A stretch of 43,197 nucleotides of DNA from a bacterium (GTDB taxonomy: Bacteria; Hydrothermota; UBA3073; JACQXS01; JAGMCI01). The position numbers were made by a program, and so were the translations under genes. The DNA lies in NCBI GenBank assembly GCA_030018315.1, contig JASEGA010000018.1, positions 1 to 43,197 on the forward strand, given 5' to 3'. Below the pieces are notes generated by a model. That model worked only from the letters and a program-made list of their open reading frames with translations. It was not told where the DNA came from and did no database searches. This document shows, one piece after another, positions 1-43,197 of this stretch; the stretch's first letter is position 1; each line of letters opens with the position of its first letter.

Positions 1-1
1 G

Positions 2-949
2 ATACCAGGACAGCCTCTTCATACAGTTATCTCTTACTATATAAAAGCAAAAGATGTATTAGGAAATACAAAGACGACACCAGAATATACATTCCGTATA
101 GAGCCTACTTATGAATTCTCTACCATTATATGTAATGCTTACAATGTGTTCATAACTACCAATGATGAGATTATAACCATCAAGCCAGATACACTTGATT
201 GCGGGATTCCTGATAAGAAGAAAGAAATAAGCTTTATTATTAATAAAACTGGCACACTTGGTTGGAGTGAGATTGTGGTTCCTTGGGATCTACTACATGG
301 GAATTCGGTGCTTGGTGGGTTCGTAGTGAAGCTTAATGATATTTCTGTAAACTGTGAGATTACAGAATTCCCGGGACACTTTACCAAAATATATTTTACT
401 TATGAAGATGGTGGCTATGTTACAATTTGTGCACCTATCTGTGTCGGTGATGTAAATGAAGATGGAAAGATTGATATGAAAGATATCCGTGAAGTAGCTA
501 AGCGATTTGGAGATACACCATGGTACTCAAACGCAGGTGTGCCATGGCTTCCGCGTGCTGATATAGATAAAAATAAAAAGATAGATATGAAAGATATAAG
601 ATTTGTAGCAAAGCTCTTTGGCCTCACAAAGGAAAGTGATATACTTGCACTCTTAGAAGATATCGTAGGCCATCCAATAGCGCCACCAGTGCTTACTTTG
701 TATCAGAACTTTCCTAATCCATTCTCATCTGGTACTTTAATAAGGTATGGAGTACCAAGAAATGGAAGGGTATCGCTTAAGGTGTATAACTCTGCTGGTC
801 AAATAGTAGAAACAATTGTTGATGAAGAGAAGCTACCTGGATATTACTCGGTGGGTTGGAGTTCCGAAAAAATGCCTGATGGTATCTATTTCTTACGACT
901 TGAGACTCAGGATAGGGTTATCACCAAAAAGATGATATTGGTGAAGTAA
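2..949 (+). CDS. T9SS cargo protein with dockerin repeats (3' part; 5' end outside window)
   Basis: The frame is open from base 2, so the GTG at 146 is not the real start; the gene begins left of the window. The N-terminal visible part (YYIKAKD...) resembles an Ig/Fn3-like beta-sandwich. Next come two dockerin-type calcium loops, DVNEDGKIDMKD and DIDKNKKIDMKD, about 40 residues apart and each followed by a hydrophobic helix. The last about 80 residues are a FlgD-like T9SS C-terminal sorting domain (QNFPNPF, then LKVYNSAGQ, DGIYFLRLE and a KK-rich end). From family knowledge, such domains direct export across the outer membrane and surface attachment or release. The catalytic or binding part is not visible, so the specific role is unknown. 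A rho-independent terminator follows. Confidence 0.85.
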   Translation: MPGQPLHTVISYYIKAKDVLGNTKTTPEYTFRIEPTYEFSTIICNAYNVFITTNDEIITIKPDTLDCGIPDKKKEISFIINKTGTLGWSEIVVPWDLLHGNSVLGGFVVKLNDISVNCEITEFPGHFTKIYFTYEDGGYVTICAPICVGDVNEDGKIDMKDIREVAKRFGDTPWYSNAGVPWLPRADIDKNKKIDMKDIRFVAKLFGLTKESDILALLEDIVGHPIAPPVLTLYQNFPNPFSSGTLIRYGVPRNGRVSLKVYNSAGQIVETIVDEEKLPGYYSVGWSSEKMPDGIYFLRLETQDRVITKKMILVK

Positions 950-967
950 AAGGCATCTCGTTGAGAT

Positions 968-1015
968 AGGTGAACAGGGGAGGTTGAAAAATCCTTCCTG
1001 CTCACCTTTTTATTT
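968..1015 (+). terminator. Rho-independent terminator after the dockerin/T9SS cargo gene
   Basis: AGGTGA-ACAGG...AGG pairs with CCT..CCTG-CTCACCT around an A-rich loop, with one internal mismatch, followed by TTTTT ATTT. It lies 18 bases after the stop codon at 949. Confidence 0.75.
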
Positions 1016-1084
1016 AAACTCTGCTAAATCGGAACCTTTCCATATATGAGGTGAAGCTGATAGGATAAGCTTCACTATTCCTAA

Positions 1085-1240
1085 TCTTTATATAAAATAT
1101 TGTTTTTATTTTTCCTAAATTGTAAGAGAGTATACCGGGATGATAGAGGCTTTCCAGCAGGCATTTATTTTGTAAAGTTTGTAGCCGTAAATTTTAAAGC
1201 AACTGAGAAACTGATTTTGATGCAGTTAGTACTTAGTTAA
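1085..1240 (+). pseudogene. Remnant of a T9SS C-terminal sorting domain
   Basis: In the frame ending with TAA at 1238-1240 the sequence from 1133 reads YRDDRGFPAGIYFVKF..., then KATEKLIL. This is the final strand pair of a T9SS sorting domain (compare PNGIYFVKMEAGKFTATRKL in the gene at 17562). The frame is blocked by a stop at 1082 and has no start codon or upstream domain. It is best read as the tail of a decayed second cargo gene placed downstream of the intact one. Confidence 0.6.
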
Positions 1241-1250
1241 CTCCGGTATT

Positions 1251-2591
1251 TCAGTGTTCTGTTACACCTGTGAAATTCCAGTTCTCTACTTTTATTGCCG
1301 GTACCATTGAGCCATATAAAAATGGTAGCCCATAGTGCTCACCACTCGCAATAAGTATAGGTTGTGAGATTTCGGATACATTTGACAAAGCTTCTAATAT
1401 ACTTTGGGTAAATCGGAGATTTTTTAAAGGCTTTGATAGCTTACCATTTTCAATTAAATAAGTACCATCCCTTGTCATACCTGTTATTGTTAGGGTCATT
1501 GGGTCTATGACATTTGTATAGTGAAATCTTGTTACAAGTATACCTTTTTTTGTAGACTTAATCATATCTTCAAGGGTTGAACCGCCACCCCCCATAAATA
1601 AATTAGATGGTACAGGTCCTATTGTAGTGCTTCCAGTTGAGTGGCCTGTAGACTCTTTACCAGCTTTTTTAGCAGTGGTAAGGTCGTAAACTAAGCCAGT
1701 GGCTACACCGTTTTCAATTAGAGATACCCTTGTTTTTGGTACGCCCTCAAAATCAAATGGAAACGCAAATCCAATTGGGTCAAGTCCATCATCCCATATT
1801 GTTATATTCTCACCTACTACTTTTTTACCTAATTTGCCACATAAAGGACTTCTACCTTCCTGGTATCTAAGTGCATTGAATCCAAAATAAGCAAGATAAG
1901 ATAAAAGGTCGGCAACAGCAAGCTCTTCCATTATGACTTCGTATTTTCCACATTCAATTTTGGACGGATTTTGAGCCAGTTTTGCCTTTGTTATAGCTTT
2001 ATCTGCGACACTTTCATAATCTATTTTGTTTATATCCCTTGAACCTGCTTGGGCATAACCAGAACCAGAGTTTCCTATAATTATTGTATTCAAGAAGGCT
2101 GATGTGCTCAAGTTATAAACAAATAGATGATTTGAGTTTGCAATACATATTTCTAATACATCTGTAGATAAACTACCAAAAGATTGTAAATCTTGTGCCC
2201 TACGGATGATTGACTTACAGACTTTTGCCATCTTTTGAGGCGTTAACTCTTTAGTTGATGAAATGAAGCTTTCTACTTCTATAATTGATTTTGGCCCCGG
2301 AAAGCATGGAAAGTCTTCATTTTTTGGGCTTATTTTTGATACCTCTTGTGCTTTATCTATTATAGCCTCTATTGTATCAGGACGGTTTGTGATGGCTTCA
2401 CCAATACGATTTTCATTTACACACTTTACTCCTATAAATATATTTTCTTCACTCATATTTTGATGTATGTATGAATTTGCAAATCTTGTAAGTTTTGAAT
2501 CCCAAGTGTAAATAGAGACTTGGGTTGATTCAGCTTTAGAATATGTTAGAGCCCTATTTACAAGCTCCCTTAATGCTTTTTCACCCCACAT
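1251..2591 (-). CDS. TldE/PmbA-like subunit of a TldD/TldE metalloprotease
   Basis: The 446-residue protein matches the TldD/PmbA family in length and order: an N-terminal alpha/beta domain, then the conserved C-terminal beta-rich region with GRSPLCGKLGKKV, a VYDLTTAKKAG segment, the TGS-rich stretch and the VTxxHYTNxIDPxTxxITGMTRDGTYLIENGK block. I see no HExxxH zinc motif, which in the family marks TldD; this is therefore the inactive-partner type (TldE/PmbA). No tldD is in the window. From family knowledge TldD/E cleaves unfolded or modified peptides in the cytoplasm. Start ATG at 2591 is supported by the promoter at 2600-2628, whose -10 box ends 8 nt before the ATG, implying a leaderless mRNA. 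Confidence 0.85.
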   Translation of the reverse strand: MWGEKALRELVNRALTYSKAESTQVSIYTWDSKLTRFANSYIHQNMSEENIFIGVKCVNENRIGEAITNRPDTIEAIIDKAQEVSKISPKNEDFPCFPGPKSIIEVESFISSTKELTPQKMAKVCKSIIRRAQDLQSFGSLSTDVLEICIANSNHLFVYNLSTSAFLNTIIIGNSGSGYAQAGSRDINKIDYESVADKAITKAKLAQNPSKIECGKYEVIMEELAVADLLSYLAYFGFNALRYQEGRSPLCGKLGKKVVGENITIWDDGLDPIGFAFPFDFEGVPKTRVSLIENGVATGLVYDLTTAKKAGKESTGHSTGSTTIGPVPSNLFMGGGGSTLEDMIKSTKKGILVTRFHYTNVIDPMTLTITGMTRDGTYLIENGKLSKPLKNLRFTQSILEALSNVSEISQPILIASGEHYGLPFLYGSMVPAIKVENWNFTGVTEH

Positions 2592-2599
2592 ATATTACT

Positions 2600-2628
2600 A
2601 TGTTATTCTATATTGCAAAGAATGTCAA
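2600..2628 (-). promoter_or_regulatory. Sigma70-type promoter of the tldE-like gene, leaderless arrangement
   Basis: Read on the minus strand: TTGACA (2628-2623), 17 nt, TAACAT (2605-2600), then 8 nt to the ATG at 2591. Transcription would start at or next to the start codon. Confidence 0.55.
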
Positions 2629-2710
2629 GGATAAAAATTCAAATACAAGCCATAGATTTCATTGCGTAGAAAGAATATTTTAATCTGTGCAACCTGTGCT
2701 TTCTTTTTAC

Positions 2711-2738
2711 TTGACATTTGTGAACTCTTGCATATGAT
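2711..2738 (+). promoter_or_regulatory. Sigma70-type promoter of the TPR gene, leaderless arrangement
   Basis: TTGACA at 2711-2716, 16 nt spacer, TATGAT at 2733-2738, then 6 nt to the ATG at 2745. No Shine-Dalgarno can fit between the predicted transcription start and the ATG. Confidence 0.6.
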
Positions 2739-2744
2739 TAAACT

Positions 2745-3410
2745 ATGGTTTTAGAATTGGTATTTTTAATAATGAGTTTTGGTCAACTAAATGTTGCTCA
2801 CACTGAAATTACCGACTCTCTTGTAAGATATTATTTAGAAACGGGTGAACTAAAAAAGGTAGATGAACTTTCTAATGAAATCAACGATAATTTCTTACTC
2901 GGTGAGCTTGCTTATTTTAGTCACAAATTTGACAAAGCCATCAAATTCTACTCCCTGGTGCCGTTAGATTCTGAGGATGCAAATGATGCAATTTATCGGA
3001 TAATTTTTATTAAAGAAAATAAGAATGCAGAGCTACAAGATTATGTGACCGCAGAACTATTTGGTAGACAAAAGAAATGGGACAAGGGGATTGAAATTTT
3101 AAAAAAGATGAAGGAGAATAAATCAACAATTGCTCCTTCAGCTTCAATTCTTTTAGCAAACTTTATTGAACAAAAAGGCGACCTTAATGGAGCACTTAAA
3201 GAGTATCAAAATTTTATAAATAGATTTGATACAAATGTCATTGCAAACGATAGAGAAGCAATCTTGCCACAGATTTTATTAAAGATGGGCAAAATTTATA
3301 CTACACTGGGAAGAATAAAAGAAGCTAGTGAATCATATCGACAGATTTTACTTAAGTACCCAAAATCATGTGTTGCTCCTATCGCTAGAGAGAGACTTGA
3401 GAACTTATGA
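2745..3410 (+). CDS. Tetratricopeptide-repeat protein, probably exported
   Basis: The 221-residue protein begins with a short hydrophobic stretch (VLELVFLIMSF) that could be a minimal signal sequence. TPR-like helix pairs follow: NFLLGELAYFSHKFDKAIKFY near residues 50-70, a second around ILLANFIEQKGDLNGALKEY near 140-160, and a third LLKMGKIYTTLGRIKEASESYR near 190-210. TPRs are protein-binding scaffolds; no catalytic motif is present. The stop overlaps the start of the next gene by 4 bases (ATGA), which points to translational coupling and a shared job with the 'asparagine synthetase B'-like protein. The start at 2745 agrees with the promoter just upstream. Confidence 0.8.
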   Translation: MVLELVFLIMSFGQLNVAHTEITDSLVRYYLETGELKKVDELSNEINDNFLLGELAYFSHKFDKAIKFYSLVPLDSEDANDAIYRIIFIKENKNAELQDYVTAELFGRQKKWDKGIEILKKMKENKSTIAPSASILLANFIEQKGDLNGALKEYQNFINRFDTNVIANDREAILPQILLKMGKIYTTLGRIKEASESYRQILLKYPKSCVAPIARERLENL

Positions 3411-4624
3411 TTCTATTTTTTTATATTATTGGGACACTACTCCTTATACCAATGGATTTAACTCAAGCTGACCATTTACGGGCTTATGGTATAGCTTACT
3501 ATGCACTTGAGAAGACGATAAAAGTGGAGTGGCTACTTAACTATAAAGGAGGCTCATTCTTGATGAGTTATAATCCTGAAATTGAAGAGCTCTGTAAAAT
3601 AAGGGGTGTAAATTATAAAATTTTAGATGAACCTACAGTTCAAAGCATATATAACACAATAGAGATAGAGAATATGGAGAGGATAGAGCTTACTGTTGCC
3701 CCTAGGGTAGCTGTTTATGTACCACCAGATAATTCACCGTGGGATGATGCGGTGAGAATAGCACTTGAGTATGCTAAAGTACCTTATGATAAAGTATGGG
3801 ATGAAGAGGTACTTGGGGGGGCACTTTCAAATTATGATTGGCTACATTTACACCACGAAGATTTTACTGGTCAATATGGTAAATTTTATGGTAGCTTCCG
3901 GAATGCACAATGGTTCAAGGAAGAGGTTAGAGTTAACGAACTTATGGCAAAGAAGCTTGGATTTAAAAAAGTATGGCAACTAAAACATCAGGTAGCTAAG
4001 AAAATAAGAGAGTATGTGAATAATGGTGGCTTTTTATTTGCTATGTGCTCAGCTACTGAGACAATTGATATTGCTATTTCTGCATACGGAATTGATATAG
4101 TGCCTTTACTTGATGGAGACGGATTTGAAGAAAACTGTCAAGATAAGCTTAATTTTGAAAGTACTTTTGCATTTAAAGATTTTGAAGTAGACCTTAATCC
4201 AATGATGTACAGACATTCAAGTATAGATGTGACTAATGAGGCGCGGGCAAGGGGTGAGAATGTGAATTTTGAGCTCTTCAACTTTTCTGCCAAATATGAC
4301 CCTATTCCTACTCTTTTAACTCAGAATCATACAAGAGTTATAAAAGAATTTTTGGGCCAAACTACAGGATTTAGGCGAAATTTGATTAAGGAGGGTATAG
4401 TAATATTAGGAGATATAAAAGGAACAGAGGAAGTTAAGTACTTATACGGTGATTATGGCAAAGGGTTTTTTACATTTTATGGCGGCCATGACCCAGAAGA
4501 TTACGCTCATCTTGTGGGTGACCCACCAACGAGGCTTGAGTTGTATCCTAATTCGCCAGGTTATAGGTTGATTTTAGATAACCTGCTATTCCCAGCCGCT
4601 AAATCAAAACGGCTAAAGACATAA
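3407..4624 (+). CDS. Conserved exported protein of the family often labelled 'asparagine synthetase B'
   Basis: A 405-residue protein with an N-terminal hydrophobic segment (about residues 1-15), then LIPMDLTQADHLRAYGIAYY, WLLNYKGGSF, a central DWLHLHHEDFTGQYGKF block, GGFLFAMCSATET, LLTQNHTRVIKEF and, near the end, FTFYGGHDPEDYAHLVGDPP. I recognise this as a strongly conserved family of Bacteroidetes-like genomes that automated pipelines call asparagine synthetase B. The sequence has neither the N-terminal Cys-1 glutaminase domain nor the PP-loop synthetase domain of AsnB, so that name is unsupported. The GGxxFAMCS segment recalls class I glutamine-amidotransferase-like folds (inference). 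Function unknown. It is coupled to the TPR gene, and its stop lies 4 bases from the stop of the convergent oxidoreductase gene. Confidence 0.8.
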   Translation: MILFFYIIGTLLLIPMDLTQADHLRAYGIAYYALEKTIKVEWLLNYKGGSFLMSYNPEIEELCKIRGVNYKILDEPTVQSIYNTIEIENMERIELTVAPRVAVYVPPDNSPWDDAVRIALEYAKVPYDKVWDEEVLGGALSNYDWLHLHHEDFTGQYGKFYGSFRNAQWFKEEVRVNELMAKKLGFKKVWQLKHQVAKKIREYVNNGGFLFAMCSATETIDIAISAYGIDIVPLLDGDGFEENCQDKLNFESTFAFKDFEVDLNPMMYRHSSIDVTNEARARGENVNFELFNFSAKYDPIPTLLTQNHTRVIKEFLGQTTGFRRNLIKEGIVILGDIKGTEEVKYLYGDYGKGFFTFYGGHDPEDYAHLVGDPPTRLELYPNSPGYRLILDNLLFPAAKSKRLKT

Positions 4625-4628
4625 AATT

Positions 4629-5636
4629 CTACTTAACCTTTATTACTCCTCCACCATTTCTAATTGATTCTTCTGCAAGTTCCAAATATTTAATGACCTT
4701 GATTCCTGAACTGCCATCAGTTTTTGGCGTCTCTTTATACTCGACGCACCTTATAAAATGACTTATTTCAGCCTTGAGTGGCTCAACACTGGATAAAACT
4801 GGTGCAGTTATATCACTAGTCCGATAAGATAATTGGAATTCACCAAAATTCATAGGTTCAGGCACTAAGACTCCCATATCAAATATTCGCACTTTTTCAG
4901 ATAAGTTTGTATCATCATAAACTATCATTTTTTTAGATCCCACAATTACAGTATTTCTTAGTTTGCTGGGTGCTAACCATGAAACATGTATATTAACAAG
5001 GATATCTGATGGAAATGTTAGCGTCAGGAATGCTACATCCGGCTTATCTTTTATTACAGAGCCCTTTCCAACTGCCTGGATTGAAAGGGGCTCTTCATTA
5101 AGCCAATAAAAAATCATAGAAAGGTCATGCGATGCGAGGTCCCATATTACCGATTCATCCTTTCTGTGTATTCCCAGATTTACGCGAGTAGACGAAATAT
5201 AGTAAATATCACCTATCTCTCTTTTCTCTAATAATTCCTTAATTTTTATTACAGCAGACGCGTATTCAAGGATATGTCCTACCATTAGAGTAACATTGTT
5301 TTGGGTTGCTAGACGCACAAGCTCATTGCCTTCATTAACAGAGCTTACGAATGGCTTTTCAACAAATATAGATTTGCCTGCTTCTATACCTTTCTTTGCT
5401 AATAGATAATGAGAAGATAAAGGGGTTGCTATAAATACAGCTTGGATTGATGCATCACTAAATATTTCGTCACTATATTTGGTTACCTTAATTTCGGGAT
5501 AACGAGCGACAATGTTTTTAAGCCTGTCTTCATTTATATCACAACAATATTTTAGTGTGCAATTTGGGTGTTCATGTAATATTCTTACAATGTTAGGTCC
5601 CCAGTAACCGCACCCAATAACAGCAGTTGTTATCAT
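4629..5636 (-). CDS. Gfo/Idh/MocA-family NAD(P)-dependent sugar oxidoreductase
   Basis: 335 residues. The N-terminal Rossmann fold starts with VIGCGYWGPNIVR (GxGxxG-like) near residue 6, continues with FIATPLSSHYLLAKKGIEAGK and the family lysine motif EKPF near residue 94. The C-terminal beta-sheet domain contains DLASHDLSMIFYW, whose histidine is in the usual catalytic area. The closest functional group I would suggest is the WlbA/WbpB type, which oxidises the 3-position of UDP-HexNAc(A) sugars for surface polysaccharides; this fits the exopolysaccharide genes upstream on the same strand, but the substrate is not shown by the sequence. A 204-base gap with hairpins separates it from the sugar transferase, so it may have its own promoter. 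Confidence 0.85.
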   Translation of the reverse strand: MITTAVIGCGYWGPNIVRILHEHPNCTLKYCCDINEDRLKNIVARYPEIKVTKYSDEIFSDASIQAVFIATPLSSHYLLAKKGIEAGKSIFVEKPFVSSVNEGNELVRLATQNNVTLMVGHILEYASAVIKIKELLEKREIGDIYYISSTRVNLGIHRKDESVIWDLASHDLSMIFYWLNEEPLSIQAVGKGSVIKDKPDVAFLTLTFPSDILVNIHVSWLAPSKLRNTVIVGSKKMIVYDDTNLSEKVRIFDMGVLVPEPMNFGEFQLSYRTSDITAPVLSSVEPLKAEISHFIRCVEYKETPKTDGSSGIKVIKYLELAEESIRNGGGVIKVK

Positions 5637-5730
5637 ATTTTGTTACTATTTAGCTATCCAATCTCTAAATTTATCACTAAAAATAAAAATGTAAATGAAA
5701 AATGAGAATGGCAGAGAAATTGTGTACTCC

Positions 5731-5800
5731 GTAATTTACACAAAATTACTGACATAACCTCTTCTACTGTTTTACTTTTAGACTATTAGACTTTTAGTCT
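5731..5800. repeat. Two short hairpins in the spacer between oxidoreductase and sugar-transferase genes
   Basis: GTAATTT (5731-5737) and AAATTAC (5743-5749) form a 7-bp stem with a 5-nt loop. AGACTA (5780-5785) can pair with TAGTCT (5795-5800). Neither has a clear U-run, so I do not call them terminators. The rest of 5637-5840 is AT-rich with no gene. Confidence 0.4.
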
Positions 5801-5840
5801 ATTTATTTTGATTTTTGCTTTTTTAATTTTTAACTTTCAC

Positions 5841-6755
5841 TTAATACGCTCCTTTTAGGGACAGTACCATTGGAATTGTGCGTAATAGGATTTTTAAGTC
5901 TGTCAACAGAGATTTGTTTGTTGCATAATAAAGGTCTAGAACTACCATATCATTGAAGGGGATAAGACTTCTACCCATTACTTGCCAGAGGCCTGTTATT
6001 CCTGGTTTTGTGCACAAGCGGGCTTTATGCCAGTCTTCATATAACTCAACTTCGTAAGGAATTGGAGGACGAGGACCTACTAAACTCATTTCGCCTCGTA
6101 GCACATTTATAAGTTGGGGCAGCTCGTCTATTGATAGGATTCTGAGCCATCTTCCAATTGGTGTTACCCTTGGATCATTTGTTAGCTTGTATACTTTCCT
6201 GCCTGACGGCAAGAGAGGTTGTCTGTCATTGCGAGCCACACCTATACTGTCATTGCAAGCGATAGCGAAGCAATCTATACCAAGGTCATTTTGGAGTTGG
6301 TCTTTTATAAATTTCTCAATGTAATTATAATGGATTTTTGGTTCATTTGAGGCTTCCATAGTTCTAAACTTGTAAAAATTAAATGTCTTACCAATCCCAT
6401 TAACCCGGACTTGACGAAATATGACAGGCCCCTTTGAACTTAACTTTGTTAGAATAGAACTAATAAGGAAGAGAGGTGCAGTTCCAATAATAGCTAATAC
6501 CCCAATAAAAATATCCATCACTCTTTTTAATAGATAATCTGCTTTTTGATATTTTTTAAAGATGAGATAGCCATTTTTTATAAGTTTTGAGAATAATTTA
6601 TCTGTTTTCACATATACATCTACAAAATCTACGTATCTCAAAACAATGTTTACAATATCTTTTGCACATAAGTTTGGGATATCTATTTTTACCATGTTAA
6701 TTCCAGGTGGTAAATCTCTATTTAAATCTTCAACCCTATTTATCACAAGTTCCAT
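5841..6755 (-). CDS. Polyprenyl-phosphate sugar-1-phosphate transferase (WbaP/EpsE-like), with repeat-encoded insertion
   Basis: 304 residues. This enzyme class transfers a sugar-phosphate from a nucleotide sugar to undecaprenyl phosphate, the first membrane step of exopolysaccharide synthesis. Visible landmarks are a basic/amphipathic KRVMD (about 77-81) with one hydrophobic helix (about 82-104), the GKTFNFYKFRTM motif (122-133), the DPRVTPIGRWLR...DELPQL block (194-216), MSLVGPRPP and KPGITGLWQVMGR near 255. The large N-terminal membrane part of WbaP is replaced by a short soluble stretch. Residues 160-186 (IDCFAIACNDS...LLPSGR) are encoded by a 78-base palindromic repeat composite and lie between two family motifs, so they are probably a tolerated insertion. 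It is the last gene of the SLBB-kinase-leuS run, 6 bases after leuS. Confidence 0.88.
   Translation of the reverse strand: MELVINRVEDLNRDLPPGINMVKIDIPNLCAKDIVNIVLRYVDFVDVYVKTDKLFSKLIKNGYLIFKKYQKADYLLKRVMDIFIGVLAIIGTAPLFLISSILTKLSSKGPVIFRQVRVNGIGKTFNFYKFRTMEASNEPKIHYNYIEKFIKDQLQNDLGIDCFAIACNDSIGVARNDRQPLLPSGRKVYKLTNDPRVTPIGRWLRILSIDELPQLINVLRGEMSLVGPRPPIPYEVELYEDWHKARLCTKPGITGLWQVMGRSLIPFNDMVVLDLYYATNKSLLTDLKILLRTIPMVLSLKGAY
6199..6276. repeat. Composite palindromic repeat inserted in frame in the sugar-transferase gene
   Basis: Plus-strand order: CTGCCTGACGGCAAG (6199-6213), a truncated GTCATTGCGAGC (6225-6236), then a full unit running from GTCATTGCAAGC to GCGAAGCAATCT (6249-6276). Both sequence types recur outside genes at 12909-12971 in the same order, and the second type again at 13035-13062. 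The total is 78 bases, exactly 26 codons, so the host frame is kept. Confidence 0.85.
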
Positions 6756-6761
6756 TGGATT

Positions 6762-9167
6762 TCATATTACAAAATTAATTAGCTTGTTTTTGACAAATAT
6801 AGTTTTTTTAATCTCCCTATTTTTAATACTTTCTGCTATTTTAGGAATTTGAATAGCTTGTAATCTTGCTTCCTCTTCTTCAATATCACAAAATGCAGTA
6901 AACTTGGCTCTCAATTTGCCATTAATTTCAACAAGTATTGTGATTTTTTCTTCTTCAATTTCTTCCCACTCAGGCCATTTAGATTTAAATACAGAGCCAG
7001 TATTTCCAAGATCACTCCATAACTCATCAGCTATGTGTGGCGCAAATGGCGCAAGTAATTGAACAAAAACTTGAAGTGAATAACCAAAACAAGGGTCTTC
7101 TTTTGATTTGTAAAGTTTATTTAAAAACTCCATAAGTGATGCAATAGCTGTATTGTGGCTAAAGGTTTCGATATCTTTAGTTACTTTTTTAATTGTATAA
7201 TTTAGACTGCGATAAAGGGGAGTAGCCTCTTTTTGTACTATTTTAGGGATATTTCTGTTTTCATGTATTAGATTATATACTCTTTTGAGGAATCTACTTG
7301 CACCTGCTACTCCAGCTTCTGTCCAGACTGCATCTTTATCAGGTGGACCTATAAAAAGGATTGTTATTCTGCTTGTATCAGCACCCCATCTCTTTACAAA
7401 AGGACCAACAGGAACTGCATTTCCTCTGGATTTTGACATTACATTTCCATTTCTATCCATTATCATGCCATGAGTGAACAATCTAATGCAGGGTTCATCT
7501 TGGGGTAACAACCCCTCATCATAAAGAAATTTAGTTATAAAGCGGAAGTAAATAAGATGACCTGTCGCATGTTCAATGCCTCCGATATACTCGTCTATAG
7601 GGAACCAGGTTTTAACACTTGTTTGGGAGAATGGCTCAGTTTCATTCTTTGGGTCTAAATATCGTAAATAATACCAGGACGAATCTACGAATGTATCCAT
7701 AGTATCTGAGTCTCTCTCCGCTACCTTACCACAATTTGGACAACTTGATTTAATAAACTCGGTAGCTGAAGCTAACGGCGATTTACCTTTTGGAGTGAAA
7801 TCTACTCTTTCAGGTAATCGGACTGGCAAGTCTTTATAAGGAACAGGGACTACACCGCACTTATTACAGTGGATCATGGGGATAGGAGTTCCCCAATAAC
7901 GCTGACGCGAGATGAGCCAATCTTTAAGTCTATAATTCAACTTAGACCTTCCAATTCCTTTTTTTTCTACATAAGCCTTTATTCTAAGAATTGCTTCCTG
8001 TGAATCTATTCCGCTAAATGGACCAGAGTTTACTAATATACCCGGTTCTGTATAAGCACCATTTGGTTCTTCTCCATAAGGTGGTTGTATAACTTTTTTG
8101 ATAGGTATTTTATACCGCATTGCAAATTCAAAGTCACGAGAATCGTGTGCAGGTACACCCATTACTACACCTGTACCATATGAGGGTAAGACATAATCGG
8201 CAACCCAAATTTGGACTCGCTCTCCGGACAACGGATTAATTGCATATTCAGATGTAAAGATGCCATCCTTATCCCTTATATTAGAGGAACGTTCTATATC
8301 TGTCCTTCTCAATGAAGTTTCAACATATTTTATGAGTTCTGATTTTCTTTTTGAGCACTTTATAATTTTACTTGTAAGCTCACTCTCTGGTGCTACAGCT
8401 ATAAATGTTACTCCATAAATTGTATCAGGTCGTGTAGTAAATACAGAAATTTTATCACCATTGTATAGGAAATCTATTTCTATACCATCACTCTTGCCAA
8501 TCCAATTTCTCTGCAATGTCTTCACTCGCTCAGGCCATTCTGTAAGTTTATCTAAATCAGAAAGCAATCTATCTGCATAGGCTGTTATTTTAAAGAACCA
8601 TTGAGTTAGTTCTCTTCTCGTTATAGGAGTGGCACACCGCCAACACCTTCCAGCTCCCACTTGCTCATTCGCAAGTGTAGTATTGCAATGAGGACACCAG
8701 TTCACATATGCTTCCTTCCTATAAGCAAGACCACGCTCAAACAGCTTTAGAAATAGCCATTGCGTCCATTTATAAAAGGCAGGTTCACAGGTGTTGATTT
8801 CTCTATCCCAATCATATGATATTCCCATTAGCTTTAGGGTAGAGCGTGATACGTCTATGTTACTCAGAGTCCATTTTTTAGGCTCAATCCCCCTCTTTAT
8901 AGCAGCCTCCTCTGCTGGTAGCCCAAATGCATCCCAACCAAAAGGGTACATAACATCGTAGCCTTGCAGCATCTTAAATCGGGCTCTTGTATCTCCAATT
9001 ACATAATTTCTAAATTGACCTATGTGTAAGTCGCCAGATGGGTAAGGATACATTTCAAGTATATAATACTTTTTGTAGGGGCGGGGTAACCCCGCCCCTA
9101 CTTTGTAAATTGAGTTTTCTTCCCAAAAGGTCTGCCACTTTTTCTCTATAGCTTGGTAATTATACAT
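6762..9167 (-). CDS. leuS: Leucyl-tRNA synthetase
   Basis: 801 residues, the usual bacterial LeuRS length. It charges tRNA-Leu in the cytoplasm. Landmarks: the KYYILEMYPYPSG block and HIGQ (family HxGH) near residue 50, FGWDAFGLPAEEAAIKRG, two CxxC zinc-ribbon pairs (WCPHC.../CWRC), the CP1 editing domain with TTRPDTIYGVTF and GTGVVMGVPAHD(S)RDFEFA, a second zinc motif CNKCG/CPNCG, TMDTFVDSSWYYLRY, the catalytic loop VMSKSRGN (KMSKS) and a C-terminal anticodon-binding helical domain. Two oddities: the signature's last His is Gln (HIGQ), and residues 23-31 (VGAGLPRPY) are entirely encoded by a palindromic repeat. The gene lies inside an exopolysaccharide operon, 37 bases after the outer-membrane protein gene and 6 before the sugar transferase. 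Confidence 0.97.
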   Translation of the reverse strand: MYNYQAIEKKWQTFWEENSIYKVGAGLPRPYKKYYILEMYPYPSGDLHIGQFRNYVIGDTRARFKMLQGYDVMYPFGWDAFGLPAEEAAIKRGIEPKKWTLSNIDVSRSTLKLMGISYDWDREINTCEPAFYKWTQWLFLKLFERGLAYRKEAYVNWCPHCNTTLANEQVGAGRCWRCATPITRRELTQWFFKITAYADRLLSDLDKLTEWPERVKTLQRNWIGKSDGIEIDFLYNGDKISVFTTRPDTIYGVTFIAVAPESELTSKIIKCSKRKSELIKYVETSLRRTDIERSSNIRDKDGIFTSEYAINPLSGERVQIWVADYVLPSYGTGVVMGVPAHDSRDFEFAMRYKIPIKKVIQPPYGEEPNGAYTEPGILVNSGPFSGIDSQEAILRIKAYVEKKGIGRSKLNYRLKDWLISRQRYWGTPIPMIHCNKCGVVPVPYKDLPVRLPERVDFTPKGKSPLASATEFIKSSCPNCGKVAERDSDTMDTFVDSSWYYLRYLDPKNETEPFSQTSVKTWFPIDEYIGGIEHATGHLIYFRFITKFLYDEGLLPQDEPCIRLFTHGMIMDRNGNVMSKSRGNAVPVGPFVKRWGADTSRITILFIGPPDKDAVWTEAGVAGASRFLKRVYNLIHENRNIPKIVQKEATPLYRSLNYTIKKVTKDIETFSHNTAIASLMEFLNKLYKSKEDPCFGYSLQVFVQLLAPFAPHIADELWSDLGNTGSVFKSKWPEWEEIEEEKITILVEINGKLRAKFTAFCDIEEEEARLQAIQIPKIAESIKNREIKKTIFVKNKLINFVI
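9075..9101. repeat. 27-base perfect palindrome inside leuS
   Basis: Thirteen bases GTAGGGGCGGGGT, a central A, then the exact inverted copy ACCCCGCCCCTAC. It equals nine codons and encodes VGAGLPRPY. Its GC content (about 70%) contrasts with the AT-rich gene, marking it as an inserted mobile repeat. Confidence 0.9.
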
Positions 9168-9204
9168 TTCTATTGGATAGTTTTAGGCCTACTGACCCAA
9201 AAAC

Positions 9205-10323
9205 CTACTCCTTTTTAGTTAATTCAAAGTTACAAGTTGTAGTCATTTCTTTAGCAATATATATCTTTTTCTCTACCCAGTAGTAGCCGGCAGCTTCTGC
9301 CCGTACCCAGTAACTTCCAGGTTTAAGTGAAATTATATACCGACCAGTTCTTACATTTGTAGAAACTGGTGAAATAGCAGTCCTTGGAAATGAAACTACC
9401 GCAAACAGTGGCTCCTTTGTATGCGCATCTATTACCGTGCCAGTGAGAGCACCAATCTTTGGGACTTTGGGAACCAATTTCCTACGAACTAAAGAGTTTA
9501 TACTACCACCAATTGCAAACCTTGGGTAAAGTATAGGCGCTCCCCCAAGCCTATGCTCAAGTTTTATTGCCCCTATTCCTATTTGGAAGAAATCAGTCTT
9601 AATTTTAATACCTACATTGAAATCTCTGCCAGTAAATTCGCTCACTGCAAACACAGGAGGTGTAAGTTCTATTTCACCACCCCAAAAAATTCCTAAAGTG
9701 GGTGGTGGATTGGTTTTAAAAAAGTAATCTGAGTTAAATAATCGGGACCTTGGTCCATATCCTACAAATGAACCTCTTCCTATTCCAATATTATAAACCC
9801 CAAAGGGACCAAAATTTTTTGTTGCTACAATGAAAGCAGAAAATTGCTCCCAGTCCCTTTCTTTATATGATAAATCGTCTGCATAGCCGATATCTTCGCC
9901 AGCACCTACAGACGAGAGCCAGTGCTGTGTAGATATGCCCAAACTACCAAAAGAAATAACTGGCATAAAAGGGGTTTCATCACAGACTTTACATTTAAAC
10001 TCACCAGATAAAAGATTTAGACCCAAAATTGATAATCCAACCTCTAATTGTTTTAAAGGATGAAACTTAATATGCATATCAATATTAAATGGATGAGAAT
10101 CATTCTTAGTTGTTAACGAAGATGTCATTCCCATTTCAAAATACGTGCTCGATATGTATGCAGTTGGGCTATCAATTAAGTCTGTATCAGACATAAACGC
10201 ACCATACACTGCCCCTACGAGGGGAATTTTGGGTCTCCTGACACAAAAAATGTAAAAATCAAATATCAAATTAATTGATAATAATAGACTCAAAAAGATG
10301 AGACAAGCTTTGATTACTTTCAC
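9205..10323 (-). CDS. Probable outer-membrane/exported protein with C-terminal carboxypeptidase-regulatory-like domain
   Basis: 372 residues, GTG start directly abutting the stop of the kinase gene (TAA then GTG), so translation is probably coupled. An N-terminal hydrophobic segment (about residues 5-28) is a signal peptide or anchor. The middle (about 35-280) has alternating hydrophobic/polar strands with aromatic ends (for example FNIDMHIKFHPLKQLEVGLSI, GIKIKTDFFQIGIGAIKLEH), as in beta-barrel proteins. The last about 85 residues (GALTGTVIDAHTKEPLFAVV ... GRYIISLKPGSYWVRAEAAGY) match the carboxypeptidase-regulatory/PEGA-type beta-sandwich. In this operon it could serve as an outer-membrane part of polysaccharide export, but that is inference from context. 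Confidence 0.65.
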   Translation of the reverse strand: MKVIKACLIFLSLLLSINLIFDFYIFCVRRPKIPLVGAVYGAFMSDTDLIDSPTAYISSTYFEMGMTSSLTTKNDSHPFNIDMHIKFHPLKQLEVGLSILGLNLLSGEFKCKVCDETPFMPVISFGSLGISTQHWLSSVGAGEDIGYADDLSYKERDWEQFSAFIVATKNFGPFGVYNIGIGRGSFVGYGPRSRLFNSDYFFKTNPPPTLGIFWGGEIELTPPVFAVSEFTGRDFNVGIKIKTDFFQIGIGAIKLEHRLGGAPILYPRFAIGGSINSLVRRKLVPKVPKIGALTGTVIDAHTKEPLFAVVSFPRTAISPVSTNVRTGRYIISLKPGSYWVRAEAAGYYWVEKKIYIAKEMTTTCNFELTKKE

Positions 10324-12399
10324 TTATACAGCTTTTGATGTGTAGTATTTGTAGTAATAACGCGACCTGTAATAGATTTCTTTTTTTAATTTGTTGACTA
10401 CAACACCAAGAAAAGTAGAGCCAGTAGCTTTAAACGAGGCTACCATCTCCTGCAATGTGTCTTTAGGAGTTCTCTCTAATTCTGCAACCAATATTACACC
10501 ATCTACCATATTACCAAGCAAAAGACCATCTGCACACGCTGTTAGAGGGGGTGAATCTACTATCACTATATCAAACGCTTCCCTTAGCTCAGAGATTGAG
10601 GTCCTCATAGACTTAGAGTCTATGAGTTCACCAGGATTTGGTGGTATATGACCTGATGGAATAAGCCATAAGTTTTTAATTTCAGTTGCAATTATTGCAT
10701 CCTCTTTTTTAATCTCGCCAACAAGTAAATTTGATAGCCCATTTTTATGCGAAATTCCTAAGAGTCTATGTAACTCGGGTTTTCTTAGGTCGGCTTCCAA
10801 CAGAAGAGTCTTTGCACCTGCACTTGCATAAGTTATACCAAAGTTACAGGCAATTGTTGACTTGCCTTCTCTTGCTATACAGCTTGCAATGAGGATAGTT
10901 TTTAGCTCCGAATCTAATGATTTTGAGAACTTTAAGTTAACACGTAGTTTCTTATATGATTCAGCAACTGGCAAATTTTGGTCCTCAATAACTCCTTCTG
11001 AATGCACTGGGATTGTCCCAATAACAGGTAGTTTTAATCTTTCTATATCTTCTACATCTTTAATGGAAACATCAAGAAATTCACAAATTAGAACTACACC
11101 AAAACCAAGACCTATCCCAAATATTAATGCAAGTGTCAGATTACGCTTAGGCCTCGGTGAGATTGGGGTAGTAGGTTTTCTTGCATACTCAAGTATTATA
11201 GCACTGCCAATCTCTTGGGCTTCAACCATTTTTGAAGCCTCATAATCAGTGATTAATCTCTTATAGGAATCTTTGTTGAACTCATAGGTACGCTCCAAAC
11301 CAGCAAGTTCATACTCTTTTGTAGAAAAGATACGAATACGGTGATTGCATTCACTGATTCTTTCAAGGAGTGCTTCTTTCTTTGCCTGTAGTGTTAGGAG
11401 TTCAGACTTGGTACTAAGTATCTTTTTTGACAAATCTTCTGAATAAGAAAGTGGGTCTACTAATAGAGCTTCGTCTTCGGTTCTATTCTTTACTCTCTCT
11501 TTAAGGCTTTGCTTTATGGTTTCAATTTTTTCTTTTAGGTCGGATAATTTTGGATGGTCTTCAGATAATCCGGCAAGCACATATGAAGAGTACTCTTTCT
11601 CAAGACTTACAAGTTGAGCTCTTAGATTTAATATAGAAGGATTATCGGTTCTTACAATCTCTTCTGTTAGTTTATCCGTTTCTTTTTTGAGTTCATCCCT
11701 TAATTGTGCAATTGCTTTGTCTTTTATGCTAATTTCAGATAAGACTAAATTATACTCGCCTTCTAGGTCAGCAAGTTCCTTCTGGAGTGCACTACTACCA
11801 GCAGATGCTGATAGTAGTTTCTCGTTTTGCTTGAATTTTTTAATAGCCTCCTCAGATTCTCGTAATTTATCTTTGGCTATTGGGAGCTGGGTTTCAATGA
11901 GTCTTTTTGCTTCAGTGAAACTGAGTCTTGCAATTTCGACAGAATAATCTTTAAAAGTCTCTGCTATGTTATTTGCTATAGATGAAATTTCTTCAGCATT
12001 ACCACCACGAACAGTAATTTCAATGATACTAGATTTTTCTACCCTTGTTATTGTTGTCATACGACATAGGATATCAGGTGCATATTCATTGGATAGGAAT
12101 GCAAATTTTAGCCCCTTCTCTTTCATTTTATTTACTACTCTTTTCATAAAGTCGTGGGATCTCAATATCCAGCAGTTTGTTTCTATTTCAAACACTTCCT
12201 CTGATAATCGAGTTGGAAAGATATAAACGGTTGAAGGTGTTTTCTTTATTAGAACTTTTGATGAAGCAACGAACACTTTTGGACTCCTTGCAGTCATCCA
12301 GTATGTGAGACCAAGAATTCCAAATAGTATACCAACAAAGCCCCACTTACGACGCAGGAACGCACGAATATACCTTCTTATATCTATTTCACCTTCCAT
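10324..12399 (-). CDS. Polysaccharide co-polymerase / bacterial tyrosine kinase (Wzc-like)
   Basis: 691 residues. Order: Wzz-type N-terminal domain with a first membrane helix (about 18-37, WGFVGILFGILGLTYW), a long periplasmic coiled-coil region (about 165-390), a second helix (LTLALIFGIGLGFGVVLICE, near 430) and a cytoplasmic P-loop kinase domain. The kinase has Walker A AREGKSTIA, Walker A' LLLEADLRKP and Walker B IVIVDSPPL. The C-terminus carries the tyrosine cluster YYRSRYYYKYY that is autophosphorylated in this family. From family knowledge it controls chain length and export of exopolysaccharide across the inner membrane together with an SLBB-type exporter, which here is encoded just upstream with an 11-base overlap. 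Confidence 0.93.
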   Translation of the reverse strand: MEGEIDIRRYIRAFLRRKWGFVGILFGILGLTYWMTARSPKVFVASSKVLIKKTPSTVYIFPTRLSEEVFEIETNCWILRSHDFMKRVVNKMKEKGLKFAFLSNEYAPDILCRMTTITRVEKSSIIEITVRGGNAEEISSIANNIAETFKDYSVEIARLSFTEAKRLIETQLPIAKDKLRESEEAIKKFKQNEKLLSASAGSSALQKELADLEGEYNLVLSEISIKDKAIAQLRDELKKETDKLTEEIVRTDNPSILNLRAQLVSLEKEYSSYVLAGLSEDHPKLSDLKEKIETIKQSLKERVKNRTEDEALLVDPLSYSEDLSKKILSTKSELLTLQAKKEALLERISECNHRIRIFSTKEYELAGLERTYEFNKDSYKRLITDYEASKMVEAQEIGSAIILEYARKPTTPISPRPKRNLTLALIFGIGLGFGVVLICEFLDVSIKDVEDIERLKLPVIGTIPVHSEGVIEDQNLPVAESYKKLRVNLKFSKSLDSELKTILIASCIAREGKSTIACNFGITYASAGAKTLLLEADLRKPELHRLLGISHKNGLSNLLVGEIKKEDAIIATEIKNLWLIPSGHIPPNPGELIDSKSMRTSISELREAFDIVIVDSPPLTACADGLLLGNMVDGVILVAELERTPKDTLQEMVASFKATGSTFLGVVVNKLKKEIYYRSRYYYKYYTSKAV

Positions 12400-12832
12400 A
12401 TCTTAGTATATGATATAGCTGATAATATGCCCCTACGATAAATGTTACTTCAGTAAAGGCACGGACTGATTCTTTGATTCTATAGTAGGGACTCTCTTTT
12501 ATGTACACCATATCTCCCGGTTTCAATGCCGTTACATTCTCTCTGTTTCCTGTCTTAAAGAAGTTGTTAAGGTTAAGGTTAAATACAGATGGAGATGGAA
12601 AAGATCTAACAACCTTAATTTTAGACAAGTCTGCTTCCCTTGACGGCCCACCCGCTATTGTGAGAAGTGTTACAAGATCTGTACCCTCAGGAACAGAATA
12701 AAGACCAGGAGCCATCACTTCACCCCATATAGAGACCTTCATCTGTAATTCACCGGTTTCACTGAGGTATGTGTAATACTTGACTACTGAAGGTTGGACT
12801 TGCAATAATAAAAAGTGTATAAAAACTACCAT
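12389..12832 (-). CDS. SLBB-domain polysaccharide export protein (short Wza-like)
   Basis: 147 residues. A short hydrophobic N-terminus (VVFIHFLLLQV) is followed by an SLBB domain, VSIWGEVMAPGLYSVPEGTDLVTLLTIAGG, ending with KPGDMVYIKES. A C-terminal hydrophobic stretch (TEVTFIVGAYYQLYHIL) may insert in a membrane. Typical Wza proteins are 350 residues or more and carry a poly-export domain; that domain is missing, so this is a minimal version. It is the first gene of the operon and overlaps the kinase by 11 bases. Start ATG 12832 is backed by a near-consensus promoter whose -10 box ends 8 nt before it. Confidence 0.82.
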   Translation of the reverse strand: MVVFIHFLLLQVQPSVVKYYTYLSETGELQMKVSIWGEVMAPGLYSVPEGTDLVTLLTIAGGPSREADLSKIKVVRSFPSPSVFNLNLNNFFKTGNRENVTALKPGDMVYIKESPYYRIKESVRAFTEVTFIVGAYYQLYHILRYGR

Positions 12833-12840
12833 TTTGAAAA

Positions 12841-12869
12841 AATTATAATGCTAAAGAACTATGTTGTCA
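12841..12869 (-). promoter_or_regulatory. Consensus promoter of the exopolysaccharide/leuS operon, leaderless arrangement
   Basis: Minus strand: TTGACA (12869-12864), 17 nt, TATAAT (12846-12841), then 8 nt to ATG 12832. Both boxes are perfect sigma70 consensus at perfect spacing. Confidence 0.8.
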
Positions 12870-12908
12870 AGTAAAAATCCTGTTTTTATAACAAGAATTT
12901 CTACAAAA

Positions 12909-12971
12909 CTTGCCTGACGGTAGTTAGGAACCTCACTCAAAAAGTCATCGCGAGCGTGAGCGAAGCAATCT
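12909..12971. repeat. Intergenic copy of the composite palindromic repeat
   Basis: CTTGCCTGACGGTAG (12909-12923) followed by a unit from GTCATCGCGAGC to GCGAAGCAATCT (12944-12971). Same two parts in the same order as inside the sugar-transferase gene at 6199-6276. It lies between two divergent promoters. Confidence 0.8.
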
Positions 12972-12996
12972 ATAAATAACTTCTATGTTTTAACAC

Positions 12997-13025
12997 TTGA
13001 CATTTAAATGATAAGGTTATATCTT
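12997..13025 (+). promoter_or_regulatory. Promoter of the methionine/folate genes
   Basis: TTGACA at 12997-13002, 17 nt, TATCTT at 13020-13025. Unlike the other promoters here the start codon is 56 nt downstream of the -10 box, and the gap is mostly a palindromic repeat (13035-13062). Confidence 0.65.
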
Positions 13026-13034
13026 TAGAGAAAA

Positions 13035-13062
13035 GTCATTGCGAGCGTAAGCAAAGCAATCT
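13035..13062. repeat. Palindromic repeat unit between promoter and start codon of the Hcy methyltransferase/MTHFR gene
   Basis: Starts GTCATTGCGAGC and ends GCAAAGCAATCT; same 28-base family as 6249-6276 and 12944-12971. In the mRNA it would fold as a hairpin in the 5' leader. TATCT occurs on both sides (13020-13024 and 13069-13073). Confidence 0.8.
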
Positions 13063-13081
13063 CCAATTTATCTAATATTAC

Positions 13082-14869
13082 ATGGACTTCCTGTCTCTGC
13101 TTAATGAACGTATTATTGTAGCTGACGGTGCTATGGGCACTATGCTATATGCGATGGGTGTGCCAAAGGGACATTGCTACGATGAGCTTAATTTATCTAA
13201 ACCGAAGCTTGTTAAAGAAATACACCAAGCCTATATAGATGCAGGGGCAGACCTTATTGAAACAAATACATTTGGAGCAAACTCGTATATTCTTGGTAAA
13301 TATTACGATTTGGATAAAAAGACTGCTGATATTAACTATATGGGAGCCAAAATTGCACGTAAAGTATGTAGAGATAAACTTGTAGCTGGTGCAGTAGGTC
13401 CAATTACGAGACCAATTGAGGCAGCTGAACGGCTTAGTTTATCCGAGATTCACTCTATTTTTAAAGAACAGATAACCGCTTTAGCAAATGGGGGAGTAGA
13501 CCTTATTATTCTTGAAACTATGTCATCTATTGATGAGCTTATTCAAGGCTTCTTGGCAGCCAGTGAAGTATGCAACCTACCGGTTATATGTCAACTGTCG
13601 TTTGTCCATGATTGTAAGACAATTTTAGGAATAGACCCTGTAGAAGCGGCTAATGCACTTGAAAAGGCGGGTGCCCATATAATGGGGGCTAATTGTGGTA
13701 CCGGACCACAAGTTGTGTACGAAGCTGTCAGGAGAATGGGACATGTGACTGATGCATTTATTTCAGCACTACCAAATGCAGGACTTGCAAGCTTCTCACA
13801 GGGTAAATTTGTGTATCCGGCTACTCCTGAGTATTTTGCAGCTTATTCAAAAAAGTATGTAGATGCTGGTGTTTCAATAATAGGCGGCTGCTGTGGCTCT
13901 ACACCTACGCATATAGCTGCTATATCAAATGTAGTTAAAGGAATGAGACCTAAGCCACGTAAAATTGTGAGAGTAGAAGTAAAAACAGAATGTAGGGGTT
14001 TGATAAATCAAACCCATATAAGCGAGGTTACCTCACCATTACAGCAAAAGCTTAAAGAAAAGTTTATATTGAGCCTCGAAATTGACCCACCACGTTGTAT
14101 AGATTTTGATAAGGAACTTAATGCAGCTCAAAACTTTAAAGCTATGGGCGGTGAGTGTGTAAATGTATCAGATACTCCTATGGCTAGGCTTAGGATGAGT
14201 CCTATTTCACTTGCCCATATAATAAAACATAGAGTAGATATTGATGTAATCCTGCACTGTACATGTAGGGACCGTAATTTGATTGCAATTCAATCCGATC
14301 TGATTGGAGCTTATAGCCTCGGCATTAGGAATATACTTGCATTAACTGGTGACCCGCCATCTGTTGGTGATTACCCGTTCGCAGCAGCTGTATTTGAGAT
14401 TACTTCAGATAAGTTGATAGAGATTATAAATTCACTTAACAGGGGAGTAGACTGGCTCGGTAATCCTATAGGTAAACCGACTTCTTTCTTCATAGGTGTA
14501 GCAGGTAAGTTAAATGAACCAGAAAGAGTCAAAGAGAAGGCAATGAAAGGGATTGGGTTCATACAGACTCAGCCTGTATTTGATATAAAAGAGATACAGT
14601 CTTTTGTAAAAGAAGTAGCTGAACTTCACATTCCTGTGATTACAGGAATTCTTCCACTTGTGAGTGTGAGACATGCTGAATTTATTCAAAATGAGGTTCC
14701 AGGAATTACTATACCTGACAAAGTAATGAAGCGAATGAGAGACGGGGCTGCAGACGAGGGTGTGAAGATAGCGCATGAGTTGTTTGATGAAATAAAGCTT
14801 ATCTGTAATGGCGTTTGTATAATGCCACCATTTGGTAAATACGAACTCGTTGAAAAGATAATAACATGA
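13082..14869 (+). CDS. Bifunctional homocysteine S-methyltransferase / 5,10-methylenetetrahydrofolate reductase
   Basis: 595 residues, the YitJ-like fusion. Residues about 1-290 are a homocysteine methyltransferase barrel: ADGAMGTML near residue 15, ETNTFGAN, GANCGTG and the zinc-binding GGCCGSTPTHI. Residues about 320-595 are an MTHFR barrel: LSLEIDPPR, a DTPMARLRMSP segment, LALTGDPP and FIQTQPVFD near the FAD/folate site. It would make 5-methyl-THF and pass methyl groups to homocysteine. The stop overlaps the start of metH by 4 bases (ATGA). The start is the first ATG after a 50-base leader holding a palindromic repeat; I see no good Shine-Dalgarno. Confidence 0.93.
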   Translation: MDFLSLLNERIIVADGAMGTMLYAMGVPKGHCYDELNLSKPKLVKEIHQAYIDAGADLIETNTFGANSYILGKYYDLDKKTADINYMGAKIARKVCRDKLVAGAVGPITRPIEAAERLSLSEIHSIFKEQITALANGGVDLIILETMSSIDELIQGFLAASEVCNLPVICQLSFVHDCKTILGIDPVEAANALEKAGAHIMGANCGTGPQVVYEAVRRMGHVTDAFISALPNAGLASFSQGKFVYPATPEYFAAYSKKYVDAGVSIIGGCCGSTPTHIAAISNVVKGMRPKPRKIVRVEVKTECRGLINQTHISEVTSPLQQKLKEKFILSLEIDPPRCIDFDKELNAAQNFKAMGGECVNVSDTPMARLRMSPISLAHIIKHRVDIDVILHCTCRDRNLIAIQSDLIGAYSLGIRNILALTGDPPSVGDYPFAAAVFEITSDKLIEIINSLNRGVDWLGNPIGKPTSFFIGVAGKLNEPERVKEKAMKGIGFIQTQPVFDIKEIQSFVKEVAELHIPVITGILPLVSVRHAEFIQNEVPGITIPDKVMKRMRDGAADEGVKIAHELFDEIKLICNGVCIMPPFGKYELVEKIIT

Positions 14870-17202
14870 AGATATTTAGCAGACTAACTAAAGAAATACT
14901 TGTCGCTGACGGCGCTATGGGCACTATGTTACAAGAGGCGGGTTTACCTGCTGGAGCACTACCTGAATTATGGAATTTGACGCACCCAGAGCGTGTTAAG
15001 TCTATTCATATGGCTTACATTAAAGCGGGTGCCAATATCATTACAACTAATACTTTTAATGCTAATCGGGCAAGGCTTAGTGAATTTGGACTTGCTAAAA
15101 ATATAAAACAGATAAATGAGAAAGCTGCACAAATTGCGTTGGATGTGGCTAAACCAGATACAATTGTTGCTGGCTCAATTGGACCGAGTGGTAAATTTTT
15201 GAAGCCATTTGGGGAGCTTGACTTTGATAAAGCGTATAAAATATTTTACGAGCAAGCAAAGTATCTATCACTTGCTGGTGTCGATGTTATAATAATTGAG
15301 ACAATGGTAGACATACTTGAACTTAAAGCAGCAATACTTGGGTCAATGGATGCTACAAATCTTACAGTAATTGCACAGCTCTCATTCAATGAAGGAATTA
15401 GAACAGTCACAGGAACAGACACGGCTACTGCTTGTGCAGTCATTGAGCCTATGGGGGTTAGGATTTTTGGCGCTAACTGTATGTGTGTTGAGGATGCAGA
15501 AAAAGTTATTAAAATAATGGGTGAATCTACCTCTTCATTCCTAATTATACAACCAAATGCTGGGACTACGCAAAGTAAAGTGGCTCCTACTGAATTAGCA
15601 GAATTTGCAGCAAGATTTGTAAGTTTAGGCGCAAATATTGTTGGCAGTTGCTGTAACTCTACACCTGAGCATACATTCTATATTGCAAAAACAGTGAAAA
15701 AGATGACCCCTGTTACAAGAGTTAAAAGGAAAAAGACTTGCATAGCAAGCCGTACCAATGTTGTTTATATTGGAGAGGGTGAGCCATTCTTCACAGTGGG
15801 GGAGCGGATAAATCCGTCAGGAAAGCCAAAACTTGAGAAAGAATTGCGAAAGAGGAAGCTTGGTAGGATTAAAGCAGAAGCCATTCGCCAAGTAGAATCA
15901 GGTGCTATTGCACTTGATGTAAACATAGGTAATACAAATCACAAATTTATTGCCAATGTGATTCAAGAGTTACAAAATGTTGTTAGTGTCCCATTATTTA
16001 TTGATTCGCAAGACCCAATAACTATAGAGAATGCACTCAAAGTTTATGCAGGTAAAGCGGGGGTAAATTCTGTTACAGGGTGTGCTGATTTATGCTCTAA
16101 AATTTTACCAATTGTCAAGCGATATGGGGCAGCTGTTGTTGGGCTTACTATTGATGAAAATGGGATACCTGAGACCCCGGTTGAGCGTCTTAAAGTTGCT
16201 AAAAAGATAATAAAGAGTGCTAAATCTTATGGAATTAGAAAAGAAGATGTTATTATTGATACACTTGTCCTTCCAATCGGTACTTATGAGAAAAGTAGCA
16301 CAGTTGCTATTGAGACGTTAAGAATGGTAAAAAAGAAACTGAAGGTGGCTACAATTCTTGGAATTAGTAATATCTCTTACGGCCTCCCTGGGAGAGAGTT
16401 TATTAACCAATCTTTCCTATCAGCTGCTATTCAAAATGGATTAGATGCCGCAATAATTGACCCATATGATACTCAGCTTATGGGCATCGTTAGTGCAGGC
16501 TCACTTCTTGCACAGAGAGATTTGCACGCAAAAAGATATATTGAAACGATTCAACGGTTAACGAATCAACAATTAACGATATTACCGACTAACCCACTTT
16601 ATAGAGAAATACTGTTAGGAAATAAAGAGTTAATACCCAAACTTATTGATGAAGTTATAAAATTAGGAACAAAACCAATTGAGATTATTAACGAGATTAT
16701 AATTCCTGCAATAAAAGAGGCAGGTGATAGATACTCAAGAAAAGAGCTGTTCCTACCTCAACTTATTGCTGTTAGTGAAGCTGCTAAAGTAGCTTTTTCT
16801 ATACTCACCCCGTTACTTCCAAAAAATAGTGATAAAAAGCGAGTCAAAATACTTCTTGCTACTGTTAAGGGTGATATGCATGACCTGGGCAAGAATTTAG
16901 TTGGTGCTTTGCTTGAGGCAAATGGATGGCATGTAGTTGACATTGGGAAAGATGTGGATAGGGATGAACTCATTAAGGCTTGTAAGATAGAGCGCCCAGA
17001 TGTAGTTGGGCTTTCTTGTCTTATGACTACTGCTATTCCAAGTCTTGAGTCTACTATAAAATATCTAATTGAAGAATACCCATTAGCAAAAATTATAGTC
17101 GGTGGTGCATGTGTAGATGCACGGATTGCAAAAAGACTCGGCGTCAGCTACGCTAAAGATGCAGTGCAGGCAGTGCAAAAAATAAAATCGCTACTATTCT
17201 AA
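14866..17202 (+). CDS. metH: Cobalamin-dependent methionine synthase lacking the reactivation domain
   Basis: 778 residues against about 1,200 for full MetH. Domains in order: homocysteine barrel with zinc cysteines (ADGAMGTML at about 13, GANCMC, GSCCNSTPEH near 270); pterin-binding barrel (VGERINPSG near 323, ALDVNIG, PLFIDSQDP, GVNSVTG); cobalamin cap and Rossmann domain with the base-off signature D-x-H-x-x-G as GDMHDLGKNLVGALL near 670. It stops right after the B12 domain (GGACVDARIAKRLGVSYAKDA), so the C-terminal SAM-binding reactivation domain is absent; another reductant/activator protein would be required, as in other bacteria with short MetH. It is coupled to the upstream Hcy methyltransferase/MTHFR gene, which gives two homocysteine-binding domains in one operon. 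Confidence 0.93.
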   Translation: MKIFSRLTKEILVADGAMGTMLQEAGLPAGALPELWNLTHPERVKSIHMAYIKAGANIITTNTFNANRARLSEFGLAKNIKQINEKAAQIALDVAKPDTIVAGSIGPSGKFLKPFGELDFDKAYKIFYEQAKYLSLAGVDVIIIETMVDILELKAAILGSMDATNLTVIAQLSFNEGIRTVTGTDTATACAVIEPMGVRIFGANCMCVEDAEKVIKIMGESTSSFLIIQPNAGTTQSKVAPTELAEFAARFVSLGANIVGSCCNSTPEHTFYIAKTVKKMTPVTRVKRKKTCIASRTNVVYIGEGEPFFTVGERINPSGKPKLEKELRKRKLGRIKAEAIRQVESGAIALDVNIGNTNHKFIANVIQELQNVVSVPLFIDSQDPITIENALKVYAGKAGVNSVTGCADLCSKILPIVKRYGAAVVGLTIDENGIPETPVERLKVAKKIIKSAKSYGIRKEDVIIDTLVLPIGTYEKSSTVAIETLRMVKKKLKVATILGISNISYGLPGREFINQSFLSAAIQNGLDAAIIDPYDTQLMGIVSAGSLLAQRDLHAKRYIETIQRLTNQQLTILPTNPLYREILLGNKELIPKLIDEVIKLGTKPIEIINEIIIPAIKEAGDRYSRKELFLPQLIAVSEAAKVAFSILTPLLPKNSDKKRVKILLATVKGDMHDLGKNLVGALLEANGWHVVDIGKDVDRDELIKACKIERPDVVGLSCLMTTAIPSLESTIKYLIEEYPLAKIIVGGACVDARIAKRLGVSYAKDAVQAVQKIKSLLF

Positions 17203-17239
17203 CCTATCTTACAGTTTAGCACTGTCAAAAGTTCATCAG

Positions 17240-17422
17240 GAGAGAATATCATTTTTAGCTGAAATTCTCTCAATATCTCTTATCTCTTTCAACCTCTATC
17301 CATTTTTCTTATTCCTTAAAAATCAGCACATACAAGGAGCAAACTCCCTAATCTCATGCACCCTCCAGTATTTAGATTTTAGGAGATGCCTCATAAATTT
17401 CAACTAAATTTAGCACACCTTC
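17240..17422. repeat. Direct repeat, copy 1 (downstream flank of the six-repeat cargo gene)
   Basis: 183 bases running from GAGAGAATATCATTTTTAG to TTTAGCACACCTTC that recur at 18884-19159 in the same orientation with few changes, apart from a roughly 90-base stretch missing here. The missing stretch is bounded by CCATTTTT/CCAATTTTT, so copy 1 looks like a deletion at that micro-repeat. The cargo gene lies exactly between the copies. The 37 bases from the metH stop to this repeat hold nothing I recognise. Confidence 0.9.
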
Positions 17423-17561
17423 GTTCCCTCTGTTACTTAACCACGCCATTTTTTCACTCATTCCCATCCCTTTTCCGTTCATTCCTCTCCACAAATCATT
17501 CATAATCTGCGTGTATCTGCGGGTCCAATGTTCTCCCTAACTACTAACTACTATCTACTAA
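17423..17561. other. Non-coding spacer with AT/CT-rich short tandem repeats
   Basis: No gene seen. It contains the motif pair ATCTGCGTGTATCTGCGGG (around 17505-17523) and a short tandem CTAACTACTAACTACTATCT (17538 onward) that runs into the stop of the cargo gene. Together with 17203-17422 this makes a gene-free stretch of about 360 bases. Confidence 0.5.
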
Positions 17562-18869
17562 CTACTTAATAATCGTAAGCTTCCTCGTCGCCGTGAACTT
17601 ACCTGCCTCCATTTTCACAAAGTAGATGCCATTGGGGAGTTCCTCAAGATTTACCGCAATCTCACGAGAGCCCGCACTGACTCCTATAGTCTTTACCAAC
17701 TTGCCTGAAAGGTCGTAAATCTTCAAACCGATTCTTTCTCTTTCGCTAATCTCTGACCACTGAATCCTAACCCTTGTAGTAAATGGATTTGGATAGATTG
17801 ACAATTGACAATCGCTAATTGGTAATTGAGAATCGGAAGTCTCATCAGCCCCCGACGGCCCATCTTTTAACCTTATAAGATAGACATCCCACCTGCCAGC
17901 ACCAAAAGACCATGTCAATCCTGCAATTATAAATCCACCATCCGCACACTCAAGAACTGAATAGCCCAAATCCCGGCTAGCTCCACCATAAGTTTTCGTC
18001 CACAGGGTATCTCCATTTGCTTTTGTCCTTATAAGATAGACATCCTCGCTAGAACTAGGAGTATAATATCCTGCCATTATAAATCCACTATCCGCACACT
18101 GATGAACTGACATGCCCACATCAAAGTTAGCTCCTCCATAAGTTTTAGTCCACAGGGTGTTGCCATTTGCATCTGTCCTTATAAGCCAGACATCAGCCGA
18201 GCCAGCACCAAAAGACCATGTACATCCTGCAATTATAAAGCCACCACCCGCACACTCAATAACTGAACAGCCCACATCATCGTCAGCCCCACCATAAGTT
18301 TTCGTCCACAGGGTATCTCCATTTGCATCTGTCCTTAGAAGCCAGACCTCCCTCCCGCCAGCACCAAAAGACCTTGTCTCTCCTGTAATTATAAATCCAC
18401 CACCCGCACACTTACCAACTGAATAGGCCGCATCATAGTTAGCTCCACCATAAGTTTTCGTCCACAGGGGGTTGCCATTTGCATCTGTCCTTACAAGATA
18501 GACATCAGCATCGCCAGCACCAAAAGACTTTGTCTCTCCTGCAATTATAAAGCCACCACCCGCACACTCATAAACTGACCAGCCCCAATCACAGTTAGTT
18601 CCACCATAAGTTTTCGTCCACAGGGTATCTCCATTTGCATCTGTCCTTATAAGATAGACATCATCCTCGCCAGCACCAAAAGACCATGTCCCTCCTGCAA
18701 TTATAAAGCCACCACCCGCACACTCCTGAACTGAATAGCCACAATCATCGCTACCTCCACCATAAGTTTTCGTCCATAGGGTATCAGGCTGTGCATGGAG
18801 GGGGGCAAAATTTTGAACCCCTACAACTGTCACAACCACACATCCACAAATTCCTAAAAATGAACGCAT
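17562..18869 (-). CDS. Secreted beta-propeller-like repeat protein with T9SS sorting domain
   Basis: 435 residues from the ATG at 18869. That start was chosen because it has GGAGG 4 nt upstream and gives a clean signal peptide ending LHA-Q (about residues 1-27); longer frame extensions read through the upstream direct repeat. Residues 29-337 are six copies of a 50-52-residue unit, each with WTKTYGG near the start, a GGFIIAG core and VYLIRTDANG at the end, as in beta-propeller or delta-60-type repeats. The last about 80 residues are a T9SS sorting domain (IYPNPF ... LKIYDLSGK ... NGIYFVKME). No catalytic residues are evident; it is a surface or secreted adhesin/scaffold candidate. The linker SDSQLPISDCQLSIY is coded by low-complexity ATTGACAATTG-like DNA. 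Confidence 0.88.
   Translation of the reverse strand: MRSFLGICGCVVVTVVGVQNFAPLHAQPDTLWTKTYGGGSDDCGYSVQECAGGGFIIAGGTWSFGAGEDDVYLIRTDANGDTLWTKTYGGTNCDWGWSVYECAGGGFIIAGETKSFGAGDADVYLVRTDANGNPLWTKTYGGANYDAAYSVGKCAGGGFIITGETRSFGAGGREVWLLRTDANGDTLWTKTYGGADDDVGCSVIECAGGGFIIAGCTWSFGAGSADVWLIRTDANGNTLWTKTYGGANFDVGMSVHQCADSGFIMAGYYTPSSSEDVYLIRTKANGDTLWTKTYGGASRDLGYSVLECADGGFIIAGLTWSFGAGRWDVYLIRLKDGPSGADETSDSQLPISDCQLSIYPNPFTTRVRIQWSEISERERIGLKIYDLSGKLVKTIGVSAGSREIAVNLEELPNGIYFVKMEAGKFTATRKLTIIK
17859..18785 (-). repeat. Six tandem coding repeats of about 156 bp
   Basis: Units of 52, 52, 52, 52, 50 and 51 codons. The DNA is nearly identical over blocks such as CCATAAGTTTTCGTCCACAG and CCATTTGCATCTGTCCTTA in every unit, which points to recent expansion or gene conversion rather than old divergence. 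Confidence 0.9.
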
Positions 18870-18883
18870 CCATCCTCCTTTCC

Positions 18884-19159
18884 GAGAGAATATCATTTTT
18901 AGTTGAAATTCTCTCAATATCTCCTATCTCTTTCAACCTCTATCCATTTTTATATTTTTATCACCCCTCTCCTCCAATCACTCCATTATTCTACAATCAC
19001 TAAAATCCCCTTATCAAGTTAGAAATTCCTGATACTCCAATTTTTCTTATTCCTTAAAAATCAGCACATACAAGAAGCAAACTCCCTAATCTCATGCACC
19101 TCCAGTATTTAGATTTTAGGAGATGCCTCATAAATTTCAACTAAATTTAGCACACCTTC
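18884..19159. repeat. Direct repeat, copy 2 (upstream flank/promoter side of the cargo gene)
   Basis: Matches 17240-17422 at both ends (18884-18952 and about 19040-19159) with about 90 extra bases between. It begins 6 bases upstream of the GGAGG of the cargo gene, so it must hold that gene's promoter and leader. Confidence 0.9.
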
Positions 19160-19181
19160 ACCTTAACAGTAACAGCAAAAT

Positions 19182-20303
19182 CTACAAGGTTTTATTCAAA
19201 AGTTTCATCTTAATAACTTTTTCCATAAGTTCAAGTGTCATTCGTGCTGCACTATCCCAGCTAAATCTCTTTGCCCACTCAATAGCGTTTTGGGATAATA
19301 TTCCTCTCAACTTGTTGTCCTGTAAAACTTTTATAATTGCCTTTGATAACTCCATAATATTTCCATGCTCAACAAGGAAACCTGTCTTACCATCAACCAC
19401 TGAGTCTCTAAGACCCGGGGAGTCACTAGCAATCACAGGTGTTCCACATGCATTTGCTTCAATATTTGTAATACCCCACCCTTCTTTTGGAGAAGTATTC
19501 ACGGCGATAGATGCACTTTGCAAAATTTCTATCTTCTTATCCTCTGTGACAAAACCAGTAAATTCAACTTGTCTTTCTAAGTTCAGTTTTTTAGATAACC
19601 TAACTAAATATGGCAAGTAATCACCACTACCCACAACAACAAGCTTAGTATCCGGAATTTGAGAAACTACATCCTTCATAGCATATAAGAGAGTATCAGG
19701 ACATTTATACTTCTTAACTCTTCCTAAGAACACAATTAATGGCTTCTTAGACTTCTTGCTGAAATTTGGAAAGAAGTTAGGTCCGATTGCGGGTGAAATT
19801 ACATGAATATTACCCTCAGGAATACCATTTTTTACAAGCTCATCTTTTGTACTCTCTGAAGGCACAGAAAAAAATTCTCTTTTATACACTTTAGGAACCA
19901 AAAATTCGCTGAGATACACATAAGAAGCAAAAATAGGATTTGTCTCTCGATATACAGTACGCCCAAAAAAGTGATATCCAATGGCTAATATTGGTATTTT
20001 TACATATAATGGGGTGAAAAATGGAATCTTATTAATATTATCGACAACGATATCATACTTATATTTTAAAAGTGTCCGGCAAACAAAGGGGACATAAAAA
20101 TTAAAGTTGTACCTTCTACCCAATCTTATTACTTTTATTCCATCTATCAACTCGCTTTTCGTCGCTCCATTAAAGGAATTGCAGAAAAGTGTCACCTCAT
20201 TTCCAAAATTTACAATCCTACCAAATATTTCGTGAATCTGGGTTTCTGCACCCCCGGATAGCGGATTTTTCCTATCCTGCCAGTTAATTGCAAGTATTTT
20301 CAT
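19182..20303 (-). CDS. Glycosyltransferase family 4 (GT-B fold)
   Basis: 373 residues. N-terminal Rossmann half begins ILAINWQDRKNPLSGGAETQIHEI, typical of GT4 enzymes acting on lipid- or protein-linked glycans. The C-terminal half has VFLGRVKKYKCPDTLL, FTGFVTEDKK, then PSKEGWG-like SPKEGWGITNIEANACGTPVIASDSPGLRDSV, the nucleotide-sugar binding E-x7-E region. It transfers a sugar from an activated donor; donor and acceptor are unknown. It stands alone between the T9SS cargo gene and glyS. The start at 20303 overlaps a hairpin and lies 16 nt after an out-of-frame ATG with a better Shine-Dalgarno. Confidence 0.9.
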   Translation of the reverse strand: MKILAINWQDRKNPLSGGAETQIHEIFGRIVNFGNEVTLFCNSFNGATKSELIDGIKVIRLGRRYNFNFYVPFVCRTLLKYKYDIVVDNINKIPFFTPLYVKIPILAIGYHFFGRTVYRETNPIFASYVYLSEFLVPKVYKREFFSVPSESTKDELVKNGIPEGNIHVISPAIGPNFFPNFSKKSKKPLIVFLGRVKKYKCPDTLLYAMKDVVSQIPDTKLVVVGSGDYLPYLVRLSKKLNLERQVEFTGFVTEDKKIEILQSASIAVNTSPKEGWGITNIEANACGTPVIASDSPGLRDSVVDGKTGFLVEHGNIMELSKAIIKVLQDNKLRGILSQNAIEWAKRFSWDSAARMTLELMEKVIKMKLLNKTL

Positions 20304-20345
20304 CCCGTCTCTCTTTCATCCCGCTCCTCTAGTAAGGGACGGGAT
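20284..20345 (-). promoter_or_regulatory. Hairpin and 11-codon upstream ORF at the glycosyltransferase start
   Basis: GACGGGAT (plus strand 20338-20345) can pair with ATCCCGTC (20302-20309), closing over the start codon. The direct repeat CGGGATGAAA occurs twice. The first copy's ATG (20319) has GAGGAG 4 nt upstream and opens a frame MKERRDENTCN-stop ending at 20284, overlapping the real start in another frame. This could limit translation, or be a chance product of the repeat. Confidence 0.4.
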
Positions 20346-20406
20346 TCACAAATAGTGTCTTTAATCCTTAATAAATAAACATAATACCACGAGTGAGGGG
20401 TAGGAT

Positions 20407-22485
20407 TCATTCTGCAATTTTTGAGAAGTCAGCTACTTTTTGGAAAAAATAGAAGTGAAGATACTGAAGAAGAGCAAGGCGATTCTCCCTAAGCTCAGGT
20501 TCCGGAGCCATCACTAAAATCTCATCAAAGAAATTATTTATTAAAGGAGCTAAATTAAGTAACCAATCTAAAGCACTCTTGTAATCTTTTTCTCCAATGT
20601 AATTTTCGAATTTGTCCTGCTGTGATATTAAAGTATTATAAAGCACTCTCTCGGCAGGCTCTTTTAATAATTCTGCTTTACATTTTGAATCTTGAACTTT
20701 GGACTTTGAACTTTTTAATATATTTCTTACTCTCTTAGCTAAAATAACCAGTGCACTAAAATTGCCTTTACTTTTCAATCCATCCAATGCTTCTGCTCTT
20801 GTTTTTAAATCAAGCACATCTTCATTTGGAACACCAAGCACTGCCTCTACAATATCGCCTCTAACCCCTCTATCTTCTAAGTATTTCTTGAATCTCTGTA
20901 TAAGAAACTTAAATATATCGTTCTCTATATTCGGATTAGATAGTTTATAAGTTGCCGTAGCTTTTGATATTAAACTTCGTAGTGGAATATGAAGTTTATT
21001 TCCTATGATACTATATATGAGGTCGTTGCCTCTCCTCCGTATTCCAAACGGGTCAAAAGAGCCTGTTGGAATCTTGCCAATTATAAAAGACCCAACTATA
21101 GTATCTATTCTATCTGCATTCCCTAAAGCTACTGCAGGAGGGTAAGTCGAAAATGGAACAGAATATTCTTGTATTGTTTTAACAATCTCTGAATCCAGTC
21201 CTTGTTCCTTTGCTAATATACTGCCGTATACGCCTTCAAGCTTTGTAAATTCCTTACCATCTTTTATCATATTAGTTACTAAATCAACTTTAGAAAGCTC
21301 AGCCGCCTTGTTCAATACATTCAAATCCACAGAGATACCCTCTGGAATAATATAGTTTTCTGCTATATATTTGGAGAGTGAAATTAATCTTTGTGTCTTT
21401 TCAAAAAGTGTACCAAGGCCTTCCATCCATACAACACCTGTAAGCTCTTCAATCCTTTTCTCAATTGGTATTTTCATATCTTCCCTATAATAAAATTCAG
21501 CATCTTCAAGTCTTGCCTTTAATACCATTTCGTGGCCTCTTCTTATCTCCTCAATAGCTCCCTTCTCTGTATTTGCAATTACTATAAAATGAGTGCTTAA
21601 AGTCCCATCTTCCTTACTAAATGTGAAGTATCTCTGGTGGCTATGTAGTGCAGCAATTATCACTTCCTTTGGTAGTTCAAGGTATTTTTCATCAAATTTG
21701 CATAAAATAGCTACCGGAGATTCAACAAGATTTAATACTTCTCTAAGAAGCTCTGGATTAAGTTTACGATAGCCTATATAACTCAATCCCAATTTATTTG
21801 CTTCCCTATCTGTTCCTTCTTTTATCCGCTCAAGCCTGTCGCTGGAATCTACAAACACACTATTTGACTTAAGGACTTGCTTGTATTCACTTGCAGTTTT
21901 GATACTGATTGGTGGATAAAATCGTAGCCCCTGCGTCTTCCTACCAGACTTTACACCAGCGAGTTCAAATTTAATTACATTTTTACCAAACAGAGTTACA
22001 ATCCATCTAATCGGTCTTGCAAATTTCATACCTGTAGCTTCCCAGCGCATAGATTTAGGAAATTCAATACTTTTTACAAGTTCTGGCAAAGCCAATGCAA
22101 GAATCTTGGATGTAAGTCCACCTTTTTCCACTTTTTTACAAAATATCACTTCTTTTTTACCCTTTTTCTTTAATTTAAGCTCACAAGTATCTACCCCATG
22201 TGCTTTTGCAAACCCAAGTGCAGCTTTGGTAAGTTTACCACTTTTATCAAATGCATTCTCCTTTGGAGGACCGGTGATTTCGATGACTTTATCTTTTTGT
22301 TTTTGGGCTACATCTTTTACAAGAATAGCAAGCCTCCTCGGAGTATAAAATCTATTAACTCTACCGTAGGCGATTCCTTTTGTTTTTAACAAATCACATA
22401 TAAGTTGACTAAGTCTTTTTGATGCAGGCTCAAGCCAGCTTGCGGGTATTTCTTCAGTCCCTATTTCAAGAAGAAAATCTTTCAT
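20407..22485 (-). CDS. glyS: Glycyl-tRNA synthetase beta subunit
   Basis: 692 residues from the ATG at 22485, chosen because it makes a 4-base ATGA overlap with glyQ and matches the family start [14 protein letters not shown]; an earlier ATG at 22503 would add six residues. Landmarks: [91 protein letters not shown] and [10 protein letters not shown], then a C-terminal DALR-like anticodon domain. It works as the alpha2beta2 enzyme with GlyQ. About 12 residues near 590-602 ([10 protein letters not shown]) come from an AAGTTCAAAG-type repeat. Confidence 0.96.
20681..20716. repeat. AAGTTCAAAG-type short repeat inside glyS
   Basis: Minus strand: AAAAAGTTCAAAGTCCAAAG then TTCAAGATTCAAAATG, an internal reiteration of AAGTTCAA/AAGTCCAA. 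It sits in the variable linker of the anticodon domain, in frame. Similar wording (AAAAGTTCAAA) occurs at about 28567 and 32058. Confidence 0.6.
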
Positions 22486-23324
22486 GTTATTTTTTCTAAC
22501 CACAGCCTTGCTGCAAGGTTAGAGAGTTTTCTCACCCTCGCTATGTAACTTTTGCGTTCCTCAGGTGATATTGCCTTACGAGCGTCAAGTACATTTAAAA
22601 TATGCGAACATTTTACTATGTAGTCGTATGCTGGATATAAAAGCTTAAGCTCAATAAATCTTATAGCTTCTTGTTCAAACTTGTTAAATATGTCAAATTC
22701 AAGGTCCACAGATGCTTCATCAAAATTGAACCTTGATAACTCATATTCCTGCCTCTTGTACAAATCACCAAACTTTACCCCTCGCGCCCAGTCAACATCA
22801 AACATTGAATCCTTTTTCTGTATAATCATAGCAAGTCTACCAAGTCCATAAGTGAGTTCAACTGATATGGGATTAAGCTCAATGCCACCCATTTTTTGGA
22901 AATAAGTAAATTGAGTTATCTCCATACCATCAAGCCACACTTCCCAACCAACTCCACTTGCATCAAGAGCCTCTGACTCCCAGTCATCTTCAACAAATCG
23001 CACATCGTGCCTTTTAACCTCTATTCCAAGCGCACTAAGGCTTTTAAGATAAACCTCTTGTACATCATTTGGAGCCGGTTTCAATATTACCTGGTATTGG
23101 TGGAACTCCTGTAATCTATTAGGATTTTCTGCATACCTACCATCTTTTGGTCGCTTTGATAGTTCTACATAAGCTACACTCCACGGTTCGGCTCCTAAGA
23201 CCCTAAAAAAAGTAAGCGGATTAAATGTACCTGCCCCTACTTCTCCGGGATATGGTTGTCCAAGTAAACAGCCTTTATTTTTCCAGAATTTGTCAAGTTT
23301 TATTATAATATCTTGAAAATTCAT
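22482..23324 (-). CDS. glyQ: Glycyl-tRNA synthetase alpha subunit
   Basis: 280 residues, standard length. Class II catalytic core: [34 protein letters not shown] at the start, [22 protein letters not shown] (motif 2 area), [32 protein letters not shown] and [21 protein letters not shown] (motif 3 area). It activates glycine and pairs with GlyS, whose ATG overlaps its TGA. It follows the DUF89 gene by 13 bases in a run starting at the promoter 24192-24220. Confidence 0.97.
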
Positions 23325-23337
23325 CTTGAGGTGACTC

Positions 23338-24183
23338 TTACTTTTTACCCTTTTTAAATATTATATCTCCAACATTTACACCAAGCTCTTCTGCAACTGC
23401 TGGGCATTTAGCTTTAAAAAGAAAGTAGATTGGGGCATTCGTTTCAGATAAAGTTTCATAATTACCTTGCCCTTTACTCAATACTAATTCACTCTTAGCA
23501 AATAACTCTCTAAACTCATGATTACAGTATTCAAGAATAATACCGGGTGCATCAGTGCCTGAATTTACAAGCTCTGCAACCTTATCTATACCAGCACTTA
23601 TAGCATCATCTATTGTTGCGTCATTAAGGACAGGTACACCCCTTACAGCGTATATAACAGGTTTATTAAGTTCTTCAATAAGTAACTTATCCAATACAGT
23701 CTCACCTGCATTATCTGCAAGCCATAAAATTTTGGTCACTTTTTGTAAATCTATTTTAAACTCATTGTAGTCAAAAATAACAAACTCCTTGTTAAAAGTG
23801 TGCTCTATGTCTTCCTCAATATTGAACCTCTCCCCTCTTCCAAAGTCTATTATATTACCACTAACTGCAACTTTTAGTGCTGTAAATAATGGGTCGCCTG
23901 AATTTTCCACTATTTTCTTTAGCTTTGGATAAAGTCTAAGTGTAACCTTCGTATGCTTTGCCTTTACACTTTTGTATGGGTCATGATTATTAGTTATTAG
24001 TTTGGGTATATTATGTACTATTCTGCCCACATGAGTAGGTGTAGGTAATTCCATAAGTGCTGGCATCTGTTTAGCAATTTCCTTTAACCCTTTTAGTTGC
24101 AAGTCATTATCTTGAGTTGCCATTTGGAGTGTAGTAAGCGCCTGCTGGAAAAAACAGGGTATGCACTCAGGATATATTTTCAT
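23338..24183 (-). CDS. DUF89/ARMT1-family metal-dependent damage-control phosphatase
   Basis: 281 residues. Signatures: [10 protein letters not shown] near residue 8 (CxxC type of the microbial subfamily), [19 protein letters not shown], the metal/phosphate motif [33 protein letters not shown] and KGQGNYETL, ending [14 protein letters not shown]. From family knowledge, DUF89 proteins hydrolyse phosphate from damaged or reactive sugar- or cofactor-phosphates with Mn, Co or Ni. The substrate here is unknown. First gene of the DUF89-glyQ-glyS run; leaderless start suggested by the promoter. Confidence 0.88.
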
Positions 24184-24191
24184 AATAGTTT

Positions 24192-24220
24192 AATTTACTA
24201 TCCTAAAGCCAACTTGTCAA
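24192..24220 (-). promoter_or_regulatory. Promoter of DUF89-glyQ-glyS, leaderless arrangement
   Basis: Minus strand TTGACA (24220-24215), 17 nt, TAAATT (24197-24192), then 8 nt to ATG 24183. Divergent from the sirtuin promoter, whose -35 box is only 28 nt away. Confidence 0.55.
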
Positions 24221-24248
24221 GACAAAAGACACTATGTCATTAATAAAC

Positions 24249-24277
24249 TTGACAAATACTAATATGCATGTGATAAT
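24249..24277 (+). promoter_or_regulatory. Promoter of the sirtuin gene, leaderless arrangement
   Basis: TTGACA 24249-24254, 17 nt, GATAAT 24272-24277, then 7 nt to TTG 24285. Confidence 0.65.
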
Positions 24278-24284
24278 ATGATAT

Positions 24285-25085
24285 TTGTCACAGACTCGTA
24301 TGAGAAGTATGATAAAAGATATCTTGCTCAAAGGTAAGATTGTAGCTCTCACAGGGGCTGGCATGTCTGAGGAGAGTGGTATTTCTACATTTAGAGGTAA
24401 AGGTGGTATATGGGAACGATACAATCCAGCCATTTATGCAAATATACCTGGGTTAAGTTTCACTTTCATTATTCGTCCTCATAAAGTGATAGATTTCATA
24501 GTTGACTTTTATGAGCCCATACTTAATGCAGAACCAAACCCCGGTCATCTTGCATTAGCTAAACTTGAGGAAAATGGGGCCTTAAACTCAATTATCACCC
24601 AGAATGTGGATGACCTTCATACCAAAGCAGGTAACAAAGTAGTTATAGAATTGCATGGTAATATGTTTAGATTTAGATGTATGAGATGTAGCAACAAAAG
24701 GAAGTTAGATAAAAAAGAGCTAACTGAACTCCTATCAAAGCTTGAAAAGAATAGGAACTCACGGCTTGCCATCACGAAATTTTTTGTACCCTGTAAGTGT
24801 GGAAGAAGGATGCGGCCTGATGTTGTCCTTTTTGGTGAGTCACTACCTGAAGCTGAACTCAAGCTCGCTTACAAGGAGATAGAAAATTGTAATACTCTAC
24901 TATTAGTTGGGACTTCTGGAGTTGTGTATCCAGCAGCTTACCTTCCAGCTTATGCAAAAGAAAGAGGTAAACCAATTGTAGAAATAAATCCTGAAAGGAC
25001 CAAATTCTCTGAGTTTGCTGACTATTTTATCGCTGGCAAAGCAGGTGAAGTATTGCCACAGATTTTACAAGAATACAGTCTATAA
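24285..25085 (+). CDS. Sir2-family NAD-dependent protein deacylase
   Basis: 266 residues if the TTG at 24285 is used, which coincides with the predicted transcription start; ATG 24300 is the alternative. Landmarks: GAGMSEESGISTFR near residue 25 (NAD binding), TQNVDDLHTKAG, the catalytic histidine in ELHGNMF near 124, zinc pairs CMRC and CKC(G), RPDVVLFGE, GTSGVVYPAA and IVEINPE. It removes acyl groups from lysines using NAD. Compared with short CobB enzymes it has a helical segment between the zinc pairs (KLDKKELTELLSKLEKNRNS). Confidence 0.93.
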   Translation: MSQTRMRSMIKDILLKGKIVALTGAGMSEESGISTFRGKGGIWERYNPAIYANIPGLSFTFIIRPHKVIDFIVDFYEPILNAEPNPGHLALAKLEENGALNSIITQNVDDLHTKAGNKVVIELHGNMFRFRCMRCSNKRKLDKKELTELLSKLEKNRNSRLAITKFFVPCKCGRRMRPDVVLFGESLPEAELKLAYKEIENCNTLLLVGTSGVVYPAAYLPAYAKERGKPIVEINPERTKFSEFADYFIAGKAGEVLPQILQEYSL

Positions 25086-25109
25086 ATATGTAGCTAAAAA
25101 CCTTATTTC

Positions 25110-25138
25110 TTGACAAATATTGGTGAATGTGAAATAAT
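25110..25138 (+). promoter_or_regulatory. Promoter of the THEP1-PflX operon, leaderless arrangement
   Basis: TTGACA 25110-25115, 17 nt, AATAAT 25133-25138, then 6 nt to GTG 25145. Confidence 0.6.
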
Positions 25139-25144
25139 AAAGCA

Positions 25145-25696
25145 GTGAAGAATATACTTCTAACTGGTGGACCTGGGTCTGGTAAGACTACTCTTATACT
25201 TAAGACAATTAAAAAAGTACCATTTAAAGCTTACGGCTTTTATACAAGAGAAATAAGAGAAAATGGTGAGCGGGTTGGATTTGAACTTTGTACCCTTAAT
25301 GGCAAAAAGGGGATTCTTGCACATAAAAATATAAAGAGTAATTTACGCGTTGGCAGATATGGGGTTAACTTAAAAGACCTTGACGAAATTGGAGTTAAGG
25401 CAATAGAGGATGGGATTAAAAACAACGGTCTTATAGTGATTGATGAAATTGGTAAGATGGAGTTGTTTTCAGATATATTTAAATCCACTGTATTTAGAGC
25501 ACTTGATTCAGGGTCAAAAGTTCTTGCTACGATAATAGAAAGACCGCACAAAATAGGAGACAAGATTAAAACAAGACACGATGTCAAACTTATAAATGTG
25601 AAAGATGTAGATAGCAAAAAACTATTAGATATTTTAACCCAACACCAACACTGTTATTCTGACCCTGAAACAAGTTCAGGGAAAGAATCTCAATGA
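25145..25696 (+). CDS. THEP1-like nucleoside-triphosphatase
   Basis: 183 residues. Walker A GGPGSGKTTL near residue 8, FYTREIRENGERVGFEL, and Walker B VIDEIGKMELFS near 97-108, all typical of NTPase_1/THEP1, which hydrolyses ATP and other NTPs to NDPs; the cellular role of the family is unclear. Start GTG 25145 coincides with the predicted transcription start. The last 14 residues (CYSDPETSSGKESQ) are encoded by a palindromic repeat and are not part of the fold. The stop overlaps the next ATG by 4 bases. Confidence 0.88.
   Translation: MKNILLTGGPGSGKTTLILKTIKKVPFKAYGFYTREIRENGERVGFELCTLNGKKGILAHKNIKSNLRVGRYGVNLKDLDEIGVKAIEDGIKNNGLIVIDEIGKMELFSDIFKSTVFRALDSGSKVLATIIERPHKIGDKIKTRHDVKLINVKDVDSKKLLDILTQHQHCYSDPETSSGKESQ
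25653..25691. repeat. Palindromic repeat forming the 3' end of the THEP1 gene
   Basis: GTTATTCTGACCCTGAA ... TTCAGGGAAAGAATCTC: outer ends resemble the GTCATTCTGAG...GAATCTC repeat at 40222 and 32228, with an inner CCCTGAA/TTCAGGG stem (25663-25669 with 25675-25681). It ends one base before the ATG of the next gene. Confidence 0.75.
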
Positions 25697-25977
25697 GTGA
25701 AGAATTTGTAGGCAACCCAATAATAGTTACATATAATTCTGATAAACTCAAACCTACTTCTTTTACCTGGAAAGACAGAGAGTACAAAATTACTGAAATT
25801 ATTGATTCTTATCAAGATTTTAAGTTCTCACCTACTGCTCCAAATAAGAAAAACTGGAAGCTACGTAGACATAGAAATTACTGGGTTGTAAAAACAGATG
25901 ATGGAACAAAATTTAAGATTTACCTTGATAGAGCAGGAAGGAAAAGGGAGTGGATTCTATTTTCAAAATATGTTTGA
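25693..25977 (+). CDS. DUF6504-like small protein
   Basis: 94 residues. PIIVTYNSDKLKPTSFTWKD, then YKITEIIDSYQDF, a WKLRRHRNYWVVKTDDGTKF core and a C-terminal R-EWILFSKY. This order of strands matches the DUF6504 pattern (EPIEV..., FRW+GR.Y+V.E+LD, YY+V.TDDG..YEL). No known function. Starts within the ATGA overlap with the NTPase gene and overlaps the radical SAM gene by 8 bases (ATGTTTGA). Confidence 0.65.
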   Translation: MSEEFVGNPIIVTYNSDKLKPTSFTWKDREYKITEIIDSYQDFKFSPTAPNKKNWKLRRHRNYWVVKTDDGTKFKIYLDRAGRKREWILFSKYV

Positions 25978-26899
25978 GCCAGCCTATATTAAGTTATACA
26001 AGAGTGGAGAATTAAAAACAAGAGTTAAGAGGGCTGTCTCCATACTTGAAAGTTGTGTTCTCTGTCCACGGCGATGTGGTATAAATCGCTTAGCTGATGA
26101 GCGTGGTTTTTGTGGCACTGGTAGATTACCAATAATATCAAGTTTTGGGCCACATTTTGGTGAAGAGGCGCCACTTGTTGGAATTAATGGCTCCGGAACT
26201 ATCTTTATTAGCGGATGCAATTTGAAATGCGCATTTTGTCAAAATTTTGAAATCTCGCATAAGTTGGAAGGTGAAGAGATAACTCAAGAAGGGTTAGCAA
26301 AAATTATGCTCCACTTGCAAGGGATTAGCTGTCACAATATAAATATAGTAACACCAACTCATGTTGTACCACAAATACTTGAATCGTTACCAATTGCTAT
26401 TGATGGAGGATTAAACTTACCACTTGTGTATAACACTGGTGGCTACGATTCTATTGAGACAATTAAACTACTTGACGGTATTTTTGACATATATATGCCT
26501 GACTTCAAATTTGCATCAAATGAAGTAGCGGAAAGGTTTACCAATGCAATAGATTATCCAGAAGTAGCAAAAGAGGCAATAAAAGAGATGCATCGACAGG
26601 TAGGTGACCTCATAATTGAAGATGGAGTCGCTAAAAGAGGGCTACTTGTCCGACATTTAGTACTTCCTGATGGGCTTGCCGGGACAAACGATGTGGTTAA
26701 GTTTATCGCATCAATATCCAAACACACTTATCTGAACATAATGGACCAGTATAGACCTTGTGGTGATGCCTATAGATTTCATCCGCTTAACCGTGTGATT
26801 ACAATAGAAGAGTTTGAGAGTGCAATCCGTATTGCAGATGAGGTAGGTCTGCATAGATTAGATAAGAGAAAGACAAGTAGATTTATATATTATGCCTGA
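25970..26899 (+). CDS. PflX-like radical SAM protein (COG1313 type)
   Basis: 309 residues from ATG 25970, preferred over longer frames because it gives the same 8-base ATGNNTGA overlap seen at the next junction and removes residues that merely re-read the upstream gene. An N-terminal cysteine motif CVLCPRRCGINRLADERGFC (near residue 28) is typical of this group. The SAM/4Fe-4S motif is CNLKCAFCQN. Later landmarks are TPTHVVPQI, YNTGGYDS, DIYMPDFKF, RHLVLPDG and MDQYRPC. From family knowledge these resemble pyruvate-formate-lyase activases; the target is unknown. Confidence 0.88.
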   Translation: MFEPAYIKLYKSGELKTRVKRAVSILESCVLCPRRCGINRLADERGFCGTGRLPIISSFGPHFGEEAPLVGINGSGTIFISGCNLKCAFCQNFEISHKLEGEEITQEGLAKIMLHLQGISCHNINIVTPTHVVPQILESLPIAIDGGLNLPLVYNTGGYDSIETIKLLDGIFDIYMPDFKFASNEVAERFTNAIDYPEVAKEAIKEMHRQVGDLIIEDGVAKRGLLVRHLVLPDGLAGTNDVVKFIASISKHTYLNIMDQYRPCGDAYRFHPLNRVITIEEFESAIRIADEVGLHRLDKRKTSRFIYYA

Positions 26900-27308
26900 A
26901 ATAGATTGGGAAGCAATTTGTGAAGCAATAGGTGATTATACCAAAACACGATATTACTTCTTTAATAAAGTGTCAGGTAAGATCCTAATTTTATCTGAAT
27001 ATATGAGCGAAAGCAGAAAACTAGAATTAAGAGAGAAAGTAAAGACTGAGCATCCCGGTGAGTATGTGCCAATACCAACGATAACATCTCGTGATAGTTA
27101 CAAGCTTATGGAAGAATTCATTTCTGTAGTCCATGACGATAAGCTAAAAAGTCAACTACGAGATGCTATTAATAAAGATGCTCCATTTAAGCGATTTAAG
27201 GAGATTGTGTTTAAACACCCTGAGGAACGTAAACGGTGGCTTGACTATAGGAAACAGAAACTAACTCAAAAGGCAACAGAGTGGCTTAAAAAGATAAGCG
27301 TCATTTAA
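26892..27308 (+). CDS. UPF0158-family protein
   Basis: 138 residues. Landmarks: IDWEAICEAIGD, a YVPIPTITSRDSYKLMEEFI core, LRDAINKDAPFKRFKEIV and EERKRWLDYRKQKLTQKATEWL, all as in UPF0158. Function unknown. Starts 8 bases before the end of the radical SAM gene; last gene of the operon. It faces the MFS gene tail to tail, 50 bases apart, with no clear terminator. Confidence 0.8.
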   Translation: MPEIDWEAICEAIGDYTKTRYYFFNKVSGKILILSEYMSESRKLELREKVKTEHPGEYVPIPTITSRDSYKLMEEFISVVHDDKLKSQLRDAINKDAPFKRFKEIVFKHPEERKRWLDYRKQKLTQKATEWLKKISVI

Positions 27309-27358
27309 AATCGCCACCCAAAAAATCAATAAGGGGTTAGCACAATTCTAATCTCTGG

Positions 27359-28549
27359 TTATTTCACAGGGTAAAGATTGTTAGGTTGTGCCTTCACAAG
27401 TCCAGTGGTTTCTGCTTTTTCCCTAAAGGCTAAAAGCAACAATACTGCTATAAAACTTGCCAAACTACTAAACCCAAATGTTAGAGCTGGATTAATACGC
27501 CATAATCCACCAGCTATCAAACTTGACGGTAAAGCTATTAATCCTATTGATGTATGAAAGGTCCCAAGTGCAGTCGCTTTTAAGTCAGCAGGTGCTAAAT
27601 CAGCTATAAATGCACGCTGATTACCCTCTATACATGCATAAGCTGAACCATATAGAATAAAAAAAATTATAAATGAGATTAATGAATGAAAAAATGCAAA
27701 CCCCAAGCAAGTTGTTCCAAATAGAAAATATCCAGCCATTATAACCCATTTCTTACCTATTTTATCCGCAAGCTTACCAAACGGTAACGCACACAAAGCA
27801 TAAAAAAAACTAAATAAGACATACAAAAGAATAGGTATCCCTATTCCTAACCTTGATTGGAAAAACGCTTTTGCCCTAAGGATAAAAAACATATAGCTGA
27901 AGTTAGCAAGTGCAAAGATACTGGCTATCGCTATAAATAGTCTTACCTTCTTTGGCAGCTCTTTTAGGCTTACCTTTAATGTAGACGTTTTTGGTTCCTT
28001 CTTTATTTCTTTCACAAAATAAAGTGGAACTAAAGAGACAAATCCAACTCCAGCAGCAGTTAATATAATAAGCTTAAATCCAAAGCTGGCTACCCAAAAT
28101 AAAACAAAAGCAAGTAATGAACCCACAACTGCACCAGATGAATCAAACGCACGGTGGATACCAAATCCCCTGCCCCTTTCCATTGGCATAGACTCAGATA
28201 TAATAGCATCCCTTGGTGCTTCCCTTATTCCCTTTCCTACTCTGTCAGCTGAGCTAAAGATAAGAACATGTTGCCAAATTGTTGAAAATGGGAGTAGTAA
28301 TCTAAATGAAGAAGAGGTAAAATAGCCATAGTCTACAAATATTTTTCGTCTCCCTAATTTATCAGACCAAAAGCCGGCTAAAACTTTCAACATACTGCCA
28401 ACACAATCTCTTAATCCACCAATGAGTCCAATAACTAAGCTACTGCCACCTAAACTTGTAATAAACATTGGTAAGATTGGTAGTATCATATCACCGCTGA
28501 CATCATTCAAAAAACTAACTACACCAAGCAAAATTACATTTAAAACCAT
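27359..28549 (-). CDS. Major facilitator superfamily transporter
   Basis: 396 residues with about 12 hydrophobic helices. The first loop carries DVSGDMILPILP and the MFS motif GFWSDKLGRRKIFVDYG near residue 62; the repeated motif in the second half is GKLADKIGKKWVIMAGY. A central loop EIKKEPKTSTLKVSLKELPK joins the halves. The opening and the segment DRVGKGIREAPRDAII are typical of the bacterial DHA-like group with unassigned substrates. The promoter lies inside the 3' end of the upstream threonine dehydrogenase gene. Confidence 0.88.
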   Translation of the reverse strand: MVLNVILLGVVSFLNDVSGDMILPILPMFITSLGGSSLVIGLIGGLRDCVGSMLKVLAGFWSDKLGRRKIFVDYGYFTSSSFRLLLPFSTIWQHVLIFSSADRVGKGIREAPRDAIISESMPMERGRGFGIHRAFDSSGAVVGSLLAFVLFWVASFGFKLIILTAAGVGFVSLVPLYFVKEIKKEPKTSTLKVSLKELPKKVRLFIAIASIFALANFSYMFFILRAKAFFQSRLGIGIPILLYVLFSFFYALCALPFGKLADKIGKKWVIMAGYFLFGTTCLGFAFFHSLISFIIFFILYGSAYACIEGNQRAFIADLAPADLKATALGTFHTSIGLIALPSSLIAGGLWRINPALTFGFSSLASFIAVLLLLAFREKAETTGLVKAQPNNLYPVK

Positions 28550-28554
28550 ATTTA

Positions 28555-28584
28555 GAATACCAAAATCAAAAGTTCAAATGTCAA
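28555..28584 (-). promoter_or_regulatory. Promoter of the MFS gene within the preceding gene's 3' end
   Basis: Minus strand TTGACA (28584-28579), 18 nt, TATTCT (28560-28555), then 5 nt to ATG 28549. The -35 box overlaps the stop region of the threonine dehydrogenase gene. Confidence 0.5.
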
Positions 28585-29548
28585 ATTTAGCATTTGGGCT
28601 TCGTAATTTGGATTTTAGCTTCTCTATCATATCTCTTGTCATATCTTGAAGCTCATATTCTGGGTGCCAGCCCCATTCCTCTCGAGCTGCTGAGTCATCT
28701 AAAGATTTTGGCCATGAGTCAGCAATCTTCTGCCTATAATCAGGCTTGTATTCACACTTAAATTCAGGTATTATTTCTTTAATTGAGGCAGCAAGCTCAC
28801 CTGCAGAAAAACTCATTGCAGTAACATTGAAATCGCAATGATGCCTCAATTTTGAGATGTCAGCTTCAGCTAAACCAATAATCGCCTTAATAGCATCAGG
28901 CATATACATCATTGGAAGGACAGTATCTTCGCGCACAAAGCATGTGTATCGCTTATGCTTTATTGCCTCATAATACATTTCAACAGCGTAGTCTGTAGTT
29001 CCGCCACCGGGTAGCGTCTTATAACTTATAATGCCAGGATACCTAAGTCCACGGACATCTAATCCAAAGTGATAGAAGTAATAGTTACCAAGAAGCTCAC
29101 CAGTAACTTTGGTAATCCCATACATAGTTGTGGGCCGTAAGATTGTCTCATTAGGAGTATTGTGTTTGGGGGACTCTGGTCCAAACACAGCAATAGAACT
29201 TGGTATCATAATGCGTTCAAGTTTATGTTCGCGTCCCACTTCTAATACATTATAAAGTCCAAGTACATTTACATTGAATGCAAGCTGTGGCTTCTGCTCA
29301 CCGACAACAGAAAGGATAGCTGCCATGTGATAGATAGTATCTATCTTGTATTTTATAACAATATTCTCAATTGCATCTTTGTCAAGTACATCTATAAGCT
29401 CAAATGGACCCGGCTTGAGCATCTTTTCTTTAGGCTGTGGCTTAATATCAGCTCCTACAACATTAGCGTTGTCGTACTTCTCTCTGAGCTTTTCAATCAA
29501 TTCCGACCCTATCTGACCAAGTGCGCCAGTTACCAAAATCTTTTTCAT
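28574..29548 (-). CDS. L-threonine 3-dehydrogenase, epimerase (extended SDR) type
   Basis: 324 residues. Rossmann motif VTGALGQIGSEL near residue 6, YHMAAILSVVGE, the catalytic S...Y..K set in PSSIAVFGPESP and TTMYGITKVTGE, then LRYPGIIS, PGGGTTDYAVEMY, LPMMYMPDA, and RQKIADSWPKSLDDSAAREEWGW near the end. This set is specific for the NAD-epimerase-like threonine dehydrogenases that make 2-amino-3-ketobutyrate. The last about 12 residues (KLRSPNAKFDI) look repeat-derived. Start ATG 29548 lies 7 nt after its -10 box. Confidence 0.9.
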   Translation of the reverse strand: MKKILVTGALGQIGSELIEKLREKYDNANVVGADIKPQPKEKMLKPGPFELIDVLDKDAIENIVIKYKIDTIYHMAAILSVVGEQKPQLAFNVNVLGLYNVLEVGREHKLERIMIPSSIAVFGPESPKHNTPNETILRPTTMYGITKVTGELLGNYYFYHFGLDVRGLRYPGIISYKTLPGGGTTDYAVEMYYEAIKHKRYTCFVREDTVLPMMYMPDAIKAIIGLAEADISKLRHHCDFNVTAMSFSAGELAASIKEIIPEFKCEYKPDYRQKIADSWPKSLDDSAAREEWGWHPEYELQDMTRDMIEKLKSKLRSPNAKFDI

Positions 29549-29555
29549 TTACAAA

Positions 29556-29585
29556 ATTGTATTACATAAAGAATAGTCTTGTCAA
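29556..29585 (-). promoter_or_regulatory. Promoter of the threonine dehydrogenase gene, leaderless arrangement
   Basis: Minus strand TTGACA (29585-29580), 18 nt, TACAAT (29561-29556), then 7 nt to ATG 29548. Confidence 0.6.
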
Positions 29586-29632
29586 GCCTCTAATTTTTTC
29601 ACATGGTTTAAGTATAGTATCTTTATAATGAA

Positions 29633-29722
29633 ATGCTTAATAAGGTTCTAATAGCCAACCGTGGTGAGATACCAGTTCGTACCATTTTTTTTATCATATT
29701 GTGGGTAGTTGGGATAATCTAA
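29633..29722 (+). pseudogene. Truncated 5' end of a biotin carboxylase gene
   Basis: ATG CTT AAT AAG GTT ... encodes MLNKVLIANRGEIPVRT before the frame runs into unrelated sequence and stops at 29722. The first about 54 bases are roughly 85% identical to the intact biotin carboxylase start at 32338; most differences are at third positions. Upstream AGTATCTT also resembles the intact gene's -10 area. Homology ends near 29687, and no further carboxylase sequence appears before the insertion sequence. It is an old, diverged copy, not a recent duplication. Confidence 0.75.
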
Positions 29723-29731
29723 AAATAAAAG

Positions 29732-29759
29732 TTGACAGTGTAAAAATTGATAGTATATT
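29732..29759 (+). promoter_or_regulatory. Promoter-like sequence without an obvious gene
   Basis: TTGACA 29732-29737, 16 nt, TATATT 29754-29759. No start codon with an extended frame follows before the insertion sequence at about 29857. The whole gap 29549-29856 holds only this, the carboxylase fragment and AT-rich DNA with an imperfect AGCG..TCA / TGACGCT inverted pair (29824-29867). Confidence 0.35.
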
Positions 29760-29935
29760 TTATCCACAGGGTCCTTCGAATAAAAGTGAATAGAGATAAG
29801 TATTGTGTCCCTAAAAACCTAAAAAGCGCGTCACATATTTATCACCTATTTAACCTATTTTGACGCTTCACCATTTTTTGTCCAAAAATTTTCATAACAT
29901 CTTCTAAATAAAAGACTTATAGAAAATTTTCATGC

Positions 29936-30892
29936 TTAAGGGAAATTACCTTTTAAATACTTGCTAATCTGGTATAATTTTAAATGGTCTAATCTCCCTT
30001 TATCTGTTTTAAAACCAAAACGTGCTCCCTTAATCTGTCGCAAGATGCTATTAAGATTCTCTAAATTGCCTGAACGAGGAATTCTATGGTCTTCAAGATA
30101 AGTGACCATGTACTGAAACTTATCGCTCATCAAGAATTCCATCGCCTTCCAAAGATGCCATGAATTTTGCCACCATTTCTCTCGAAAGAGAGCGTTCCTT
30201 TTGACATAGGCTTCCTCTTTAGTGGAAGAGAAGTCAAAGATATTATGGAGTTGCTCTTTGAAAATTAAAACCTTTTCAACTATAGTGCCAGCATATGTTT
30301 GAATTAACTCTTCAATAATTTCATGGTCTCTAGGAGTCCACTTATCCATGTTCTTTAACAATCGCCACTTATGTTCCCAAATCTCAGATCGCATATCTTC
30401 ATAACCTTGTCTCTTCAATTCTTTGCGAAACTGAAGGAGAGCATTCTTTAGATACTTATGAATCCACTGCATTATATGAAAATAGTCGTATTGGATGATA
30501 ATATTAGGCCAGACCTTCCTTATTTGTTTAGGGAAAGCAGCCCATAAGTCAAAAACTACTGCCCAAGGTATAATACTAAAGCTGACTAATTTTTCCAAGA
30601 ACGACTTTACTGCTCCTCTGCCGAAAAAGCCTGAGACTGTTTCCATGTACAGGATTCGTTGCTTAATGGCATCGCCAGCCACTAAAGCATAATTATCTGC
30701 TCTTTTAGGCATATATTCATCCAAAGTAAGAATGCCTGAGAACTCAAGACGAGCAATAATGTCTTTAATGTCGTATTTATTAGCTTCTTTCCGTTTCCAA
30801 CGGTAAATAGAAGATTGACTCCCTGTAGTATTGAAGCAACGATTTAATCTTACAGACATTCTTGGGGCAGTGGAATTATCAGCTACTATCAC
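29936..30892 (-). CDS. ISL3-like transposase, catalytic part
   Basis: 318 residues in a frame +1 relative to the zinc-finger ORF that overlaps it. An HTH segment (TGSQSSIYRWKRKEANKYD) is followed by the catalytic region: TLDEYMPKRADNYALVAGD, WAVVFDLWAAF, YDYFHIMQWIHKYLKNALLQFR, a helical insertion and a C-terminal GNLENLNSILRQIKGARFGF that matches the E..N..K..kr.a.G end of ISL3 transposases. The annotated GTG start is only the first in-frame start; a complete protein would need the upstream ORF joined by a frameshift. Confidence 0.8.
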   Translation of the reverse strand: MIVADNSTAPRMSVRLNRCFNTTGSQSSIYRWKRKEANKYDIKDIIARLEFSGILTLDEYMPKRADNYALVAGDAIKQRILYMETVSGFFGRGAVKSFLEKLVSFSIIPWAVVFDLWAAFPKQIRKVWPNIIIQYDYFHIMQWIHKYLKNALLQFRKELKRQGYEDMRSEIWEHKWRLLKNMDKWTPRDHEIIEELIQTYAGTIVEKVLIFKEQLHNIFDFSSTKEEAYVKRNALFREKWWQNSWHLWKAMEFLMSDKFQYMVTYLEDHRIPRSGNLENLNSILRQIKGARFGFKTDKGRLDHLKLYQISKYLKGNFP

Positions 30893-31082
30893 AGTTTGGA
30901 TTTAAACATTTCGCTCTAACAATCTGAACTTTAAGTAGAACTGGCTCATCAAGATTAATATCTTTAACTATTTTCCAATACACATCTCCACTCTTGAACA
31001 GCTGCTTAACTCCACAGTTGGGGCAGACACAAGTTTTAGGGATACGGGCCTTGAGTATCTTAATTTTGGGTTCTTTTGGCAT
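30879..31082 (-). CDS. N-terminal zinc-ribbon of the ISL3-like transposase (separate frame)
   Basis: 67 residues. CVCPNCG near residue 18 and CLNPNC near the end form a zinc ribbon as in the zf-ISL3 N-terminus. It stops with TGA at 30879, 14 bases into the next frame. Joining to the catalytic ORF needs a +1 shift within about 20 bases (TAA blocks the other frame upstream). I see no classic slippery heptamer, so this is either a disabled element or an unusual frameshift. AGGAGG lies just upstream of the ATG but inside a hairpin. Confidence 0.7.
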   Translation of the reverse strand: MPKEPKIKILKARIPKTCVCPNCGVKQLFKSGDVYWKIVKDINLDEPVLLKVQIVRAKCLNPNCDSS

Positions 31083-31108
31083 GATACACCTCCTATTGGA
31101 AGTGTATC
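31083..31108 (-). promoter_or_regulatory. Hairpin burying the Shine-Dalgarno of the transposase
   Basis: Minus strand GATACACTTCC, loop AATA, GGAGGTGTATC, then ATG. The 11-bp stem (one G-U pair) contains the full GGAGG and ends immediately before the start codon, so ribosome access would need it to melt. Confidence 0.75.
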
Positions 31109-31282
31109 GTCAATCCAGAAAGCCGGGAATTTATAAATATCAAAGAGCAAAGAAAAGTTGGACAAAATTCGGTGAAGCCCTTCAAAAACTTCTTGACATT
31201 CCTACCTATATTCAGCAGTAAAAAATGAGAGTGTATCATTGCTCTTTGAATTCTAATTAAGCGATTCACTTGCTTAGCAAAA

Positions 31283-31401
31283 CCTCACACAGGTTAAGTG
31301 AGTTGCCCCGCTAACCCGGGGTGCTCTGTTGCTCTTAAATCCTGTGTGAGGTAGTCACGGAATTTTGTTTCGTGGCTGGGCAATGTGAGTGCCTTTTTTT
31401 T
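31283..31401 (+). ncRNA. Structured RNA or leader/attenuator, family unknown
   Basis: CCTCACACAGG (31283-31293) pairs perfectly with CCTGTGTGAGG (31341-31351); inside, TTAAG (31294-31298) pairs with CTTAA (31334-31338) and CCCCG (31306-31310) with CGGGG (31317-31321), separated by an internal loop. After it come CACG/CGTG (31356-31359, 31371-31374) and a GGCA/TGCC stem followed by eight Ts. The order long stem, bulge, terminal hairpin, terminator suggests a small RNA or riboswitch-like leader of the gene at 31557. I could not match it to a known class (6S, SRP, glycine, SAM, cobalamin or c-di-GMP). The full spacer 31188-31556 has no protein gene that I can support; a few SD-like GGAGG sites (31454, 31486) precede very short frames. 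Confidence 0.55.
31379..31401 (+). terminator. Rho-independent terminator ending the structured RNA
   Basis: GGCA, loop ATGTGAG, TGCC, then TTTTTTTT. The stem is short but the U-run is long. If read through, transcription continues to the gene at 31557, so it could act as an attenuator. Confidence 0.55.
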
Positions 31402-31526
31402 GTTATGCGGGTTTGATAACAACAAAAGGTATAACTTTTAACCCCTTAACTATGGAGGTGCAAGATGAGGGTATAAATTAAGACTGGAGGCATACTAATT
31501 TATTGGTGTTTGCAATGTGAGGTTGT

Positions 31527-31554
31527 CCCCTGTCAATACAGGGGAAAGGAGGAG
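31527..31554 (+). promoter_or_regulatory. Perfect hairpin directly before the Shine-Dalgarno of the 31557 gene
   Basis: CCCCTGT (31527-31533), loop CAAT, ACAGGGG (31538-31544), then AAA and GGAGGAG (31548-31554) with the ATG at 31557. The hairpin leaves the ribosome site free; it may stabilise the mRNA 5' end. Confidence 0.6.
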
Positions 31555-31556
31555 AG

Positions 31557-31926
31557 ATGTGGAAGAGGTTTTTAGTTGCTGGTGTGTTTCTCTTTGTTGG
31601 TGTTTCGCAAGGAGTGGCTCAAGAAGGTGGAACTTATGTAGAGGGAAAACACGATAGAGAAATAGCAGGTGGTTCAGGTAATACAATGTGCTTGGGTGGA
31701 GGGATTGGTTGCTTGTTTGGTCCTCTTGGTTATTTATGCATTCCTATGGCTGGGACAGAACCTCCTTATTCTATAATGTTGGAGCTTAAAAATAAAAGTG
31801 AGGACTATAAACTCGGTTTTCGTGAGGGGTATAAGGGGAAAAAGAAGCGATTTTACATCAGGTGTTTCCTTTGGTTGGTTGATTTGGATAGGAGTAGTAG
31901 TGGTATCAGCTCTTAGTAGTGAGTAG
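31557..31926 (+). pseudogene. Small exported membrane-anchored protein, frameshifted near 31846
   Basis: The frame from ATG 31557 gives a signal peptide (about 1-21, ending GVAQ), a region EGKHDREIAGGSG, a glycine-rich hydrophobic hairpin (CLGGGIGCLFGPLGYLC), then LKNKSEDYKLGFREGYKGKK. In that frame the rest is a meaningless RFYIRCF tail to 31916. Removing one A from the GGGGAAAAAG run at about 31837-31847 restores GKRSDFTSGVSFGWLIWIGV plus VVVSALSSE, ending at 31926, which is a proper C-terminal membrane helix. I recall similar secreted repeat-family proteins (EGK.D...GG...GC..G, Y...YK.K.K, C-terminal helix) from this type of genome. It is either a sequencing homopolymer error or a real recent frameshift. 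Function unknown. Confidence 0.65.
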
Positions 31927-31940
31927 TAGCGGTTCTTAAA

Positions 31941-31967
31941 TAAAAAGCCCTGATGGTTGGTCAGGGC
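31941..31967 (-). terminator. Terminator-like hairpin facing the minus strand
   Basis: GCCCTGA (31947-31953) pairs with TCAGGGC (31961-31967). On the minus strand it is followed by TTTTTATTT. There is no recognisable minus-strand gene to its right. On the plus strand it still gives a stable 3' hairpin for the 31557 gene. Confidence 0.5.
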
Positions 31968-32300
31968 AGGACAAAATAAACGTATATAGAGGACAGATAC
32001 CCTGTTTTTTTGTTTTGTCTGAAAAAGAAACCCGATAATTAGGGAATTAAACAGACTAAAAGTTCAAAAGTTAAAAATTTATGTAGCTGTACTTCTTGCT
32101 GTAGCTTGTTTTGTATTTGATGTAGTGAATAATAATAATACAACGAGTTGTCCATACAAAATAAAATCCAAAAATTTAAGCAAGGCTGAAGCCTTGCCCT
32201 ACAATATTTATTCTGGGTCTGTGTAGTGAGATTCTTCGCTTCGTTCAGAATGACAATTTGTGTTGATTTACGACTTTTTCAGCAGGCTTACTCCTTTTTA
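31968..32300. other. Intergenic stretch with palindromic repeats and a start-less lipoprotein-like frame
   Basis: Two repeats lie here: GCAAGGCTGAAGCCTTGC (32180-32197, plus CCTAC) and GAGATTCTTCGCTTCG...AATGAC (32228-32254), the inverse of the repeat at 40222. A frame open from 32023 reads KLKIYVAVLLAVACFVF then DVV and NNNNTT, a membrane or lipoprotein-type start, through the first repeat (SKAEALPY) to a stop near 32227. It lacks ATG, GTG or TTG at a useful place, so it is at most a gene remnant. Confidence 0.4.
32228..32254. repeat. GTCATTCTGAGCGAAGCGAAG-type palindromic repeat, inverted copy
   Basis: Minus strand reads GTCATTCTGAACGAAGCGAA then GAATCTC, matching 40222-40246 with one change. 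Partner palindrome GCAAGGCT/AGCCTTGC lies 30 bases to the left. Confidence 0.8.
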
Positions 32301-32329
32301 TTGACAACTTGTATTTTTTAGTATATCTT
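32301..32329 (+). promoter_or_regulatory. Promoter of the biotin carboxylase gene, leaderless arrangement
   Basis: TTGACA 32301-32306, 17 nt, TATCTT 32324-32329, then 8 nt to ATG 32338. The -10 box equals that of the promoter at 12997-13025. Confidence 0.65.
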
Positions 32330-32337
32330 ATGGTGGG

Positions 32338-33708
32338 ATGCTTAATAAGGTTCTTATTGCCAATCGTGGTGAGATAGCGGTTCGTATTATCAGAGCTTGT
32401 AAGGAGCTTGGTATTTCGACAGTCGCTGTCTACTCTACAATTGATAAGTCAGCTTTACATACTCAGCTTGCGGATGAGTCTTGTTGTATTGGGGAGCCGC
32501 CGCCACTTGAGAGCTATCTAAATATGGATGTTATTATTGATACAGCTAAGAGGGTTGGTGCCGATGCTATTCATCCGGGTTACGGCTTCCTTGCTGAGAA
32601 TCCGGAGTTTGCAAAGAGGTGTGAGTCTGCTGGGGTTGTATTTATTGGACCGACATCTAAGGCATTGAGTCTTGTGGGTGACAAAGTAGTATCTCGTAAT
32701 ACTATGAATAAGGTAGGTATCCCTATAATTCCTGGTATGCATGAGGTAATCACCTCAAGCTACAGTAAGAATATAAAAGAGCTTAAAGAAGTAGCATCGA
32801 AAGTAGGCTATCCGGTCCTTGTGAAGGCATCGCTTGGTGGTGGCAAGGGGATGCGTATTGTTAAGAATGAAAAGGAGCTTGAGAATGCTATATCTGCAGG
32901 TAAGCGTGAGGCTATGTCTGCGTTTGGGGATGACTCGGTGTATCTTGAGAAATATATAGAGAAGCCACATCATGTAGAGTTTCAGGTATTAGCGGACAAC
33001 TTCGGTAATGTAGTTCATGTATTTGAGCGTGAGTGTTCAATTCAGAGAAGGTATCAGAAGGTAGTGGAAGAGACTCCATCGCAAGCACTTACTCCTGAGC
33101 TTAGGGAAAAAATGGGTGAAGTAGCTAAAAAGGTGATAAAAGTGGCTGGCTATACAAATGCGGGGACAGTTGAATTCTTACTTGATGAGAATAAGAATTT
33201 CTACTTCCTTGAAGTAAATGCAAGGCTTCAAGTTGAACACCCAATAACTGAGTTAACTACAGGTGTAGATTTAGTTAAACAGCAAATTTTAATTGCGGGG
33301 GGTGAGAAATTAACTCTTAAACAAGAGAATTTAGCACAGCGTGGTCATGCTATAGAGGCACGAATTTATGCTGAAGATGCTGAAACTGATTTTCTGCCAT
33401 CACCTGGCAAAATCCATTTCCTTAAAGAGCCACAGGGACCTGGTGTAAGAGTGGATTCTGGTATATACTCTGGGTGTGAAGTTTCGCCCTATTATGACCC
33501 AATCCTATCTAAACTTATTGTCTGGGCAGAGACACGTGAATTTGCACGTAGGCGGTTAGTGCAGGCATTAAAAGGGTATGTAATTTTAGGAATAAAGACG
33601 ACTATTCCATTCCTAATTGATGTTATAGAACACCCTAAATTTATAAAGACTGAGACGACTTCTTCACCATGGCAAGAGATAGGAGAATGGGAAATGTGTT
33701 CTCATTGA
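32338..33708 (+). CDS. Biotin carboxylase (acetyl-/propionyl-CoA carboxylase or pyruvate carboxylase subunit A)
   Basis: 456 residues. It carboxylates biotin on BCCP using ATP and bicarbonate. Landmarks: LIANRGEIAVRIIRA at the start, IHPGYGFLAENPEFA near 80, the ATP-grasp glycine loop KASLGGGKGMRIV near 160, HVEFQVLAD, ERECSIQRRYQKVVEE, FLEVNARLQVEHP near 285 and YDPILSKLIVWA near 380. The next gene is its biotin carrier. No carboxyltransferase subunit is in the window, so the acyl acceptor cannot be settled; the beta-oxidation genes downstream favour an acyl-CoA carboxylase. Confidence 0.95.
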   Translation: MLNKVLIANRGEIAVRIIRACKELGISTVAVYSTIDKSALHTQLADESCCIGEPPPLESYLNMDVIIDTAKRVGADAIHPGYGFLAENPEFAKRCESAGVVFIGPTSKALSLVGDKVVSRNTMNKVGIPIIPGMHEVITSSYSKNIKELKEVASKVGYPVLVKASLGGGKGMRIVKNEKELENAISAGKREAMSAFGDDSVYLEKYIEKPHHVEFQVLADNFGNVVHVFERECSIQRRYQKVVEETPSQALTPELREKMGEVAKKVIKVAGYTNAGTVEFLLDENKNFYFLEVNARLQVEHPITELTTGVDLVKQQILIAGGEKLTLKQENLAQRGHAIEARIYAEDAETDFLPSPGKIHFLKEPQGPGVRVDSGIYSGCEVSPYYDPILSKLIVWAETREFARRRLVQALKGYVILGIKTTIPFLIDVIEHPKFIKTETTSSPWQEIGEWEMCSH

Positions 33709-33757
33709 GGCAAATAGAGTTCAATTGATGTAGACAGATGAAACTTAGTCTTAATCA

Positions 33758-34249
33758 ATGAAAATGGAGTGTAGATTTGTCTATTTGGGTAAGAGTTATA
33801 AGGTGAATGTTGATAGGCAGGGGCACTTGTATCTTGTGAGTATAGAGAATAATAAACCTTTGACTGTTGAATTACTTGGTTCTACTCCAAATTGTTTTTC
33901 CTTCACTACGGACGGTAAAATGATAACTACATATATAACTCAAGAGGATGGGAAGACTTATGTATTTGTGGATGGCAAGTCTTTTGTTTTTGAGTTAGAG
34001 AAAGCTAAGTCAACTCAAAGAACTGTGTCAACTCAAATAGTCTCACCTATGCCTGGTACTTTGGTGAAGTTGCTTGTAGCACAGGGTGATAAAGTAGAGG
34101 CTGGTCAGACGCTTGCTATTGTTGAAGCGATGAAGATGGAGAACGAGTTAAAGGCATCAGTTGATGGAGTAGTAAAGCGTGTAAATTTTGCTGAAGGTGC
34201 TCAAGTAGATACACTTCAACCTATTGTGGAACTGGAAGATGGGAATTAG
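33758..34249 (+). CDS. Biotin carboxyl carrier protein
   Basis: 163 residues. The C-terminal about 75 residues are a biotinyl domain, VSPMPGTLVKLLVAQGDKVE then AIVEAMKMENELKA with the biotinylated lysine in AMKM near residue 129. The N-terminal half (VYLGKSYKVNVDRQG ...) is the beta-rich domain seen in propionyl-CoA or decarboxylase-type carriers rather than AccB of fatty-acid synthesis. It follows the biotin carboxylase by 49 bases. No strong Shine-Dalgarno is seen. Confidence 0.9.
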   Translation: MKMECRFVYLGKSYKVNVDRQGHLYLVSIENNKPLTVELLGSTPNCFSFTTDGKMITTYITQEDGKTYVFVDGKSFVFELEKAKSTQRTVSTQIVSPMPGTLVKLLVAQGDKVEAGQTLAIVEAMKMENELKASVDGVVKRVNFAEGAQVDTLQPIVELEDGN

Positions 34250-34290
34250 AAATTAGAAATAGAAATTGGGGAATTTGTAATATTCGAACT

Positions 34291-35133
34291 ATGTACTTTG
34301 TGTCATTAATTGCGTCTGAACGAAAAAAGGGGAACTCAGACTTTTTGGCCAGATTAGCTCTTAAAACTGCATTAGAAAATAGAGCAACTGGTGAGCTTTT
34401 ATACCTTAAGGATTTCAAAATACAGGAGTGTCAAGGTTGTATGAACTGTGTATTTAATAATGTGCAATGTAAAATTGATGATGATTTATACAAATTTTTG
34501 ACAAAAATAAATTCTTGTGATATATTATTTTTAGTTGCTCCAACGTATGTGCTCTCTATACCTGGTAAGTTGAAAGTAGTATTAGATAGATTTCTTTCAA
34601 TTTATAATGATATAAAGGAACAAAAGACAAGACCTGCAATAAGTGTTGGAATAGCAGCGTTGCCTGACTGGTATCAATTTCAGCTACCTTTGATGAATTT
34701 ATTTTTGTTAGCTATGGGGTTTAGAGTAGTGAATAGTTATATAGCTTATGGAGCAGGACAGGGTGAAGTGCTACTTTCCGAAGGATCCTGTGGAGATGAT
34801 ACTTTGCCTAAGATTTTGGATTCAATAAGAGAAGTCTGCAAGAATCCATTACCGAAGCCATTTGAGTCACAAGTATCTACTTATTGTCCTGTGGATTACT
34901 CAACTATATTTGAGAGAATAAGTGGCAAGAATTACAGGTGTCCGGTATGCTTGACACCATGTGAGGAACGAGAGGATGGGTTTTATTTTAGAGGTGAAGA
35001 CTTAAACAATCACCGCTGGACTCCACCTAAACTTAAGGACCACTTTGATAACTGGATATTGAAGACAAAACCGAGATTTAAAGAAAGGCTTAAAGATATA
35101 TACAAAAAGAAGAAAGAATTAGGATTAGAGTAA
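34291..35133 (+). CDS. Flavodoxin-like NADPH-dependent FMN reductase with iron-sulfur type cysteine motif
   Basis: 280 residues. The flavodoxin-like half starts YFVSLIASERKKGNSDFLAR, with the cysteine cluster CQGCMNCVFNNVQC near residue 49 (CX2CX2CX6C, as in iron-sulfur flavoproteins) and SCDILFLVAPTYVLSIPGKLKVVLDR (FMN loop). After about residue 190 an extra domain carries CPVCLTPC near 217 and a basic helical tail. It probably transfers electrons between FMN, an Fe-S cluster and a redox partner. Upstream a TAATAT lies 7 nt before the ATG, but without a TTGACA. Confidence 0.75.
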   Translation: MYFVSLIASERKKGNSDFLARLALKTALENRATGELLYLKDFKIQECQGCMNCVFNNVQCKIDDDLYKFLTKINSCDILFLVAPTYVLSIPGKLKVVLDRFLSIYNDIKEQKTRPAISVGIAALPDWYQFQLPLMNLFLLAMGFRVVNSYIAYGAGQGEVLLSEGSCGDDTLPKILDSIREVCKNPLPKPFESQVSTYCPVDYSTIFERISGKNYRCPVCLTPCEEREDGFYFRGEDLNNHRWTPPKLKDHFDNWILKTKPRFKERLKDIYKKKKELGLE

Positions 35134-35176
35134 AAGTGTAAGTATTGCAAAAATGATTGAGGTAGGTTACTAGAAA

Positions 35177-35829
35177 ATGAAGAAACAGTTTGATGAAAAT
35201 ATCTATACTTCAATATCACTTACTAAATTGGTAATTTTTGCAATAAATGAGATTGCTAATAATGGTGAGGAATGTGCTTATGAAAGAATTGTAAAAGAAT
35301 GTTTTACTCTCTTCCCAAAACGGTTTAGTTTCCAAAGATACCCTGAATGGCCTGATGGAAGTAGAATTAAAATTGAAATATCACGATGCCGTGATAAGGG
35401 ATGGGTTACAGGAAATGAAAAAAATGGATTCCAAATTACATTATTAGGAAAAAGAGTTGCTCAAGAAGTGTTAAAAGAGTTGCAGGAGGGGAAGGTTAAA
35501 AAACTGCAAACGGGACAAATACGAGACCGGGGTAATGCTATAATTAAGTATTTAAAGGAAAGTGAGCCATTTATAAGATTTCGGCAAAATAAAGAAAATT
35601 TTGCTCTTTTAATGAGAGTGAATTTAGAAGATTGCTTGTCACTACATTTGAGACACCACCACGAGTTCTGAAACAAAATCTTAATTACTGTCTTGATATT
35701 TGTAAACAATATGGAGAAAATGAGCTCTTTGGATTTTTAAAAGAATGCGGAAGACAAAAAGAGTCGTTATTAAAAAGCTCTATTAAAGGTAGGAAAAATA
35801 TAAATCCTAAAGGGAGGAGAAATGAATAA
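35177..35829 (+). pseudogene. Conserved protein of unknown function, frameshifted near 35630
   Basis: The first frame (164 residues to 35671) starts ENIYTSISLTKLVIFAINEI, has a winged-helix-like region (IVKECFTLFPKRFSFQRYPE ... GSRIKIEISRCRDKGWVTG) and KYLKESEPFIRFRQ, then degrades to LHLRHHHEF. The -1 frame continues it: LLVTTFETPPRVLKQNLNYC, ICKQYGENELFGFLKEC, to 35829. A missing base in GAAGATTGC (GAAGAATTGC would give EELLVTTFE) explains the break. The joined protein would be about 217 residues. I recognise the PRVLKQNLNYC/L-type end from unnamed conserved proteins but know no function. The small gene at 35822 overlaps its end by 8 bases. Confidence 0.6.
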
Positions 35830-35971
35830 AAAAGAGTTTGAGGATGAACTTGAAAAGGAGCAAGACCTTCCTATAGACCCCAGACTGGCTATACAAACAA
35901 GCTATGGAACCATTCGTTATCTTATTGATGCAGTAGTAGAACTTGTAACAAAGAAAGGCAATACAAATTGA
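35822..35971 (+). CDS. Small conserved-looking protein, 49 residues
   Basis: ATG 35822 has GGGAGGAG 2-3 nt upstream. The product starts MNKKEFEDELEKEQDLPIDP, then RLAIQTSYGTIRYLIDAVVE and LVTKKGNTN: acidic, helical, no membrane segment. It overlaps the frameshifted gene by ATGAATAA, which suggests the two are translated together and work together. Function unknown. Confidence 0.6.
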   Translation: MNKKEFEDELEKEQDLPIDPRLAIQTSYGTIRYLIDAVVELVTKKGNTN

Positions 35972-36003
35972 TGAAGTTAAAAAAGTTTTAGTAAGGGGGA
36001 AAA

Positions 36004-36765
36004 ATGGGGTATAAGAACTTAGTTGTGGAGATAGGGGATAAAATTGCAGTCGTGAAGATAAATCGGCCGCAAGTCTTGAATGCTATGAATCCCGAAACTA
36101 TACTTGAGTTTGAGTCTTCGCTACATGAGTTAAACGATAATCCAAATGTCGGTGTTATAATAGTTACTGGTGAAGGTAAGTCTTTTGTCTCAGGTTCGGA
36201 CATTGCTGAGCTTTCTAAGATGGATTCAATTAAGGCAAGAGAATATAGCCAGCTTGGTCAAAGAGTGCTAAATAAAATTGAGGGTATGGCTAAGCCAGTC
36301 ATTGCTGCAATCAATGGCTATGCGCTGGGGTCGGGCTGTGAGCTTGCTATGGCTTGTGATGTAAGGGTAGCGTCTGATATGGCTAAGTTTGGTCAGCCTG
36401 AGGTAAAGCTTGGGCTCATCCCGGGGCATGCAGGCACTCAGCGGCTTGCAAGAATAGTTGGACTTGGTAAAGCAAAAGAGTTAGTCTTTACTGGTGATAT
36501 AATAGATGCTAATGAAGCGTATAGAATTGGGTTAGTGAATAAAGTAGTGCCTGCAGCTAATTTATTAGATGAGGCAAAGAGTTTAGCTAAAAAGATGCTG
36601 TCAGTGGGTCCAATTGCTTTAAAGTTAGCTAAGTCTGCAATTAATAAGAGTTTTATTGATACAGGTAGTGCTTATGAATCTGAGGCTTTTGGTATATGTT
36701 TCTCTACAGATGAAGCAAAAGAGGGGATGAAAGCGTTCATTGAAAAACGCAAACCTAACTGGTAA
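36004..36765 (+). CDS. Enoyl-CoA hydratase (crotonase family)
   Basis: 253 residues. Landmarks: VKINRPQVLNAMNPETI, VIIVTGEGKSFVSGSDIAEL near residue 60 (oxyanion loop), INGYALGSGCELAMACDVRV near 100-120, PEVKLGLIPGHAGTQRLARIVG near 140 holding the catalytic glutamate region, and AYRIGLVNKVVP. It hydrates trans-2-enoyl-CoA to 3-hydroxyacyl-CoA, substrate for the next enzyme. GGGGG lies 4-5 nt before the ATG. Confidence 0.93.
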   Translation: MGYKNLVVEIGDKIAVVKINRPQVLNAMNPETILEFESSLHELNDNPNVGVIIVTGEGKSFVSGSDIAELSKMDSIKAREYSQLGQRVLNKIEGMAKPVIAAINGYALGSGCELAMACDVRVASDMAKFGQPEVKLGLIPGHAGTQRLARIVGLGKAKELVFTGDIIDANEAYRIGLVNKVVPAANLLDEAKSLAKKMLSVGPIALKLAKSAINKSFIDTGSAYESEAFGICFSTDEAKEGMKAFIEKRKPNW

Positions 36766-36871
36766 ATGAGTCTGTTGAGTCATTGAGTTGTTGAGTTGGT
36801 TGAGTCAATACTTTAAGACTGTGTTGACTCAAAAGACTCAATGGACGCAAAGGACTGAGGAAGGAGGGATT

Positions 36872-38209
36872 ATGACTCTTGATGATAGGCTTGAAAATGT
36901 ATCAATAATAGGGGCTGCGGGAAAGATGGGGAGTGGGATTACCGTTCTCATTGCTCAGGAGATGGCAAAGCTCAAACTTAAGACTGAAAACAGAGATAAA
37001 GTTTACAGATTAAATCTCATTGATGTCAACGAACGAGCACTTGATGGTCTACAGGATTACATTGGGTCACAGGTAACAAAAGCAGCAGAAAGGGCAATTG
37101 TTAGCTTACGAGCGCTGTACAGTGATAGAAGCGACCTTGTAGAAAACAGTGAAATCATAGACGCTTTTGTTACAGACACTTTCAAAGTTATAAGAACTGG
37201 AACTGACCTTGGAATAGCTAAGAATTCAAAAATAGTGTTTGAAGCAATAGTAGAAGATGAAGATGTAAAAATAAAAGTACTTAAGGAGCTCAATAAAATG
37301 TGCAGTAAAGATACTCTTTACTTCACAAACACTTCATCTATCCCAATTGGTTTCCTTGATGATAAGGCAAAACTTGATGGTAGGATAATAGGATACCATT
37401 TTTACAATCCTCCAATAGTTCAGCGACTTGTTGAAGTGATAACTGCAAAGTCAACCTGTAAAGAGCTTAAAGAGATAGGAGCTGAGCTCGGCAAGCGGTT
37501 AGGCAAGAAGCTTGTTCCTGCAAACGACATCTCCGGCTTTATTGGGAACGGTCACTTTATGCGAGACGGATTACATGCAATTAGTGAGGTGAAGCGATTA
37601 AAGGATGAATATTCGCTGGCAGGTGCAATCTACATTATGAACCGTATCAGTCAGGATTTTCTAATTAGACCAATGGGTATATTTCAACTCATTGACTATG
37701 TTGGAGTAGATGTATTTAAGTGCATTTTGAAGGTTATGAGAAAGCATCTTGAGGACAACACACTCCAAAGTAACCTCATTGACCTATTAGTAAGTAGAAA
37801 TATATTAGGTGGCCAAAAGGCGGATGGCTCACAGAAGGATGGGTTTCTGAAATATGACAAGAATAGACCAGTTGCAGTGTATGACCCAGAAAAACAGCAG
37901 TATGTTCCTATTGAGGGTAACTTGAAACAGCAATTAGATTCTAAAATTGGTGACTTACCCAATGGGTTTAGCCCGTGGAGGAAACTCCTTGCAGACCCTG
38001 CTAAGGAGAATAAGTTCTCAGTTTACTTTAATAACCTAAAAGCCTCAAATACCTTTGGGGCAGAGCTTGCAAGGGCTTACCTTACTCGGACAAAAGAGAT
38101 AGCAAAGAAGCTGGTTAAAGATAGGGTTGCCAATTCGGATGCTGATGTCAACGCTGTGTTAACTAATGGTTTCTATTGGCTTTATGGACCTATTAATAAT
38201 TATATCTGA
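36872..38209 (+). CDS. 3-hydroxyacyl-CoA dehydrogenase
   Basis: 445 residues from ATG 36872, chosen for its AAGGAGGG 6 nt upstream; the in-frame extension to 36788 reads through a TTGAG-repeat spacer. The NAD motif is SIIGAAGKMGSGI near residue 11. Later come IVFEAIVEDEDVKIKVL, TNTSSIPI, GYHFYNPPIVQRLVEVI (catalytic His), VPANDISGFIGNGHFMRDG and the C-terminal domain with RPMGIFQLIDYVGVDV. It is longer than the usual 280-residue FadB-type domain because of an insertion after the Rossmann start and an extended C-terminus. It oxidises 3-hydroxyacyl-CoA with NAD. Thiolase is not in the window. Confidence 0.9.
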   Translation: MTLDDRLENVSIIGAAGKMGSGITVLIAQEMAKLKLKTENRDKVYRLNLIDVNERALDGLQDYIGSQVTKAAERAIVSLRALYSDRSDLVENSEIIDAFVTDTFKVIRTGTDLGIAKNSKIVFEAIVEDEDVKIKVLKELNKMCSKDTLYFTNTSSIPIGFLDDKAKLDGRIIGYHFYNPPIVQRLVEVITAKSTCKELKEIGAELGKRLGKKLVPANDISGFIGNGHFMRDGLHAISEVKRLKDEYSLAGAIYIMNRISQDFLIRPMGIFQLIDYVGVDVFKCILKVMRKHLEDNTLQSNLIDLLVSRNILGGQKADGSQKDGFLKYDKNRPVAVYDPEKQQYVPIEGNLKQQLDSKIGDLPNGFSPWRKLLADPAKENKFSVYFNNLKASNTFGAELARAYLTRTKEIAKKLVKDRVANSDADVNAVLTNGFYWLYGPINNYI

Positions 38210-38259
38210 GAAAGTGAATACTGTGTGAGATCATCAACCGGCGATTATGAAAATTTAAC

Positions 38260-38290
38260 TTGACAATCTGTAATAGATGAAGTGTATTTT
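38260..38290 (+). promoter_or_regulatory. Promoter of the DUF3160 gene, leaderless arrangement
   Basis: TTGACA 38260-38265, 17 nt, TGTATT 38283-38288 (or TATTTT 38285-38290), then 6-8 nt to ATG 38297. An upstream GTG at 38282 lies inside the spacer and cannot be the start. Confidence 0.55.
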
Positions 38291-38296
38291 AAAACA

Positions 38297-40231
38297 ATGA
38301 GTTTATTTATCTTTCTTTTTATCTTTGCAATTTCTACGCAAATTGAGAAAAAATTGCAGACACGCGACTTTGTAATAGTGCCCACTAAGGAAAAGAGTAT
38401 TTACGATATATATGAAGGGTGTAAGAAAGCAGATGAACCTATCTTTGTAACACAAGACCTTATTTTACATACTACTCACATATTTTTTGACTATACACTA
38501 CGGATACTTGAAATTGATAACCTGAAACCAAAACTTGATACACTTACGATAAAGATGTTTGAATTAAGTATGAGTCAAGCAAAACAGTTAAAGTATGAAC
38601 CTACAAAACTATCTGCTCTTAAGAATGTTGCCTTCTTTGGGGTAGCAGCTAAATTGCTTGGAATGGAACTACATGAGAGATTACCTGAGAGTGTGGGACA
38701 AGAGATTGAGCGTGAACTTGAACTAATTGAAGCCCATACTGGCACTTTTCATTCACCAATTTTTGGCTATCGTGAAGATTACACCCAATACATACCACGT
38801 GGCCACTATACACGAAACAATGAATTTGAGCGCTATTTTAAAGCAATGATGTGGTATGGCCGTATAGGATTTTATCTTCAACCCCATCCAACTATGTATT
38901 ATCCTAAAGAAGTAAATTCAATTAAAGAAGGATTAAAGCTTACAAGAATGGCACTCCTAATAACAAAAATTGTTAAATCATCGTCTGAATTAGCAAGACT
39001 TTGGGACGAGATATATAAGCCAACAATATTCTTTACAGGAAGAGCTGAAGACTTTACTATCCACGATTATAGTCCATTTGTAGATGATATAGACCTATCT
39101 TCAGATTCTTCAATTCTTCTATTTATAGACAAGGCAAAAACATTGCCACAGCCTAAGATTATATCAACTGCAGTTGCAGATACAGTTGGACTACAGGGAT
39201 TTAGATTTATGGGACAGCGGTTTATACCTGATTCATATATATTACAAAATCTTGTCTATTCAAAAGTAACTCGCTACACTGGGAGTGGTAACCCCTTTAC
39301 ACTTGAGATGACTCTTCTCGGTCCAATGCGTTGCTTTCCCAGGGCGCTTGATGTTATGTGGGTGTTTGGGAGTGAGGCTGCTGGAGACATATTGAAGGAA
39401 GAGGGTGATACAGATTATATAGATTATATCAGTCAAGTTAATAAACTAAAAGAAGAGTTTGCAAAATTGCCTGTATCTCAGTGGAAAGACAACCTTTATT
39501 GGAGGTTATTATACGCTGTTAAATTACTTGTAACACATCCACATAAGGGATATCCAAGCTTTATGCAATCAAGACTCTGGAGGCTGAAAGAGCTTAACAC
39601 TGCATTAGGAGCATGGGCAGAGTTACGCCATGATACTATCCTTTACGCAAAGCAAAGCTATACAGTAGAAGCATTAAGTATACCGAGACCCATAGAACTC
39701 ACTAAAGGATGGGTTGAGCCATATCCTGAGATTTACAGGTGGATAAGTGAACTTGTGAACGAACTTGCTAAAATTGGTGGATACCCAATTGAAGTTAAAA
39801 ATAAGATAATTAGTTTTTCTGAAATCTTAATAAGACTCAGTGAAATTTCAAATAAGGAACTTAATGGGAAAGAGCTTTCAGATGATGACTATAAACTTAT
39901 ATGGAATATTGGTAGTATTCTTAAAAATGTGACCCAGTTTTCGACCCAACTAATGAGTAGGATTACTTCAGGAACTGACGAAAATATGGCTGTAGTCGCA
40001 GATGTTCATACGGACACAAATTCTAAAAAGGTGCTTGAGGAAGGAATTGGATATCCATCTGTAATCTATGTTAAACTACCGGATAAAAGAATATTGAAGG
40101 GTAGTGTATTTTCTTATTATGAATTTAAGTTAGGATTAGCAGACCGTCTTACAGATGAGACATGGCAAGAGCAAATTGAAGAAAAGCCACCTCAACTACA
40201 AAAATGGCTACTCCCACTTATGTCATTCTGA
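38297..40231 (+). CDS. DUF3160 exported protein
   Basis: 644 residues from ATG 38297, which gives a signal peptide (LFIFLFIFAIST-Q) and agrees with the promoter. Family landmarks: FVIVPTKEKSIYDIYEG, PIFVTQDLILHTTHIFFDYT near residue 50, ERYFKAMMWYGRIGFYL, GFRFMGQRFIPDSYILQNLV, ELNTALGAWAELRHDTILYAKQSY and MAVVADVHTDTNSKKVLEEG. These mark DUF3160, a family of secreted proteins of unknown function common in anaerobic and thermophilic bacteria. The final MSF-stop (ATGTCATTCTGA) is formed by a palindromic repeat. Confidence 0.85.
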   Translation: MSLFIFLFIFAISTQIEKKLQTRDFVIVPTKEKSIYDIYEGCKKADEPIFVTQDLILHTTHIFFDYTLRILEIDNLKPKLDTLTIKMFELSMSQAKQLKYEPTKLSALKNVAFFGVAAKLLGMELHERLPESVGQEIERELELIEAHTGTFHSPIFGYREDYTQYIPRGHYTRNNEFERYFKAMMWYGRIGFYLQPHPTMYYPKEVNSIKEGLKLTRMALLITKIVKSSSELARLWDEIYKPTIFFTGRAEDFTIHDYSPFVDDIDLSSDSSILLFIDKAKTLPQPKIISTAVADTVGLQGFRFMGQRFIPDSYILQNLVYSKVTRYTGSGNPFTLEMTLLGPMRCFPRALDVMWVFGSEAAGDILKEEGDTDYIDYISQVNKLKEEFAKLPVSQWKDNLYWRLLYAVKLLVTHPHKGYPSFMQSRLWRLKELNTALGAWAELRHDTILYAKQSYTVEALSIPRPIELTKGWVEPYPEIYRWISELVNELAKIGGYPIEVKNKIISFSEILIRLSEISNKELNGKELSDDDYKLIWNIGSILKNVTQFSTQLMSRITSGTDENMAVVADVHTDTNSKKVLEEGIGYPSVIYVKLPDKRILKGSVFSYYEFKLGLADRLTDETWQEQIEEKPPQLQKWLLPLMSF

Positions 40232-40250
40232 GCGAAGCGAAGAATCTCTG
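40222..40250. repeat. Palindromic repeat supplying the DUF3160 stop codon
   Basis: GTCATTCTGAGCGAAGCGAA then GAATCTCTG. The TGA of the repeat is the stop codon of the DUF3160 gene at 40229-40231. Inverse copy at 32228-32254; related ends at 25653-25691. Confidence 0.85.
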
Positions 40251-40282
40251 AAACTGACTACCCCTGTAACAGTAGAGCACTT

Positions 40283-43024
40283 TCAAAGAATGATTAACTT
40301 CATTGTTTTATTAAATTTATTACTCTCCAGCTTATAGAAGTACACTCCAGAAGATACTCTACTACTAAAAGAGTCATAGCCATCCCACTTAACTGAATAA
40401 TAGCCAGGTTTCTTATCTTCATTAATAAGAGTTTTAACAAGTCTACCTGCACAGTCGTAAATCTTTAAACTTACATGACACTTCACTGGTAACTGGTAAC
40501 TAATAACCGATGACTTTGTAAATGGGTTTGGTCTATTCTGCGAAAGTCCAAAACTTGTAGGCATACGTTCGCTCACTTCTACTCCAGTAGGAGGTCCAAC
40601 ATAAATATCATCAATGTACCAACCTTCTTTGGTTACAGATCTATCACTACCAAACCGCCATCTGAAATTAACTACCCCTGTATATCCAGTAAGGTCAAAT
40701 TGAGTAAGAGTCCAGTCTTGAGTTCCTGAATAGCACGGTGTACCACCAGGGAAAGGACTTTGTGGATTACCTATAATAGTGTAAGGATAGCCATTGGTAG
40801 GAGTTATTTGTTGCCAGCTTAAACCTTCATCTCTTGATATTTCCACAATCCCACCATCCCATGCACTTGTTTGTGTTTCAGTCTCTGCATCTATCCAGTG
40901 CCAGAATTGAAGATAATAACCGGGTACAACTAAAATAGGTGGACTCTCAAGCCCAGCATCATCGCGGTTACTATAGCTTGCACTACCTGCACCTCCACAC
41001 TTCCAGGAATGAGTCGGTGAGTGACTCCTATAAGTCTCAATATGCCACTCATCACTGTAGCCACTTGTAATTGAGTAATGGGTCCAGCCAGGAAGTGCAG
41101 GCTCAAGTGAGTCACAGAAGCCAGGTGTAAGTATAAATAGAGTGAATGTATCAACAGTTGAATAACCAGTTGCTGTTATATTAAGTAACATCTCAGCATA
41201 GTGTGGGGCAGGGCATACTGAGCTTATCGTTACATTCAGAGGGGAGAGATTAGCTGTTGAATCAGGTTCTATATCTATACAGTTTCCAGCCCCTACATTC
41301 ACAGTAACATATGGGTCAGATGTAATTATAGTTGCATTGACTCCTGTCGCCTTAGCTGTTCCAGTATTCTTTAAAGTAATTACTAAATCGCCAGTCTCAC
41401 CCGGCTCTATCCCGCCATTACCGTTACCACCGGGTGGCTGGTCATTCACTGTATAGCTCTTAAAATTAATGTCAGGGGCAGCAACTATAACATTGAAATT
41501 AGAGACCCAAGTTGAGTCCTGTGAATCTTTAATAGTTAAGTTAAAGTTTATTTTATATCTATCTGGACAGTTTTGAGCGACAGTAAAATTGTAGCCATCA
41601 CTGCCTGTATAAGATGAATCATTTGAAGCTATATTTCCAAAATTTTTAATAGAGTCAGAAAGCTGTGTAATAAAAGTATCTGTACTGCTTAAAATACCAC
41701 TCACCCCATACACAATAGTTTGGCTCCAATTCTTCACCCATAAAGGCATCTCTATTGACTCACCCGGGTTTACAATTCCATCCCCATTACCACCAGCTAC
41801 ATCATCAATTTTATGCTTAAGATACATCACTCCATACTTTGGAGTCCACATATTCTGAGCAAGCCTCGCAAGTTTCAAGTTCATAGGTATACATTCCTCT
41901 AAGTTACGTGGAATTGAAGCTTCATCCCAGAAACCATAGCCAGCAACCTCTGGTGATAAGCTAAATATCTTTGGCTTAGCGATAGTATCACCATACATCC
42001 AGTCAAATGTACCACCATTTGCAACATACCATATTGTTTCAATTACAGTCCCGTATGGATAGTTATTTTCAGAAGTCAAAGTCTCAGCCATCGCTACATA
42101 AGTAGAATAGTCTGGCTCAGGCACATGAGAGCCATCATAACCCCACGGATATATAAGGCACCCAGCATATGAATGATAGCTAAGATTAACTACAAACTCG
42201 TGCTCTTTACAGAAATTAATATATGCTTGAGTTTCAGGCTCTGATGCCGGTGATGGGCCACGATATACTTCACTTCCAGGATCTGGACTTGAGCCTACAT
42301 CATCATATCCCCAATTATATGGGAAATTGCGATTTAGGTCAACTGGACCCGGGTCACTACGTCTATTCTTACGCCACATACCACCGCCACCAGGGGCTAT
42401 GGTTTCATTATATAGATAGCCGTCAGGATTTAAGACTAAAATAAACCATAGTTCACAGTTGTTAACAATTGAGGTTACCTCCGGGTCGCTCCCATACTTA
42501 TCCACTAAATACCTAATTGTTTCCACTAATACATTAACAGTAATCGGTTCCCTTGCATGGATGCATGCATCATATAATACTTCGGGCTCATTCTCATCTG
42601 TATTTGGATTATCTGATACCTTCACTGCCCATATTTTATTTCCTTCGTGCCCCTGTCCTATCTCTATTCGTTGAGTCATAATTTCAGAGTGTGCTGTATA
42701 AAGTGAATCAACAATTGCATTTGCTTCAGAATAAGTATAAAAGTCACCAAAGTTTGTCCTGCCACTCATCCGCTCAGAGTAATATTTCTCCATATCATCA
42801 ATTATAATATCAAATGAAAACCCCTGCTCCATCAGTTTTGGAATTTGTTCAGGAAATGCAACTACTTCAGCTATTCCTTTTTTAACCTTTACAATGTCCA
42901 ATCCAAGCCTTGCAAGCCCACGTACATCCTCAGTATATACTCTGACAAGCATGTATTGCTCAGAGAATGTAGGGGTAGCCGTAGCTATAGAAATAACCAA
43001 TATACCAAAGATTATGCTTCTCAT
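40283..43024 (-). CDS. M14 zinc carboxypeptidase, T9SS cargo
   Basis: 913 residues, ATG at 43024 with GGAGG 8 nt upstream. Signal peptide about 1-19, then a propeptide-like region to about 90. The catalytic domain (about 95-400) has zinc ligands H156/E159 in DACIHAREP, substrate residues R218 and NR at 231-232 (PVDLNRNFPYNWG), third zinc ligand H284 (LSYHSYAG) and catalytic E359 (SLSPEVAG): all present, so it should be active. After it come two CARDB/Ig-like segments each beginning with NGDG/NGNGG..PGE, a MAM/jelly-roll-like domain ending EGWYIDDIYVG, and a T9SS sorting domain (QNRPNPF ... SSGVYFYKLESNKFNKTMKL). It would cleave C-terminal residues from peptides at or outside the surface. Confidence 0.93.
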   Translation of the reverse strand: MRSIIFGILVISIATATPTFSEQYMLVRVYTEDVRGLARLGLDIVKVKKGIAEVVAFPEQIPKLMEQGFSFDIIIDDMEKYYSERMSGRTNFGDFYTYSEANAIVDSLYTAHSEIMTQRIEIGQGHEGNKIWAVKVSDNPNTDENEPEVLYDACIHAREPITVNVLVETIRYLVDKYGSDPEVTSIVNNCELWFILVLNPDGYLYNETIAPGGGGMWRKNRRSDPGPVDLNRNFPYNWGYDDVGSSPDPGSEVYRGPSPASEPETQAYINFCKEHEFVVNLSYHSYAGCLIYPWGYDGSHVPEPDYSTYVAMAETLTSENNYPYGTVIETIWYVANGGTFDWMYGDTIAKPKIFSLSPEVAGYGFWDEASIPRNLEECIPMNLKLARLAQNMWTPKYGVMYLKHKIDDVAGGNGDGIVNPGESIEMPLWVKNWSQTIVYGVSGILSSTDTFITQLSDSIKNFGNIASNDSSYTGSDGYNFTVAQNCPDRYKINFNLTIKDSQDSTWVSNFNVIVAAPDINFKSYTVNDQPPGGNGNGGIEPGETGDLVITLKNTGTAKATGVNATIITSDPYVTVNVGAGNCIDIEPDSTANLSPLNVTISSVCPAPHYAEMLLNITATGYSTVDTFTLFILTPGFCDSLEPALPGWTHYSITSGYSDEWHIETYRSHSPTHSWKCGGAGSASYSNRDDAGLESPPILVVPGYYLQFWHWIDAETETQTSAWDGGIVEISRDEGLSWQQITPTNGYPYTIIGNPQSPFPGGTPCYSGTQDWTLTQFDLTGYTGVVNFRWRFGSDRSVTKEGWYIDDIYVGPPTGVEVSERMPTSFGLSQNRPNPFTKSSVISYQLPVKCHVSLKIYDCAGRLVKTLINEDKKPGYYSVKWDGYDSFSSRVSSGVYFYKLESNKFNKTMKLIIL

Positions 43025-43140
43025 TTTATACCTCCAATTTAGTCTTTTTACTCTGGATGTTTCTATCAGATTAATCCCATATAATTTTAGATGTATTAAA
43101 TCCGAGTTTTAGAAATCAGTCAGAATTATCTTGCGCTTTG

Positions 43141-43197
43141 TTACCTCAACACTATTATTTTACCTGTTTTATTAAATTTGTTGGTTTCTCCACAGGA
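43141..43197 (-). CDS. C-terminal end of another T9SS cargo gene (runs out of the window)
   Basis: Minus-strand frame ends SCGETNKFNKTGKIIVLR-stop (TAA at 43143-43141). It closely matches the end of the carboxypeptidase sorting domain (SNKFNKTMKLIIL), so it is the tail of an upstream cargo gene that begins beyond base 43197. The gap 43025-43140 holds the carboxypeptidase leader and no gene. Confidence 0.65.
   Translation of the reverse strand, partial: SCGETNKFNKTGKIIVLR

Follow-up and report, generated by a model that had tools for sequence, protein, structure and literature searches.

In-frame insertion of short palindromic repeats in a sugar-1-phosphate transferase gene and other protein genes of an uncultivated WOR-3-type bacterium

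How does a conserved membrane enzyme come to carry short palindromic repeats within its reading frame? This question arises from a gene for a sugar-1-phosphate transferase on a stretch of 43,197 nucleotides (hereafter the window), which is contig 18 of a 1.95 Mb genome in 74 contigs, probably from the WOR-3/Stahlbacteria group. We favor, with a probability of roughly 85%, the reading that positions 6199–6276 represent an in-frame insertion of short non-autonomous REP-type hairpin repeats, i.e., a CGTC/TGTC-tagged A unit, a truncated A unit, and a B unit. The locus adds a well-supported case, from a new phylum, to a phenomenon already described in Rickettsia and for REP elements, rather than a new kind of system. 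It indicates that the in-frame entry of palindromic repeats into protein genes, best known from Rickettsia, is also extensive in an uncultivated phylum, where it affects core genes such as those for MurE, MtaB, and DNA polymerase I.

The insert in the sugar transferase

The host gene, the insert, and its component repeats are located as follows:

5841–6755, minus strand: host gene, encoding a 304-aa membrane sugar-1-phosphate transferase (Bac_transf, PF02397; EPS_sugtrans-like)
approx. 6196–6279, minus strand: net insertion relative to same-order orthologues, about 28–30 residues (...IDCFAIACNDSIGVARNDRQPLLPSGR...); 54 residues here compared to 24–26 in L003–L008
6200–6217, plus strand: family B unit TGCCTGACGGCAAGAGAG, with stem TGCC/GGCA
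6225–6239, plus strand: family A unit in truncated form GTCATTGCGAGCCAC, located upstream of the full one, identified by sequence inspection
6249–6276, plus strand: full family A hairpin GTCATTGCAAGCGATAGCGAAGCAATCT, with one mismatch to the consensus

The protein encoded by ORF 5841–6755 matches PF02397, the bacterial sugar transferase domain, with E = 6.8e-58. As proposed in the initial annotation, the 78 bp from 6199 to 6276 are in frame, correspond to codons 160–186 between the KFRTM and DPRVTPIGR motifs, and contain no stop codon. A transferase match was found in 58 of 60 relatives, and alignments to those of the same order stop at residues 152–155 and restart at residues 185–186. In a multiple alignment, the distance from the end of KFRTM to the VYKL block was 24–26 residues in six same-order orthologues (L003–L008) compared to 54 here, which indicates that approximately 28–30 residues were inserted. 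The predicted gap in orthologues therefore exists and the in-frame insertion stands; however, the exact limits initially given (78 bp, residues 160–186) do not, since the net insertion spans approximately 6196–6279.

The nearest relative having a transferase orthologue shares only 66% identity with this protein. In G001, the sole other genome of the same family, 42 residues occupy the insert site and there are extra insertions elsewhere in the transferase; the one hairpin tested among these inserts for being a repeated palindrome, TCCCGACTTCAGTCGGGA, occurs once in that genome. The transferase of G005 has an insertion at another position. Differing in-frame insertions elsewhere in the transferase gene, e.g., SARRPAGGQAGRRAGGR and SERSEASQKKWRASASHD, were observed in two related genomes (L002 1072–2151 and L008). 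A single-sequence AlphaFold prediction of the host transferase gave a mean pLDDT of 34. The translated transferase probably carries an additional stretch of peptide between two conserved blocks. The earlier proposal that a mobile repeat can enter an ORF, keep its frame, and be translated is borne out for the insertion relative to orthologues and for the open frame; mobility and translation are inferred.

Repeat families across the genome and in other genes

Further repeat units occur in the window, among them an in-frame copy that the initial annotation overlooked (3237–3264):

2745–3410, plus strand: TPR protein, 221 aa, carrying the family A copy at 3237–3264
3237–3264, plus strand: second in-frame family A copy, encoding VIANDREAI in the TPR protein, at a 7-residue orthologue gap
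12911–12928, plus strand: intergenic family B copy, adjoining the family A copy at 12944–12971
12944–12971, plus strand: intergenic family A copy
13035–13062, plus strand: intergenic family A copy
32229–32254, minus strand: intergenic family C copy GTCATTCTGAACGAAGCGAAGAATCT
40222–40247, plus strand: family C copy, which overlaps ORF 38282–40231 at its 3' end

The stretch in the transferase gene consists of a B unit, a truncated A unit, and a complete A unit; half units resembling the truncated one also lie upstream of other family A copies. Positions 12909–12971 had been described as the same two-part repeat, but the A and B units start 49 nt apart in the gene and 33 nt apart at the intergenic site, where the middle unit (6225–6239) is absent. 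Such differences in spacing and middle parts led us to reject a single composite mobile element in favor of adjacent families.

We searched the genome allowing up to three mismatches for families A and C and up to two for family B, with reversed sequences as the control. The full 28-nt unit of family A (GTCATTGCGAGCGWKAGCGAAGCAATCT) was found at 30 places compared to none for its control, i.e., at a copy number well beyond chance, as the initial annotation had anticipated. Family B (TGCCTGACGGYARNNAGG) occurred at 36 places (reversed control: one) and family C (GTCATTCTGAGCNAAGCGAAGAATCT) at 55 (reversed control: none). For each family, 30 copies were inspected with their flanks (90 in total, each counted once) and scored as ORF-internal if they lay in an ORF of at least 110 aa, at least 20 residues from its start and at least 15 from its end. 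By this definition, 22 of the 90 copies fall inside approximately 20 ORFs, with family A alone contributing 5 of 30. Given that long ORFs make up about 90% of the window, this is a strong depletion of the repeats from coding DNA, which would be expected of a selfish element that is kept where it does little harm. Four of the six frames of family A are free of stops and all four are in use among the inspected copies. Family A units also supply the last codons and the stop of two ORFs of this genome (L034 and L039; ending TRLLR).

Comparisons with orthologues and solved homologues place gaps at the repeats in several other proteins. MtaB contains two inserts, from families A and C, with orthologue gaps of about 31 and 54 aa over the repeats, and a gap of about 12–13 aa coincides with the repeat in a hydrogenase maturation protease. 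Relative to solved homologues, there is a 9-residue gap at PALPSGRFA in MurE (8w9z), a gap of about 10 residues at TPVILSEANNL in a lactate/glycolate dehydrogenase (7qh2), and a 5-residue gap at the repeat in PurC. DNA polymerase I carries two family B copies, and a SpoIID-like protein, named from sequence reading, carries one B and one C copy. Across the genes where it was measurable, among approximately 20 with in-frame repeats, the added length is 5–54 aa. These "occupied" genes provide a natural set for testing the neutrality of the inserts. Insert lengths vary and differ from the unit length, e.g., the 7-aa gap in the TPR protein (window 2745–3410) corresponds to a net gain of 21 nt, although the unit measures 28 nt; insertion may therefore include loss of neighboring bases or proceed by another mechanism. 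No target-site duplication was seen.

Hairpin structure, known relatives, and spread across phyla

Repeat units are 26–34 bp long. The stem of family A begins ATTGC/GCAAT and is split by an internal loop from a second, central stem that varies between copies yet stays complementary. Among 35 same-phylum sequences with a 12-nt center, 106 of 140 pairs were complementary at the four inner pairs, the only ones unfixed by the search pattern, compared to a mean of 77 and a maximum of 94 in 5000 shuffles, a score that kinship among the sequences can raise. Such covariation suggests that selection acts on the hairpin, as DNA or RNA. The fold of the family A hairpin from this genome is weak (z = −0.75). 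Family A-like hairpins are present in 38 of 147 genomes of the phylum, with no control matches.

The parallel with Rickettsia palindromic elements (RPEs) drawn in the initial annotation holds, in that a short repeat is inserted in frame in protein genes. Its statement that the sequences are unrelated is not supported: going by published tag descriptions, family A carries the YGTC/ATGAC tag of the CGTC-type REP superfamily that includes RPE-4 and RPE-6. The motif ATGAC (reverse complement GTCAT) is a hallmark of RPE-4, RPE-6, and RPE-7 (PMC3767692), and RPE-6 and RPE-4 have been classed as CGTC-1 and CGTC-4 REPs, in which the tag is often TGTC (PMC3733652). Like these three elements, the repeats described here insert in frame in diverse protein genes, have in family A the ATGAC/GTCAT motif (PMC3767692), and may occur as several types in one gene. 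In contrast, RPE-4, RPE-6, and RPE-7 are about 95–136 bp long in R. conorii (PMC2267715; RPEs overall about 95–150 bp), compared to the short units here, and Rickettsia is an obligate intracellular alphaproteobacterium rather than an uncultivated WOR-3-type bacterium.

CGTC-type REPs as a class have a terminal CGTC tag, often TGTC or CCTC, an 8–9 bp stem from the complementary AT with a loop of 4–5 nt, and a mostly CCA unpaired tail, with inverted (head-to-head) dimers predominating (PMC3733652). Family A resembles them in being a short hairpin with a T/C-GTC tag followed by a stem beginning AT. Both are also mostly intergenic, with some copies inside ORFs in frame, and no flanking transposase is known for the class (Di Nocera et al., 2013, PMC3733652). 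Family A departs from the class in its stem, which is broken by the internal loop and has a variable, covarying center, in its CT(C) tail instead of CCA, and in its phylum range, which is far wider than the five phyla listed in 2013 (PMC3733652). The CCA tail is usual but not universal, so the CTC tail weakens membership of the class without excluding it. The Neisseria dRS3 repeats (CGTC-1, PMC3733652) have the same class of tag, but belong to another CGTC family and form large clusters in Neisseria (PMC3733652), whereas the copies here are scattered. GTAG REPs and REPINs, with their RAYT (TnpA_REP) transposases, are likewise short palindromes with inverted dimers, occasional intragenic copies, and Y1 transposase genes in the genome; unlike these, the tag here is YGTC rather than GTAG, and the Y1 loci of this genome have no flanking repeats. 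Literature searches by DNA motif or encoded peptide returned nothing relevant.

At least 119 stretches of the GTDB collection contain the exact family A 28-mer, from more than 20 phyla by record titles. These include metagenome bins and isolates (Calothrix parasitica NIES-267, Tenacibaculum lutimaris), complete isolate genomes among them. GTC is preceded by T in 54 of 84 exact matches and by C in 24, i.e., YGTCATT in 78 of 84, and the tail is CTC in most; beyond this T/C and the C after the unit, the flanks are unconserved. By inspection, many cross-phylum copies show an inverted partner, and most copies in this genome do not. Novosphingobium aromaticivorans, a CGTC-2 host (PMC3733652), carries a related unit between genes, downstream of one for a dioxygenase. 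Occurrence of an exact 28-mer in unrelated phyla, without conservation of its flanks, requires that the unit either moves as a defined piece or is strongly constrained. A hairpin that is identical in more than 20 phyla among the matches listed is unusually widespread, and makes it easier to address how CGTC-type REPs are mobilized.

Mobilization, alternative origins, and other repeats in the window

In the model we propose, the units would spread through the genome mostly into intergenic DNA, possibly mobilized in trans as single-stranded hairpins by a Y1/HUH or other transposase. A copy landing in a gene would persist only if its net length is divisible by three, its frame is stop-free, and the site tolerates extra residues; the resulting insert would be translated and near-neutral. 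This genome has two Y1 transposase genes (L061 and L062), and no family A units were found in the flanks of either. Across all 41 Y1 loci examined, 40 lack flanking family A units and one has them, so no dedicated enzyme was found; CGTC-type REPs are said to lack one (PMC3733652). At the exception, in G050 (L274 1124–2022; G050:C2:240123-241021), two same-orientation family A units approximately 0.9 kb apart enclose a Y1 transposase-like gene. The arrangement resembles a REPtron or an IS200 element. Among the 147 genomes of the phylum, a Y1 gene is present in 35 of 38 repeat carriers compared to 52 of 109 others (Fisher p = 7e-7, with relatedness and genome size uncontrolled). We regard this association and the G050 locus as a lead, not a result. 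A bolder reading, in which family A is one hairpin element across most bacterial phyla, moved in trans by Y1/HUH transposases, with G050 providing the first candidate "REPtron" for CGTC-type REPs, appears to us a long shot.

Could the repeats instead have arisen in place, or been duplicated through recombination, template switching, or gene conversion between repeats, with selection keeping the in-frame outcomes? Truncated and adjacent units at 6200–6276 would fit such an origin, as would the variable net lengths (21 nt net for a 28-nt unit) and the lack of a dedicated transposase among the 41 loci, but it is hard to reconcile with the exact 28-mer in unrelated phyla between unconserved flanks; we consider it unlikely, if deserving of some weight. 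That the inserted peptides have been domesticated, i.e., selected for a function such as a new loop or regulation rather than just tolerated, is improbable. The inserts do sit between conserved blocks of intact genes, and segments encoded by Rickettsia RPEs lie in solvent-exposed areas (PMC3767692); however, the copies fall in many unrelated proteins, use four frames, and encode differing peptides, and copies are strongly depleted in coding DNA.

An artifact, whether a repeat that joined unrelated contigs during assembly or a pseudogene open by chance, is very improbable. The assembly is metagenome-like, with its 74 contigs, and repeats are classic points of misassembly, but both sides of the repeat match one and the same orthologue, in order, in several genomes, and approximately 20 ORFs, including those for MurE and DNA polymerase I, have intact motifs and no stops. 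Insertion of hairpin repeats of the REP type remains our preferred reading of the transferase locus.

Two other sets of repeated sequence were observed in the window. Direct repeats at 17240–17422 and 18884–19159, which are 97–100% identical, flank ORF 17562–18917, itself containing a 156-bp tandem array. In addition, a biotin carboxylase-like gene has a second copy of its start (MLNKVLIANRGEI), 85% identical, 2.7 kb upstream of the intact ORF (29623–29681 and 32328–32386).
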